The position numbers were made by a program, and so were the translations under genes. Below, piece by piece: positions 1 through 47,098 of a stretch of DNA of 47,098 nt. Position 1 is the first letter of the stretch, and the number at the start of each line of letters is the position of its first letter. Source of the stretch: Deltaproteobacteria bacterium (GTDB lineage: Bacteria; Desulfobacterota; Desulfobulbia; Desulfobulbales; Desulfobulbaceae); contig JAJRQC010000014.1 of NCBI GenBank assembly GCA_024280455.1, positions 1-47,098 on the forward strand, in the 5' to 3' direction. The notes beneath the pieces were generated by a model. The model searched no databases. It saw nothing but the letters and a program-made list of their open reading frames with translations, and was not told the origin of the DNA.

Positions 1-1393
1 GGTCGATGGCCTGGTGGAGCAGGCGGGAGGAATCCTGGTCAAGCGGGCAGTGTTCCTTGATCAGCTTTGCGCCCATCTGCGCATTGCAGTGGATCATCGG
101 ACTGCCCGCAAAACGCTGGTTCTGAACCCGGCGGGCCGCGTTCACCCGTTTTTTTATTTCGCCTGAACTCTCCCCCGGATCGGCCCGTTCGATATCTTCC
201 ACCCTGACCGGCGGCACTTCCACATGGAGGTCGATCCGGTCAAGCAGGGGGCCGGAAAGTCTGGATCGATAGCGCTGAATCTGCACCGGCGTACAGGTAC
301 ATTCTTTCGTAATATCACCTAGATATCCACAGTTGCAAGGATTCATCGCTGCGACCATCATAAACCGGGCCGGAAACCGGAGGCTGGTTGCGGCCCGGGC
401 AATGGTGACGTGCCCGTCTTCCAGGGGTTGACGCAAAACCTCCAGGACATTTTTTTTAAACTCGGCCAGTTCATCAAGAAAAAGCACCCCGTTATGGGCC
501 AGCGACACCTCACCCGGACGCGGGATCTGGCCTCCGCCGATAAGTCCGGCATCGGAAATGGTATGATGTGGGGCCCGGAACGGCCGGGTCACCATCAGCG
601 GGGTATCCGTCGGCAGTCGTCCACTGGAAGAAAAAATTCTGGTCGTTTCCAGGGCCTCTTCCAGACTCAAATCAGGTAAAATCGTCGGCAAACGACGGGC
701 CATCATGGTTTTACCGGTTCCCGGGACTCCGGAAAGCAGGATGTTATGCCCACCGGCCGCAGCGACTTCAAGGGCCCGTTTTACATGTTCCTGCCCTTTG
801 ACTTCGGAAAAATCGATTGGATAGGTTCCCTGCTGCTGGAAAATCCGTTCAATATCAACCAGGGTAGGTTCCAGTTCTATTTGACCGGCAAGGAATTCTA
901 CGGCCTGATCAAGCCGCTCAAGGGCGATAACCTCAAGCCCTTGAACAACTGCAGCCTCTTCCGCGTTTTCCTTCGGGACCAGAAATTTTTGTATCCGGCC
1001 GGAAGATGCCGCTGCCTGAGCCATGGAGAGCACTCCGGGAACAGGACGAACCAGACCGTCCAGGGACAGTTCGCCCACCATGCCGATACCATCCAGCGCG
1101 GAATTATCGATCAGGCCGGACGCGGCAAGGATACCGACCGCGATGGGCAGGTCATACCCGGAACCTTCTTTTTTTACTGCAGCCGGGGCCAGGTTAACGG
1201 TGATCCTGCGGGCGGGAAACTCATAGCCGGAATTTTTAATGGCCGCCTTGACCCGGTCCTTGGACTCACGGACAGCACCCTCGGCCAGCCCCACCGTAGA
1301 AAATGCAGGCAAGCCAAGGGCCAGATCCACCTCTACCTGTACAAGCAGGCCATCAACACCGCTGACGGCTGCACTCCACACCTTGGCAAGCAT
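1..1393 (-). CDS. comM: YifB/ComM family Mg-chelatase-like AAA+ ATPase (3' end beyond window)
   Basis: The frame is open from an ATG at 1393 to the window edge without a stop, about 464 codons of a family usually near 500 residues. The N-terminal ChlI-like part begins MLAKVWSAAVSGVDG. It is followed by the Mg-chelatase AAA+ core with Walker A GVPGTGKT, Walker B-like VLFLDELAEF, and the cysteine-containing AMNPCNCGYLGD stretch typical of YifB proteins. The missing end would carry the Mg_chelatase_C domain. ComM is known as a helicase that promotes branch migration during natural transformation; the function here is by family only. The gene starts 18 bp after the TrmN6-like gene on the same strand, so the two and the DUF1015 gene probably form an operon. 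The Shine-Dalgarno is weak (AGAGAG). Confidence 0.9.
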   Translation of the reverse strand, partial: MLAKVWSAAVSGVDGLLVQVEVDLALGLPAFSTVGLAEGAVRESKDRVKAAIKNSGYEFPARRITVNLAPAAVKKEGSGYDLPIAVGILAASGLIDNSALDGIGMVGELSLDGLVRPVPGVLSMAQAAASSGRIQKFLVPKENAEEAAVVQGLEVIALERLDQAVEFLAGQIELEPTLVDIERIFQQQGTYPIDFSEVKGQEHVKRALEVAAAGGHNILLSGVPGTGKTMMARRLPTILPDLSLEEALETTRIFSSSGRLPTDTPLMVTRPFRAPHHTISDAGLIGGGQIPRPGEVSLAHNGVLFLDELAEFKKNVLEVLRQPLEDGHVTIARAATSLRFPARFMMVAAMNPCNCGYLGDITKECTCTPVQIQRYRSRLSGPLLDRIDLHVEVPPVRVEDIERADPGESSGEIKKRVNAARRVQNQRFAGSPMIHCNAQMGAKLIKEHCPLDQDSSRLLHQAID

Positions 1394-1411
1394 CTTTTTT
1401 ATTTTCTCTCT

Positions 1412-2218
1412 TCAGGGAAGGTTTTTAGACAGTGATTGTTTCGGGTCATATATCCGCTGCATCTGCGGGCTGTACGCACCGTCCCTTTTTGCATAAATGT
1501 AAAACGGGGGCAGGATTCGGCATTCCTCACCACCGTTTTTCACCGCCTCGACCAGCACCAGACGGGCCTGATTGTCCTCGGGATAGCTATACACCGGTTG
1601 CAGTCGTCTAAGAGTCAACTTTTTTCCTGCAAGTCCGGCGGCAAGATGGGAAAAACGAAGAGCCGGGTATACCAAAATAACGGTTCCACGATTTTTCACA
1701 CAAAAGGCGGCGGCGGCAAGCATGTCGTTCAGGTCGGCCTTGAGCTCATGACGGGCAATGGCCGCCTGATCCCCCCGGCTCACACGACCGCTACCGCATT
1801 TTCTGTAGGGCGGATTGCAGACCACCAGATCAAAAGACTCCGGGGACAAGGTCTCACCTATACGGCGGACATCACCCAAGCTGACATCAAAACGACGGCC
1901 AAATTTATTTTCTAGAATATTGTCTTCAGCCAGGGCAACAAGATCTTCCTGGATATCCAGCCCTTGAATTGTAACCAGCGGATGCAGATAGGCCAGGATA
2001 AGGCCGATAATACCACTGCCGCAGCCAAGATCGAGAACCCTGCATGGTCCGCTGATCCTGCAGAAATCCGCGGCCAGCACAGCATCAACGGAAAACCTGT
2101 AGCCGTCACGATACTGGCGGCAGATCAATGCCCCGTCATACAGGGTGTCCTTTGTAAGCTGCCCCGTGTTCTCCAATGGCACCCTTTCTTTACTCTGATC
2201 CCTGGACAATGGAATCAC
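1412..2218 (-). CDS. trmN6: tRNA1(Val) (adenine-37-N6)-methyltransferase-like protein (TrmN6/YfiC family)
   Basis: 268 residues from the ATG at 2218. The class I SAM-methyltransferase fold is visible: motif I VLDLGCGSGIIGL binds SAM, and VVCNPPYRK is the NPPY motif of N6-adenine or glutamine amino methyltransferases. The preceding segment YRFSVDAVLAADF matches the YRFSxDAxLLA signature of the YfiC/TrmN6 family, which methylates A37 of tRNA1(Val). The start is uncertain. The ATG at 2218 lies 28 bp inside the DUF1015 gene and lacks a Shine-Dalgarno. GTG at 2182 or TTG at 2176 (with AAAGG six bases before it) sits just after the upstream stop and would give about 255 residues. It is cotranscribed with its neighbours by position. 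Confidence 0.8.
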   Translation of the reverse strand: MIPLSRDQSKERVPLENTGQLTKDTLYDGALICRQYRDGYRFSVDAVLAADFCRISGPCRVLDLGCGSGIIGLILAYLHPLVTIQGLDIQEDLVALAEDNILENKFGRRFDVSLGDVRRIGETLSPESFDLVVCNPPYRKCGSGRVSRGDQAAIARHELKADLNDMLAAAAFCVKNRGTVILVYPALRFSHLAAGLAGKKLTLRRLQPVYSYPEDNQARLVLVEAVKNGGEECRILPPFYIYAKRDGAYSPQMQRIYDPKQSLSKNLP

Positions 2219-3566
2219 CGGTCAGCTTGTTGATCAGCAGGCCGGTGAGAATTTTTGGATAAAAATAGGTGGACTTATGGGGCATGATTTCGCCCCTGTC
2301 CGCGACATCGGTCACCTGCAGAACCCGGGTCGGATTGAGGAGAAACAACAGCGGGGTTGTGTCCTTTGCCCCTATACTCTGCTTTACCGCAATATCAAGA
2401 GCGGTATCAGGGTCACTGAAGTATGAAATCAGATGTTCCCGAACACACTGTTCATGGCTGAGCCCGAACACGCCGTGGAGCAGCAGGTCCGAGAGTACAA
2501 CCACATCCAACTGTTGCAGAACGGGCGATCTTCCGGCAAGTGCATCGCCATCCCTAGCCTCCTTTGTCAACTGCAGCAAAAAGCCACGATCCTCGCCGGC
2601 ATGGTACAGGCCCAACGCCGGCAGACCGCCATTCAGGGCCAGTTCATCCATGCGGTTAAGCAAGATTTTAACAAGTCCTTCCCGGCTCCCGCCCGTTACC
2701 TCTCGCACTGAAAAATCGGCCCCGGCTAAGGCAGCCGCCTGATCAGCAGTAATTTTTTCCGGGTAATTCAGGAGCCGATGGGTCGGCAGCACGGAAAGCC
2801 CGGGATCCTCACAGGCACAGAGATACATCATGATATAATTGAACGGACTCTCCGGCGGCAGATCAGGATTCTTCTCCAGGGCTTTCTTCCTGCAGGCCAG
2901 AGCGGTTGTGTAGCGATGATGACCATCTGCGATGTAGAGCGACTTGTCGGCAAACATCGCGCCGACCTTAGCCAAGGTATCGGAATCCAGTACCCGCCAC
3001 AGGGTATGGACATTGCCGTCACGGTCCTTTGCCCGGGCGACAGGTTCAGGTTCCCTGGCCTGCTCCAACAGGGCCATGATCTCCTGCCGGGGATCATTAT
3101 ACAGTGAAAACACTTTACTGAACTGGGCCCCGCATGCACTCATCAACTCAAGCCGATCACTGATTACACCGGCAAAGGTCTCTTCATGGGGTTTGACGAT
3201 CCCTTCGGAAAATTCAGCCAACCCGACCAGACTCACCAGACCTTTTCTGGTCAGTTTTTTTCCGGATGGGTGAAGGTATTCCGTGAAATAGAGATAGATG
3301 GCCGGCTGTTGGTCACGAATGAGTATCCGTTCTTCCTGCCAGCTGTCAAACCTGGCCCCGGCCTCGCTGTAGCGGCCGGTGTCTGCGGCCTGCTTCTGGC
3401 CGGTATTGCGCAGATCAAGCTGAATCATGCTGTACGGATTCTTCTTCAGAAAAGAAGCCCCCTCCTCTTCATTGATAACATCATAGGGAGGGGTAAGGAC
3501 ATCCTCGATTTGTTCTATTTTCTCGGGGTTATAACGTACCCCCCGAAACGGGGCGACAACAGCCAT
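2190..3566 (-). CDS. DUF1015 family protein
   Basis: 458 residues from ATG 3566, with GGAG eight bases upstream. The N-terminus has the DUF1015 signature: APFRGVRYNPEKI, then LTPPYDVIN. The central YIADGHHRYTTAL motif is the most conserved part of the family. DUF1015 proteins are widespread in anaerobes and are often encoded near serine-biosynthesis genes. No biochemical role is established, so none is claimed. It is the first gene of the leftward set leading to the methyltransferase and ComM genes, and diverges from queD across a 202-bp intergenic region. Confidence 0.88.
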   Translation of the reverse strand: MAVVAPFRGVRYNPEKIEQIEDVLTPPYDVINEEEGASFLKKNPYSMIQLDLRNTGQKQAADTGRYSEAGARFDSWQEERILIRDQQPAIYLYFTEYLHPSGKKLTRKGLVSLVGLAEFSEGIVKPHEETFAGVISDRLELMSACGAQFSKVFSLYNDPRQEIMALLEQAREPEPVARAKDRDGNVHTLWRVLDSDTLAKVGAMFADKSLYIADGHHRYTTALACRKKALEKNPDLPPESPFNYIMMYLCACEDPGLSVLPTHRLLNYPEKITADQAAALAGADFSVREVTGGSREGLVKILLNRMDELALNGGLPALGLYHAGEDRGFLLQLTKEARDGDALAGRSPVLQQLDVVVLSDLLLHGVFGLSHEQCVREHLISYFSDPDTALDIAVKQSIGAKDTTPLLFLLNPTRVLQVTDVADRGEIMPHKSTYFYPKILTGLLINKLTGDSIVQGSE

Positions 3567-3598
3567 ATATTTATCTCCATAGACACTGGCAAAGGTCT

Positions 3599-3604
3599 TA
3601 TAAT
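3599..3604 (+). promoter_or_regulatory. candidate -10 box for queD-queE
   Basis: A perfect TATAAT lies upstream of the structured leader. No good -35 is seen at 16-18 bp; TAGACA at 3580-3585 is too close. A start near 3611 would include the whole leader in the transcript. This is weak evidence. Confidence 0.3.
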
Positions 3605-3676
3605 CCTGCTAGAATGCAGAAGAGTTTATCGTATTTTGGTACAGCCTTTTTGTTTACCATTTTCTCAACCAAGGAT

Positions 3677-3738
3677 GCAAGAGAGATTTCACCCGGAGGG
3701 GTCACCGTAGAACGCGGTTCGACTTAAAATCTCTCTGC
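3677..3738 (+). ncRNA. structured 5' leader of queD-queE, candidate riboswitch or attenuator
   Basis: The outer arms AGAGAGATTT (3680-3689) and AAATCTCTCT (3727-3736) pair perfectly over 10 bp, and G-C pairs extend the stem past one bulged A. Inside are two hairpins: ACCC (3691-3694) with GGGT (3699-3702), and ACCG (3704-3707) with CGGT (3715-3718). The second can be extended by GTC (3701-3703) pairing with GAC (3721-3723). This is a compact three-way junction ending 20 nt before the CAGGAG Shine-Dalgarno at 3757-3762. Genes of the preQ0/preQ1 pathway are often under riboswitch control. I could not match this leader to the preQ1-I consensus I know, so its class is unassigned. Confidence 0.5.
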
Positions 3739-3768
3739 TGAAACATTTTTGTCCCTCAGGAGTTTTTT

Positions 3769-4137
3769 ATGGATATTTTTATTAAGACACATTTTTCCGG
3801 CGGCCATCACCTGCGTGAGTACCCCGGCAACTGCGAACACCCGCACGGCCATAACTGGAAGGTGCAGGTCACTGTTCGGGCACAGAAGCTTGACCAGCTG
3901 GGCATGGGCATAGATTTCAAAACCCTGAAAAAAGAGGTCAACGCCGTGGTTGACGACCTGGACCATCGGGACCTTAACCAACACCCTGCCTTTCTGGACA
4001 AAAATCCCTCATCAGAACATATAGCCATATATATCTTTAAGTCCTTAAAAGAACCCCTTCATACGGACAGGTACGTTCTTCATGCCGTGGAAATTCGGGA
4101 AACGGACAGCAGTGGAGTGATCTATTACGGTGATTGA
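3769..4137 (+). CDS. queD: 6-carboxy-5,6,7,8-tetrahydropterin synthase QueD
   Basis: 122 residues, the usual length. It converts 7,8-dihydroneopterin triphosphate to 6-carboxytetrahydropterin, the second step of 7-deazaguanine (queuosine precursor) synthesis. Zinc-binding histidines are visible at His13/14 in FSGGHH and at His26 and His28 in HGHNW. The catalytic cysteine is Cys22, four residues before His26 as in E. coli QueD. The acidic residue in the C-terminal AVEIRET stretch fits the family. CAGGAG at 3757-3762 sets the ATG start. The gene overlaps queE by 8 bp, indicating coupled translation. No queC or queF is seen here. Confidence 0.93.
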   Translation: MDIFIKTHFSGGHHLREYPGNCEHPHGHNWKVQVTVRAQKLDQLGMGIDFKTLKKEVNAVVDDLDHRDLNQHPAFLDKNPSSEHIAIYIFKSLKEPLHTDRYVLHAVEIRETDSSGVIYYGD

Positions 4138-4798
4138 TCCACTTTTCATCTCCGAACTTTTTTACTCCATCCAGGGAGAGTCAACCTGGGCCGGACTGCC
4201 CTGCGCCTTTATCCGACTGAGCGGCTGCAACTTGCGCTGCAGGTATTGTGATGCGAGCTATACCTGGGAAGAACCCGGCACCGAGATGGCTATCAGGGAC
4301 ATTCTGGACTGGGTCGTTAAATACCCCGGTGTCCTTACCGAAATTACCGGTGGAGAGCCGCTGCTACAGGACAACATCCACCTGCTGACCGAGCTGCTCA
4401 TTGACAATGGGCACAAGGTTTTGATAGAAACCAATGGGACTATTTCTCTTGAGAACGTCCACCCGCAGGCCACGGTTATCATGGATATAAAGTGCCCCGA
4501 ATCCGGGATGCACGATAAGGTGAATCTCCACAATCTTGATCTGTTGGCCCGGCGCAAAGAACAGGGCAGCCGGGATGAACTTAAATTTGTTCTCTCTTCC
4601 GAACAGGATTTTCACTGGGCCCTGGAAACATTCAGGGAACACAGACTGGACCAGCTGGTGCCGGTTCTGTTTTCGCCGATCACCGGGCTTATTGACCCCA
4701 GACATCTAGCCGAGCTGATTCTTGCCTATCAACTCCCGGTCAGAATACAACTGCAACTGCACACCCTGCTCTGGCCGAACCGGAACCGTGGTGTTTAA
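4130..4798 (+). CDS. queE: 7-carboxy-7-deazaguanine synthase QueE (radical SAM)
   Basis: 222 residues from a GTG at 4130 that overlaps the end of queD, with AGTGGAG at 4111-4117 as the likely Shine-Dalgarno. The radical-SAM cluster motif is Cys33, Cys37 and Cys40 in GCNLRCRYCD, the CxxxCxxC spacing of radical SAM enzymes. The N-terminal YSIQGES matches the QueE QGEG-like signature, and ITGGEPLL is the SAM-binding GGE motif. It rearranges 6-carboxytetrahydropterin to 7-carboxy-7-deazaguanine, directly following QueD. The C-terminus, with LQLHTLLWPN, fits the family, so the gene looks complete. Confidence 0.93.
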   Translation: MIDPLFISELFYSIQGESTWAGLPCAFIRLSGCNLRCRYCDASYTWEEPGTEMAIRDILDWVVKYPGVLTEITGGEPLLQDNIHLLTELLIDNGHKVLIETNGTISLENVHPQATVIMDIKCPESGMHDKVNLHNLDLLARRKEQGSRDELKFVLSSEQDFHWALETFREHRLDQLVPVLFSPITGLIDPRHLAELILAYQLPVRIQLQLHTLLWPNRNRGV

Positions 4799-4930
4799 TA
4801 TGATGGTTTTGTCGAAACTCAAACTTTTCATCACCGTGTCATTCCCGCTGGAATGCCGGTCGAGAAGACTTTCTCAAGTCCATCTAAAATGAAAAAATAA
4901 AAAATAAAAAAAACCTGGAATCTGATTATC

Positions 4931-6208
4931 ATGCCCGACATACAATCATCGCACATTGCCGTCATCGGCCTGGGATATGTAGGCCTGCCCCTGTCCGTCG
5001 AATTCAGTAAAAAAATCCCCACCACCGGTTTTGACCTTAAAGAAGAACGGATTGCCGAGCTCCAGCAGGGAATCGACGTCACCCTGGAGGTAACTAAAGA
5101 AGAACTCAGGCAGGCAGGCAAGCTGCAGTTTACCAGCTCTATTGATGATCTCGGCGACTGCAATGTCTTTATTGTTGCGGTGCCGACCCCGATAGATGCC
5201 AACAAACGCCCGGATCTGCGCCCCCTTGAAGGCGCTTCGCGTACGGTCGGCAAGGCCCTGAAAGAAGGTGATGTGGTCATCTATGAATCCACGGTCTACC
5301 CCGGGGCAACCGAAGAAGTCTGCATTCCCATCCTGGAAGAGGTTTCAGGGCTACAGTTTAACAAAGATTTTTTTGCCGGCTACAGCCCGGAACGAATCAA
5401 TCCCGGCGATCATGAACACCGGCTGCCGAGCATCGTCAAAGTCACTTCCGGCTCCACTCCTGAAATCGCTGAGTTTGTTAATGATCTGTACGGCACCATT
5501 ATCACCGCCGGAACCTTTAAGGCCAGCAGTATTAAAGTGGCCGAGGCCGCCAAGGTCATTGAAAACACCCAGCGTGATGTCAACATTGCCCTGATCAACG
5601 AACTGGCCCTGATCTTCAACCGCTTGAATATCGACACCCTTGAGGTTTTAAAGGCGGCGGGCACCAAGTGGAACTTTCTTCCGTTCCGGCCCGGTCTGGT
5701 CGGCGGACACTGCATCGGTGTTGATCCTTACTATCTGACCCACAAGGCGCAGGAGGTCGGCTACCATCCGGAAATGATCCTGGCCGGTCGCAGACTCAAC
5801 GATGACATGGGCCGTTATATTGCCTCGGAAATCGTTAAGCTGATGCTGAAAAAGCGCATCCACGTGGCTGACGCCAACATTCTTATCATGGGCCTGACCT
5901 TTAAAGAAAACTGTCCGGACCTGCGCAACACCCGGGTTGTGGATATCATCGATGAACTTGGCAATTACGGGGCCAACATCGAGGTCTATGACCCATGGGC
6001 GGATAAGAAGGAAGCGGAACGGATGTATGGGGTGACCATGATCAAAGACCTGCCGATCAACCATTATGACGGGGTTGTCCTGGCCGTAGCTCACAGGGAG
6101 TTCTCCGACCTGAAGACTGAAGACTTCAAAAAAATGTGCCGACAGCTCGCGGTGATCTACGACGTCAAGCACGCCTTACCTGCAGACATCGTAGATGGAG
6201 GTCTGTAA
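4931..6208 (+). CDS. nucleotide-sugar dehydrogenase (UDP-HexNAc 6-dehydrogenase, WbpO/TviB type)
   Basis: 425 residues. The NAD-binding Rossmann motif [11 protein letters not shown] is at residues 11-21. The central helix domain and the catalytic segment [15 protein letters not shown] with Cys261 follow, and a C-terminal UDP-binding domain begins near [18 protein letters not shown]. This subfamily oxidises the C6 hydroxyl of UDP-GlcNAc or UDP-GalNAc to the uronic acid for surface polysaccharide. The [14 protein letters not shown]-like segment resembles TviB/WbpO more than UDP-glucose dehydrogenase; the substrate is inferred. It stands alone, 132 bp after queE, with no polysaccharide neighbours in the window. 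The start has only a weak Shine-Dalgarno. Confidence 0.88.
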
Positions 6209-6266
6209 GGATTCAGGCACAGGGTCAACTCATGCTGAAGAGGGCTTTGAACTCAGGCCGGGATCT

Positions 6267-8528
6267 TCAAAGATCTTTTCCCCGTTTGCGCCCAAGCTGT
6301 TCTTCCAGGGCCTCGACGCTGATAACCGGCAAGCGGCAGGTATAATCACGACAGACATAGGCGGTTGCCACTCCATCCTGCATGGCCACGGTCCGGATAA
6401 AGGGCAGTTTCCGGCCTAGAAACTTCTGATTCTCAGCTCCGTCTGCCAACAGAACAATGCGGGCCGGATTAAAAAAGGAATTGGCAACTGCCAGCATGAC
6501 CCTGGTGTCGGCCTTGCCTCTTTTACCAGCTATGACCAGTTGCTCGGGCTTCTCCTGCAGCCGGTCAAGGACACAGAGCATCTGGAACAGGGCCGGCGGA
6601 TAGGTGTTGATCTGAGAGCTGAAGGCATCAAGAGTCTGCCGGGCCTTGAGCTGCCATTTTTCATTTGCCGTCAACCATCCCAGCCGCAGGAGATTCATGG
6701 CCACAATTGAGTTTGGAGCAGGCAGCGCCCCGTCATAATCGCTCTTCAAACGCAGGGGTACATTGTCATCGGCAAGGGAATCAAAGAAACCTCCTGCCTG
6801 TGTATCCCAGAAAAGACGAATCGATGTTTCCGTCATTTCCAGAGCCCAGGTCAGTAACTCCGAATTCTGCTCCACCTGATACAACTCCAGCAGCCCTGCA
6901 ACCAGAAACCCGTAATCGTCAAGCTGACCGGAAAGCCCGGCCTCACCGTCCCGGTACCTCCGCTGGAGGCTCCCGGTAGAATCATCATAGAGTTCGGTCC
7001 GGATAAAACGGGCGGCCGCCCGTGCCCCGTCAATCATGTCCTGTTCCTGCAGGATCGAACCTGCCCGGGCCAGAGCGCCTATCATCAGCCCGTTCCAGGC
7101 GGTTATGATCTTATCGTCAAGATGAGGCCGCACTCTCTGCTCCCGTTTGGCAAACAAGATGCTGCGTGACTGGGCAAGCGAATCCTCGACCGCATCCACG
7201 GCCATGGAAAAATGTTGTGCCGCCTGTTCAGCAGAGTGGGCCAGGTAGAGAATATTGCGGCCTGAAAACTCCTCCCGGGGATCGTTCAGGGCATTGCCGT
7301 TAAACTCAACCCCATAGCAGAAGTTAAAAATATTTGCCGCTTTTGCGCCAAGGGTTTTAACGATTTCCTCTTCCGTCCACAGATAATAGGCACCTTCACT
7401 GTGACTGCCGGGCGCGTAAGGGTCCTCACTGTCGGCATCTTCAGCCGAATAAAAACCGCCGCCGGGATCACGCATATCCCGCAGGACATATTCGGCGATT
7501 TCATGGGCCACCGCTGCATACTGTTTATCAGCAGTAATCTGAAAGGCATCAAGGTAGGAATTGAGCAGCTGGGCCTGATCGTAGAGCATTTTTTCAAAAT
7601 GGGGTACCCGCCACTGCTCATCGACTGAATAGCGGTGAAATCCACCCCCGAGATGGTCATAAATGCCGCCCTTTGCCATGGCCTGCAAAGTTTTCAGGGC
7701 CATATCAAGGTAGTGTTTATTTCCATCCATGTGATAGGACTGAAAAAGGAAATTCAAGGTCACAGGCCGGGGGAATTTCGGTGCACTGCCAAAACCGCCG
7801 TATTTGGTATCAACACTCTCGGTTAAAGACGCCAGAGCACGCCTGGACACATCGGCTTCAATCCTGCCGGTCGGCTTCCGGTCACCGCCTTTTATGGCAT
7901 GGATCAACTTGTCCGCGGTCTGCTGCAACTCATCCCTGCGCCCCTGCCAGGCGGTATGGACAGCTTCCAGGATTTCGGGGAAGCCCGGACGGCCATACAT
8001 CCCCGTGGGCGGGATATAGGTGGCTGCGTAAAAGGGCTTACCGTCGGGAAACAGGAACACCGACATCGGCCAGCCGCCAGAGCCATTCAAAGCCTGGGTC
8101 GCCGACATATACATCTGATCGATATCGGGCCGCTCCTCCCGATCCACCTTGATGGAGATAAACCACTTGTTGAGCAGTGCGGCAATCTCAGGATTTTCAA
8201 AAGATTCCCGAGCCATGACATGGCACCAGTGACAGGTGGAATAACCGATGGAGAGAAAAATCGGTTTATCCTCCTTTTTGGCTCTGGCAAAGGCTTCTTC
8301 ACCCCAGGGATACCAATCCACCGGATTATAGGCGTGCTGCAGCAGGTAGGGACTCTTCTCCCCGATTAACCGATTGGCTTTTCTATCCATACTCTTACTC
8401 CCGGTTCTTTCAACCTGATCCTGTGCGGCCCGAGCATATGCAAAAGAAGATGCAAAAGAAGATGTCATGACAGGTTGTATGATCATTAAAAAAAGTGCCA
8501 TCCAAAGAGCCACTTTGCAGAAGACCAT
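6267..8528 (-). CDS. exported thioredoxin-domain protein (DUF255, YyaL/SSP411 family)
   Basis: About 753 residues from the ATG at 8528; the open frame reaches an earlier ATG at 8651. The N-terminal DUF255 thioredoxin-like domain starts with [20 protein letters not shown] and has the CHWCH redox motif in STCHWCHVM. The long C-terminal part is a six-hairpin (alpha/alpha) glycosidase-like toroid, with [11 protein letters not shown] and [10 protein letters not shown] conserved. From 8528 the N-terminus is a clear Sec signal ([16 protein letters not shown], then small residues), which is why that start is preferred and why the protein is placed outside the cytoplasm. Many family members are cytoplasmic. 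The role is unknown in bacteria. It converges with the sugar dehydrogenase gene. Confidence 0.85.
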
Positions 8529-8863
8529 ATCTAGTCCACAACATGCCCTTGATTGCGGCTTCAGCTGATCACCAACCTTTGGTTTGTCAACTGCTGAAAA
8601 ATCAATGTGGGGGCGCATAAGATATTTTTTATTATTGTCAGATGAGTACATACTTTTTGTTCCAGTATCAAGCGGCCCACCTCCTGTGTGCCTCCTTTGT
8701 TAGCTACACTCTGATACCGCTGATACCAATTGTCAATTAATATAATTTGTCGATGTAGAAAAAGACACGAAACCGACGACGGAGTGATCGTATCACCTTG
8801 TAATTCTATGCTGGGCAAATGGCGGTTTTGACTTTTTACGAGTCTATCAGAATTCATCCTTCA

Positions 8864-8889
8864 TTTTTTATACATGTTTTTTATACATG
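8864..8889. repeat. 13-bp tandem duplication
   Basis: TTTTTTATACATG occurs twice head to tail (8864-8876 and 8877-8889). The second copy runs into the palindrome ATACATGTAT (8883-8892). It could be a protein-binding site or a simple replication slippage product. Confidence 0.6.
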
Positions 8890-9021
8890 TATACACGCAA
8901 CAGGGTAAAGAAGACTGCAGACCGGCAATCATCCGAAAAATCGAGACACTCTAAAACAACCTGAAAACAAATAATTCCATAACCCACCCTTTTCCGTGTC
9001 CGTCCACGGCAACACATAAAA

Positions 9022-9051
9022 TTACGACAAAACAGTCAATTATACTATAAT
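9022..9051 (+). promoter_or_regulatory. candidate promoter for the small secreted protein
   Basis: TATAAT at 9046-9051 with TTACGA at 9022-9027 (18-bp spacer). This would give a leader of about 200 nt before the gene at 9264. Confidence 0.3.
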
Positions 9052-9060
9052 CGCCCTCAA

Positions 9061-9198
9061 TTGTTTTCTCAGGGAGACAGAATCAAAAAAAAAGGCCTGC
9101 GGCTGGGACCGGGCAAAAAGATAAAAAAGGTCAAATCCATTGATCTGCAGTGGTTAAACCGGAAAGTGCAGGGAGATTTCAGAAACTGGCATAGCTGA
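9061..9198 (+). other. possible 45-codon leader peptide frame, lysine-rich
   Basis: A frame starting at TTG 9061 contains KKKGLRLGPGKKIKKVK and ends at a TGA inside the loop of the CATAGC/GCTATG hairpin (9190-9205). AGGGAG at 9071-9076 sits just before an ATC, not a normal start codon. There is no homology that I recognise, so this may be noncoding. Confidence 0.15.
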
Positions 9199-9263
9199 TG
9201 CTATGAGGGGACTCCAAGTACCGTATCTTTTCTTTTTATTTTTTTACAACAGGAGAAACCAAC

Positions 9264-9521
9264 ATGAAGAAATTGATTCTCGCCACAATCGCCTGCGCCT
9301 TTATTGCCGGTCCGGCCCTTGCCAATGACTTTGCAGCCGAACAGGCAAAGACCCTGGGCGATATCATCGTCAAGATGGATCAGGCAAAAGAAAATCCGGC
9401 CGTACTGGATATCCTGACCAGTAAAAGAAACTGTGTGGAAGCAGCCACAAATATTGAGGGACTTCAGGAATGCATTGCCAAATTTCCTTCTCAGCCGATG
9501 GATACAACAGCAAAGAATTAA
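9264..9521 (+). CDS. small secreted protein of unknown function
   Basis: 85 residues. ATG 9264 is preceded by AGGAG at 9251-9255. The first 20 residues form a signal peptide: MKKLILATIACAFIAG, then PALA, with likely cleavage before NDF. The mature part is about 65 residues, mostly predicted helical, with two cysteines (in KRNCVEAAT and LQECIAKF) that could form a disulfide pinning two helices. I do not recognise the family. A strong terminator-like hairpin follows. Confidence 0.7.
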   Translation: MKKLILATIACAFIAGPALANDFAAEQAKTLGDIIVKMDQAKENPAVLDILTSKRNCVEAATNIEGLQECIAKFPSQPMDTTAKN

Positions 9522-9569
9522 AGCGGATGCCTTGACCGGGGAAAAATATCATTCCCGGCCAGGGTTGCT

Positions 9570-9605
9570 CAACAGGCGACTCGATCTCCCCAGAGTCGCC
9601 TGTTG
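9570..9605. terminator. bidirectional terminator hairpin
   Basis: CAACAGGCGACTC (9570-9582) pairs perfectly with GAGTCGCCTGTTG (9593-9605) around a 10-nt loop. T-rich sequence follows on the plus strand (TTTCCTTTTTA). It lies between the convergent small secreted protein gene and yjbQ. Confidence 0.75.
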
Positions 9606-9635
9606 TGTATTTCCTTTTTACTCACGTATTTCTTT

Positions 9636-10052
9636 TTACTCACCAATGATTTTGACCAACACCCTCTTTTTTCTGCGACCGTCGAACTCGCCATAAAAGA
9701 TCTGCTCCCAGGTTCCGAAATGGAGTTTCCCTTCGGTGACCGCAACCACCACCTCACGGCCCATGACCTGTCGTTTCATGTGGGCATCGGCATTGTCCTC
9801 ATAGCCATTATGCCGATACTGCTCAACCGGCGCATGAGGCGCAAGCTTCTCCAGCCAGACCTCATAATCATGATGCAGACCGGATTCATCATCATTGATA
9901 AAAACCGAGGCCGTGATATGCATGGCATTGACCAGACACAACCCTTCCTCAATACCGGATGCGGCCAGACATGAATCCACCTCAGGGGTGATATTGATAA
10001 AGGCCCGACGGGTGGGCACTTCAAACCAGAGTTCCTTAAAATAACTTTTCAT
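9636..10052 (-). CDS. yjbQ: YjbQ family protein (UPF0047, secondary thiamine-phosphate synthase)
   Basis: 138 residues from the second of two adjacent ATGs (10052), which has GGAG five bases upstream. Family signatures are [19 protein letters not shown] in the middle, [20 protein letters not shown] with its conserved His/Asn/Asp residues, and [18 protein letters not shown] near the end. This matches the YjbQ beta-sandwich trimer fold. Weak thiamine-phosphate synthase activity has been reported for E. coli YjbQ; its physiological role is unsettled. It is monocistronic by position, with a hairpin terminator after it and a MITE-like element before it. Confidence 0.9.
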
Positions 10053-10100
10053 CATTTCTCCTACTCTGCTCACAAAAACTTAACCGTTCGATATATTCTT

Positions 10101-10347
10101 TCTGATTACCACTGAAGCTCAGCTATACTTTGTTATTATACTTGCTGTTGACTTTCTGTCATTCCTGCCATTCTTCCCCTTCGGTCACTCTCGCGGTCTG
10201 TTGGGTGGGAGAGCGCTTATTTCGATCCCGTGCGTTGCCGGCTCACTGGATCCCCGACAACAGCACTCGGGGATGACGCTATCGAGGGCATGACGTTGGA
10301 GTATTTCCAAAATCTATCCACCAAGCCGAGCTTCAGTGGTAATCAGA
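10101..10347. mobile_element. MITE-like element with 20-bp perfect terminal inverted repeats
   Basis: TCTGATTACCACTGAAGCTC (10101-10120) and its exact reverse complement (10328-10347) bound a 247-bp segment with no reading frame. The interior holds what looks like an older dispersed repeat (TGTCATTCC ... GGATCCCCGACA ... CTCGGGGATGAC). No clear target duplication is visible. The right terminal repeat includes the recQ stop codon (TGA, 10343-10345 on the minus strand). Confidence 0.75.
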
Positions 10348-12397
10348 TATTTTTTTCAGCCCAGGCCATAATTTCGGCAAAACCTGTCTTCTCAGTCCGG
10401 CCATAAAGCGGATGACGCAGCAGCTTTGCCCGAATCAGGCGCGGGGACGAAAGGCCGCAGAGAAACCGGGCCTGCTGCCTGGATGTTGCCAGGGCCTTGG
10501 GATGATCCATGCAGAGTTGCCGCAGATCGACAACAAGCGCATCATCCATCATATCCGGGCCGGATGCCCGGCGGCAGACAACTTCATTTTTCCCATTGAG
10601 GCAAAACGAACAATGACCGCAATCACTTTCCAGATCTTCGCCGAAATAGTTGAGGAGAAATCTGGTCTTGCAGCCTTCATGGTTGACCAGATCCAGGACC
10701 AGCTGCAGACGACTTAAATCGCTTTGCTCGCGGTGGCCGAAACGGGCAACAAGTTTTTCTTTTAATTTTTCCTTATTTTCTTTTACTATTTCCGGATCAA
10801 ACGTATCAAGTGCAACTCTGCGGAACCCGAGACGGGCACCGGTCACTTCAAGCACCAGGTCGCCGGATTGCTCCATATAGTCCAGAGCAGTGATAATTCG
10901 TTTTCTCGGGCTGCCGGTTTTTTCAACCGCTTCATCCAGATCAATGGTAAACCAAACCTTTTTCTTGACCGCGCAAGAGAACAGGCTGCGTAAAAATGCC
11001 TGGCGATCGGCGTCAAACCGGGCCAGCATCTCGGCGGAAGGTTTCAAGGGCTTAAACTTATAGGCCGCATAAAACGGGCCGGTTGATTTGATCACCCCTT
11101 CAAGCTCAAGATAGGTGAGCAGAGTTTTGACAACCAGGGGCCGCATATCAAAGCGATTTCCCAGTTCATAGACTGCGCAATCAAAATACTCATCCCGCTC
11201 CATGATAAAATCGACAAAAGCACGTACACCAAAATTTTCCGGGGTATCGCCGTAGACAAAATTCTCAAGGATAAGCAGGTCGGCAGCACTGCCCAGCACC
11301 AGACAGGTCGACGGGTTGCCGTCCCGCCCTGCCCGCCCGATTTCCTGGGCATAGTTTTCCAGGCTCTTGGGCAGGTTATAATGATACACATAACGAATAT
11401 TGCTCTTATCAATGCCCATGCCGAAGGCAATAGTGGCAACGACAATTGCCGTGTCTGAGGCCATAAACCAGTCCTGCACCTCCCGGCGCAGTTCATTTTT
11501 CAGGCCCGCATGATAGGCCCGGGCCTGATGACCGGCCTGGGCCAGCAGGTCGGCCACCTGTTGGGCGGTCTTCTGCAGGGTCACGTAAACGATGGTCGGA
11601 CCGGGCTGGTTAGCATCGATATGCTGCAAAAGGGCCTGATCCGGATCCTTGGCCGGAGCAAAGAGCAGGCGCAGGTTTGGCCGGTAAAAACCGGTCTGCA
11701 CCGCGTCCTGTTCGGCAATGGAAAAACTCTGCCTGATATCGGCTGCGACCTTAGGGGTCGCGGTGGCGGTCAGCGCCAGGACTGCAGGGACGTCAAAGGT
11801 TGCGGTAAGCTCCGCCAGTTTGAGATAATCCGGACGGAAATTATGGCCCCACTCGGAAATACAGTGGGCCTCGTCAATCACCATCACCGAGAGCTGCAGC
11901 CGTGAAACCAGACCGACAAAACGTTCGTTGGCAAACCGTTCCGGGGCCACATAAAGCAGTTTTAATGTATTTTGATGCAGCTGCTCGTAGATTGCATTGA
12001 TCTCGTCAAGGCTCAGAGACGAATCCAGACGGGCAGCAGAAACGCCCTTGGAAACAAGGAAATCCACCTGATCTTTCATCAATGCCATCAGGGGTGAAAC
12101 CACCAGGGTCAGGCCGGGAAGATGCAGGGCCGGGAGCTGATAACAGAGACTCTTGCCCTGGCCGGTGGGAAAGATTGCCAGGGCCGAACGCCCATCAAGA
12201 ACCGCCGAGATGACTTTCTCCTGGCCGGGCAGGAAGGTTTCAAAGCCAAAGACCTGTTTGAGGGTCTGCAGGGGATCCGAGAAAACGGGGACAGACCCCG
12301 ATTTCTCTTTCTTTGCTCCAGTATTTGCTGAAGTTTTGCCTGGAAAATCGGGGTCTGGCCCCATTTTTCCTACCATTTTTTCTGTTTTTTCAGTCAT
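10343..12397 (-). CDS. recQ: ATP-dependent DNA helicase RecQ
   Basis: 684 residues. Superfamily 2 motifs are present: Walker A FPTGQGKSLCYQLP, DEAHCISEWGHNFRPDY (DEAH box plus the RecQ aromatic-rich loop), LALTATATPKV, and motifs V/VI ATIAFGMGIDKSNIR and QEIGRAGRDG. The RecQ zinc-binding cysteines follow (CKTRFLLNYFGE, then CGHCSFC). No typical HRDC domain is seen at the end. The ATG at 12397 overlaps the cbiA stop as TGATG, indicating coupled translation. Residues of about 10-40 derive from an inserted palindromic repeat (12281-12370), and the C-terminus runs into a MITE-like inverted repeat. The conserved core starts only after the insertion, near DPLQTLKQVFGFE, so the enzyme is probably active. 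It unwinds DNA at recombination and stalled forks. Confidence 0.93.
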   Translation of the reverse strand: MTEKTEKMVGKMGPDPDFPGKTSANTGAKKEKSGSVPVFSDPLQTLKQVFGFETFLPGQEKVISAVLDGRSALAIFPTGQGKSLCYQLPALHLPGLTLVVSPLMALMKDQVDFLVSKGVSAARLDSSLSLDEINAIYEQLHQNTLKLLYVAPERFANERFVGLVSRLQLSVMVIDEAHCISEWGHNFRPDYLKLAELTATFDVPAVLALTATATPKVAADIRQSFSIAEQDAVQTGFYRPNLRLLFAPAKDPDQALLQHIDANQPGPTIVYVTLQKTAQQVADLLAQAGHQARAYHAGLKNELRREVQDWFMASDTAIVVATIAFGMGIDKSNIRYVYHYNLPKSLENYAQEIGRAGRDGNPSTCLVLGSAADLLILENFVYGDTPENFGVRAFVDFIMERDEYFDCAVYELGNRFDMRPLVVKTLLTYLELEGVIKSTGPFYAAYKFKPLKPSAEMLARFDADRQAFLRSLFSCAVKKKVWFTIDLDEAVEKTGSPRKRIITALDYMEQSGDLVLEVTGARLGFRRVALDTFDPEIVKENKEKLKEKLVARFGHREQSDLSRLQLVLDLVNHEGCKTRFLLNYFGEDLESDCGHCSFCLNGKNEVVCRRASGPDMMDDALVVDLRQLCMDHPKALATSRQQARFLCGLSSPRLIRAKLLRHPLYGRTEKTGFAEIMAWAEKNI
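12281..12370. repeat. palindromic repeat, copy A, in the recQ N-terminal coding region
   Basis: The outer arms GGGGACAGACCCCGATTT and AAATCGGGGTCTGGCCCC pair almost fully around a central CTTTCTTTGCTCCAGTAT. The core (12287-12368) aligns without gaps to copy B (13061-13142), 774 bp away. It is translated as part of RecQ (KMGPDPDFPG ... KSGSVPVF). Confidence 0.85.
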
Positions 12398-13845
12398 CAG
12401 ATTTCAGAATGAACAGATCTTATTTTTTTACAGTGCCGGGCGGCTCTGAGAATACCGTCAGCCCATTCCGGTGTACCAGGAGCAAGGACATGGGTGTAGA
12501 GGGCCAGGACATTTTTTTTGATTAATCCGTCACGTCCGCTCTGAAATCCCGTGCCCCGTTCCATATTCAGGGCAAGTTCTTCAGGCTCCCCCTCCCAGGC
12601 GTCAACGGTCGAGTACCTGAACTCATGCCCTTTGATCCTGGTCCCGATTGGATAGAATGGATTTTCCCGCTCAACAGTAAAAATGGAATAGCCATGTCCC
12701 TGCGGTTTCCTGCTCATGCCGAAGGTCACCGGAAACACTCCGGCCAGAGGAAACTCCTGGCCATCCAGAAGAATGGATCGGCCCAGAAAAATAAGCCCCC
12801 CGCATTCTGCATAGATGGGCAGGCCTGCTTCCGCCGCCTTGCGTACCGATTCCCGGAAAGTCACATTGTCGGCAAGCTGGCGGGCACTGGTCTCCGGAAA
12901 ACCGCCGCCGATATACAAACCATCCAGATTGCCTGGAAGTTCTCTTGATTCCAGAGCATCAATCATCACCAGATCAGCTCCCCCTTGCTGCAGGGCCTCA
13001 AGGTTTTCCTCGTAATAAAACTGAAAGGCCATGTCGCGGAGAATACCTATTTGAAAAAATGGGGTCAGACACCGATTTTTCTTTCTTTGCTCCAGTATTC
13101 GATGAGATTTTTCCTCAAAAATCGGGGTCTGTCCCCATTTTTTTATTTTTTCCAGGTCAAAGTGTCGCTCTGCAATCTCAGCCAGCTCGGTGACTGCGGC
13201 CTCAGCGCAGCCCGACTCCTGGTGCGGAGTTACTCCAAGGTGACGCATGGGAAAGATGTCTTTTTTCATCCGCGGGATAATCCCGACCACCGAAATCCCG
13301 GTATATTTTTCCACCGCCTGCCGGATAATGGATTCATGGCGCGGATTGGCGATCTGGTTGAGAATAACCCCGGCCAGGCGCAGGCGCGGTTCAAGTCCCC
13401 GGCAGCCAAGAACCATGGCCGCCACGGTGCGGGTGGCTTTGGAACAGTTCACCACCAGGACAACCGGCAGATCAAGCTGCAGGGCAAGCTCAGCGGTAGA
13501 AAAGCCACCATCGACGTTGACCCCGTCGTAAAGTCCGCGGTTGCCCTCAATGATGGCAAAATCGGCACCGGCCCCGTGAACATGAAACGATTCTGCAATG
13601 GCCTCCGATGGCATCAGATACGGATCAAGATTATAGCAGGGCCTGCCGGCAGCAAGGGTCATCCAGCCGGCATCGATATAATCAGGCCCTTTTTTAAAGG
13701 GCACCACCATCTTTCCCTGTCTCCTCAGAGCAGCGATCAGGCCGACGGTGGCAACCGACTTGCCGGATCCGCCGCTGAGCCCGGCAATTATGAGACTGGA
13801 GAAACTCGGCCCGGGAGATTTTTGTTCATTATTTTGCGGATTCAC
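12397..13845 (-). CDS. cbiA: cobyrinate a,c-diamide synthase (CbiA/CobB family)
   Basis: 482 residues from a GTG at 13845 with AAGG eight bases upstream. The ATP-binding P-loop is GLSGGSGKS, followed by VPFKKGPDYIDAGW (KGPDYID is a CbiA signature). The C-terminal glutamine amidotransferase domain has the nucleophile Cys348 in YAECGGLIFLG. It amidates side chains a and c of cobyrinic acid in corrinoid synthesis; the CbiA (anaerobic) assignment is inferred from the likely lifestyle. Between ERHFDLEKIK and ILRDMAFQFYYEENL, which are normally close together, lies about 30 residues encoded by a palindromic repeat (13057-13145). Both catalytic domains look intact. No other cobalamin gene is in the window. 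It overlaps recQ by one base. Confidence 0.9.
   Translation of the reverse strand: MNPQNNEQKSPGPSFSSLIIAGLSGGSGKSVATVGLIAALRRQGKMVVPFKKGPDYIDAGWMTLAAGRPCYNLDPYLMPSEAIAESFHVHGAGADFAIIEGNRGLYDGVNVDGGFSTAELALQLDLPVVLVVNCSKATRTVAAMVLGCRGLEPRLRLAGVILNQIANPRHESIIRQAVEKYTGISVVGIIPRMKKDIFPMRHLGVTPHQESGCAEAAVTELAEIAERHFDLEKIKKWGQTPIFEEKSHRILEQRKKNRCLTPFFQIGILRDMAFQFYYEENLEALQQGGADLVMIDALESRELPGNLDGLYIGGGFPETSARQLADNVTFRESVRKAAEAGLPIYAECGGLIFLGRSILLDGQEFPLAGVFPVTFGMSRKPQGHGYSIFTVERENPFYPIGTRIKGHEFRYSTVDAWEGEPEELALNMERGTGFQSGRDGLIKKNVLALYTHVLAPGTPEWADGILRAARHCKKIRSVHSEI
13057..13145. repeat. palindromic repeat, copy B, inside the cbiA coding region
   Basis: Same element as 12281-12370, in the same orientation. 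The arms are GGGGTCAGACACCGATTT and AAATCGGGGTCTGTCCCC with the shared centre CTTTCTTTGCTCCAGTAT. It is translated in CbiA as KWGQTPIFEE ... NRCLTPFFQ, one frame away from the reading in RecQ. Confidence 0.85.
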
Positions 13846-13878
13846 AGAGATTGCCTTTGTTTTAAGTTCAGGGTGCCT

Positions 13879-14565
13879 TCAATCGTTCAACGGCCTGTCA
13901 TGGGGTCTTCGCCCTACCCGTTGCCAGGCAGTTTCATAGACCCGGTTCAGCCTGTGCTCAAGCTCCAGTCGGTATATTTCCACCTCATCCCCCCTGATAC
14001 CTTTGGGCACCGACAACGGTTCACCATATTGAAAAAAAATTGTACAAAACGGCAGCGGAAACACGGTCAGATCCCAGGAACGAAAGGCCTTGTACCGGCT
14101 GGCCGCCCAGGCCATGGGCAGGATGGGACGACCGGACATTGAGGCCAGCAGGATCGATCCGGCCTGTGCCTTTCGTGCAGGGCCCTGGGAACCATCGGCG
14201 ACAATACCTGCATTTTTTCCGGCCCGTACCTCCCGCAACAGATGCTTCAGGCCTGCGACCCCGCGCTGATTTGAAGAACCACGCACCGGGATATGACCAA
14301 GCAGCCGGGCCAGACGGGCAATATATTCGCCGTCTTTAGAGGCACTGACCATGACTGCGGCCGGGAAAGAACGCAGATGGTAAAATATATATAAAATAGA
14401 ATAATGCCAGAAGGTAGCAATGCCGCCGCCCTGCCGAACAACCATATCCAGATGCTCTTTGCCGCCGACCTTGAGACGGCAACTTATAAACAGGATCCGG
14501 GACAGTCCCAGATACAAGCGAGGAATAATCGCCAGCGATGCCTTATAGACAAAAGAATCAGCCAA
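13879..14565 (-). CDS. DUF374 / lysophospholipid acyltransferase-like protein
   Basis: 228 residues from a TTG at 14565 with TGGAG seven bases upstream. It overlaps the uvrB 3' end by 8 bp, so it depends on translation through uvrB. The acyltransferase-like core has [10 protein letters not shown] (the His position of the HxxxxD-type block, DUF374 version), [26 protein letters not shown], and [17 protein letters not shown], the most conserved DUF374 block. [19 protein letters not shown] follows. Family members are suggested to acylate lipid A or a phospholipid at the inner membrane; the substrate is unknown. If the nonsense codon in uvrB lowers ribosome traffic, expression of this gene could suffer. 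Confidence 0.82.
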
Positions 14566-16591
14566 CTTCCAACTCCAGCATCTTCAACTCGTTCATCCGG
14601 TCGCGATAGGCGGCCGCCTCCTCAAAGGCCAGCTTTTCCGCCGCCTCCTGCATCTTTTTCTCCAGCTGACGGATCTCGACCCGTAGCTCATCCACGGAAT
14701 GATAGACAATCTCCGCCTCAGCCGCCTGCAGCACACCATCATCGGCAACGGCCTCGCCATAGACCGTTCCCGCCCAGCCCGAGGCCTTCAGATGCTGGGC
14801 CATGGAGTCCTTAACCTCCGACTTGATAGTCTGCGGAATCATGCCGTGATCCCGGTTAAACCGGTCCTGAGTTATCCGCCTTCTTTTGGTTTCATCAATG
14901 GTATACTTCATGGATTTTGTGATCGAATCGGCATACAGGATAACCCTGCCCTGGGCATTTCTTGCCGCCCGGCCGCAGGTCTGAACCAGGGACCGCTCAG
15001 AGCGCAGAAACCCCTCTTTATCCGCATCAAGAATAGCAACCAGGGCAACTTCCGGGATATCCAGCCCTTCCCGCAACAGGTTAATGCCGATGAGCACATT
15101 GTACTCACCCTTGCGCAGGTCACGAATCAACTCGACCCGTTCCAGGGTCTTGATATCCGAATGCAGATAGCGAACCCGGACCCCGACGTTTTCATAATAT
15201 TCGGTCAAATCTTCGGACATGCGCTTGGTCAGGGTGGTCACCAGAACCGCCTCATCCCGCTCACTGCAGCGACGGATTTACTCGAGCAGATCATCTACCT
15301 GAGTAACGGCAGGCCGGACCTCAATCTCGGGATCCAACAGGCCGGTGGGCCGAATCAACTGTTCCACCACCCTGCCCTGCGTCTTTTCCAACTCATATTT
15401 TCCCGGAGTCGCAGAGACATAGACCACCTGCCGAATCCGCTGCTCAAACTCGTCAAAGCGCAGGGGCCGGTTATCCAGGGCCGAGGGTAGCCGGAAGCCA
15501 TATTCGACCAGGGTTTTTTTCCGGGAGCGATCACCGTTATACATGCCGCCCACCTGGGAGACCCCGATATGGGATTCATCCATGAATAAAAGATAATCCT
15601 CGGGGAAATAATCCAGCAGGTTGGGGGGGGCAACGCCGGGCTCCTTACCGGTCAAATGGCGACTATAATTTTCAATCCCGTTGCAGTAGCCCAGCTCGGA
15701 GATCATCTCCAGATCAAACATGGTCCGCTGCTCAAGGCGCTGGGCCTCGACCAGCCGATTGTCGGTCTTTAACTCCTCCAGGCGCTGCTGAAGTTCTTCC
15801 TTGATGGTCTCCTGGGCCCGCTGCAGATTATCCTGACTGGTGACAAAGTGACTGCCGGGAAAAACCGTATACTCTTCCAGATCGCTGATCACCACCCCGC
15901 GCAGGGGATCGACCACGGTAATGGCCTCAACCGTATCACCAAAGAATTCCACCCGCACCGCATGGTCCTCCTCATGAACCGGAAAGATCTCGATCACATC
16001 GCCGCGAACCCGAAACGTGCCGCGATGAAAAGAAAACTCGTTGCGCTCATAGAGCATGAAGGCCAGCCGCCGGAGGACATCCTCCATGGCATAGTCCTCG
16101 CCCACCTGCAGGAGAAGATGCATATTTTTATATTCATCCGGAGAGCCCAGGCCGTAAATACAGGAGACCGAGGCCACGATCAGGACATCGTTGCGGGTCA
16201 GCAGGGAACGGGTCGCGGAATGGCGCATCTTGTCGATGGCATCATTAATTGCCGAATCCTTTTCAATATAGGTGTCCGAGGCCGGAATATAGGCCTCGGG
16301 CTGGTAGTAATCATAATAGGAGACAAAATATTCCACCGCATTGTTGGGAAACAACTCGCGGAATTCAGCAAACAGCTGCGCGGCCAGAGTTTTATTGGGG
16401 GCCATGACCAGGGCCGGCCGCTGCGCCCGGGCAATGACCTGGGCCATGGTAAAGGTCTTGCCGCTGCCGGTAACGCCAAGTAGAACCTGATCGCGCCGCC
16501 CCTCCTCAAGGCCCCGCACAAGCTCGTCTATGGCCCGGGGCTGATCACCGGCAGGGGTAAAATTGCTGACAAGTTGAAAGGGCGTATCCAT
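14558..16591 (-). pseudogene. uvrB: excinuclease ABC subunit UvrB, interrupted by an in-frame TAA
   Basis: The frame from ATG 16591 to TGA 14558 would encode 677 residues, the normal UvrB length. Present are Walker A VTGSGKT, the beta-hairpin [48 protein letters not shown], then after the break [28 protein letters not shown]-like sequence, QTCGRAARN, and the C-terminal UVR motif. Codon 438 (15280-15278) reads TAA between VDDLLE and IRRCSERDE, where the family normally has Glu (one base from GAA). Frame and similarity continue perfectly on both sides and no indel is present. TAA is not a known Sec or Pyl codon. UvrB is the damage-verification helicase of nucleotide excision repair, so loss would be serious; a sequencing error or a very recent mutation is likely. 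Confidence 0.9.
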
Positions 16592-16627
16592 AGGCGGCAG
16601 GATACCAGGAATACCAATGAAACGCAA

Positions 16628-16888
16628 GAAAACGGAAGGGGGTTAGCGGGTGAATCTGCTGCTAAAATTCTCCTTTTACGGAAACAGTTTCGAGTGGTTA
16701 CAGATTTGCGAAAAAAGAAATAAGCCTTGACAATCCACTCGCAGGCGCATTAATCGTGAAGAGGCTGAATAGATTCGAAATTGTATTCAAACCAGCATGG
16801 CTTTGACAGCACAACAAACTGAAAATGAATAAGTTACGTTTAACACACTGCGTGATTCGATTTTCGTAAAATTATAAAGGTGATTACC
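16628..16888. other. intergenic region between uvrB and the DsrE-like gene
   Basis: About 260 bp between divergent genes. Two TTGACA sequences read toward the DsrE-like gene (16727-16732 and 16803-16808), each followed at 17 bp by only a poor -10 (TTAATC and TGAATA). I see no stable hairpin. Confidence 0.35.
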
Positions 16889-17251
16889 ATGATAGAAAAA
16901 GTCGTTCTTGTTTTATCCTGCGGCACGGACAACCCCCATCGTTCAACCCGGGGCCTGCACCTGGCAACGGTTGCCCATAAAACAGGGAAAGAAGTAAATG
17001 TCTTTCTCCTTGATGAAGCCGTCTACCTGGTCAAAAAAGGCATGATTAACCACCTGCAGGCGGCAACCGGTGATATTGCCGACGACCTGCTGACCTATCT
17101 GCAGGCGCACGAAGTACCGCTGCTTGCCTGTACTCCTTGTGCCAAGGCCCGCCAGATCAGCGAGGATGACCTGATTGAGGGAGCACGGATGGCAACCGCC
17201 ATGGAGTTGATTGACCTCTGCTGCGATGACGCATCGGTGATCAGCCTGTAA
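16889..17251 (+). CDS. DsrE/DsrF-like family protein
   Basis: 120 residues from ATG 16889. The GTG at 16880 is possible, but AAGGTGAT overlapping it serves better as the Shine-Dalgarno for the ATG. The sequence has the DsrE-like fold pattern: a hydrophobic first strand KVVLVLSCGTDNPH, a helix (RSTRGLHLATVAHKTG), strand VNVFLLDEAVYLVKKG, and LLACTPCAKARQI with two cysteines three apart near the expected active-site loop. DsrE-fold proteins handle sulfur as persulfide or are regulators. Here the gene is isolated, so a sulfur-relay role is only an inference. A hairpin terminator follows. Confidence 0.8.
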   Translation: MIEKVVLVLSCGTDNPHRSTRGLHLATVAHKTGKEVNVFLLDEAVYLVKKGMINHLQAATGDIADDLLTYLQAHEVPLLACTPCAKARQISEDDLIEGARMATAMELIDLCCDDASVISL

Positions 17252-17290
17252 TTCTTTTTCTACATTTTCCCCAGGGTCGGGGCCGGGATA

Positions 17291-17323
17291 AAGAAAAAGG
17301 GGCCGCAACAGCCCCATTTTCTT
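17291..17323 (+). terminator. hairpin after the DsrE-like gene
   Basis: GGGGC (17299-17303) pairs with GCCCC (17311-17315). The A-rich 5' flank AAGAAAA pairs with the 3' TTTTCTT, giving the A-tract/U-tract form of a bidirectional terminator. It also lies upstream of the convergent end of the CoA-transferase gene. Confidence 0.65.
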
Positions 17324-17414
17324 CTTTCATGAACTTTGAAGGACTCACTACATTCGCTATCTGTATTCATGACACTTTCCGACTTTTCGCGACCGCTCCG
17401 GTAAAATATATGGA

Positions 17415-19295
17415 TTAAAATTCAATCTCAAAGCTGTACACACCCTCTTCCATACAGCTTTTCACCTTGTAGCCGGAGTGATTAAAAATAGCCTGCATCC
17501 TCCGATTATCCCGCAGAACTTCAGCAGTGAAACCGGCAATCCCGTTTCGTTTGGCAATGGTGATCAGGTGGCGGAACATCAAACTGCCCAGGCCTAGATT
17601 CTGCCAGCCGTCACGGATAACAAAGGCAACCTCGGCCTTGTTGTTCTGCTCGTTGAGATAATACCTGCCGACCGCAATGATATCTTCGCCATGGGCCTCG
17701 GGCACGGTCCCGACAATGGCCACGTCACGGCGATGATCAATGTAGACGGAATCCTGGATCTGCCGATGGGTGAACCGCTGCTGCTGGCTCATGAAGCGGT
17801 AATAGATAGTCTCCTGGGACAGGTCATAGAGCAGATCACGCATGTGCGGCTCATCGGTGGGCCTGATGGATCGAAAACTGACCCGCGTGCCGTTTTTCAA
17901 CAGATGGCTGGTGCGCATGAACTCTTCACCTGCAATCATGAGTCTGTCGCCGAATCCGGAGAGTTCCGGACGCAGATATTTATAATCCAGAGCCTCCTGA
18001 AAAAGCTGCTCCCGGAAATCAGGGTGGGCGATCGAAATCAGGGCCAGAACCCGTTCCTGAATCGACTTGCCATGCAGGTAGGCAATGCCGTATTCGGTGA
18101 CGATATAGTGGACGGTGCCCCTGGTTACGACTACCCCGGATCCCGGCTGCAAGGTGGTAACTATCCTCGAACGGGTCCCGTCACTGTTGGTTGAGGGCAT
18201 ACAGATAATGGCGCGGCCGTGCTCTGAAAAGGATGCACCGCGATTGAAATCCACCTGGCCGCCGATCCCTGAATAAAAACGGCCACCCACCGAATCGGAG
18301 CAGACCTGCCCGGTCAGATCGATCTCAAGCGCCATATTAATGGAAACCATCTTCTTCTGCTTGCCGATCACTGTGGGATTATTTACATATTCGGTCGAGC
18401 GAAAACAAAAAAGCGGATTATCATCGATATAGTCGTAGAGTTTTTTACTGCCCATACAGAAGCTGGTAGTGATTTTGCCCCGGTCAACGGTCTTGCGCGA
18501 ACCGTTGACCGCCCCGGACTCGATCAGGTCAATGATTGAATCCGAGATCATCTCGGTATGAATGCCAAGATTTTTTTTATTGTGGAGGAATTCCATCACC
18601 GCCTGGGGAACCCGGCCTACTCCAGGCACCCGGCCCAGGCCGAACTGGAGGGTTGCGCCATTTGGCACCAGCGAAGCCACTTCTGCGGCAATCTTTTCAC
18701 TGACCGGATGGAGCGAGTGAGAGTCGCGCTCAATGATCGGTTCATCCACCGGCACAAGAATATCCAGATCATAGATATCCATCAACGAGTTGCCATGGGT
18801 CCAGGGCATGTTCGGGTTGACTTCGGCAATGACCAGAGAGGCGTTTTCAGCCGCACTGCGGACAATATCAACCGAAATGCCGAGACTGACCTTGCCGCGG
18901 GAATCCGGCGGTGTAACCTGGATCAGGGCCACATCAAGGGGCAGCATACCGCTGTTGAGCAGGCCCGGCACATCGGACATCAGCACCGGCGTGTAATCGC
19001 CCATGCCCTCCTGAATCATATCCCGGACATTGGAACCGATATAAAACGAGTTGATAGTGAAACACTCGGCAAACCGCTTGTCGGCATAGGGCGCCTTGCC
19101 CTTGGTGATCAACTGCACCAGTTCAACATCAGCCAGAGATCCGGCCCGCTTGGTCATAGCGGCAACCAGCAGAGCAGGTTCGGCACAGCCGGTGCCGATA
19201 AAAACCCGCTGTCCAGCCTGTATATTTGAAATAGCCCGAGAAGGGGTGGCGATCATATCCTCATACTTCTGCTGCCAATCCTGATCATATTTCAT
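17415..19295 (-). CDS. acetyl-CoA hydrolase/transferase fused to a GNAT acetyltransferase domain
   Basis: 626 residues from ATG 19295 with AAGGTAG five bases upstream. Residues of about 1-450 are an acetyl-CoA hydrolase/4-hydroxybutyrate CoA-transferase-like domain: GQRVFIGTGCAEPALL, LQFGLGRVPGVGRVPQAV, the Glu-bearing FRSTEYVNNP, and GSGVVVTRGTVHYIVTEYGIAYLHGKS. Residues of about 475-626 are a GNAT domain (VSFRSIRPTDEPHMRDLLYDLS ... VAFVIRDGWQNLGLGSLMFRHL, with acetyl-CoA-binding Q/RxxGxG-like QNLGLGSL). It probably cycles CoA between acetate and acyl-CoA, and may acetylate a protein lysine. It is the last gene of the acu-like operon, separated from the synthetase by 64 bp with a strong hairpin. 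Confidence 0.9.
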   Translation of the reverse strand: MKYDQDWQQKYEDMIATPSRAISNIQAGQRVFIGTGCAEPALLVAAMTKRAGSLADVELVQLITKGKAPYADKRFAECFTINSFYIGSNVRDMIQEGMGDYTPVLMSDVPGLLNSGMLPLDVALIQVTPPDSRGKVSLGISVDIVRSAAENASLVIAEVNPNMPWTHGNSLMDIYDLDILVPVDEPIIERDSHSLHPVSEKIAAEVASLVPNGATLQFGLGRVPGVGRVPQAVMEFLHNKKNLGIHTEMISDSIIDLIESGAVNGSRKTVDRGKITTSFCMGSKKLYDYIDDNPLFCFRSTEYVNNPTVIGKQKKMVSINMALEIDLTGQVCSDSVGGRFYSGIGGQVDFNRGASFSEHGRAIICMPSTNSDGTRSRIVTTLQPGSGVVVTRGTVHYIVTEYGIAYLHGKSIQERVLALISIAHPDFREQLFQEALDYKYLRPELSGFGDRLMIAGEEFMRTSHLLKNGTRVSFRSIRPTDEPHMRDLLYDLSQETIYYRFMSQQQRFTHRQIQDSVYIDHRRDVAIVGTVPEAHGEDIIAVGRYYLNEQNNKAEVAFVIRDGWQNLGLGSLMFRHLITIAKRNGIAGFTAEVLRDNRRMQAIFNHSGYKVKSCMEEGVYSFEIEF

Positions 19296-19321
19296 TGAAC
19301 TACCTTAAATGATAGAATGCT

Positions 19322-19350
19322 CTTGTTTCCACCCACAGCGTGGAAACAAG
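19322..19350. other. strong hairpin between the two acetate genes
   Basis: CTTGTTTCCAC (19322-19332) pairs perfectly with GTGGAAACAAG (19340-19350), loop of 7 nt. No U-run follows on the minus strand, in the direction of the operon, so it is more likely an mRNA processing or stability element. On the plus strand it is followed by a T-run, but no plus-strand gene ends here. Confidence 0.55.
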
Positions 19351-19359
19351 AATTGATTT

Positions 19360-21468
19360 CTATTTTTTTTTGTTTCCCTTTGCGGCAAAGGTCATTCGCG
19401 CGTCGGCGACCACCGGTTCACTGCCGATTTCACCGACAATGAGCGGGTTAATATCCAACTCAACAATCTGCGGAAAATCAGTGGTCAACTGGCTGATCCG
19501 CTGCAGAGCCCCGGCAATGGCGTGGATATCAACTTCCTTGCTGCCGCGCTTGCCCTTGAGCATCTCATAAGAACGGGTGGATTGCAGCATCTGAATGGCC
19601 TCGTCCTCGGTGATGGGAGCCAGGTAAAAGGTTACATCCTTCATCACTTCAACAAAAATTCCGCCGAGGCCGAACATCAGCATGGGGCCGAACTGCGGGT
19701 CACGGGTCATGCCGAGGATAATCTCCAATCCGCTCTCAGCCATCTTCTCCACATAAATACCCTCAATAATCGCCTCAGGCGCATGTTTTTTAATGCGCAG
19801 GGTCATCAACTCAAAGGCGTCCTCCACCTCCTGGCTTGAGCCCAGATTCAGACGTACCCCGCCAAGATCGGTCTTATGAACAATATTGGGCGAGACAATC
19901 TTCATGGCCACCGGAAAACCGATGAACCGGGCCACTTCGCCGGCCTCCTCCGGAGTAACGGTCAAATGTCCCTGAAGTACATGAAAGCCATAGGCCTTGA
20001 GGATATCCTTGGCCTTGACCTCGCCGAGCTGCAGACGACCGGTCCGCTGACGCCTGGTAATAATCCGTTCCCCCCGCCTGCGGTTGACCGGGAAACGGGT
20101 GACCATCCGGGCCGGTCTCCTTCGCCATACCCCATATTGATACATGGCCTTAAGCGCCGCAACCGCCCGTTCCGGGGATTCATAGTCGGGCAGACCGGCG
20201 ACGGCCAGCTCCCGACGGCCGGGCAGCACATCACGTCCGCCCATAAACGAAGCAAGCACAGGTTTTGAGCCGTCAATGTTTTTTGCAATCGCCAAAGCTG
20301 TTTCAGCCGGCTGGGTCATGGCCTGGGGGGTGAGCAGAATCAAAATAGCATCCACATCCTGATCCTGCTGAGCGGCCTTGAGTGCATCAACATACCGCTC
20401 CGGATCAGCATCACCCAGCACATCAATCGGATTGGCCACCGAAGCCGCAGCCGGCAGTTTGGCCCGCAGCGCAGTGGTGATGTTTCGATCAAGCTCCACC
20501 ACCTGCATCCCCGCCTTTTCCACCGCATCCGCAGCCATGGTTCCCGGTCCACCGGCATTGGTGATGATAAGAATACGATCGCCCTTGGGCGGCGGCTGCA
20601 TGGACAGGGCGGTGGCATAGTCAAACAGGGCGTCAAAGGTATCGGCCCGGCAGACCCCTGATCGTTTAAAAGCAGCGCCATAGGCGGTTTCCGCCCCGGC
20701 AAGGACCCCGGTATGGCTGGCGGCCGCCTTTTGTCCGGCAGCGGTGGTTCCGGATTTAAGAATAATGACCGGTTTTTTATTGCTGGCCTCTTCGGCGGCT
20801 TTGATAAACTTGTCGCCGGAACTGATATCTTCAAGATAGCCGACAATGACGGTGGTGGACTCATCTTGTGCCAAAGCCAGCAAGAGATCGACTTCGGAGA
20901 TATCGGCCTTATTACCGATGGAAACGAGCTTGGAGAGGCCCATATTTCGTCCGGCAGCCATGTCAAGCATGGCCGTGCACAGGGCGCCGGATTGGGAAAA
21001 AACAGCAATTCCACCCGGACTCGGCATGCTGCCGGCAAAAGAGGCGTTCAACTTGTTTTCCGTATTGATCAGCCCCAGGCAGTTGGGGCCGAGTAATCGG
21101 GCACCGCCTCTGCTGCAGATCTCGGCCAGTTCAATCTCGATCCGGGCACCTTCTTCTCCGGTTTCTTTAAAACCGGCACTGATGACAACCACTGCTCCAG
21201 CCCCCTTGGCAACCGCGTCCCGGGCGGCATCAAGCACATACTTACCGGGAACCACTATAATCACCAGGTCGACTTTACCTTTGTAATCCCGCAGGGAGGA
21301 GTATACCTTGAGTCCGAGCAGTTCCCCGCCTGCCGTATTGACCGGAATTATTGCCCCCTCAAATCCGCAACTCACCAGATTATTGAGGATATCATAACCG
21401 ACCTTACCCGGTGTCCGGGAAGCTCCGATAACGGCAACTGATTCGGGCTCAAGTAATTTTTCCAGCAT
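19360..21468 (-). CDS. acyl-CoA synthetase, ADP-forming type (fused alpha/beta, ATP-grasp)
   Basis: 702 residues from ATG 21468 with GAGGG nearby. The order is: CoA-binding domain (SVAVIGASRTPGKVGYDIL, GPNCLGLIN), succinyl-CoA-ligase-like domains with the phosphorylatable His252 in AASHTGVLAG, then an ATP-grasp domain (from about residue 480; IVSPNIVHKTDLGGVRLNL and MLMFGLGGIFVEV). This fused form makes ATP and acetate (or another short acid) from acyl-CoA, ADP and phosphate, or runs in reverse. The substrate is not fixed by sequence. The gene begins 9 bp after the CBS-protein gene and precedes the CoA-transferase-GNAT gene, so it is the likely target of the acylation control encoded around it. 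Confidence 0.92.
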   Translation of the reverse strand: MLEKLLEPESVAVIGASRTPGKVGYDILNNLVSCGFEGAIIPVNTAGGELLGLKVYSSLRDYKGKVDLVIIVVPGKYVLDAARDAVAKGAGAVVVISAGFKETGEEGARIEIELAEICSRGGARLLGPNCLGLINTENKLNASFAGSMPSPGGIAVFSQSGALCTAMLDMAAGRNMGLSKLVSIGNKADISEVDLLLALAQDESTTVIVGYLEDISSGDKFIKAAEEASNKKPVIILKSGTTAAGQKAAASHTGVLAGAETAYGAAFKRSGVCRADTFDALFDYATALSMQPPPKGDRILIITNAGGPGTMAADAVEKAGMQVVELDRNITTALRAKLPAAASVANPIDVLGDADPERYVDALKAAQQDQDVDAILILLTPQAMTQPAETALAIAKNIDGSKPVLASFMGGRDVLPGRRELAVAGLPDYESPERAVAALKAMYQYGVWRRRPARMVTRFPVNRRRGERIITRRQRTGRLQLGEVKAKDILKAYGFHVLQGHLTVTPEEAGEVARFIGFPVAMKIVSPNIVHKTDLGGVRLNLGSSQEVEDAFELMTLRIKKHAPEAIIEGIYVEKMAESGLEIILGMTRDPQFGPMLMFGLGGIFVEVMKDVTFYLAPITEDEAIQMLQSTRSYEMLKGKRGSKEVDIHAIAGALQRISQLTTDFPQIVELDINPLIVGEIGSEPVVADARMTFAAKGNKKK

Positions 21469-21477
21469 AACAACCCT

Positions 21478-22137
21478 CTAGTCTAGATCCAGCGTTGGAA
21501 TATGAACGGTAAACCCCGCCTCTTCAACAATCCGGTGCACGGAACGGATGTTCATGGTGTTCATCCGCACATACAGCATGGCCGGTTCCTTCCCCTGCCC
21601 CTCCGTTCGGATTAATCGGGTAAACAGTATATTATGCTCTTCAAGCAGTTGAACAAGACGGCTTAAGCCCCCGGGATCGCCGTCATCCTCAATCGCCATG
21701 AGCACCGATCCAGTCTCACCCAGACCAAACAGTCGTCTATAGGCAGCCATCAGGTCGTTGAGCGAAAATATCCCCACAACCAGACCGTTGCCGTCAACAA
21801 CAGGAATCGCACCGATACTGCGGGTCTTAAAAAGAAGCAATGCATCGTCCAGGGTGGAAGCCGGCAGCAGGGTCACAAAATCCGTCGACATGATGGCCTG
21901 TACCTGAGTTCCATCAACCTGTTCAAGCACACGTTTTCGTTCCTCACCACTTAACATTGTGGAGGGGCCAGCAGACCTGAGATCGCGATCCGTCACCACA
22001 CCTATTAATTGGTTCTCCTTGTCGACCACCGGCAGATGTCTGAAATCTTTTTCATTCAGCAATTCTATTGCACTGCTGACCAGCATATCCGGCCGTATGG
22101 TTGTCGGTTTCCGGGTCATGTAATACTGTATAAACAT
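21478..22137 (-). CDS. CBS-domain protein, AcuB-like
   Basis: 219 residues from ATG 22137; the open frame extends to 22209, but that part overlaps the deacetylase gene and adds an unrelated 24 residues. Two CBS domains are visible: YYMTRKPTTIRPDMLVSSAI ... GVVTDRDLRSA and IMSTDFVTLLPASTLDDAL ... VGIFSLNDLMAAY. An ACT-like C-terminus follows (LVQLLEEHNILFTRLIRTEG ... ALYVRMNTMNIRSVHRIVEEAGF). CBS-CBS-ACT is the architecture of Bacillus AcuB, and CBS pairs commonly bind adenosine nucleotides. It lies between the AcuC-like deacetylase and the acyl-CoA synthetase, fitting a regulator that senses AMP/ATP. No Shine-Dalgarno is obvious. Confidence 0.82.
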   Translation of the reverse strand: MFIQYYMTRKPTTIRPDMLVSSAIELLNEKDFRHLPVVDKENQLIGVVTDRDLRSAGPSTMLSGEERKRVLEQVDGTQVQAIMSTDFVTLLPASTLDDALLLFKTRSIGAIPVVDGNGLVVGIFSLNDLMAAYRRLFGLGETGSVLMAIEDDGDPGGLSRLVQLLEEHNILFTRLIRTEGQGKEPAMLYVRMNTMNIRSVHRIVEEAGFTVHIPTLDLD

Positions 22138-22163
22138 AATAATCAGATATCGGGTTGCAAGTT

Positions 22164-23132
22164 TCAGGTGTCGGACTTTAACAGGCCACAGAGATAGGAT
22201 TCCACACAATCACCCAGGACCGGAAGGTGGTAACCGCCCTCCAGAATACTGATCAACCGGCCATTACACAATCGGTCACTCCAGACGGCAAGGCGACGGC
22301 CGATTTTCCCATACAGGCCGGTGGAATACCTGAGCCCGGACATGTCGTCAATCCTGTGACCATCAAATCCGGCCGCAATCACCATGGCCTCGGGCTTGAA
22401 TTGATTAAGCAGGGATAAGACCGGGCCGTCCAGTGCGGCCAGTACGGAATCATCATCACTGCCTGGAGAGAGCGGGAGATTCAGAACCGTTCCCTTTCCC
22501 GGCCCCGATCCATGCTCATTCGCCCAGCCGGTACCGGGATAACTGAAACTCGGATGCTCATGGATGGAGATATACAGGGTGTCTCCGTCTTCCTCAAAGG
22601 CGGTCTGAATACCGTTGCCGTGGTGGGCGTCAAAATCAAGCACGCAGATCCGCTCGCGGCCATGGGTCCGCTGCCAGTAACGGGCGGCAATTACGCAGTT
22701 GTTGAAAAAACAGAAACCATAGGGCCGGGCAGGCTCAGCATGATGACCGGGCGGGCGGGTGGCGCAGAAGAGAACTTTTTTAGAATCCTGCTCAACCAGA
22801 TCGACAGCTGTCAGTCCGACTCCGGCGGAAAGGACGGCAATGGTGTAGGATTCATAGCCGATCTGGTTGTCGGGATGATCAATATAGGTACGACCGGAGA
22901 GAACGGCCTCCTCAAAACGAAACAGCCAGGACTCAGAATGAAAGGCCATCAGCTCGGAACGACGGGCAGGCCGTGGCGAGACAATATCCACCCTGCCGAG
23001 AATCTGACTGCTGGAGAGCCGTGCGGCAATAACCTGCAGCCGCTCCGGAACTTCCGGGTGTTCACCGCCTCCGGTATCATGGAGCTGATATTGTGGATCG
23101 GTAACAACCGTGATTCGCCGCTGTACTGTCAT
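22164..23132 (-). CDS. acuC: histone deacetylase family protein, AcuC-like
   Basis: 322 residues from ATG 23132, chosen because GGAAGGG lies directly upstream; earlier ATGs (23177, 23162) are in the operator region. Class I/II HDAC-fold motifs: RPPGHHAEPARPYGFCFFNN with the charge-relay histidines, VLDFDAHHGNG with zinc ligands Asp and His, MVIAAGFDGHRIDD with the third zinc ligand Asp, and ISILEGGYHLPVLG. Zn-dependent removal of acyl groups from lysine is expected. By analogy to Bacillus AcuC it would reactivate an acylated synthetase. It is the first gene of the four-gene operon. Confidence 0.88.
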   Translation of the reverse strand: MTVQRRITVVTDPQYQLHDTGGGEHPEVPERLQVIAARLSSSQILGRVDIVSPRPARRSELMAFHSESWLFRFEEAVLSGRTYIDHPDNQIGYESYTIAVLSAGVGLTAVDLVEQDSKKVLFCATRPPGHHAEPARPYGFCFFNNCVIAARYWQRTHGRERICVLDFDAHHGNGIQTAFEEDGDTLYISIHEHPSFSYPGTGWANEHGSGPGKGTVLNLPLSPGSDDDSVLAALDGPVLSLLNQFKPEAMVIAAGFDGHRIDDMSGLRYSTGLYGKIGRRLAVWSDRLCNGRLISILEGGYHLPVLGDCVESYLCGLLKSDT

Positions 23133-23160
23133 TTCCCTTCCAGGTAAGGATACGTTTTGC

Positions 23161-23177
23161 ATGCAGAGTATCTGCAT
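23161..23177 (-). promoter_or_regulatory. palindrome, candidate operator of the acu-like operon
   Basis: ATGCAGA-GTA-TCTGCAT is a perfect 7-bp inverted repeat. It lies 3 bp downstream of the candidate -10, so it would cover the transcription start, a typical repressor site. Confidence 0.4.
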
Positions 23178-23179
23178 AC

Positions 23180-23208
23180 GGTGTAGCTGGTTTATCCTGA
23201 CAAGTCAA
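23180..23208 (-). promoter_or_regulatory. candidate promoter of the acu-like operon
   Basis: Minus-strand TTGACT (23208-23203), 17-bp spacer, TACACC (23185-23180). The -35 is good and the -10 is poor, which would suit an activated or regulated promoter. Confidence 0.35.
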
Positions 23209-23255
23209 TGACTTTCCCCAAGCGTGACCAAATACCTTTTAATAGAAAATCAATA

Positions 23256-23264
23256 TGTTATAAT
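23256..23264 (+). promoter_or_regulatory. extended -10 promoter for the selenoprotein frame
   Basis: TGTTATAAT: a perfect TATAAT with an upstream TGn extension. The -35 (CTTTTA, 23236-23241) is weak, as extended -10 promoters allow. The start would be near 23271, leaving a 33-nt leader with GGAG at 23291-23294. Confidence 0.5.
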
Positions 23265-23303
23265 GCACAATATCCGATATTTTATTTAATGGAGAAACCG
23301 CAG

Positions 23304-23570
23304 ATGATGCAGAAAAACCAGCCCGTAACCTTCTACAAGTCAAGCCTCTGACCACGCTGCATGATGGTCGGCCGGGTGCTGAAAAAACTGCAGAAGGAGA
23401 TGGGAGACCTTAACGTGCGGGAAGTGGATATTCTCCGCCACCCGCGAACAGCCCTACGCGCAGGCATAACCATGATCCCGACCCTGGAACAGGGCGAAAG
23501 GCGACTGTCCGGGATCTTTTTAAATGAAGAAAAAATCAGGACCTTTCTCAAACAGGGTGAACAGGATTAA
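23304..23570 (+). CDS. thioredoxin-like selenoprotein, UGA-encoded Sec in a UxxC motif
   Basis: 88 codons from ATG 23304 (or 23307), with GGAG at 23291-23294 nine bases upstream. An in-frame TGA at 23349-23351 sits at residue 16 in SSL-U-PRC, exactly where a thioredoxin or glutaredoxin has the first Cys of CxxC. Downstream, the fold continues: VGRVLKKLQKEMGDLNVREVDI (helix then strand), then GITMIPTLEQG with the conserved cis-Pro of thioredoxins, and the last helix ending EEKIRTFLKQGEQD. Frame and thioredoxin pattern are unbroken across the TGA, and a stop-based call would miss the active site entirely. A 5-bp stem GACCA/TGGTC starts at the TGA itself; whether it acts as a SECIS element is uncertain. 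Selenoproteins of this kind are known in Desulfobacterota. The partner protein is unknown. Confidence 0.75.
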
Positions 23571-23610
23571 AAAATCAAATGCAGGCTGCCGGATGGGTTG
23601 CTGTTGAAAA

Positions 23611-23898
23611 ACATACCTCTCCCTGGTCGGTGTCATGGTGGCCGTGGCCCTGATGCCGCCGCTGGTCACAGCGGGTCTGCTCTTCGGCAATAACCTGACG
23701 ACTCTGGGGCTCAAGGCTCTGGAACTGGCCGTTGCCAATGTAATCTGTATCAACCTGACCGGAATTGTAACCTTCAGCCTGCAGGGAATCCGCCCAGCCA
23801 CCTGGTGGAAAAATTCCAAGACCGGCAAGGCAAAACAGAGGGCCCTGGTTGTCTGGGTCGTACTCCTTGCCCTGCTGGCATTGATCGTATTGCGATAA
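23611..23898 (+). pseudogene. 3' remnant of a DUF389 membrane protein
   Basis: The frame resumes after a TGA (23608-23610) as TYLSLVGVMVAVALMPPLVT, then LLFGNNLTTLGLKALELAV, NVICINLTGIVTFSLQGIRP, and a final membrane helix WVVLLALLALIVL. This is the C-terminal half of DUF389 (TIGR00341-like) proteins, whose SLVGVMVAVALLPPLV stretch is highly conserved. The N-terminal domain and first membrane helices are missing, because the selenoprotein gene ends only 40 bp upstream. An ATG at 23635 could start an 87-residue peptide but has no Shine-Dalgarno. A deletion, or decay next to the MITE-like element at 23918, explains it. Confidence 0.7.
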
Positions 23899-23917
23899 AT
23901 CAGCACCCCTTGCGGCA

Positions 23918-24084
23918 CTAGTGTCGCGTCAACGATGAAATGGCGCAAAATTGCATAGGGCTTTTTTGTGCCTGCATCTTTGAGGATTGGGGCGCATAGT
24001 AGAACTATGTAACTCAAGCCTCAAAGATGCAGGCGCGGAAAAGAACAAACAAGATGCGTCAGGGCATCGTTGACGTGACACTAG
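23918..24084. mobile_element. MITE-like palindromic element, 167 bp, CTAG at both ends
   Basis: CTAGTGTCGCGTCAACGATG (23918-23937) is matched at 19 of 20 positions by the reverse complement of 24065-24084. A second, inner inverted repeat has perfect 16-bp arms, GCCTGCATCTTTGAGG and CCTCAAAGATGCAGGC (about 23971-24038). There is no reading frame. CTAG at both ends is either part of the terminal repeat or a 4-bp target duplication; the YTAR target of IS5-group elements would fit. The right end supplies the TAG stop of the PEGA-like gene. Confidence 0.78.
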
Positions 24085-24437
24085 GGCAGCGTATATTCCA
24101 ACACCTTTTCCGCCGTGATCTGAATTGTATCGGTCAGGACATCTTTACCATCTTTTGTAATGGTCAGGTTGTGGGTTCCAACCGGAACAAGAAGGGTAAA
24201 GGGCATCTTGCCCCGATACCGTTCTTTTTCCACCTGGTTTGCATCACAGGTGGACAGTTCAAAAGAAATAGTTTCGGCAACACATTCACCATCGATCTTG
24301 ACACAAACACCCTGCCGATCACCGATAAAGGTTATGCCGCCGAAATTACCCTCTGCAAGACAGTTGAGTGGAACCAGAAACAACAGGGCCGCAACAATCA
24401 CTATCCATCGACGATACTCAAACAATCTTTTTTTCAT
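24081..24437 (-). CDS. small secreted PEGA-like domain protein
   Basis: 118 residues from ATG 24437, set by AAGGAGG six bases upstream; the open frame continues to 24494 without a second Shine-Dalgarno. The signal peptide is MKKRLFEYRRWIVIVAALLF, then LVPLNCLAEG. The C-terminal half, from YRGKMPFTLLVPVGTHNLTI to the end, has the PEGA pattern (P-x-G-x-H-x-x-x-I). PEGA domains are beta-sandwich modules in surface proteins. The stop codon TAG (24083-24081) belongs to the end of the MITE-like element, so the original C-terminus may have been longer. Confidence 0.7.
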   Translation of the reverse strand: MKKRLFEYRRWIVIVAALLFLVPLNCLAEGNFGGITFIGDRQGVCVKIDGECVAETISFELSTCDANQVEKERYRGKMPFTLLVPVGTHNLTITKDGKDVLTDTIQITAEKVLEYTLP

Positions 24438-24487
24438 GTTCGCCTCCTCCTTCTGAACCCTTTTAAAAGGACATCTTCCTACTTTAA

Positions 24488-24516
24488 GTATCACCGTCCG
24501 GCTTGTTAAAAGTCAA
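24488..24516 (-). promoter_or_regulatory. candidate promoter of the PEGA-like gene
   Basis: Minus-strand TTGACT (24516-24511), exact 17-bp spacer, TGATAC (24493-24488). The start would be near 24481, about 45 nt before ATG 24437. Confidence 0.4.
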
Positions 24517-24629
24517 GAACTTTAGGACAGATTATAGAGTTGCGCATACAAAAACCGGAGTATCCATGACCATTTTTAATACTTCACACATGACAGGAAT
24601 ATTTGGTCAGACAGCTTTGAAAAGAACAC

Positions 24630-26891
24630 TCACTGGGGACCAAACATGGCCGGTAAAAACAATGCCCATGGAAATGAAGACATGTTGATTTTGGTAATAA
24701 AAGAATGTTCTCCCCCTATAGCCATATATGGGTTATGCAATGGAAAGTTAGAGCTTCGTGTTACTCCGGTCAGGTATACTGAGCCATGATTGTCAACCGC
24801 GACACCATTGCCGAAATCATCATCACTGCCACCCAGACAGGTGGAAAACAAAAAAGTTTCCGAACCAGTGCCGTTAGTATTAATTTTAGAAAGGAACGCA
24901 TCCGTACTGAATGTCGCCTGACAAGGGAAAAGCTGGTCTTTGACTGGAAAATCAGAACTCCACGTCTCTCCAGTCACATAAGCATTGTCTTTGCTATCCA
25001 CAGTTATAGCCCAACCGATGTCGCTGTCGTTACCCCCTAGATACGTCGAAAACAGAAGGCTTGCAGCACCACCCGTTCCGGTAGCAATCTTGCTGACAAA
25101 GGCATTTCCCAAACCGTCTCCCGGGTTGGCCATATATTCATTGACAACAGGAAAATCAGAACTCAAGGTTTCACCTGTCACAAAAGCGTTCCCCTGCTTG
25201 TCAATAACTATTCCCGTGCCGCTGTCAACCGAATCCCCACCAAGATATGTTGAAAAAAGAAGGCCATCCTTTCCGCTGATACGGGTATCAAGCCTGCTGA
25301 GAAAGACATCACTGTTACTGTCTGCGGGGTCGGCCATATACTCCTTCACAGTTGGAAAATCAGTGCTCTGTGTTCCCCCTGTCACATAAACAAGACCGCT
25401 CCCGTCAATAGCGATCCCTTTTCCAGAATCACTATTCATACCACCGAGATAGGTAGAATACATGAGGCTTGATGAACCGGATTTAGAGGTATCCAGTTTA
25501 CTGATAAAAGCATCGCGGTTACTGTCTCCAGGGTCGTCCATATATTGTTTCACCGTTGGGAAATCGGTACTCAAGGTTTCTCCAACCACATAGACTATAC
25601 CGCTGTCATCAACAGCAATGCCCGAGGCGCTGTCTCTGCCACTGCCGCCAATATAAGTGGAGTACACAAGGCTGTCGGTTCCGTTCCTGGTTGTATCAAG
25701 TTTGCAGATAAAGGCATCGCTGTTGCCGTCTCCTGAGTCGGACATGTACTGATTTAAAACAGGAAAATCCGTACTCAAGGTTTCACCGGCCACGTAAACC
25801 ATACCGTTGTCATCTACAGCTATACCCGAGGCACTGTCTTTGCCACTACCTCCGATATAAGTGGAGTACACAAGGCTGTCGCCACCGCTCCTGGCCGGAT
25901 TTATTTTGGTTATAAAAACATCACCATCTGCATCTCCAGGATCCATCATATATTGATCAAGCGTTGGAAAGTCAGTACTGTATGTCACTCCAGTCACATA
26001 AACGTTTCCCTGACTGTCTACTGCTATGCTCCGGCTCTCATCATTTCCGCTCCCACCGAGATAGGTTGAATAGGCAAGCACGACCGGATCGATAATCAAT
26101 GCATAGTTTGCATTATATTTAGCAACTTGAAAGCCGTATGTGTCGTTTGCAAACCGCTTATATTCTGCACTAACCTCGACTCTTTTATTATCAATCTGTT
26201 GATAAGTGACCGGCCGCTTATGTATCAGTCGGCCTGAGCCGATTGTTACCAATAAATTGCCCTGCTCATCAATTTCGGTTTTGCCGACCCCACTGTATTC
26301 AAATTGTATAGCAAGTGGACTACCCCCAGGTCGGACTATCCAATCGTACTCGACTTGTTGTTTATCGCCATAGACTTTGAGATCAATTCCCTTATATAAA
26401 TTTTTATAAAGAATCGTCTGCGAGGTCGGAATATCGAGTTGCCACTTTTCCCTGTCGTCTCCCTTAAGTATGTTGACAGTAAATTCAGACCCATTCCCAG
26501 GCATTAGCTCAGGGTTAATGTTTGCATCAATAAAATGCAACCTGGAAACTACCCGCCTAATCAATTTATTATCTTCTTCCTGGTCACCTTCTCCAAAATC
26601 ATTTGCCGGCAGTATGGTGTCAAAAATCAAACTCTTCGAGGTAAGCCAAAGGGTGTAAACAGAGGTATGCACATAAAATTTCGCACTCGCATCGACCTGG
26701 CCTCTATTTGGAATAAAATGGAGCACCCTGTTTGGAAAATCGAGATCAGAACGAGTCCGGTTATCAAATGAAAGTAAAGAGGAGGAGCCAGCTACGTTGT
26801 CAGGCCGAGAAGCTTGAGTGTCAGAACAAGCTAAAAATAGGCTTGAAAATAAAAACAAGAAAAACAGAATGAAAGAACAAAAATAGTTCAT
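24630..26891 (-). CDS. SBBP-repeat lipoprotein
   Basis: 753 residues from ATG 26891, set by GGAGAAG just upstream (the ATG at 26909 lacks one). The signal has a lipobox-like LFLAC before SDTQAS, so the protein is probably a lipoprotein. Residues of about 45-280 form the N-terminal domain often found before SBBP repeats (FIPNRGQVDASAKFYV, YEWIVRPGG-like YDWIVRPGGSPLAI). Seven tandem SBBP (seven-bladed beta-propeller) units follow, each starting with a variant of YSTYLGGSGND and containing IAVDSQGNVYVTG and STDFP. Units 2 and 3 are nearly identical, so the array was copied recently. The function is likely extracellular binding. It is probably transcribed alone; the PEGA-like gene follows after 190 bp with its own promoter. 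Confidence 0.88.
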   Translation of the reverse strand: MNYFCSFILFFLFLFSSLFLACSDTQASRPDNVAGSSSLLSFDNRTRSDLDFPNRVLHFIPNRGQVDASAKFYVHTSVYTLWLTSKSLIFDTILPANDFGEGDQEEDNKLIRRVVSRLHFIDANINPELMPGNGSEFTVNILKGDDREKWQLDIPTSQTILYKNLYKGIDLKVYGDKQQVEYDWIVRPGGSPLAIQFEYSGVGKTEIDEQGNLLVTIGSGRLIHKRPVTYQQIDNKRVEVSAEYKRFANDTYGFQVAKYNANYALIIDPVVLAYSTYLGGSGNDESRSIAVDSQGNVYVTGVTYSTDFPTLDQYMMDPGDADGDVFITKINPARSGGDSLVYSTYIGGSGKDSASGIAVDDNGMVYVAGETLSTDFPVLNQYMSDSGDGNSDAFICKLDTTRNGTDSLVYSTYIGGSGRDSASGIAVDDSGIVYVVGETLSTDFPTVKQYMDDPGDSNRDAFISKLDTSKSGSSSLMYSTYLGGMNSDSGKGIAIDGSGLVYVTGGTQSTDFPTVKEYMADPADSNSDVFLSRLDTRISGKDGLLFSTYLGGDSVDSGTGIVIDKQGNAFVTGETLSSDFPVVNEYMANPGDGLGNAFVSKIATGTGGAASLLFSTYLGGNDSDIGWAITVDSKDNAYVTGETWSSDFPVKDQLFPCQATFSTDAFLSKINTNGTGSETFLFSTCLGGSDDDFGNGVAVDNHGSVYLTGVTRSSNFPLHNPYMAIGGEHSFITKINMSSFPWALFLPAMFGPQ

Positions 26892-27161
26892 ATTTACTTC
26901 TCCATCCATAACAGACGTGTAAAGTTAAACATCCTGCCTGCAACTATTTTTTTAACTTTCCAAGGCTGCAACTTTGAAAAAGAAGAACTTACTGAACAGA
27001 AAATGCACTGCGGCACAGAAGCTGATGTTGTGAGACGTAGGAGCCTCCCAAGGATAAAAGTACGCGTTATTACCGGGAGGTGAAAAAGAACCGTCCATCA
27101 AAAATTTATACGCCGCTATCCAGTATTATAAGGCACGGATAGCGGCATTCAAGCTGGAGAA
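26892..27161. other. intergenic region upstream of the SBBP lipoprotein gene
   Basis: 270 bp. It holds the terminator of the gene to the right (27112-27146) and an imperfect CCTCCC/GGGAGG pair at about 27045-27080. No clear promoter for the lipoprotein gene is visible. Confidence 0.4.
27108..27146 (-). terminator. terminator of the fibronectin-III protein gene
   Basis: GCCGCTATCC (27112-27121) pairs perfectly with GGATAGCGGC (27137-27146). On the minus strand the stem is followed by GTATAAATTTTTGAT. Confidence 0.65.
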
Positions 27162-28940
27162 TCAAGGCAAAACAAACCCTGTGACCGCCTGGCGCATGGT
27201 GATGATGTACCCTTCTCCACGGATTATGGCAAAGTCAGGCCCGACAGGAGTCGACCCATAATAACCAACGGTTTCAAACAATCCGGTGGAGCGGTTGAAG
27301 TGTTGTATACCGGCAACCACGGTAGAGTCACCGATGGCCTGCAGAAGTTGATAGGCTGTATATCCTGATGCGGGGGCAACAAAACCAACCAGGTTGCTGC
27401 CGAGGGCCAGATCTATACGGTCTGTCGTTGAGGCTCCGATAAAAACCTTATCGGCGGCCTGGGCCATGGTAAAGGTATAGCCTGCTCCAGGCACAAAGAC
27501 AAAATCATCGCCCTGCGGGCTGCCGCCATTATAGAACATCTTCTCGACCGTCTGCGTGGCAGGATCGATACGGCTGACACTGAGCAGGGAAGGTCCCAGA
27601 GCCGTGAGCATATCACTGGCGCTCAGAGCGGGGCTGATAGTCAACGGAAGCGAGACCAGATTCATGCCGGCAACAAGCTGCAGTTTTACATCCGGTATGC
27701 CTGGATTGGTACGGGCATGGAACTCATCCCTGTCGGAAGCACCATCATTATCCAGATCATCGACACCGGTGCGGTCCAGATTATCAAAATATAAAGATTC
27801 CCACGCATCGGCCATTTGATCGCCGTCACTGTCTGTACCGGCACGATCAATGGCGACCAGGCCGGTGGCATAGCTGGAAACAGTCACCATGCCGTCGGTC
27901 AGCATTCCATAGATATAGTACCTGCCGTCTGCGACCCCGGTCGTATCCCAGGAATATGTATCAGCACTACCGTCGGGATCTTCCTCAAGACCGCTGACAA
28001 TAAGCGTGCCGTCCTCACCAACGGCATCAACATCATAGTAAAGGCTGATGGAACCATTTACCTGTTGGGCGGTATCATCCCAGCTCAACAGAATCGGTTC
28101 ATCCTGGAAATACAGTTTGCTTCCAGGTTCCAGCATGGCTATTGCGGCCTGGCTGTCGAACCCAACCAGATGCGGCGTAATACCGGCCACGGTAAAATGA
28201 CCGGTAAAGGATATCGCCACGGTCTGGGAAAACGAAGCTCCATCAGCGCCCAGGACGGTAATGATCACATTTTGCTCTCCGGCAGCAGGCTGCCAGTTGG
28301 TTCCCCCGGTGGAAAACAGATTGGCAAGGTTGAGAACCGCCTGATCCGTTGCCGCTCCATCGCCGATATATGCAGAAACGCCGTAACTGGTATCTGCATG
28401 CTCAGCCATAACCAGCCATCCTTCGGAGTCAGGTTGATTGACGGTAATGATAAGCTGACGATCCTCTGCAACGAAACCGGTTTCAGCAGGAGTAGTTACC
28501 TGGAGTAATCCGGTTTCCGGCCAGGCAACGGTCTCTGTGGGACCGACGGAATAGACCCTATAGAAGTAGGTTGTGCCCGGCTGCAGCCCTTCCACCCGGA
28601 TCTTCATTACGCCTTTGCTCTGCAGCATGGTGCGGAAGGCCATCATATGCTGATCCTGGTTGTATTCAGAAATAATAGTGGGATCACCGGCGGCGAGCGG
28701 AAAGGAGGTGAGTTCAAATTGACTGGTCAGGTCCGTGGTTCCGCCAGCGTCATTATAAATCCTGATATCAGGGCTGGCGCTTTCCGAGGTCTGCCAGAGG
28801 ACAGAAAAAGCAGATGGCGTCACATCGGTTACATAAACATTATCCATGGTCAAAGCTGCACGACCGGTGGAGGCTGTCATGCAGACAAACACCGCTGCCA
28901 GAACGATCAGGCAAGATTTATATCCACATACATCTCTCAT
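27162..28940 (-). CDS. secreted protein with fibronectin-III, calcium-binding repeats and a duplicated C-terminal module
   Basis: 592 residues from ATG 28940, set by GGAGG nine bases upstream; an earlier ATG at 29018 adds 26 residues that lie within the upstream terminator region. Signal peptide: CLIVLAAVFVCMTASTGRAA. A fibronectin-III-like domain follows (VTPSAFSVLWQTSE ... LQPGTTYFYRVYSVGP). The middle is beta-rich. Then comes a thrombospondin-type-3 or EF-hand-like calcium repeat (DSDGDQMADAWESLYFD, DLDNDGASDRDEF). Two copies of a roughly 80-residue module end the protein (GMNLVSLPL ... GDDFVFVPGAGYTFTM and GSNLVGFVA ... GPDFAIIRGEGYIITM). The same module ends the 1,328-residue protein of the next operon. 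Confidence 0.82.
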   Translation of the reverse strand: MRDVCGYKSCLIVLAAVFVCMTASTGRAALTMDNVYVTDVTPSAFSVLWQTSESASPDIRIYNDAGGTTDLTSQFELTSFPLAAGDPTIISEYNQDQHMMAFRTMLQSKGVMKIRVEGLQPGTTYFYRVYSVGPTETVAWPETGLLQVTTPAETGFVAEDRQLIITVNQPDSEGWLVMAEHADTSYGVSAYIGDGAATDQAVLNLANLFSTGGTNWQPAAGEQNVIITVLGADGASFSQTVAISFTGHFTVAGITPHLVGFDSQAAIAMLEPGSKLYFQDEPILLSWDDTAQQVNGSISLYYDVDAVGEDGTLIVSGLEEDPDGSADTYSWDTTGVADGRYYIYGMLTDGMVTVSSYATGLVAIDRAGTDSDGDQMADAWESLYFDNLDRTGVDDLDNDGASDRDEFHARTNPGIPDVKLQLVAGMNLVSLPLTISPALSASDMLTALGPSLLSVSRIDPATQTVEKMFYNGGSPQGDDFVFVPGAGYTFTMAQAADKVFIGASTTDRIDLALGSNLVGFVAPASGYTAYQLLQAIGDSTVVAGIQHFNRSTGLFETVGYYGSTPVGPDFAIIRGEGYIITMRQAVTGFVLP

Positions 28941-28997
28941 ATATATTCCTCCAATCACACTCTTCTTGTATGAAGACCACGAGTTAACGATAAACTG

Positions 28998-29044
28998 TTT
29001 AATTAAAAAAATGTTCAACTCTAATTGAGATTCTCAGGTTAGAG
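28998..29044 (-). terminator. terminator of the giant-protein operon
   Basis: On the minus strand, CTCTAA (29044-29039) pairs with TTAGAG (29024-29019), with an inner TGAG/CTCA stem. It is followed by TTGAACATTTTTTTAATT, a seven-T run. It lies 67 bp past the metallopeptidase stop. Confidence 0.7.
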
Positions 29045-29110
29045 ATCACACGGCACACCCTGCCCTGATCAATTCAAAATTTTAAAAGGTACGCCTTTAT
29101 CCCAAAAATT

Positions 29111-29746
29111 CTATTCCTTCAGGCGAATCAATTTCACATACTCTTCCCCAGTCTCTGTCCTAAACCACTGCCTGAACCGTTCATAATGACGGATCCTGCT
29201 GGTTCCGGCCACTGGAGCGCTTGTCATTATTGAGCCAGGATCAATTATCTTCTGTAGAGGATCCACGGCTCCTCCCATATATTCATCATAGAGGCCGAGC
29301 ATATGCCCGAATTCATGTGCAGCTGTCTGCGGGCTGTCCATAATGTGCCATGTCAACTCGTCGGTTCTCCTCCCGCCACCGGGTAGAACAATGACATCGT
29401 GCTGGAGTGAAGGCCCTTTAAACACTGCATCAACGACAATCGGATAGGTCTTGTTTTGTGTTTCCAGGGCAAAACGATTGCTCCAGACACCTTCAATTTC
29501 TTTCTCCCATTCAGGCTGTACCCCGGCTAGCTGCACTCCGGTTACTCCGGGAGCAGCCACAAGGTGAATACCGACCCGAACCAGCAGTCTGTTTTCGTCA
29601 AGATAAATACGGTAGCCATACAGCCAGCTGTAGCGCCCCGAAGTATGGCGACCGGAAATATTCTTACCAAGCTCGTCTCCAAACGCCGGTCCTGCTAAAT
29701 GTAACAGGAGAAAGACTATGGAGAAAAAAACTGTGGCGTGCTTCAC
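29111..29746 (-). CDS. secreted metzincin-like zinc metallopeptidase
   Basis: 211 residues from a GTG at 29746 that overlaps the rhodanese-like stop as GTGA. Signal peptide: KHATVFFSIVFLLLHLAG, cleavage likely after FGD or before ELG. The zinc site is AAHEFGHMLGLYDEY, matching HExxHxxGxxD, with two His and a third ligand at the Asp or His position, as in metzincin and related clans. SIMTSAPVAG follows and could hold the Met-turn methionine. There is a large N-terminal region without a recognised family. It is the last gene of the operon with the giant Hint protein, so processing of those surface proteins is a reasonable guess, not shown. Confidence 0.8.
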   Translation of the reverse strand: MKHATVFFSIVFLLLHLAGPAFGDELGKNISGRHTSGRYSWLYGYRIYLDENRLLVRVGIHLVAAPGVTGVQLAGVQPEWEKEIEGVWSNRFALETQNKTYPIVVDAVFKGPSLQHDVIVLPGGGRRTDELTWHIMDSPQTAAHEFGHMLGLYDEYMGGAVDPLQKIIDPGSIMTSAPVAGTSRIRHYERFRQWFRTETGEEYVKLIRLKE

Positions 29747-30504
29747 GGCTGAGTTTTTGCTGTTACCACAGTCTTTTTTTCACTGACACCTTTTCTTCTC
29801 AGACCAACTTCTCCACCGATAAGCAGGGCAACACGCTTAATTTCTGCTGCCGACAGCTGTCTGGCCGCACGGATACTTTCCTCATCTCCATCATCAATAA
29901 AAACGAACAGTTTCTCCCTGACTGAATCCTTCAGGCAAGGGCCGATATCCCATCCTTTTTGTCTTTTGGAGAGCTTAATGATCGACTGCAACGGAAATTC
30001 TTTTTCCAGATCGGTTAATGGTTGTTCACCCTTGGTTCGAAGATCAACCAGAACCATATCCGGGTTCACTGCAGATGCCTTCTGCAGCTCCAGATAGGTC
30101 AGATAACGTACACCTGTGGACGATAAACCGGCTTTCCTTGTTGTCTGGAACTTTGAGGCCTGCCAGGCACCAAAACCTCCTTCCAGCATTTCAGCATTGA
30201 TACCCTGTTTTTGATTCAATGCCACAAGGGCCTCACGGGTCAAATCGGTTCGGATGCCATCACCATAGACGATAACCCTGCCAAGTGGCGGCAGCCTTTT
30301 CACGCTGACTACGGCTGCCGGCACATTGATAGCTCCAGGAATATGATCTCTCTGATACAGGTTTCTATTGCGAATATCTATGACGGTAATACGCTGCCCC
30401 AGAGCAATACTATCCTGGAGTTCTACAGGAGTTACAGCACCTGCGGTAACCGGCTGGAAAAAAACAATGAACAGGACAACTGCCAACCATCTACGACTCA
30501 TCAT
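29743..30504 (-). CDS. exported rhodanese-like protein lacking the catalytic cysteine
   Basis: 253 residues from ATG 30504, which overlaps the previous stop as TAATG; GGGGAGGGG just upstream drives it. Signal peptide: RRWLAVVLFIVFFQPVTAGA. Two rhodanese-like domains: the first has VIDIRNRNLYQRDHIPGAINVP and ends with IVYGDGIRTDLTREAL. In active rhodaneses this loop is YCxxGxR; here Gly replaces Cys. The second (VLVDLRTKGEQPLTDLEKEF ... LFVFIDDGDEESIRAARQL) also lacks a Cys in the loop position. So sulfurtransferase activity is unlikely; a binding or structural role is likelier. Coupled to both neighbours by overlapping codons. Confidence 0.82.
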   Translation of the reverse strand: MMSRRWLAVVLFIVFFQPVTAGAVTPVELQDSIALGQRITVIDIRNRNLYQRDHIPGAINVPAAVVSVKRLPPLGRVIVYGDGIRTDLTREALVALNQKQGINAEMLEGGFGAWQASKFQTTRKAGLSSTGVRYLTYLELQKASAVNPDMVLVDLRTKGEQPLTDLEKEFPLQSIIKLSKRQKGWDIGPCLKDSVREKLFVFIDDGDEESIRAARQLSAAEIKRVALLIGGEVGLRRKGVSEKKTVVTAKTQP

Positions 30505-33500
30505 TACAACCCCTCCCCAGGGCTCCATGTGCCTAAAGCACTTGTAGTTTCAATCATTAATACGGATATCGGCGCAATGGCAAAGTCATCGCCGACAACC
30601 TGACCATCAATAACGGTTGCCGCCTGCCATTGTCCGGTTCTTGAATCTAGAACACGAATACTGGTTATATTATCAGAACCAAGTTCTCGAACGACCTGAT
30701 ATGCACTGTAATTATCCGGAAAACAGCTGTAACTGAACACACTCTGTCCGGCAGGAAGATCCACGCTTCCGCAACCGTTCTGCCCCAGATCAAGGATCTC
30801 TGAAGTATTAAATCTTACCCACAGAAAATCACCCTCATTAAGCGCAAAATTATCGCCCACCGGTGCACCACCCGACCAGGATGCGACCTCGGCTACAGGT
30901 TGAGTAATCAATGAGCTGTAATGAGTTATACCTTCAACACCGGCCTGTGCATTCCACAGAGCAAGCAATGTATAGGCATCGCCCTGACCTGAAACCATGT
31001 CGGCGGTGACGGCAACGGTATTACGGTTATTGAAACCCGGCTGCAGATCAGGCAGACGGCCGGCCATTATTATCCCCTGCCCGGCACGGAAATCCGTCCA
31101 CAACAGTTTCCCTGATGCCATGGCCGGTTTTTCCTTATTTGACTCAAAATTGGTCAGCTGGACACTGGCAAGATTATCCAGGTGCAACATGCGCAGGTTA
31201 CCATTCTGTTCCCCTGCCGAATCCTCTTGATAGACAACCCATTTGTCAAAAATAAAGGGCCTGCTTTCATCTTCAGGTGTATCGGTCAACCGTATCTCAA
31301 CATTACGCTTCAGATTATAACCATATAGATCAAGCTGGGTATTTCGATTATCATCCCAGACAATCCACTGATTGAAAATCACAGGATGATACTGTCCGCC
31401 TGGATTGTTGGTTATACGTCGGACCTCGCCTGTGACCAGATCTTTGAGGTATATTTCACCAAACCCGACATCACGAAAGTCCTGCCAGACAACGCGACCG
31501 CGCTGGACAACAGGGTCCAACTGGTTCTGGGTCGTCGGATCAATCAAGGCATACTCCCCGGTCTCCATATTATAAGACTGCAGTTGCCAGGGGGCATCGG
31601 GTGTGGCACTGGATCGGATCTGGTACACAACCCAGGGATAATAAATAGACGGTTTCTGTTCATCTACTCCCAGGGTAGATGTAATCGAAAAAGCCGCTTG
31701 AGCACCGCCGAGTTCACGTGCTCGGACATCCCAGCTGCCGTCGGGTTGCCTGTCTTCCCAGACTACATAGGTACCGTCGGTACGTGGACGCTCCTGATTA
31801 AGAGTATTGCTTGTCACGGCTACAGGTACGGCTGCAGTATCATTCAAGTCAAGAGCATACACATCCCAGTTTGTATTTCGCTGATCCTGCCAGACAACCC
31901 AGTCTCCAAAGGCATGGGCCTCTTTCTGACCGGCATTACCGGCATCGGCAAGAATCTGACCATCAGCCATATCGTTGACACGAATCAGCTGGACACTACC
32001 GGCGGATCGTCCCAGTCCATCGGTGACCATAATCCGTACCGAATACCATCCCGGAGGTACGGCTGCACCGCTGTCTGTCCGACCATCCCAGGTAAATGAA
32101 ACCTGATTGGTATCCACCTGGCCAAGATCTTCGTGTTTGACCTTGTTGGCTTCCGGAAAATCAAGCCCATAAAGCCGGTCAACAGTCCAACTCACCTTGG
32201 TCCCGGGGACATCACCCGGACAGGCTTCTCCGGCATCGGCCCGAGGCAGCACTTCAACAGTATGAGCACCGTCGGTCAGACGGGTCAAGAGAATTGGATC
32301 TCCGACTCCGCTGTCAGGCCGGTAATAGTTCCCATCGACCCGATAGCAGTAATAATCGCTGCCGACAACACTCATACTTGCCTGCGAAGAACGACTCGGG
32401 GTAGCAGGAGTTCCGGTTATTTCCAGAGATGAAGCGCCGGAATCAACAACCCAGGAAACAGAGACGGCATCACTTTCATCCGGATATTCATTATATCTGT
32501 TACGGCCGAGAATCGACAGCTGAACAGTACCGGTGAGAGCCGTCAGATCAATGGGCTGGGTAACCGGAAATTCATTACTCCAGGGAAAGCTGCCCAACCG
32601 GTAACGATAAAAATCAACATTTTCGCCGCCGACTACCAGGGAAGCTGTATCCTCAACCGTTGGCGAGGAAGGCACACTACTCACCGTCGGATATCCAAAA
32701 ACACCTCTATAGACATCAACCACCGCATCAAGCCTGGCCCCGGTCATTACACCGCTGAAGGTGGTTGTCACATCCGTTGATCGAATGGTGACGGAATCGC
32801 CTGTAATAAATAGATTCGAGGTATCGGAGGTTATGTTTGCAATCGCAGGATCATCAACGGAAACAACCACAGTTGCGATCAAAGTTGCCTCTTCATTACC
32901 GAATACATCCCTGGAATAATATTCAACCGTATGTTCCCCACCTTCGGTAATGGTAAATGGATAGGCAGGCAGAAAATCACCGATTCCATCTATTCGGTAA
33001 TACGTTCCAACCGGGCTGGCATCTTCGGCAATAAAAAAGATCTGAGTTTCAGGCAACACATAGTATATGTCATCTTTTTTCTGTGATGGTCCTGAAAAAT
33101 AAATTGTCGTTACCGGAGGTTCGGTATCGGAGCCGACCGGCTGATAGGTGACGGTGTACTCGTACTCGCCCAGTGCAACAAAATCAAAAATATTAAGATA
33201 GGTCAGCTTGGCATTGTCTGGCTTACGATATCGAATATTTGTCCAGTAATTATGTGGATTGAGGACCTTGCCGTCAGAACGGACAATGGAATCAATCGCA
33301 TACTTTGCCTGCCCCGGATCATCAAGACGCATGAAGACCCAGTTCTCAAAATCAGCAGTGGCCCGGATGGCTGCTTCAAAACCATCCTGAGAAAGAACCT
33401 CGACATCGGTCAACCGGTTTACCGGTAGAGTATTGCAGTCACTTTCATACAGGGTGTCGGGAATAAGCTGCTCTCCACCCAGGGTTTCGGCCAGAAAATC

Positions 33501-34490
33501 GAGCAGTTCATCCCGACCGGGTTGGTCGTTCAGCACCTCATGAACCATAAAATAGGCATCCACAGATTTAATCAGTGAGGTCTCTTCACCACCAAGTTCG
33601 GTGGCATGGGTATAGGAGGCCTTGAACTCGGTAAACTCACCGGACAGGGTGGTAATCATGTCCCAGGCCCCTTTCCGGCACCGAGTCGGTTCGATATCAC
33701 CAAAATCTATGTTCAAGGTTGTATTATCAGTCGGCTGGTCATCAACTCTGGAACCAATCAACTGGGGAACAACCAGCAGTCCCTGCTCATTTTCTACTAT
33801 TCTGGGCTGCTGAGAGGCGATTTTCACCTTTCGCGCAGTACCATAGCCGACATTTTTTATCAGTACCCCAAGGGTGAACGGAATAGGTGATTCCACTATG
33901 TCCGGGGTAAAGGGGTTATCACCATCCACATCACGGGGTTGAAAATAGGTGATCTCCAATTCAGGATCAGGCTTAACCGTGATGGTGTCGGGCAGAACCA
34001 TAAACACCTCAGGAGAAATTTCCTTGCCATAGAGAGAGCCGGCCAGGGATGCTCCGATCTGGTACATCAACCCTTCTGGGGTGATGCCACCCGCGCCCCT
34101 TTTGGGAATCATAAACCATTCCACCCTGGCTGTCTGCCCAGGAGCAATGATTCCGGCACCGTCAATATTATTAATACCACTGATCTTTGGCGGTTGGACA
34201 AAGAAAAACTCAGAAGCATCTTCAAGCACACCACCAACCCCTTCCTTTTCAAAAATCAGTGAGGCGGAAAAGTCCGTGATACTGGCATCGCCCTCATTAT
34301 TGGTCACCTCAAGGGTGGCCAGAAAGCCGATTCTCTCCAAAGTCAATTCCTGAAGAATTTCAATCTTCACATAGGAACAGAGGCCCTGATACTGCTGGGC
34401 TGCCATTCCTTCCCCACTGGTGATGGCTAAAACCAGCCAACTAAGACACAGAATCCAAACATTTCCAATTCTTATAAGACGTTTCATCAT
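30504..34490 (-). CDS. large exported beta-propeller protein
   Basis: 1,328 residues. ATG 34490 overlaps the giant gene's stop (ATGA), with GGGGGAGGTGG upstream. A signal peptide is present (IGNVWILCLSWLVLAITSG). The N-terminal third has CARDB-like and NEW3-like beta domains (LEITYFQPRDVDGDNPFTP). The middle has Ig-like repeats of the form TITSDTSNLFITGDSVTIRS. Residues of about 870-1160 form a TolB/PD40-like beta-propeller, with blades carrying WVVWQDQRNTNWDVYALDL, YVVWEDRQPDGSWDVRA, VVWQDFRDVGFGEIYL, WIVWDDNRNTQLDLYGYNL and WVVYQEDSAGEQNGNL. The C-terminus has the module shared with the fibronectin-III protein (DNYSAYQVVRELGSDN ... GDDFAIAPISVLMI). The function is unknown; extracellular binding is likely. 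Confidence 0.82.
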   Translation of the reverse strand: MMKRLIRIGNVWILCLSWLVLAITSGEGMAAQQYQGLCSYVKIEILQELTLERIGFLATLEVTNNEGDASITDFSASLIFEKEGVGGVLEDASEFFFVQPPKISGINNIDGAGIIAPGQTARVEWFMIPKRGAGGITPEGLMYQIGASLAGSLYGKEISPEVFMVLPDTITVKPDPELEITYFQPRDVDGDNPFTPDIVESPIPFTLGVLIKNVGYGTARKVKIASQQPRIVENEQGLLVVPQLIGSRVDDQPTDNTTLNIDFGDIEPTRCRKGAWDMITTLSGEFTEFKASYTHATELGGEETSLIKSVDAYFMVHEVLNDQPGRDELLDFLAETLGGEQLIPDTLYESDCNTLPVNRLTDVEVLSQDGFEAAIRATADFENWVFMRLDDPGQAKYAIDSIVRSDGKVLNPHNYWTNIRYRKPDNAKLTYLNIFDFVALGEYEYTVTYQPVGSDTEPPVTTIYFSGPSQKKDDIYYVLPETQIFFIAEDASPVGTYYRIDGIGDFLPAYPFTITEGGEHTVEYYSRDVFGNEEATLIATVVVSVDDPAIANITSDTSNLFITGDSVTIRSTDVTTTFSGVMTGARLDAVVDVYRGVFGYPTVSSVPSSPTVEDTASLVVGGENVDFYRYRLGSFPWSNEFPVTQPIDLTALTGTVQLSILGRNRYNEYPDESDAVSVSWVVDSGASSLEITGTPATPSRSSQASMSVVGSDYYCYRVDGNYYRPDSGVGDPILLTRLTDGAHTVEVLPRADAGEACPGDVPGTKVSWTVDRLYGLDFPEANKVKHEDLGQVDTNQVSFTWDGRTDSGAAVPPGWYSVRIMVTDGLGRSAGSVQLIRVNDMADGQILADAGNAGQKEAHAFGDWVVWQDQRNTNWDVYALDLNDTAAVPVAVTSNTLNQERPRTDGTYVVWEDRQPDGSWDVRARELGGAQAAFSITSTLGVDEQKPSIYYPWVVYQIRSSATPDAPWQLQSYNMETGEYALIDPTTQNQLDPVVQRGRVVWQDFRDVGFGEIYLKDLVTGEVRRITNNPGGQYHPVIFNQWIVWDDNRNTQLDLYGYNLKRNVEIRLTDTPEDESRPFIFDKWVVYQEDSAGEQNGNLRMLHLDNLASVQLTNFESNKEKPAMASGKLLWTDFRAGQGIIMAGRLPDLQPGFNNRNTVAVTADMVSGQGDAYTLLALWNAQAGVEGITHYSSLITQPVAEVASWSGGAPVGDNFALNEGDFLWVRFNTSEILDLGQNGCGSVDLPAGQSVFSYSCFPDNYSAYQVVRELGSDNITSIRVLDSRTGQWQAATVIDGQVVGDDFAIAPISVLMIETTSALGTWSPGEGL

Positions 34491-37400
34491 TCCACCTCCC
34501 CCTGTACGTTTTCTATTGTATAGGGGGATACTCCCCAGCCTCCTTCCTGTTCAAAGAATGAACGCATTTGTTCATCTGCCGCAGTTTTGTCAGCACCTCC
34601 GCATTTCTGATGAACAAGAATACCATTAACATAATACGATTCATAATCCGCGACATCAAAGTTATAGACGGTAACCGGCATTTCATGCCGTAGAATCTCA
34701 GTGATCTCGGCTTTCTCACCGGATGGAGCCAGCAACATATCACCAATATGCAGTTTGGCTCCTGCCATCCAGACCTGCTCGTCCGCCAGCCAGAAAAGAT
34801 GTTCATCCGTTGTCTGCAGACGACGAACAACGGGAGTACCATTCTCAGGGATCTGGAGATAACGCAGTTCCAGCACATGGTCCGATTTACGAATATAGGT
34901 ATCAATGACCATGCCTTCATCACCATCATAGGTCCGGACCCTGTCACCGATCCGAATCAACTCAATGGGCTGCTGACTACCGTCACTCATCAACACCGGT
35001 GTACCAGCAACGAAGCAGCCGGGCCCACCTCTACCAGTAGAATACACCGTACCACTTGGACCTGTTGAACCCGAACCATCAGGCCCACTACCACCATCAA
35101 ATAGGCCGGAACCTAAGCAACCTATGAACTGTCCGATGGTAACCGCCACATCAGACATGCCCATGGCTGCTCCCATCAGACCGGCAGCAAGCCGTCCCAT
35201 GGCTTCTCGTTCAGCTTGAGAGAAATAAGAACTCGTACTCCCGTGAACAATAGCTGCAATACCGTTTAGGGCATCCATGGGATTAAACAAAAAGTCTAAA
35301 CAATCTCCCGCGCCCATCCCCGGCAGAACCCCTTCTTCTCCCCGGTAAATGAGGTGATAGGCCACTTCAATGGTTTCCATTGCATGTAAACGCGGTATAT
35401 AGCTAACTAACGGCTCAAGCCTGGCCAAACCGGTATCCGCTGTTTCCAAACGCACATTGTCTAGCGCCTTAAGTCCAAAATTCTGAATATTAACCATGAA
35501 AGTGGTTTCAAACCCAGGCTCAACATTGAACTCCACATAGGGTGGATCAATAACCAGAACAGGCATCGGTACATGGGTTTCAAAAGACTGTTCTATTTTA
35601 ATTTCATATTTATCAGTAAATGGAACCGGAACCACGTTAAAGGTTATAGTCACCAGGGATCTATTCAGTTCTTCCTCAACCAGTACGGTTTGATCGGCAA
35701 TTACATTCACCACGCCACTGATTGAGCTATGCCCCGGCGCTGTAATTTCATAAGTCCAGGGTCCGACTCCAAGGCCATACAAGGTAACCTGACCATTAAT
35801 GTCGGTATCCGGTGAAACAACCTGTTCATGGATCACATTATTAAATACGCGAACAGTTGCTCCGTCGACGGGAAAGTCCGTACCAAGGTTGCTGTACACC
35901 GTAAACAGGGCCGCCCCTTTCAGCTGTGAAGTCACCAACGGATATACGTTCACATCAAACTGCTGGACTGAATTGGACCCGGTAATGGTAAAGCTGTCGT
36001 TATGGTCTCCAAAAGCGATGTCATCCGGAGGCGCGATGACGACATCAAAGGTCCTGGTTTCGCCCACCCCGATATCACCAAGCGAGACCACACCGGGAGA
36101 CGATTGGGGCAGATTGGTACTGATCCAGGACAGGCTCTGCGGCAGGGCCATCTCTGCATCAAGCAGATCAATAAGGCCATCATTGGTTACGGTGACCGGA
36201 ACAGTGGCCACTGTACCCCGGTCAACACTGGCCTGGACATAACCAGAAGCCGGGCTGACCATAGTCAGAACCGGCACGGCAGGCACCAGCGTGACAATAC
36301 CTGAGAATACCGCTGAAGCTCCCTGGCTGGAGATGAGAGTGTACTCAAAATTTGCCTCATCCGGTGCGTCCTGATCAGCCGACAACTGCAGTTCCACCCG
36401 TACAGTTTTTCCTGATTCAACCGTAAACCCGGCAGGAAAAATCGCCTGGCCCTGGATACGAGATTCTGGAATCTCCTCATCTCCGGCACCAATGGTAAAG
36501 GCTCTGAACTGAGAGGTAAACCCGGTCAGTTCGATATCACCCGGATTGATGATACTTACTTCAAAACTGATGGTATCAGCCTTTGATGAGCGGACATTGC
36601 CTTCAACCGGACTCACATACATCCGATAGAAGGTGAACCTGTCCTGATCAATAATATCATAGACATCGGGATGAGCAGCCCAGATAATAAACTCACCACT
36701 GACACCGGCAGCAGGTTGATATTCAAAAGAATAGTTCCCGTTCGTATCGGTAACCACCTCTTCGTACCACTTAAAGCCACGTAATGAAAAGCCAATTTTA
36801 AGCGATGTATCGGCTAGAGCAAGACCGCTTGAACGCTCAATGGCCTGACCGGTGATGGTCACAACTTCCTGATCCGCATACAGATCTTTATCTGCCTGGG
36901 CAGTACCATAGTACTCAGACAGGGTAATACCTGAGGGCATGGTGCCGGTTAATGGACCGACCCCTGAAATCGCCTCTCCCGGCAGGTCATAGATTATGGG
37001 ATCAGCAGCACCGATAAAGGTGATCACTGTTCCCTCTTCGAGACTTTCCGGTACAAGAATGTCCACATCAACACAGCGTTGACCACCAGGAGCAATACGG
37101 ACATATCTTGTTGTCCCGGCAAATCGAGTACCTGAAGGCACGCCGCCATACACACCTCGGCTGACTTCCAGGCCTTCATCATTTTCGATGGCCACGGAAA
37201 TATCGCCTGGTAACGCGCCATTATCCCTCCCTACGACGACGTCCATATCCAGGTACCCATGGTTCTGTACACAGACATTGACCGTACTGATGCCCCCGGC
37301 CAGAGGGACCTGATCAATATTCATGGATACCATCTCCGAAGAATTGGTCACATCCGTCAGAACCACATCCCGCACATACACAACCTCACCGCCATTGTCA

Positions 37401-40400
37401 TCGGGCTGGATCACCCTCAACTTCAACAGACGTGCATCAAGTGCTGAACCGATTGGTACGGCTATACTCTCAACCTGGGTATCCATGGCCTGGATTTCCT
37501 GTTCAAGGGAGCGATCATAGGCATATGTTTCAACTCCATTAACCGACATCCTGAGTTGCAACTGTGACGGCAGCATAGCTTCAACGCCTTCATTATTCCC
37601 GAGGGTCACATCAACCCTGTTGAAATAATAGGTAACCAGCGGTTGTCCATCACCGTCTGCATCCGGATTTGCGACCGCAGTTATGGTAACCGGATACACA
37701 CGAATGGATCTGGCCGGGCTCTCATTATCCGAGCCGTCGACCGCAGTGACAGCGTATTCCACCATTGATGATCCGGCATAAAACGCATCTGCAAAAGACG
37801 GGGTTGTCAACAGGGTATCATTTAAGAGCAGACCACCCCGATAGACGTTATATCCGACTACTGCCGGATCGGAATGACTCCAGGAAAGGAGTGGCACGTC
37901 ATCATTATCGACAATCACCTGCAGATCGGCAACTGCACCGACCAGCAGGGCAAAGGAGACAGGTATACTCCTGTTTTCATTTCCCACCTCATCGACTGAG
38001 GCCACTTCATAGCTGTAGGTACCACCAGTCGGTGGATAATCGACTGCTGTGAAACTGCCTGCTTCACCTGCCGTAACTGTTCGAACAGCAACACCATCCC
38101 GGTAGATTCTGTAACGGGCCGGAATCTCTCCTGCACCCGGTGAATCCCAGGTCACGCTGACCCCTGAAGTATTTAGGGTAACGGCTACGGATTCCGGGCT
38201 GTCAGGCGGAGTGCTGTCTGCAGTTACCTGGACAGCATTGGACAAACCACTTTCAGCGCCCCGGCGATCCGCACTGACCGCATAACAGTACCCGTCATCA
38301 GCCAGAGGAAGATCCACATAAGAAAAGACCAACAGACCATCAGTGACAAGTGATGAGGGGTCACTGTCACAAGCCCCGGCCTTTCGATATATCTTATAGG
38401 TTTCAGCCTTATCAGCACGTTCCCAGTTTAAGCTGATGTGACCACCGGGAAGTGCGGTCGCAACCAGACCGGTTGGTGCAGCCGGGGGATCCGGCAGTGG
38501 AGTATTATAAATTTCCAGGCTCTTACCGGCAGTGATAACCGTTCCTTCATTGTCAAGGATGTCAATAGCCGACAGGGTAAAGGTTCCTATCCCGCTGCCC
38601 ATAAGATTGGTGAGCGGCAAAGTTCCGTACCAGCTCGTGCCGCCGCCGGCCAAGGGGATGGCGACTGTACTTCCTATAGGCGGAATAAACTGCAGAACCG
38701 GGTAGGTTCCGGATTTAGTCGCTTCCGTCAGAGTCAGGGTTACATCAAGATCAACCGGATCCAGAATCTGAACCGGCTCAGGTAAGCCAACAGTCACTGT
38801 ACCGATGGGACCGTCCGTATCAATGATGAGATCCGGCCCGGAAGGAGCTCCGGAAAAACTGTTACCGGCAAGATCCGTCCCGGAAACCGATACTGCAGCC
38901 AAACCGTTTGCAGTACCCGACTGGATCGAGAAAATACCCGTATAAGTCAACTCATTAACCTTGCTCAGGCCGATGCTTACCGGACTGTTGGCTCCCATGG
39001 GTCTGATGGCCATTGCCGGAGTTGCTGCCAACTGTTCATCAACCGTCAGAGTGATGGCGAGTTCACCGACACCAACCGGCGGAGTTTTGTCATAGCTCAC
39101 CGTAAAGTCGGCTACGGTGCCATCATACTCAACTGCAAGCAGGTTGGATAACGGGCTGACATTACCGGCACTGTCCACACCGACAACACCATAGTATTGC
39201 AAGCCGTCACTGACTGTATCATCGAAAAAAGTCAGATCACTGACGGAATCACCAATCAATGAGGCCATCATTATATCAGTAAACGGTGCCAGACTGCGGT
39301 ACACTCTGTAAAAATCAGGTAACTCACCGGTGGTATCGTTTGTCCAACTTAACACCACCCCTGTCCCGGGTACGGGAGCCGCACTTTCAAGAATCGGAGC
39401 CGGTGGAGGACCTGAATCAAGAATCACCGTCACCCTGTTGGAACTCGTGCTGACACCAACATTATCCTGGCTGGTGGCGATAAACAGGTTATCGCCTTCC
39501 CGCAGCTCGACATCGGCAACTGTAAATGAACCGTCTACTTCCGCCTGAACTGTGGCTACAACAAACCCGTTACGGGTCAAACGAACATCGGCGCCGGGCT
39601 CTGCAGTGCCGATCACGGTCAGGATATCCGTTACGGTCAACAGTCCATCAACAGGAGCCACAATCTCTGGTGCAGGCGGAGGTTGCGGACTGACGATCAC
39701 GTTATGTTCCACCGTCGTCATATTTCCGGACAGATCACGGGCAAGCAGCTTCACTCGGTAGCGGCTCTCCGCAAGGCCCCGTATATCCCAGAAGTAGTCA
39801 AACACGCCGGTATCAGTTTGGGACTCCAACACGTCGTCGACATAAAACTCCATACCGCTCAGGCCGAGAACCGAAGAAGCTGAACCGGTAACGGCAAGAG
39901 GTCTGTTGAGAACCTGTCCCTCGCTGAGGCTAAAGGAATCGATCCGTGGCCCTTCAGTAACGTAGGTAATGGTCACCGACACCGGATCTGAAAGCGTTCC
40001 GGTGGCACTTTTGAACTGGGCAAAAATTGTCTTTTCGCCACCGGTAGGACTGACGGTAAAGACGGTTTGAGGTGCAAAAACATCAAAGAAGGAATCAGTG
40101 AAGGTGGAATCCTCACTTAACCGCATTTCCTCACCATTACGCGCGGCCAATATCAAGTCGATATCACGCATACTGAACTGGTCAAAACCGTTTTTGGTCC
40201 CAATAGCCGGGGTCAGTACGGGTTCATATTCAAGATAACCAGCAGTATCTACATTGCCGTTAATACCGATACCTATAGTACCGGCGTCGAGACTGCCCCA
40301 CCAGTTCCCCTGGGCAGTAAAAGTACCGCTGCCGTCGGAACTCGCATTAAAGGCAGTATTATTTTTAATAACGGAATTGGTAATCAGCAGATTTGCCGAT

Positions 40401-43400
40401 GTTTCCACAGCCACACCGATCTCGTTATACAGAAGCAGCGCATCTCTGGTCACAAGGGACCCACTGTTACGTACCAGCAAAGCAGCACCGGCATTATACC
40501 TGCCGGTCAAGGCCTGAAGACTGACACCGGTAGCACCATCTAAAATTATCCCGGTTCCGTATTCCACAAAAACATGATTCAACACCGATCCTGTATCGAG
40601 CCAGCCAAGTTGAATACCACTCCAGTCTCCGGGTGCCGGGTCTGCACTCTGGGAGGTGAGAACTATCGGGTGCAGAGCGGTACCATCCAGAACGAGGCGA
40701 CCTCCATCCGTACTGATACCGGCATCGGCCATAAAACGCAGTCTGGTTCCGGGTACAACAGTCAAGGTTGCACCACTTCGAACCGTCAAGGGTGAACGAA
40801 TTAGAATGTCATTCTCCTCACCGCCGCCAATAACCAGATCAGCTGTAATGTCTCCGGCATAAGGATCAGTCCAGGTTGCCTGGCTTGAGGTATCCGTGTA
40901 GGTCCCGGCACTATTGTAAGGCACCACTGCAATAAAATAGGTATTGGTTCTGTCAAGACCGTTCACAACAACTTCTCTTGCATCCCGATCAAGAACGGCA
41001 ACCGGAGTTAGAGACGCAACTGTTGTAAAATCATTTGGTTCCACATAAACCATGAAACCACTGAAACCACATAACGAGCTGCTGTCATAGCCATGCCATG
41101 AGATATATGCGGCATCGGGATCAGCAGAAGGGGCCACGGAAACAGATGCCGGCGGTGGTGTTTGCTGCGCAATGAATATTCGATGCGAGGTTACGGTTTC
41201 GGTACGGTTACCTACCTGATCCAGGGCAACCACGGCCACATGGTACTCCGTATCGAGCGCAAGTGGTGTCACAACAAAACTATTGGCGGCAGGGTCAATC
41301 TGATCACTGAAAACCATACCGTTGATGGTTGAAAAACTACCCGCTGTTGAACGGAAGATCTGGAAAGCGGCCAGATCAGCAGGCGTACTGTAGCCGGTCC
41401 ATGTCAACAGAGCACTGTCACAGGTCTGGCTTACCACGGAAACCACAGGGTTCTCTGGTGGGGTTGCGTCAAGAACCGCACTGAAAAGACCTTCCGGTGA
41501 GGGGGCCATTGTATTTCCGGCCGGATCAACACCATTGGAAATTGTAACAGACAGGTTTCCGTCCATTCCCTGACTGAGGATAATATCCGGAGTCGTGTAG
41601 GTATCGCTGGTAAAACGAGTTGTCAGCCAGGTGCCCCCTGTAGGAACAATTGGATTAACACTTCCGCTGCTGGTCATGATCACAAGCGGCTCAACAGTAG
41701 AATCCATGCTTGAATCAAACTGAATGGTCAAACGATAGTCATTCACTGCGCTGACCGGACTGATATATCTGCTCTGGATTATACGAACCTGTGGAGCCAC
41801 GGTGTCGACCGTGGTCAGATTAATGGTATTGCTGATCGGATTTCCGGCCCCGTCCGTTACCAGAGATGTAGGGGTAACGGTCTCGGTTCCATCAATGGTA
41901 AAACCAGAGGTTATTTCCACGGTAGCAACGGTAAAATCGGCATTCCAGGAGATACGATTAACACTGCCGTACTTTCTGCCGGCCGGGGACAAATTCACAT
42001 TAACCTCGTTTGTCCCGTCAGACAGGGCGGAGGTCCGCAACGGTTCCGAGAATCCAAAAACATAACGATCACCGACCGAGACCATGCCGCTGCCGTCGGC
42101 ATCATCAAAGGCAACCGAGGTGAACTCAGGCGGGGTATTATCACGACCAAGTAGAACATGAGTTCCAGTGACCTGATTTCCGGCCATATCGGTAACAAAT
42201 CCGCTGGGAACCACGAGTTCATCGCCGACAACGGTGTATCCCTCGGTAATGGTCACGGTCAAATCACGACCATCGAGGCTCCACTCGACTGCATTGACCG
42301 CACCATAACGAGTACCGCCCTGCGGACGCATGTGTACATTGGCTTCACCGGTTGCGTCATTGATCACTGCGATGTTCATGGTTTCGTTGAAATGGAAGAG
42401 ATAACGATCGCCCAGGCTGACAAGACCGCTGTTATCATCATCAAACCACTCAAGTCCTGTAAAGACAGGGGCAACAGTATCATTCTGCTGCAGCTGCTGA
42501 CTTCCAACGGCCTCTTTGCCAAAGGTGTCCATCATACCGGTCGGAGTGACGACTTCAGTACCGGTAATGGTGAAACCATCGGTCAGGGTCACTATAACGG
42601 TTTGTTCATCAGCACTCCAGCGAACGGTATTGGTTGTTCCAAACAACAGACCACCGCTGACGGTGAGATGATCGTTGGCATCGGTGGTCCCATCTGTGAC
42701 AATGGTTGTATCCATGGGCACTGAAAAATGAAAATAATACTCGTCACCGATGCTCAAGGCTCCGTTACCGTCCTTATCGTCATAGGAAATTTTCTTAAAA
42801 AACGGCGGTGCCAGGGCCTCTTTGTTTTCATAGAGAAGTACCAGAGGCAAAGCCGCCCGCTGAGCGGTATCTGGATTATCGAGGATAAACTGAAGGGTGA
42901 TGTCACCGGTACTGTAATACGATTGCGGCAGAGCAAAATCATATTGCTCCGGATTGGCCTGCGGCATAGGCAGTCCGGCATGAATCGGATTACCGTCTCC
43001 GTCGGTCAGGCTCTGCAGGATTGTCCCGCTGTCGCCTGTAAAATAAACGACCCGAAGAGTGTAGCGTTTCGCCGGATCAAGACCGGAATAGGAAAGAATA
43101 ACCCTGTCCTCGTCATAGACCATGGTTCTGTCGGGTGATGTACCCCATTCATCGGAAAGGGTTCCCCGGGCAAGTAGAGGCTGGGCAAGCGAACCGCCGG
43201 TCAGCGGGTTTGCATTACTGAACGAGGTGAACGCGTACTCGGTTTGGATATCGGTAACAAAAGGCTCAAAGGTTACATTGTCACTGACCTCATCACCGGT
43301 GCCGGTGGAATTAGTCGTGGCATGATAGGGACCACTGGAGTCACTGTCACCCCACCAGTTCTGCGATGCATCCACGGTACCGGTTGATGGGTTGTTGATA

Positions 43401-46400
43401 CCCAGGCCGAAATTCTGAAAAATCTCGTTATTGACTACAGTGGCGGAACCATTGCTATAAAGTTCAATACCATCAGAGCGGTTCGACAAAATCTGATTAA
43501 AGGAGATGTTTGGAGCAGATCCTGCGTACTCTATACGAATACCATCCTGATAGTTCCCCCATATCCGATTACCAAGAAGGTTCGGTGAACTGTTGCTGAG
43601 CCTGATTCCGATGGTTGAGCTGTTGGAAATCTCGGAACTTTCAACATCAAGGTCAACATTTGCCAAATACAGGGCCGCAGAATAATTTGAACCTGCAAAA
43701 CGGATTTTGACATGATGAAGCAACGATTGATTTTCAAGCAGTGAATCGAAAAATCGCACTCCCTGCCACTGGCCGGCAACCGGAACAGTTGCACTGCCGT
43801 TGTCATTTGTATCGCCACCATACCAGTCGTCATGAAGACTGGTAAAAATAATCTCTTCACCCACATTACCTTTGGCATACAGAGCGCCGTAAACATACAC
43901 TCCACGATTGGTGTTGAATTTAACCGTAACGCCGGGATCAATGCGAAGGGTGAGGTATTGGGGAACGGTTATGGAATCATTGTAAACAACATAGGTTCCG
44001 ATGGCATCGACATCCCCTTTTCCCCAGACGGGCATGGTGGTATCGCCTGTTATGGAGTTACCGCGGATCTGTATAAAACGACTGGAGTTAGGAGTACAGC
44101 CGGGATCACCGCCGCAGGTAAGCACGTTACTGCTGTCCGGAAAGGCGGACATGGGCACACACATGGCAATATTGTTACCGAGAATGGTATTTCCATGCAT
44201 GACCGAAACATTTCTGGAGTCATAATGATAGACGCCATAATTGCTGTTACCGGTAATGGTATTGCCGGTAATGATCGGGGTAGCGTATTGTGAATAAATA
44301 CCATGACCGTTCAAACGGATAGTATTGTCAATAATACGTGCAGAACCGGTTGAATACAGATAAATACCACTGGCCTGATTATTCTCAACAATGCTATTCT
44401 GCACGAGCGGAGAGGCCTGGTAAACATACAGACCATTACTGCTGGAATCACTGACAAAAGAGTTAAGCACCGGTACATTGGCCCGATACATATAGACATT
44501 CCCCTGGCCACTACCACCGCCATACCTGACCACGGTATGCTCAAGGCGTGAATGTGCCTCATCGGTGGAGTCACGAAATTCAATCTGTCGCCAGAAACCG
44601 GGTGTTGGCGATGTAGCCGCACCATCACCGTTGGTATCGCCACCATAGCTGTCATCGGTGAGAGCAGTAAAGACGACCGGATTACTTTCATCACCTGCTG
44701 CCGTCAAGGCGCCATCAACGTAGAGGTAACGACCGGTATCAAATTTAAAAATCGTTCCGGGGCCGAGCTCTAAAAGAACTCCCACGGGTACGGTCAAGCT
44801 GGAACTGATTCGATACACGCCGCCATTCAGGGTCAAATTCCGATCCAATGTGCCACCAAGGGTGACGTATTCCGTCGGATCTCCAGTCACGGCAGCACTG
44901 ACGATAAGGCCCGTGCTCTCGTTGGGGACTTCGTCTATCATGGTGAGTTTAAAATGATAGGTCTGGCCAAGGGAGGCATCGAGAAACTGGTAGTAATGCA
45001 CCGTCGGATCTAGCAGCAGGGGTTGGTTGTTATCATAACCGGGGGAATTGTTACCCCAGGTCGTACCGCCGTCCAGGGAAACAAAAAGACGTTGGCCGAA
45101 CAGATCGTTCTCACTGTTGACACTGGGGGTCCAGCTCAGATATATAGACGGTCTGGTCCCATTGCTGTGGGTCGGCATCGCAGTTAGACCGGTCGCATCT
45201 TCAGGAGCGGTCGTATCCGTTGAAGTCGTTGCGGTAACCGGACCAAAGATGGAAGAGTCCTGCGTATTACCAGCCTGATCAAAGGTCGTCACCTGATAAT
45301 AATAGGCCTGCCCTATGGTTACATTGGTGTCGTCAAACTGGGTTACCCCGGCAGCAACCGTACCAATTACAGTCAATGTAGAAAGATCTTGACCACGAAT
45401 AATTGAATATCCTGCGACATCAGAGGCACCGGTTCCGTCATCGGCGGAGGCAAGCCAGAACAACCGCATGCCCTGGGGCAGTGTCTGGACATTGAAGCCG
45501 CTGACAGGTGCGGGTGGAGTCTGATCCACATGGACGGTTACCGGAGTAGAAATTGTGCTGTTGCCGTCTACATCAACTGCACGGATAAAAATCTGATACT
45601 CTCCGTCAGCCGGTGTAGACCAGGAATAACTCCAGGAACCGTTTGAAAGAATAGCGGTCACAGGCTGCCAGCTCTTATCACCGCCCAGGGGTTGGATACC
45701 AACCTCTATAGTTGCAATATCACTGTCGGCGTCGGAAATCGTGCCCTGAACAAGAGAAACAGCACCAGTGATATATGTATCATTGACCGGCTCCGTGATG
45801 GAGACGACAGGCGCCAATGTACCGGAGGTTGTATTTTTAATCAGAAAGAGAGCGGAAACAACGGTTCGACCACCGGCCAGTCCATTCAGATTAAGTTGAA
45901 CGGAACCGCTTGAATAGCTACTATTGGGTAATTGGACATCATGGAGAATTGAACGGTTCTGAGGTATGGCTATCGGGCTGTGTAATTGCAACCCATTGCC
46001 GTCACTGAGTTCCTGAGTGGAACCGCCGACATCGTTATTGTAATAAAGCAGCATGAGCTGATACGAGCCGGCAGGGTCTAAACCTGCGTATTCAGCAGTC
46101 AGGTGCTGTTGTTCCATATCAAAATGCATGGACTGGGAGACGGATGTTCCCCATTCCGTGGACGGCATACCGCTGACAATCGGCACACCAATCCCGTAGC
46201 CTGTGTCTCCGCTGCCGCCTGCATTAAAGTAGGAGAACTCGGAGCCGTCGGTCAGAGGACTTGACACATCGGCATCACCGAAGAGTTGATCACCGGAACC
46301 GCCGGCGTCTCCACCGGCGCCGTCGGCCGAACCCCACCAGTTACCGGTGGCGGTTATGGTGCCGCTGCTGCTATCACGCAGGCCTGCGCCGATATTACCA

Positions 46401-47098
46401 AAAATCTCCACCCCGCTGATGGTGGCGCCGACACTGTATCGCATCTCTATACCGTCACCGAAGTTGGCAAAAATACGGCCGCCGCTGATGGTCTCTGTGT
46501 AGCCTTGACCATAAAAATTTAAACCGTCCTGCCGGTTGCCGAAGATCTCGTTATTGGTCAGGGCCAGACTGGAATACTGGCTGTACAAACCATGCCCCTG
46601 GGCATTGGCGATCACCGAGTTACTCACCGCCATGTCGGTCTGGTCAATATACAGATTGGCCGTACTGGAACCGCCGTAACGGATTACCGCATGATCGATC
46701 CCGCACTCGGTGTCAATGGCCTGGTTGCTGATGTAAATCCGCTGCCAGTCACCGTTGACCGGAACCGTTGCATTGCCGTCATTGTTGAAATCACCACCCC
46801 AGGCATCATCCCGCCAGGAGGTGAACACAACAGGATTATCCGCCGTGCCGATGGCCGACAGAGCACCGTCATAGATATCAAGACGGGCACCGGAGTACAT
46901 CTTGACGATGACACCGGGGTCAACGGTCAGCCTGGCATTACCGCGCAGGTAGATATTTCCTTCAAAACCATAGGTAGACAGCTCATGATCCGTGCCGGTG
47001 TAGAGGCGCTCAAGCTGCAGGTCGGAACGACGGTCATTGCCGATCAGCCACACGCCGTTGATCGCATTGGGCGCAAGAATATTACCATCGGCGGAACC
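34487..47098 (-). CDS. giant modular surface protein with C-terminal Hint domain (5' end beyond window)
   Basis: The frame stays open to the window edge: 4,203 codons visible, N-terminus missing. From the N-terminal side: right-handed beta-helix (about 47.1-46.3 kb; IYLRGNARLTVDPGVIVKMY), Ig-like and fibronectin-III domains (45.8-44.9), two more beta-helix modules (44.87-43.3), three tandem repeats of about 113 residues with DDxDGSGxVSxGDxYxF cores (42.8-41.8), a fourth beta-helix (40.86-40.2), many fibronectin-III-like units (39.9-37.7), carboxypeptidase-regulatory-like and CARDB-like domains (36.9-35.7). A Hint domain at 35017-34604 begins CFVAGTPVLMSDGSQ and ends YYVNGILVHQKC. Only 37 residues follow. 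Probably a secreted adhesin or matrix protein; no toxin domain is seen. Confidence 0.88.
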   Translation of the reverse strand, partial: GSADGNILAPNAINGVWLIGNDRRSDLQLERLYTGTDHELSTYGFEGNIYLRGNARLTVDPGVIVKMYSGARLDIYDGALSAIGTADNPVVFTSWRDDAWGGDFNNDGNATVPVNGDWQRIYISNQAIDTECGIDHAVIRYGGSSTANLYIDQTDMAVSNSVIANAQGHGLYSQYSSLALTNNEIFGNRQDGLNFYGQGYTETISGGRIFANFGDGIEMRYSVGATISGVEIFGNIGAGLRDSSSGTITATGNWWGSADGAGGDAGGSGDQLFGDADVSSPLTDGSEFSYFNAGGSGDTGYGIGVPIVSGMPSTEWGTSVSQSMHFDMEQQHLTAEYAGLDPAGSYQLMLLYYNNDVGGSTQELSDGNGLQLHSPIAIPQNRSILHDVQLPNSSYSSGSVQLNLNGLAGGRTVVSALFLIKNTTSGTLAPVVSITEPVNDTYITGAVSLVQGTISDADSDIATIEVGIQPLGGDKSWQPVTAILSNGSWSYSWSTPADGEYQIFIRAVDVDGNSTISTPVTVHVDQTPPAPVSGFNVQTLPQGMRLFWLASADDGTGASDVAGYSIIRGQDLSTLTVIGTVAAGVTQFDDTNVTIGQAYYYQVTTFDQAGNTQDSSIFGPVTATTSTDTTAPEDATGLTAMPTHSNGTRPSIYLSWTPSVNSENDLFGQRLFVSLDGGTTWGNNSPGYDNNQPLLLDPTVHYYQFLDASLGQTYHFKLTMIDEVPNESTGLIVSAAVTGDPTEYVTLGGTLDRNLTLNGGVYRISSSLTVPVGVLLELGPGTIFKFDTGRYLYVDGALTAAGDESNPVVFTALTDDSYGGDTNGDGAATSPTPGFWRQIEFRDSTDEAHSRLEHTVVRYGGGSGQGNVYMYRANVPVLNSFVSDSSSNGLYVYQASPLVQNSIVENNQASGIYLYSTGSARIIDNTIRLNGHGIYSQYATPIITGNTITGNSNYGVYHYDSRNVSVMHGNTILGNNIAMCVPMSAFPDSSNVLTCGGDPGCTPNSSRFIQIRGNSITGDTTMPVWGKGDVDAIGTYVVYNDSITVPQYLTLRIDPGVTVKFNTNRGVYVYGALYAKGNVGEEIIFTSLHDDWYGGDTNDNGSATVPVAGQWQGVRFFDSLLENQSLLHHVKIRFAGSNYSAALYLANVDLDVESSEISNSSTIGIRLSNSSPNLLGNRIWGNYQDGIRIEYAGSAPNISFNQILSNRSDGIELYSNGSATVVNNEIFQNFGLGINNPSTGTVDASQNWWGDSDSSGPYHATTNSTGTGDEVSDNVTFEPFVTDIQTEYAFTSFSNANPLTGGSLAQPLLARGTLSDEWGTSPDRTMVYDEDRVILSYSGLDPAKRYTLRVVYFTGDSGTILQSLTDGDGNPIHAGLPMPQANPEQYDFALPQSYYSTGDITLQFILDNPDTAQRAALPLVLLYENKEALAPPFFKKISYDDKDGNGALSIGDEYYFHFSVPMDTTIVTDGTTDANDHLTVSGGLLFGTTNTVRWSADEQTVIVTLTDGFTITGTEVVTPTGMMDTFGKEAVGSQQLQQNDTVAPVFTGLEWFDDDNSGLVSLGDRYLFHFNETMNIAVINDATGEANVHMRPQGGTRYGAVNAVEWSLDGRDLTVTITEGYTVVGDELVVPSGFVTDMAGNQVTGTHVLLGRDNTPPEFTSVAFDDADGSGMVSVGDRYVFGFSEPLRTSALSDGTNEVNVNLSPAGRKYGSVNRISWNADFTVATVEITSGFTIDGTETVTPTSLVTDGAGNPISNTINLTTVDTVAPQVRIIQSRYISPVSAVNDYRLTIQFDSSMDSTVEPLVIMTSSGSVNPIVPTGGTWLTTRFTSDTYTTPDIILSQGMDGNLSVTISNGVDPAGNTMAPSPEGLFSAVLDATPPENPVVSVVSQTCDSALLTWTGYSTPADLAAFQIFRSTAGSFSTINGMVFSDQIDPAANSFVVTPLALDTEYHVAVVALDQVGNRTETVTSHRIFIAQQTPPPASVSVAPSADPDAAYISWHGYDSSSLCGFSGFMVYVEPNDFTTVASLTPVAVLDRDAREVVVNGLDRTNTYFIAVVPYNSAGTYTDTSSQATWTDPYAGDITADLVIGGGEENDILIRSPLTVRSGATLTVVPGTRLRFMADAGISTDGGRLVLDGTALHPIVLTSQSADPAPGDWSGIQLGWLDTGSVLNHVFVEYGTGIILDGATGVSLQALTGRYNAGAALLVRNSGSLVTRDALLLYNEIGVAVETSANLLITNSVIKNNTAFNASSDGSGTFTAQGNWWGSLDAGTIGIGINGNVDTAGYLEYEPVLTPAIGTKNGFDQFSMRDIDLILAARNGEEMRLSEDSTFTDSFFDVFAPQTVFTVSPTGGEKTIFAQFKSATGTLSDPVSVTITYVTEGPRIDSFSLSEGQVLNRPLAVTGSASSVLGLSGMEFYVDDVLESQTDTGVFDYFWDIRGLAESRYRVKLLARDLSGNMTTVEHNVIVSPQPPPAPEIVAPVDGLLTVTDILTVIGTAEPGADVRLTRNGFVVATVQAEVDGSFTVADVELREGDNLFIATSQDNVGVSTSSNRVTVILDSGPPPAPILESAAPVPGTGVVLSWTNDTTGELPDFYRVYRSLAPFTDIMMASLIGDSVSDLTFFDDTVSDGLQYYGVVGVDSAGNVSPLSNLLAVEYDGTVADFTVSYDKTPPVGVGELAITLTVDEQLAATPAMAIRPMGANSPVSIGLSKVNELTYTGIFSIQSGTANGLAAVSVSGTDLAGNSFSGAPSGPDLIIDTDGPIGTVTVGLPEPVQILDPVDLDVTLTLTEATKSGTYPVLQFIPPIGSTVAIPLAGGGTSWYGTLPLTNLMGSGIGTFTLSAIDILDNEGTVITAGKSLEIYNTPLPDPPAAPTGLVATALPGGHISLNWERADKAETYKIYRKAGACDSDPSSLVTDGLLVFSYVDLPLADDGYCYAVSADRRGAESGLSNAVQVTADSTPPDSPESVAVTLNTSGVSVTWDSPGAGEIPARYRIYRDGVAVRTVTAGEAGSFTAVDYPPTGGTYSYEVASVDEVGNENRSIPVSFALLVGAVADLQVIVDNDDVPLLSWSHSDPAVVGYNVYRGGLLLNDTLLTTPSFADAFYAGSSMVEYAVTAVDGSDNESPARSIRVYPVTITAVANPDADGDGQPLVTYYFNRVDVTLGNNEGVEAMLPSQLQLRMSVNGVETYAYDRSLEQEIQAMDTQVESIAVPIGSALDARLLKLRVIQPDDNGGEVVYVRDVVLTDVTNSSEMVSMNIDQVPLAGGISTVNVCVQNHGYLDMDVVVGRDNGALPGDISVAIENDEGLEVSRGVYGGVPSGTRFAGTTRYVRIAPGGQRCVDVDILVPESLEEGTVITFIGAADPIIYDLPGEAISGVGPLTGTMPSGITLSEYYGTAQADKDLYADQEVVTITGQAIERSSGLALADTSLKIGFSLRGFKWYEEVVTDTNGNYSFEYQPAAGVSGEFIIWAAHPDVYDIIDQDRFTFYRMYVSPVEGNVRSSKADTISFEVSIINPGDIELTGFTSQFRAFTIGAGDEEIPESRIQGQAIFPAGFTVESGKTVRVELQLSADQDAPDEANFEYTLISSQGASAVFSGIVTLVPAVPVLTMVSPASGYVQASVDRGTVATVPVTVTNDGLIDLLDAEMALPQSLSWISTNLPQSSPGVVSLGDIGVGETRTFDVVIAPPDDIAFGDHNDSFTITGSNSVQQFDVNVYPLVTSQLKGAALFTVYSNLGTDFPVDGATVRVFNNVIHEQVVSPDTDINGQVTLYGLGVGPWTYEITAPGHSSISGVVNVIADQTVLVEEELNRSLVTITFNVVPVPFTDKYEIKIEQSFETHVPMPVLVIDPPYVEFNVEPGFETTFMVNIQNFGLKALDNVRLETADTGLARLEPLVSYIPRLHAMETIEVAYHLIYRGEEGVLPGMGAGDCLDFLFNPMDALNGIAAIVHGSTSSYFSQAEREAMGRLAAGLMGAAMGMSDVAVTIGQFIGCLGSGLFDGGSGPDGSGSTGPSGTVYSTGRGGPGCFVAGTPVLMSDGSQQPIELIRIGDRVRTYDGDEGMVIDTYIRKSDHVLELRYLQIPENGTPVVRRLQTTDEHLFWLADEQVWMAGAKLHIGDMLLAPSGEKAEITEILRHEMPVTVYNFDVADYESYYVNGILVHQKCGGADKTAADEQMRSFFEQEGGWGVSPYTIENVQGEVE
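34604..35017 (-). other. Hint (hedgehog/intein-type) domain of the giant protein
   Basis: About 138 codons. Block A is CFVAGTPVLMSDGSQQPIEL with the nucleophile-like Cys. The block B TxxH is TTDEHLFW. The C-terminal blocks are VYNFDVADYESYYVNGILVH followed by QKC. The usual terminal HN is HQ here. The fold supports self-cleavage or splicing activity, but the Asn-to-Gln change makes splicing uncertain. Confidence 0.75.

Follow-up and report, generated by a model that had tools for sequence, protein, structure and literature searches.

Selenoproteins of the general kind treated here are well known. Sec-thioredoxin (PF00085) and Sec-glutaredoxin (PF00462), both with a UxxC motif, are tabulated in the accessible portions of two sources (PMC13188914, PMC9312934), the first being a selenoprotein survey that covers 119 families. 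The rules for a bSECIS hairpin in the accessible text of the same survey are a loop of 3–9 nt with a G at one of its first two nucleotides, an upper stem of 4–16 bp, a spacing of 16–37 nt, and an MFE at or below −7.5 (PMC13188914). SaoT (NF040730), HUIPC (NF047660), and UXX-star (NF041211, NF041212, NF047338) are likewise small thioredoxin- or glutaredoxin-like selenoproteins. Desulfotalea psychrophila is a member of the Desulfobulbales. In its accessible part, the 2006 selenoprotein list for this species names neither a thioredoxin nor a glutaredoxin (PMC1794560), and deep-Sep, in its accessible part, credits Desulfolithobacter dissulfuricans GF1 with 22 known selenoprotein genes and no new ones (PMC12013277).

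The gene analyzed here lies in a window of 47,098 nucleotides (the whole stretch of DNA under analysis). With TGA read as U, it was translated into 88 residues with the N-terminus MMQKNQPVTFYKSSL-U-PRC, the only internal TGA being U16 and the stop codon TAA (Table 1). The structure predicted by AlphaFold2 was a thioredoxin fold (pLDDT 85.2, pTM 0.76), and thioredoxins were the PDB structures closest to it, with an E of 5.2e-7 at best and a TM of 0.81 by query length. The protein passed the gathering cut-off of PF00085 (Thioredoxin; 26.1 vs 23.5 bits), and the name "thioredoxin-like", given to it in an earlier sequence-only reading, was right at the level of fold and Pfam. Like Sec-thioredoxin, it combines this fold and domain with a UxxC motif that begins with Sec; it appears to differ in its length of 88 aa and its UPRC motif. 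Classical thioredoxins have GP between the two Cys. With Sec-glutaredoxin it shares the small size, Sec at the first position, and a thioredoxin-type fold, but it falls below the PF00462 (Glutaredoxin) cut-off (19.6 vs 22.9 bits).

No NCBIfam model reached its cut-off for the window protein, including TIGR01068 (thioredoxin equivalog; 25.1 vs 96.8 bits) and TIGR00411 (MJ0307-family thioredoxin; 34.4 vs 92.75 bits). The latter was its best NCBIfam profile, and 1fo5, which we take to be an MJ0307-family thioredoxin, was its best PDB sequence match (82–85 positions); 1fo5 has Cys where the window protein has Sec. The SaoT, HUIPC, and UXX-star models were absent among its 8 NCBIfam matches (E up to 1), and the UXX-star models gave weak matches to 3 to 14 of 68 relatives (best E 1.5e-4). 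By the domain-based naming in the accessible portion of the survey, the protein would fall under thioredoxin (PMC13188914).

Reading frame, start signals, and relatives

The ordinary ORF list contained only 23361–23570 (69 aa, ATG start), from which the active site is lost, as the sequence-only reading had expected of gene callers. That reading had also placed UGA at the first position of UxxC, followed by an intact second Cys and cis-Pro segment, and both points were borne out by the relatives described below; the role of P59 as cis-Pro is presumed from the thioredoxin fold. Of the start signals, the Shine-Dalgarno-like GGAG and the extended −10-like TGTTATAAT are present, but no full sigma-70 promoter was found by a consensus scan. 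A second in-frame ATG, which could be an alternative start, is at 23289.

Table 1. Features of the selenoprotein gene and its surroundings, in positions of the window
Feature	Position	Strand	Basis
Divergent histone-deacetylase-domain gene	22164–23177	−	PF00850
Extended −10-like TGTTATAAT, exact, without recognised −35	23256–23264	+	Read in sequence
Shine-Dalgarno-like GGAG, 9 nt before ATG	23291–23294	+	Read in sequence
Sec-containing thioredoxin-like protein gene, 88 aa	23304–23570	+	Translation, relatives, alignment, predicted fold
Sec16 codon TGA, start of UPRC motif	23349–23351	+	TGA/Cys exchange among relatives
Cys19 codon, second motif position	23358–23360	+	109 relatives with Cys and 1 with Ser, of 110
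Upper stem-loop of bSECIS type, 5 bp stem TCGGC/GCTGA	23368–23382	+	bSECIS rules
Presumed cis-Pro codon, P59 of Ile-Pro-Thr segment	23478–23480	+	Invariant in 68-row alignment

In a search across the class, 160 of the 257 genomes held a relative. From the 150 matches listed, 110 relatives were extracted, all from the same class. The alignment of Cys homologues at the TGA site, called for as a check in the sequence-only reading, gave Cys or Sec in all 110: the codon was TGA in 60 and a Cys codon in 50 (TGC in 29, TGT in 21), and all 50 Cys relatives were open throughout. Positions U/C16, P17, R18, C19, L26, and P59 were invariant in an alignment of 68 rows. The sole relative with Ser for the second motif Cys (L094, UPRS) keeps the TGA. 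One genome (G083; C345 and C193) holds a Cys form together with a match of the same subfamily with an inner TGA.

The relative in Desulfobulbus sp. HyVt-436 was 77% identical and also had TGA. A pattern scan of the genomes of 84,980 species, which detects close relatives only, gave 1 locus. Two phylum searches of 395 genomes each were run, by profile (E up to 1e-6) and by protein (E up to 1e-3); clear matches came from 7 of the 395 genomes, all within the class, and outside the class only weak matches without TGA were obtained (5 by profile, 36 by protein).

The stretch before the TGA was conserved as well. Over all Sec pairs, variation at codons −9 to −1 was 0.31, 0.21, and 0.56 (bases 1, 2, and 3), compared with about 0.72 for every base 5' of the ATG. 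For the 6 loci of the window's own genus, the corresponding values were 0.26, 0.14, and 0.23 vs 0.53–0.61 upstream; the pre-TGA stretch is conserved there too, but variation does not peak at the third base. These values bear on a rival reading in which the TGA is a normal stop codon or arose by nonsense mutation, and in which the true protein begins at 23361 and so lacks the active site. Speaking for it are two ATG codons after the TGA and the open shorter frame. Against it stand the 60 of the 110 relatives that share the TGA at this codon, the open frames of the 50 Cys relatives, the conservation before the TGA and not 5' of the ATG, and the preference for a hairpin in TGA genes (see below). 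The shorter gene was rejected on the relatives, the pre-TGA conservation, and the hairpin preference, and we consider it very improbable.

The hairpin after the TGA and the selenocysteine machinery

In the SECIS check proposed in the sequence-only reading, a hairpin that follows the bSECIS rules was found after the TGA, and no Rfam family reached its threshold at the site. Its loop, CGGGT (23373–23377), has G at loop position 2 and lies 21 nt after the TGA. The upper hairpin alone was weak, at −3.9 kcal/mol (z −1.6, p 0.10 vs synonymous recodings), and nt 4–48 after the TGA gave an MFE of −12.1 (z −1.6, p 0.055). The hairpin fits the published rules, the −7.5 limit being reached only with the lower helix. 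Nothing in the window scored over the Rfam gathering score, and the matches at the TGA site were chance-like.

When the best rule-abiding hairpin of each gene was compared with synonymous recodings, the mean z was −1.71 in the 60 Sec genes and −0.11 in the 50 Cys genes (p 2e-10 for the difference, the sequences not being independent). A p of 0.1 or less was obtained for 67% of Sec genes vs 12% of Cys genes, and no rule-abiding hairpin was present in 1 Sec gene vs 27 Cys genes. Loop spacing in the 60 Sec genes was 21 nt in 25 and 28 nt in 26. A consensus fold over all 60 gave no structure; after a split into three groups, a hairpin appeared at −2.9, −5.9, and −10.0 kcal/mol and was weak in the window's own family.

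Covariation gives the hairpin at most partial support, with structures derived from the same sequences on which they were scored. Among the 31 Sec genes of the window's group, two-sided changes were counted in 23 cells vs 7.5 after shuffling (0/500), and the 50 Cys genes on this structure gave 35 vs 36.1. The stricter counts for the 31 Sec genes were not significant, either for pairs changed on both sides (5 vs 3.4, 28/500) or for pair types (12 vs 11.5, 242/500), and the outer pairs 18–36 and 19–35 were broken in about half of the rows. Pairing was complete in every cell for the 27 distinct Sec genes of the second group, and 10 two-sided cells were counted vs 2.8 shuffled, a number above that of any of the 500 shuffles; neither stricter count was significant (106/500 for both). 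A small signal persisted in the Cys set, which here includes the two genes L081 and L082 discussed below: it was 62.8% paired on the second structure vs 59.6 shuffled (3/500), with a covariation score at 2/500. Between the window and its nearest relative (L027), 0 of 11 codons (2–12 after the TGA) had changed vs 30 of 60 later codons (Fisher p 0.0017, for a stretch picked after looking).

The assembly of the window's genome (4.15 Mb) is 99.85% complete with 4.83% contamination. All of selA, selB, selC, and selD, on which the sequence-only reading had made a Sec protein depend, were found in it: selB (372 bits) and tRNA-Sec (72 bits, anticodon TCA) over their cut-offs, selA at 635 bits, and selD in three copies (L018, L019, and L020–L021). 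Sec decoding appears to be in use in this genome, since the reading frames of two of its selD genes include a TGA close to the N-terminus, within GUAAK; the third is without TGA. The presence of selB does not separate Sec from Cys forms, because it is common to most genomes of both (over the cut-off in 54 of 60 Sec genomes vs 45 of 50 Cys genomes). The Sec genomes without selB over the cut-off were G105 (in pieces), G111, G115, G172, G176, and G224, of which G115 and G176 are 98–99% complete.

This machinery also argues against a genome-wide code in which UGA, in the absence of Sec decoding, specifies some other amino acid (Trp or Cys, for example); nothing was found in favour of such a code. 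Under such a code, TGA would be both Sec and stop within one gene in the 33 of 60 Sec relatives that end at TGA (a TGA in the last ~20 codons being taken as the stop), and the window's scanned neighbours read normally in table 11. Reassignment was rejected on the Sec machinery, the TGA stops, and the normal neighbour genes, and we give it practically no credence.

The preferred reading of the TGA as a Sec codon draws on what was computed, namely the conserved frame across the TGA, the exchange of Sec and Cys, the hairpin preference, the Sec machinery, and the predicted fold. On this basis, the gene very likely encodes a small cytoplasmic thioredoxin-fold selenoprotein that receives Sec16 through SelB and the hairpin and acts as a selenol-disulfide oxidoreductase. 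In the proposed mechanism, SelB and Sec-tRNA(UCA) would recognise the hairpin just 3' of the UGA and selenocysteine would be inserted at position 16. The U16 selenol would attack a target disulfide, and Cys19 would resolve the mixed selenenyl-sulfide. We infer these catalytic roles, the insertion of Sec itself, the location in the cytoplasm, and the reduction of client proteins; a selenol-disulfide oxidoreductase is the simplest function and the likely one.

Exchange of selenocysteine and cysteine

In a tree built with the site masked, at least 13 Sec–Cys changes were needed (shuffled mean 36.5); well supported branches force only 3, since an alignment of 85 columns has little resolving power. 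Among the Sec genes nest two with Cys, L081 and L082, whose nearest Sec rows are 93% and 92% identical, respectively. Within 45 nt counted from the site, TGC for TGA is the sole difference between each of the two and its nearest Sec neighbour, and other Sec neighbours show one further difference within this stretch; the overall differences from the nearest Sec neighbour are 24 of 243 (L081) and 21 of 249 (L082). The hairpin is kept in both genes, and selB is present in both genomes. The Sec neighbour of L082 (L083) belongs to G176, one of the genomes without selB over the cut-off. We read L081 and L082 as recent replacements, probably of Sec by Cys.

Gene neighbourhood and catalogue status

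On the minus strand, 17415–23177 holds genes for an acetyl-CoA hydrolase with a GNAT domain, an acyl-CoA ligase-like, a CBS-domain, and a histone-deacetylase-like protein, the last of which is presumably AcuC-like. A short ORF at 23635–23898 (+), just after the selenoprotein gene, matches only the last 41 positions of PF04087 (DUF389) and is probably a 5'-truncated remnant. It is followed at 23912–24090 by a nested pair of imperfect inverted repeats with 40- and 36-nt arms (80–81% complementary), perhaps a small palindromic or mobile element.

Neighbouring genes might point to a special task, linked either to the acetyl-CoA/deacetylase cluster or to a Na/Ca-exchanger-like protein, in place of general disulfide reduction. 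Raw counts, uncorrected for kinship, lend this some weight: a divergent histone-deacetylase-like gene adjoins 40 of 60 Sec and 7 of 50 Cys loci, and an exchanger-like gene (PF01699) lies downstream on the same strand at 33 loci (19 Sec, 14 Cys). At 11 of the 13 junctions checked among these 33 (e.g. L057, L098, L112), the inferred start of the exchanger-like gene overlaps the stop of the thioredoxin-like gene. The settings are several, however. A different upstream gene, which we take by likeness to be a class I adenylate cyclase, was found at 26 loci (10 Sec, 16 Cys; again uncorrected for kinship), none of five marker genes was present in flanks of up to ~1.5 kb at 9 Sec and 12 Cys loci, and next to the gene in the window no relative of the exchanger was found. 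The neighbourhood yields no single partner, and we regard a neighbour-linked task as unlikely, general disulfide reduction being preferred.

No description of a UPRC thioredoxin-like selenoprotein was found in a search mainly of open literature without supplements, by which its absence is weakly supported; the protein may be on record already under a generic Sec-thioredoxin name. A genome in one contig (G069) carries a Sec form (L033). If this genome is D. dissulfuricans GF1, deep-Sep, by the accessible part of its account, either counted L033 under a known name or missed it (PMC12013277). We put at about even the chance that the UPRC seleno-thioredoxins are a separate, uncatalogued subfamily of one class (Desulfobulbia, by inference), with repeated Sec/Cys replacement, two recent cases retaining an intact "fossil" SECIS, and a loop at 21 or 28 nt depending on lineage.

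The gene is an example of one that ordinary ORF callers start downstream of the active site. Its family offers a natural data set for the exchange of Sec and Cys at one active site, with Sec and Cys forms that can be 92–93% identical.
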